From: a bacterium
GTDB lineage: Bacteria; UBA9089; CG2-30-40-21; SBAY01
Assembly: GCA_040757115.1 (NCBI GenBank)
Contig: JBFLYA010000223.1
Span: 1 to 6,036, forward strand
Reading direction: 5' to 3'
Length of the DNA: 6,036 nt
Shown here in pieces: positions 1 to 6,036 of this stretch. The notes below the pieces were generated by a model. The model searched no databases. It had not been told where the DNA came from and saw nothing but the letters and a program-made list of their open reading frames with translations. Each line of letters opens with the position of its first letter. Within the stretch, counting starts at the first letter, position 1. The translations under genes were made by a program, and so were the position numbers.

Positions 1-1773
1 GAAGGGATGTATATTAATAACAATATTGGTCTTGGACATCGGAGGTTAAGCATTATTGATTTAGCCCAGGGACATCAACCTTTGTCTAATGAAGATAAGA
101 CTATCTGGGTTGTTTTTAATGGTGAGATATATAACTACCCAGAATTGCGTGATGAACTAATTAATAAAGGACATCTCTTTACAACTAACTCAGATACTGA
201 GGTAATCGTTCATCTTTACGAGGAAAAAGGGGATGAATTTGTTTGCTATTTAAGAGGGATGTTTAGTATTGGACTATGGGATGCAAAAGCAAAAAAGCTT
301 ATCCTCTGTCGAGATAGAGTGGGAAAGAAACCACTTCACTATTTTATTGATAAGGATAGAATCATATTTGGCTCTGAAATAAAGTCAATTTTACAAGACC
401 AAACTATAAAAAAGGTATTAAATTATGAAGCGGTAGATGATTTTCTTAGTTTTTTGTGTGTACCAGCTCCTAAAACCATTTTTAAAGGAATATCTAAACT
501 TTTACCTGCCCATATCTTAATTTGTACCTCTACTGGAATCTCCATTCGGGAATATTGGGATTTTAAGTTTGAAACTACCCCGGGATTAAACGAAGATGAA
601 TACAAGGAAAATTTAACTCATCTCTTGAAAGAATCTGTCCAATGTAGATTAATGAGTGAAGTGCCATTGGGGGCTTTTCTAAGTGGTGGGATTGACTCCA
701 GCTGTGTCGTGGGAATGATGTCGCAATTATCTGAAAAACCTGTGATAACATCTTCTATTGGTTTTGATGAAGCGGTATTTGATGAATTGAAATTTGCCCG
801 GCTGGTTGCCTCACATCTTAAAACAAATCATCATGAATATATCGTTAGACCTGATGCTTTAGAGGTATTATCTAAATTAGTCTATCATTTTGACGAACCT
901 TTTGCGGATTCTTCAGCAATCCCAACTTATTATGTCTCTAAAATGGCAAAAGAGGATGTTACCGTAGCTTTGAGTGGCGATGGGGGAGATGAGTTCTTTG
1001 CCGGCTACAACTCCTACCAATACAATATTTCTCAAGATAGAATTCGTCGCCTTATTCCAGAATTTATCAAGCGATATATTCTTCGGCCTTTTTTAAATCA
1101 CTATCCGAAATTTTTACGGGCAAAAAGATATTTAACCAGTATTTCCTCTTCATTTGAATCGACACTGATGATGAGCAAGTCTTTTTATGATGCTCAAATG
1201 AAACAACAGTTATATACGGATGAATTTAAGTCCCAACTAAGTGGTTATGACCCTTTTGTTGTCCTGGAACCTTATTTGAATCGCTCAAAGGGATGGGATA
1301 CACTCTCCAGAGCCCAATATATTGATGCTAAAACCTATCTTTCGGATGATATATTGGTTAAAGTTGATAGAATGAGTATGGCGGTATCTTTAGAAGTTCG
1401 CGCACCTTTGTTAGACCATAAATTAATTGAATTTGTTGCGACTATTCCTCCAGAACTACGATTAAAAAAAGGTGTATCTAAATATATCCTTAAAAAAAGC
1501 ATGGAGGAATTAGTTCCATTAGAAATATTAGAAAGAGGAAAGAAAGGATTTTCTGTCCCCCTTAATCTCTGGTTAAAAAAAGACCTGAAAAATATGGTTG
1601 AAGAAACCCTGCTTGTCCCAAAAGCCCTTCAGCGGGGATACTTTAAACCTGAATATATCCAATGGATGTGGCGTGAATATCAAAAAGGAACTAAAAACCT
1701 TGCTACCCAATTTTGGTGCCTGTTGATGTTTGAACTCTGGCATAGGGCATATATTGAGGGAGAACAGATATAA
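1..1773 (+). CDS. asnB: Asparagine synthetase (glutamine-hydrolysing) family amidotransferase, 5' end missing
   Basis: This family transfers ammonia from glutamine to an adenylated carboxylate, classically aspartate to asparagine, in the cytoplasm. The reading frame is open to the left edge. The visible part lacks the start and the catalytic Cys2 (usual MCGI) and RGPD segments, so about 40 N-terminal residues lie upstream and the full protein would be near 630 aa. Numbering from the Met at base 7, the glutaminase half shows GHRRLSIIDL (10-19), FNGEIYNY (37-44), SDTEVIVHLYEE, RGMF and DRVGKKPL. The synthetase half shows the PPi-loop SGGIDSS (226-232), SGDGGDE (323-329) and VDRMSMAVSLEVRAPLLDH near the C-terminus. 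All visible catalytic motifs are intact. It overlaps the following glycosyltransferase by one base. In glycan loci such paralogues often amidate sugars or act in exosortase-linked (XrtA/PEP-CTERM) exopolysaccharide synthesis, so free asparagine may not be the product. The family is certain and the substrate is not. The Met at base 7 is internal, not the start. Confidence 0.95.
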   Translation, partial: EGMYINNNIGLGHRRLSIIDLAQGHQPLSNEDKTIWVVFNGEIYNYPELRDELINKGHLFTTNSDTEVIVHLYEEKGDEFVCYLRGMFSIGLWDAKAKKLILCRDRVGKKPLHYFIDKDRIIFGSEIKSILQDQTIKKVLNYEAVDDFLSFLCVPAPKTIFKGISKLLPAHILICTSTGISIREYWDFKFETTPGLNEDEYKENLTHLLKESVQCRLMSEVPLGAFLSGGIDSSCVVGMMSQLSEKPVITSSIGFDEAVFDELKFARLVASHLKTNHHEYIVRPDALEVLSKLVYHFDEPFADSSAIPTYYVSKMAKEDVTVALSGDGGDEFFAGYNSYQYNISQDRIRRLIPEFIKRYILRPFLNHYPKFLRAKRYLTSISSSFESTLMMSKSFYDAQMKQQLYTDEFKSQLSGYDPFVVLEPYLNRSKGWDTLSRAQYIDAKTYLSDDILVKVDRMSMAVSLEVRAPLLDHKLIEFVATIPPELRLKKGVSKYILKKSMEELVPLEILERGKKGFSVPLNLWLKKDLKNMVEETLLVPKALQRGYFKPEYIQWMWREYQKGTKNLATQFWCLLMFELWHRAYIEGEQI

Positions 1774-2921
1774 TGAGAAAGATAAATGTTATGCATTTAG
1801 TTTATTCTTTAACCAGGGGTGGGATGGAAACAGGATTGGTTGCACGGGTGAATAAACATAATCAGGACTTATTTAACCCTGCTCTTTGCTCTTTTACCAC
1901 AGGAGGTGCTTTAAAGGAATTAGTAAAAGACGGCATCGAAATAGTAGAATTAAAAAAGAAAAAAGGGAATGATTGGACACTTCCTCTAAAATTGATGGGG
2001 TTATTTAAAAAGAAGAATATTCAGATTGTTTATACCCATAACTGGGGAACCTTGTGTGAAGGTGTCATTGGCGCTCGATTGGCTGGTGTCCCAATTGTTA
2101 TCCATCAAGAACACGGAACCGTCATTGATGTTGTTAAATCTAAAAAGATAAGATTTTGGGCTCAACGATTTATCTTTAATTTTGTGGACCAAATAACAAC
2201 TGTTTCAGAATCCTTACGGAAATTAATGATTGACTCTCTGGGAATAAATGAAAAAAAGATTATTACTATCTTAAATGGCGTGGATTTAGACAGATTTAAA
2301 AATAATATAAATAAAAATGAAGAGAGGAAAAAACTTGGCTTAAGCGTTGATGAACCTGTAATTGGAACAATAGGTAGATTCGTTCCGGTTAAAGACCATA
2401 AGACGCTTTTATTCAGTATGTTAGATATAAAAAATGAGGTTCCAGGTATAAAATTACTCCTGATTGGCGATGGCCCACTAAAAAATGAATTGGAGGCTCT
2501 TGTAAAAAAACTTGGATTAAGTGAAAATGTTTTAATGCCTGGCGAAAGAGGTGACATCCCGCAATTGTTAAAAACAATGGATGTGTTTATCCTTCCTTCT
2601 CTATTTGAGGCGATGTCACGAACTATATTAGAAGCATTTGCCTCAGAAATACCTGTTGTTACTACAAATGTTGGTGGAAATCCTGAGGTCATAACTCACA
2701 ACTTAAACGGTTTATTAGTTCCGCCACAAAATCCAAAGGCATTAGCCGGGGCAATAATTAGTCTTCTTAAAGACAAAAATAAGGCATTTCGATTTGGAGT
2801 GGCTGGAAAAAAATTAGTCGAAGAAAAATTCTCTCTCCAACGAATGGTCGAGGATGATGAAAAATTGTTTAAATATCACCTGAAAAGAGTAGGTCTCTTG
2901 AAATATGGGAACTCATCCTGA
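1773..2921 (+). CDS. GT4-family glycosyltransferase, resembling exosortase-associated sugar transferases
   Basis: This is a retaining GT-B glycosyltransferase of 382 aa that transfers a sugar from a nucleotide-sugar donor to a growing glycan or lipid-linked acceptor, probably at the inner face of the membrane. The N-terminal acceptor domain carries the Gly-Gly loop in LTRGGMETGLV (13-23), then THNWGTL (88-94) and QEHGT (112-116). The donor domain begins near NGVDLDRF (168-175), with GRFVPVKDH (201-209), LLIGDGPL (229-236) and the EX7E pair E279/E287 in LFEAMSRTILEAF. The GGMETGLV, EHG and NGVD signatures resemble the PEP-CTERM/EpsH1-associated sugar transferase family (TIGR03088) from memory; no profile search was run. 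The ATG at 1773 is supported by GAGGGAG at 1756-1762 and by the TAATG overlap with the upstream amidotransferase, indicating translational coupling. There is no signal peptide or clear membrane span. The donor and acceptor cannot be told from sequence. Confidence 0.92.
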   Translation: MRKINVMHLVYSLTRGGMETGLVARVNKHNQDLFNPALCSFTTGGALKELVKDGIEIVELKKKKGNDWTLPLKLMGLFKKKNIQIVYTHNWGTLCEGVIGARLAGVPIVIHQEHGTVIDVVKSKKIRFWAQRFIFNFVDQITTVSESLRKLMIDSLGINEKKIITILNGVDLDRFKNNINKNEERKKLGLSVDEPVIGTIGRFVPVKDHKTLLFSMLDIKNEVPGIKLLLIGDGPLKNELEALVKKLGLSENVLMPGERGDIPQLLKTMDVFILPSLFEAMSRTILEAFASEIPVVTTNVGGNPEVITHNLNGLLVPPQNPKALAGAIISLLKDKNKAFRFGVAGKKLVEEKFSLQRMVEDDEKLFKYHLKRVGLLKYGNSS

Positions 2922-2965
2922 TGGCACTGACTTGAGCACTATAGCCATCTATTTTGTTGTAGTAT
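2920..2965 (+). terminator. Weak possible terminator hairpin after the glycosyltransferase
   Basis: GATGGC (2920-2925) is complementary to GCCATC (2944-2949) across an 18-nt loop, and a T-rich stretch follows. The stem overlaps the glycosyltransferase stop codon. The stem is short and the loop long, so this is weak. The downstream half (ATAGCCAT, 2941-2948) can instead pair perfectly with ATGGCTAT at 3017-3024, inside the next element. The rest of 2950-2983 is featureless AT-rich sequence. Confidence 0.22.
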
Positions 2966-2983
2966 TTTTAACCACAAAGATGA

Positions 2984-3204
2984 TATAGCACTTATTAATC
3001 GAAATTTGACCCAGATATGGCTATGAAATTCCAAATCACAAATTCCAAAATACAAATAAATTCCAATGACCAAAATTCAAAACATTGCCCCCATAGTTTG
3101 GTATTTATTACTTGAAATTTGGTGCTTATTTGAGATTTGGTGCTTGGGATTTGGGATTTTTTACTTATCCACCCTGAGTAAAATTTTGACTAATAACTGC
3201 TATA
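2984..3204. repeat. 221-bp symmetrical element with 27-nt terminal inverted repeats and CAAA heptad arms
   Basis: The first 27 nt (2984-3010, TATAGCACTTATTA...) and the reverse complement of the last 27 nt (3178-3204) match at 23 of 27 positions without gaps. The interior continues the symmetry: 3031-3065 against 3120-3154 matches 25 of 35 without gaps, and CCAAAATTCAAA (3070-3081) faces CTTGAAATTTGG (3111-3122). The left arm has CAAA-type words starting at 3032, 3039, 3046, 3053, 3064, 3071 and 3078. The right arm mirrors this on the other strand, ending at 3153, 3146, 3139, 3132, 3121, 3114 and 3100. The spacings are 7 nt with one 11-nt gap at the same place in both arms. It encodes no protein and I saw no clear target-site duplication. 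It may be a miniature inverted-repeat element or a dispersed palindromic repeat. Confidence 0.8.
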
Positions 3205-3221
3205 GGATTTATAAATTATAG

Positions 3222-3250
3222 TTGACAATAATTTTAAATTATGATAAACT
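3222..3250 (+). promoter_or_regulatory. Sigma-70-type promoter for the ATPase-deacetylase unit, near-leaderless
   Basis: A perfect -35 box TTGACA (3222-3227) is followed by a 17-nt spacer and TAAACT (3245-3250), a 4/6 match to TATAAT. Transcription would start about 7 nt later, at or just before the ATG at 3258, so the mRNA would have little or no leader. This fits the absence of a Shine-Dalgarno sequence upstream of that ATG. A second candidate -10, TATGAT (3240-3245), is only 12 nt from the TTGACA and lacks a -35 of its own. The promoter begins 17 bp beyond the symmetrical element. Confidence 0.55.
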
Positions 3251-3257
3251 AAACATT

Positions 3258-4547
3258 ATGAAAATAAATGTTTCGCAAATCATAAAGGTAATAGAATTCT
3301 GGCAGAATACCTCAAGAGGAGATAAACTTTATCCCAGGGCTATCGTTGAAGCAATAGACATTAAGACCAGCGAGATTGTAGATATTATTGGACCAAGACG
3401 AAGTGGTAAATCCTCTGTTCTAAAACTATTGATAAAACATTTAAACCTTAAGGATAATTCTTTATATATAAATTTTGAGGACCCCTATTTTATCGAGCAC
3501 GACCACCCATCAATTATTGAAGAGATAATATCAGTTTATAAAGAATATTTTAATCCAGGTCTTTGCTACCTTTTCTTTGATGAGATACAGGTAATAAGCC
3601 AATGGGAGCGAACTATCCGAAAATTGCGTGATTCATCCCAATTTAAGATATTCATAACTGGTTCGTCATCAAAACTTCTCAGTAGTGAGATAGCATCTTT
3701 GCTAACCGGAAGGCATTTGTCTTATCAACTTCTGCCCCTCTCATTTGGTGAATACCTTCAATTCAAAGGGGTAGAGATTCTTAATAAAAAGGACATCATA
3801 TTAAAAGAAAAACTTTTACTTAAACTCTTTTCAGAATATCTATCGAAAGGTGGTTTCCCTGAGGTTGTTTTAACCGACAATTTAGAACTTCCCGGGCAAT
3901 ATTTCCGGGATATTATCCAGAAGGATATTGTTATGAGGTATGAGGTGCGTGAAAAAGGCATTCTTGAAAAGATGGCTATTTATCTTATAAGCAATGCCAC
4001 AAAAACTACCTCTATTGAATCGCTTAAAAAGACCTTCAATATTTCCTATAAACTGGCATCTACCTATTTAGATTATTTGAAGGAGGTATTTTTGCTTTTT
4101 GAGATTCCACAGTTTTCCTATTCCTTAAAAAAACAGCAAAAGGGGTTTAAAAAGATATATGCTGTTGATTGTGGACTTGCCAATGCTGTCTCTTTTAGAT
4201 TTTCAGAGGATAAAGGCAGAATGCTTGAAAATTGCGTTTTCTTACACCTTTTGCAAATGGGGCAGGAACTCTACTATTATAAGACAGGGAATAATTTAGA
4301 GATTGACTTCCTGGTTAAGGATTTTAATGATAGAAAAATACCTATTCAGGTAACCTGGGAATTTGAGAGTAAAAAAACAAAAGGTCGTGAATTATCCAGT
4401 CTTATTTCTACCATGGATGAACTAAAACTGACAGAGGGAATAATTCTTACCTACGATGATGAAGATAGTATTTCGATTGATAATAAATTTATCAATATAA
4501 AACCGGTATATAAGTGGTTACTGGAAAGGGAAGGTAGAAATGATTAA
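3258..4547 (+). CDS. AAA_14/DUF4143 family ATPase
   Basis: This is a P-loop ATPase of 429 aa counted from the ATG at 3258. An in-frame TTG at 3222 would add 12 residues, but it lies in the predicted -35 box, so I reject it. The N-terminal AAA_14 domain has Walker A GPRRSGKSS (45-53), Walker B LFFDE (105-109), a sensor-like FITGSSS (132-138) and GRHLSYQLLPLSFGEYL from about 151. GGFPEVV (198-204) marks the join to the C-terminal DUF4143 domain, which has a central winged-helix-like part. The end resembles a PD-(D/E)XK fold: E324, EIDFLV (348-353) and IQVTW (363-367). The lysine usual in an active nuclease core is replaced by threonine, so nuclease activity is doubtful. The family is widespread in bacteria and archaea, often in many copies per genome, and its function is poorly defined. 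The gene has its own promoter, no evident ribosome binding site, and overlaps the deacetylase by 8 bases. A role in glycan synthesis is unlikely from the family. Confidence 0.93.
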   Translation: MKINVSQIIKVIEFWQNTSRGDKLYPRAIVEAIDIKTSEIVDIIGPRRSGKSSVLKLLIKHLNLKDNSLYINFEDPYFIEHDHPSIIEEIISVYKEYFNPGLCYLFFDEIQVISQWERTIRKLRDSSQFKIFITGSSSKLLSSEIASLLTGRHLSYQLLPLSFGEYLQFKGVEILNKKDIILKEKLLLKLFSEYLSKGGFPEVVLTDNLELPGQYFRDIIQKDIVMRYEVREKGILEKMAIYLISNATKTTSIESLKKTFNISYKLASTYLDYLKEVFLLFEIPQFSYSLKKQQKGFKKIYAVDCGLANAVSFRFSEDKGRMLENCVFLHLLQMGQELYYYKTGNNLEIDFLVKDFNDRKIPIQVTWEFESKKTKGRELSSLISTMDELKLTEGIILTYDDEDSISIDNKFINIKPVYKWLLEREGRND

Positions 4548-5571
4548 ATCTCTTATAAAAAGTATTTTGTATTATAGCGGCATAACACAACTCCTTCACG
4601 ATTTTATCGCCTCAAAGACAAGATTAGCGGTGATATTGAGGTATCATTCCGTCGCAGATGAAGACTTCGTTTATGCCACCCCGAAAATAACCGTTTCGAC
4701 AAGAGATTTTGAAAAACAAATAAAATATCTCTCTAAAAAATATAATATTATTTCTCTTGAAGATATTGCTGTCCACATTAAGGAAGGCAAAGAGTTACCC
4801 AGGAATTCATTAGCCATTACCTTTGATGATGGGTATAAAGATAATTATCTAAATGCCTATCCTATTTTAAAAAAATATGGTGCGACCGCGACATTTTTCC
4901 TTGCCGCAGGATGTATCGATGGGAAAGATATACTCTGGACACATCGAATCATCCATCTGGTCAAGGAGATAAAAAAGAAAGAAATCTCCCTTGAAAACCA
5001 TCTCCTTAAATTTGAAACAGTTAAGGATAAATTAGTGTCGATAAATATCCTTAATTCGATAATTCTGCATCTTGACCAATCTAAAAGGGAAGAATTTATC
5101 ACGGATTTAACCAGGAAATTTGAAGTAGGGATAAACAGAGAGGAACTTAGTCGTAAATATATGTTGTCCTGGGATGAGGTTAAGAAGATGGAGGGTATGT
5201 CCTTTGGTGGTCATACAGTTACCCATTGTAATCTGCCACATTGCTCTTATGAATATGCCAGGGAAGAAATTGAAGGTTCAAAGAAAATCCTGGAAGAAAA
5301 AATAGGCAAGCCGATAAATTTATTCTCTTATCCGAATGGCACAATTGAGGTTCATTTTAATGAGGAGAATAAAAAACTGGTTAAAGAGGCTGGTTTTATC
5401 TGCGCCGTAACTTCTCTTGATGGGCTGGCTGACAATAAAAGCGACCTCTATGAGTTAAGAAGAAAAGGGATTGGGAAAGAGACTAAATTGTATTGTCTGG
5501 CGACAGAGATTGTAGTAAATACTGTGTTATATTCTCATAGGGTTCTGCAAAATAGGATTTGGGGAAGATAA
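4540..5571 (+). CDS. Polysaccharide deacetylase (CE4/NodB homology domain)
   Basis: This 343-aa carbohydrate esterase family 4 protein would remove N- or O-acetyl groups from a glycan with a divalent metal. RYHSV (34-38) is the first strand. TFDDGY (94-99) holds the catalytic-base and metal-binding aspartates D96 and D97. HTVTH (225-229) supplies metal ligands H225 and H229. FSYPNG (262-267) is the third motif, with the classical arginine replaced, as is common in this subgroup. About 80 residues between TFDDGY/TATFFLA and LSWDEV (209-214), rich in Lys, Glu and Leu, form an insertion that lengthens the domain. I see no signal peptide or lipobox, so it probably acts in the cytoplasm on a precursor, or exits by another route. 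The ATG at 4540 overlaps the ATPase stop by 8 bases and has GGGAAGG at 4528-4534 as ribosome binding site. It has no promoter of its own. It fits the upstream glycan genes in function. The exact substrate is unknown. Confidence 0.93.
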   Translation: MIKSLIKSILYYSGITQLLHDFIASKTRLAVILRYHSVADEDFVYATPKITVSTRDFEKQIKYLSKKYNIISLEDIAVHIKEGKELPRNSLAITFDDGYKDNYLNAYPILKKYGATATFFLAAGCIDGKDILWTHRIIHLVKEIKKKEISLENHLLKFETVKDKLVSINILNSIILHLDQSKREEFITDLTRKFEVGINREELSRKYMLSWDEVKKMEGMSFGGHTVTHCNLPHCSYEYAREEIEGSKKILEEKIGKPINLFSYPNGTIEVHFNEENKKLVKEAGFICAVTSLDGLADNKSDLYELRRKGIGKETKLYCLATEIVVNTVLYSHRVLQNRIWGR

Positions 5572-5600
5572 ATGAGAGTTAGACCTGAAATTAGAGATAA

Positions 5601-5653
5601 AAATTCAAATATCAAATATCAAAATGCAAAATTACAAATCAAATTTCAAAAAG
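5601..5653 (+). repeat. CAAA heptad array downstream of the deacetylase
   Basis: CAAA words begin at 5606, 5613, 5620, 5627, 5635, 5640 and 5647, so spacings are 7, 7, 7, 8, 5 and 7 nt. The first two units are identical (TCAAATA). The word and the 7-nt period match the left arm of the element at 2984-3204, although flanking letters differ and here only one arm is present. A 29-codon open frame crosses it but is probably spurious. Confidence 0.65.
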
Positions 5654-5671
5654 GACTTTAAGAAAAGACGG

Positions 5672-5698
5672 TATAGCGGTTATTAACTGGAAGTTTAC
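5672..5698 (+). repeat. Third, degenerate copy of the 27-nt end repeat
   Basis: TATAGCGGTTATTA...GTTTAC matches each of the two ends of the element at 2984-3204 at 20 of 27 positions without gaps, with TATAGC and TTATTA conserved. It points away from the copy at 3178-3204, so the ATPase-deacetylase pair is bracketed by inverted copies. A GGATAA word shortly after the repeat is also found after the inverted copy at 3178-3204. No inward partner is visible on this side, so it may be the remnant of another element. Confidence 0.55.
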
Positions 5699-5733
5699 AT
5701 AGGATAATACCCATAAATAAGGCAGGAGAATAA

Positions 5734-5813
5734 TCGTTCCGTTAGGAACATAATATCGGTAGGAATAGATAGACAAATCAATCAGTTCCGTAGGAACGAT
5801 ATATTGGTAGAAA
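5734..5813 (+). repeat. Two tandem copies of a GTTCC-GGAAC hairpin repeat
   Basis: Copy A has GTTCC (5736-5740), GTTA, GGAAC (5745-5749), then ATAATATCGGTAGGAA. Copy B has GTTCC (5785-5789), GTA, GGAAC (5793-5797), then GATATATTGGTAGAAA. The copies start 49 bp apart and share the hairpin and the ATAT-GGTAG-AA tail. Short palindromes with such a conserved tail resemble dispersed REP-like elements of environmental bacteria. A related CCCGTAA word at 5845-5851 may be a third, decayed copy. Confidence 0.6.
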
Positions 5814-5873
5814 ATTTATGGAAAGCCATTTACCCATATATTGTCCCGTAAGCGTTCAGGTGGTGTAACAAAA

Positions 5874-5904
5874 GGAGATGTGGAGATTAAGGAGATAGGG
5901 AGAT
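5874..5904 (+). repeat. Four GGAGAT words in a purine-rich run
   Basis: GGAGAT occurs at 5874, 5882, 5891 and 5899, spaced 8, 9 and 8 bp. The words look like Shine-Dalgarno sequences, but no open frame follows. The last one is complementary to ATCTCC at 6018-6023 and forms the outer edge of the next element. Confidence 0.5.
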
Positions 5905-6023
5905 ATTATTAAAAAAATTGAAATTAATAGAAACTAATAGAAATTTATGGAAATTTGTTGTTTTCCACAATCAATTTCTACCTATTTCTATAAATTTCAA
6001 TCTATTTCTATTATCTTATCTCC
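5899..6023. repeat. Mirror-symmetric array of 10-bp GAAA units (imperfect inverted repeat)
   Basis: The left arm has GAAA starting at 5920, 5930, 5940 and 5950. The right arm has TTTC ending at 5978, 5988, 5998 and 6008. The period is exactly 10 bp on both sides and the words mirror perfectly about base 5964. Aligned without gaps, 5918-5961 and the reverse complement of 5967-6010 match at 32 of 44 positions. The innermost TTGT/ACAA closes on a TTTCC loop (5962-5966), and GGAGAT/ATCTCC caps the outside. The 10-bp phasing of A-rich words predicts curved DNA. Confidence 0.75.
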
Positions 6024-6036
6024 ATATCACTCTTAT

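Follow-up and report, generated by a model that had tools for sequence, protein, structure and literature searches.

The 221-bp element at positions 2984–3204 of the window (the whole 6,036-nt stretch of DNA analysed here; it is contig C223 of the host genome, whose 462 contigs total 4.3 Mb) is a MITE, and its interior is evidently an IVP cassette without its ORF. The CAAA rhythm in its arms is inherited from the repeat arrays that flank an S23/IVP gene. Moreover, such arrays are general: IVP genes in many bacteria are flanked by inverted arrays of about 7 nt, in which the word is specific to the locus and the period and left–right complementarity are kept. MITEs, IVP proteins, rRNA intervening sequences (IVSs), and bacterial heptamers are each already known. 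The tie between heptads and IVP genes apparently is new: a search of the open literature (bioRxiv and most subscription journals lay outside it) found no paper that makes this link.

The mobile element

The element has a glycosyltransferase gene on one side and an AAA_14/DUF4143 gene on the other. An earlier reading of the sequence alone had described 27-nt inverted ends, along with CAAA words that run at 7-nt steps and are broken once, by 11 nt, at the same place in both arms. Both descriptions hold. The left terminal inverted repeat (TIR), TATAGCACTTATTAATCGAAATTTGAC (2984–3010, forward strand), matches at 23/27 positions TATAGCAGTTATTAGTCAAAATTTTAC, the reverse complement of the right end (3178–3204, reverse strand). 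The mirrored 7/11/7 spacing is real, though two words are imperfect: left-arm words start at 3032, 3039, 3046, and 3053 and, after the 11-nt jump, at 3064 (CAAT, not CAAA), 3071, and 3078; right-arm words end at 3121 and, after the jump, at 3132, 3139, 3146 (CTTG), and 3153. Folded as RNA, positions 2970–3220 form a single long hairpin (−60.6 kcal/mol, z = −5.1; equalled by 0/200 shuffles). Its only ORF is a spurious one of 51 codons, so the element is non-coding. It has no Rfam match and no similarity to plasmid DNA.

Further copies, for which the sequence-only reading had proposed a search, are plentiful. The host genome holds about 30 more that are full-length or nearly so, in two subfamilies, and partial ones besides; about 18 are 90–97% identical over most or all of their length, and roughly twelve others, which belong to a longer subfamily, are 76–81% identical. 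Copies are numerous in the sister species also. The TIR pattern (two mismatches or fewer) has 155 matches in the host, 127 in the sister species, and 31–64 in three more distant relatives, versus 0 for a reversed-pattern control. The loci examined contain 42 TIR-bounded insertions that are distinct from one another, and almost all of these end TATAG...CTATA between unrelated flanks.

The window itself contains an empty target site. MITE copies L003, L004, and L023 occupy the identical position of another repeat, which stands without a MITE at 5820–5850 of the window (unstranded) and reads TTTACCCATATATTGTCCC at 5829–5847, with the TA at 5837–5838. The filled site at L023 reads TTTACCGA-TA-(TAGCAG...GTGCTA)-TA-TATTGTCCC, and L004 is different at one base. 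Set against these two filled sites, the window's empty one reveals that TA was duplicated. Copies, flanks, and this comparison together delimit the whole MITE (2984–3204, unstranded), whose terminal TA pair (TA-TAGCA...TGCTA-TA) is the duplicated target. The repeat that received the three copies is itself dispersed, occurring at window positions 5730–5850 and at L003, L004, and L112 as GTTCCGTAGGAAC palindromes followed by ATATTGGTAGAAAATTTATGGAAAGCC.

The sister species offers no orthologous empty site, as the two flanks lie on separate contigs and a heptad-armed insertion of another kind occupies the right one. That insertion (L258) stands at the orthologous position, upstream of DUF4143, and has GTCTTAT words and the ends CTGTGATTCAGACAG...GTCTGAATCACAG.

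Target duplication of TA is typical of IS630/Tc1-mariner elements. At L267, in a genome of the same family, the C-terminus of a DDE_3 protein ends inside the TIR TATAGCACTTATTAAGCAAAAGTG; at L269, in a genome of the same phylum, a DDE_3 remnant is bracketed by two TIRs of this type. Because its TIR is common to IS630-type transposase remnants in these two relatives, the MITE likely was moved in trans by an IS630/Tc1-mariner transposase. The host's own IS630 copies, so far as they could be read, were rejected as the direct partner: of seven DDE_3 matches, those that were readable show different TIRs, and four are truncated where their contigs stop. An intact autonomous IS630 element bearing the MITE's TIRs (TATAGCACTTATTA ends) was not found. 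Good support for the suggestion of a structured element moved in trans comes, then, from the many dispersed copies, the TA duplication with its empty site, and the TIR shared with transposase remnants.

The 7/11 spacing is kept across copies, a weak point by itself given that most copies are more than 90% identical. Array L035, in a genome outside the phylum, makes the stronger case, because it is diverged and has another word, yet shows the same 11-nt break (AAATCCG AATACCG AAATCCG AAACAAATTAC AATGACC).

Origin of the arms

The CAAA-array pattern (CAAANNNCAAANNNCAAANNNCAAA) has 186 matches in the host genome, well beyond the MITE family. (A reversed-word control is uninformative here, as heptad arrays match the reversed word too.) One of these places, L087/L138 (AAATTCCAAATCACAAATTCCAAAATACAAATAAATTCCAATGACCAAAATTCAAAA), continues into a four-helix-bundle gene at its start codon; the product of this gene matches TIGR02436 and PF05635 (S23/IVP). 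The left heptad arm of the MITE (3026–3082, forward strand; CAAANNN words with one 11-nt break) is identical at 57/57 positions to the 5′ flank and first codons of this TIGR02436 gene at L138 and L139. The ATG lies at 3066 (M T K I Q). The leftover ORF start (3066–3101, forward strand) reads ATG ACC AAA ATT CAA AAC, and then homology ends; beyond these few codons the element has no TIGR02436/PF05635 ORF, for which L138 is the intact relative. The right heptad arm (3097–3159, reverse strand; TTTG words) matches the 3′ flank of the L138/L139 gene at 51/63 positions (81%) without gaps, and pairs with the left arm in the fold. Between the arms, where comparison with the gene places the absent ORF, the hairpin has only a short centre (3083–3096, unstranded).

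These matches, 57/57 and 51/63, identify the interior of the MITE as an IVP cassette lacking its ORF. With no more than 81% identity between the right arm and the 3′ flank at L138, this locus is related to the donor but need not be the donor itself. Inside the same ends, the core of subfamily B is 89% identical over 46 nt to the IVP flank at L121; IVP material thus was captured at least twice. It had been said that no gene here explains the element. This is true of the window, but an IVP gene elsewhere in the genome does explain the arms, as its flanks. An IVP-cassette origin is not claimed for every CAAA array: IVP-ORF homology adjoins only 7/30, so most are either ORF-less or not derived from IVP genes.

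Other IVP elements occur nearby and elsewhere in the genome. A second, truncated cassette remnant in the window (5560–5675, forward strand) comprises the 5′ heptad arm and first codons of the L137-type IVP gene and is 95.7% identical to L137 over 116 nt; an end similar to the MITE TIR, TATAGCGGTTATTAACTGG, terminates it. At L138 and L139 the IVP gene sits in an element of about 720 bp with CTAGTGCTCTGTCGC ends, which probably is multicopy and assembly-breaking, because many contigs end in copies of its 5′ part. Another multicopy IVP element, with ends GTAACTATTCACC...GAATAGTTAC, is found at L115, L123, L125, L127, L128, and L135; its ORF is broken in several copies, and apparent 8-bp duplications flank it at L123 (AATAATTC) and L128 (CTATAAAT).

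Arrays around IVP genes

Matches to PF05635 number 26 in the host genome and 34 in that of the sister species, versus 0 in 14 control genomes (summary-table counts). At nearly all of 30 such loci that were read, tandem repeats of about 7 nt stand upstream of the gene and their inverted complement stands downstream. The words differ with the kind of IVP locus (GGGACTC, GTAAGTC, TTTAGTG, GGGAAGC, AGAGGAC, GCAGAGG, GGTAACT, CAAAANN), and a few loci have a period of 6, 8, or 9 instead of 7.

Inverted arms, scored at a threshold of 15 or more, are present at 35/37 IVP loci in two genomes, versus 2/163 control windows. In named genomes from many phyla, 52/80 IVP loci pass the threshold, versus 10/456 controls, a few of them in windows that run into an arm; about a third of the IVP loci in these other genomes fall below it. 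(This sample is biased to one IVP subgroup, as the genome search used a single consensus query.) Mean self-match at lags of 7, 14, and 21 is 0.40, 0.37, and 0.34 in both flanks of 79 IVP loci from unrelated bacteria, versus 0.26–0.29 in controls. The two arms also belong to each other: a locus's own arm pair has a median score of 18, versus 9 with foreign arms, and in a sample of 25 loci the arm duplex has an energy of −37.5 kcal/mol, versus −24.5 kcal/mol with foreign arms.

Plasmid IVP genes from Nostoc, Azospirillum, and Riemerella score 32, 26, and 22; one from Calothrix scores 8 and is without the pattern. At L251 and L252, on cyanobacterial plasmids, repeat-flanked IVP genes have as neighbours cas6 and cas4 in one instance, cas10 and a cmr3-family gene in the other. 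The literature catalogues IVP genes of cas operons as cas-associated (PMC3936711); a passenger cassette is an alternative reading of them.

A model and its rivals

The S23/IVP proteins, known from the 1990s onward, have solved structures but are not known to have a function. Two structures from the family, 2gsc and 2rld, each have five chains of one sequence, and Lin et al. 2006 (as cited in PMC4990558) describe 2gsc (XCC0516) as a homopentameric toroid. The passages of PMC4990558 on 23S rRNA place a gene of this same family in the loop of an inverted-repeat stem, which RNase III cuts.

A joint explanation, which we regard as very probable, combines a TIR/TA MITE, a core made of ORF-less IVP flanks, the general heptad arrays of IVP genes, mobilisation in trans by IS630, and a weaker step that involves an RNA stem and a pentamer. 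An IS630/Tc1-mariner transposase would move the MITE in trans, with the IVP flanks riding as passenger. In the parent cassette, by analogy with the 23S rRNA intervening sequences, the arms may form an RNA stem that holds the ORF in its loop; the phased array would be a site for the pentameric IVP protein. Phase, not word, would then be what the IVP protein or its mobility needs. In the MITE, where the ORF is absent, the putative IVP site would be a relic or a decoy. The favoured reading of the heptads is an RNA stem to which the pentamer binds, although this step is put forward with less assurance than the others.

The heptads might instead be functionless. Polymerase slippage or hairpin-templated repair would expand repeats in a palindromic cassette, and gene conversion would keep the arms alike. 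This is a serious rival, albeit one that we consider somewhat improbable. It sits comfortably with words that differ freely among loci, with arrays that vary from about 3 to 12 units, with the occasional periods of 6, 8, and 9, and with some arrays so nearly perfect that they look recently expanded. Slippage does not, however, predict that one period (7, echoed at 14 and 21) should dominate in phyla that are unrelated, or that the repeats on both sides should always accompany a single protein family. Also against it, spacers vary more than words inside the MITE. Among MITE copies, words are 0.7% variable versus 3.3% for spacers (permutation p = 0.017, with copies that are related by descent and not independent). 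The sequence-only reading had proposed selection on the words and their phase. Inside the MITE family this contrast is a weak argument for it; the retention of phase while letters drift is strongly supported at IVP cassettes across bacteria. The same reading envisaged a protein-binding array. That the CAAA array is a host-protein site of the MITE itself, unconnected with the IVP gene, would agree with the better conservation of words, but it is very improbable: the left arm equals the IVP gene's 5′ flank at 57/57 positions, start codon included, and the same architecture with quite different words recurs at other IVP genes.

Mobility, too, could be assigned differently. The IVP cassette might be an autonomous mobile element, its protein recognising the inverted arms and moving the cassette, in which case the TIR elements merely captured it. 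Within one genome IVP cassettes occur in at least three settings: with CTAGTGCTCTGTCGC ends (L138/L139), with GTAACTATTCA ends and apparent 8-bp duplications (L123, L128), and with no visible TIR. They are also found in tight intergenic gaps, for example among cas genes of cyanobacterial plasmids. Against this, IVP proteins are small four-helix bundles, and a non-systematic look at TIR-less cassettes saw no clear target duplication. We know of no nuclease motif in IVP proteins. On balance autonomous movement seems unlikely, and the joint explanation, with the IVP flanks as passenger of an IS630-type MITE, is preferred.

Reaching further, S23/IVP genes throughout bacteria may form a distinct class of selfish cassette. 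Each would have inverted, phased arrays of about 7 nt with a word private to its locus or lineage; the pentamer would recognise phase and the pairing of the arms, and ORF-less arms would spread as MITE cores. This idea is tentative, and we do not hold it to be the probable one. If true, such cassettes would explain some of the heptameric repeats that bacterial genomes hold in unexplained excess.

The conserved architecture around S23/IVP genes (inverted 7-nt arrays, free word, fixed phase) offers a concrete, testable substrate for a protein family that is not known to have a function. IVP cassettes may be one common source of the dispersed heptamers known from separate reports on Xanthomonas, cyanobacteria, and Beggiatoaceae; they may also suggest another reading of IVP genes inside cas operons.

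Relation to known systems

The GGGAATC heptamers of Xanthomonas and GGGGA(C/T)T heptamers of Nostoc (PMC4692102), like the IVP arms, form 7-nt tandem arrays. Xanthomonas genomes each contain 70–75 convergent pairs, the geometry seen around IVP genes. PMC4692102 has 0 mentions of S23 or four-helix-bundle genes; by analogy, the convergent pairs are a possible instance of IVP-flanking arrays. The TAACTGA direct repeats of Beggiatoaceae (PMC4679880, with 0 mentions of an S23 link) resemble IVP arrays in being intergenic, 7 nt long, and near start codons. They differ in being mostly upstream direct repeats of one genome-wide word, with only one inverted case.

The intervening sequences in 23S rRNA of Coxiella and Leptospira carry an S23p/IVP ORF, from the same protein family, in the loop of an inverted-repeat stem (PMC4990558); the passages there on these sequences make no mention of heptads. 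Unlike them, the element studied here is intergenic, lies outside rRNA (without an Rfam match), and has a stem built of tandem repeats of about 7 nt. Avd, a protein of diversity-generating retroelements (NF033474), is a distant IVP relative (E = 2.6e-6, under the curated cut-off), whereas the IVP proteins here belong to TIGR02436.

Bacterial MITEs derived from IS630/Tc1-mariner elements are the closest match to 2984–3204 as a mobile unit: both have TIRs, a TA duplication, a length of a few hundred bp, no coding capacity, and multiple copies, and the TIR is held in common with IS630 DDE_3 remnants in relatives. The interior sets the element apart. Rather than an internally deleted insertion sequence, it evidently is a four-helix-bundle cassette with phased 7-nt arms and no ORF.
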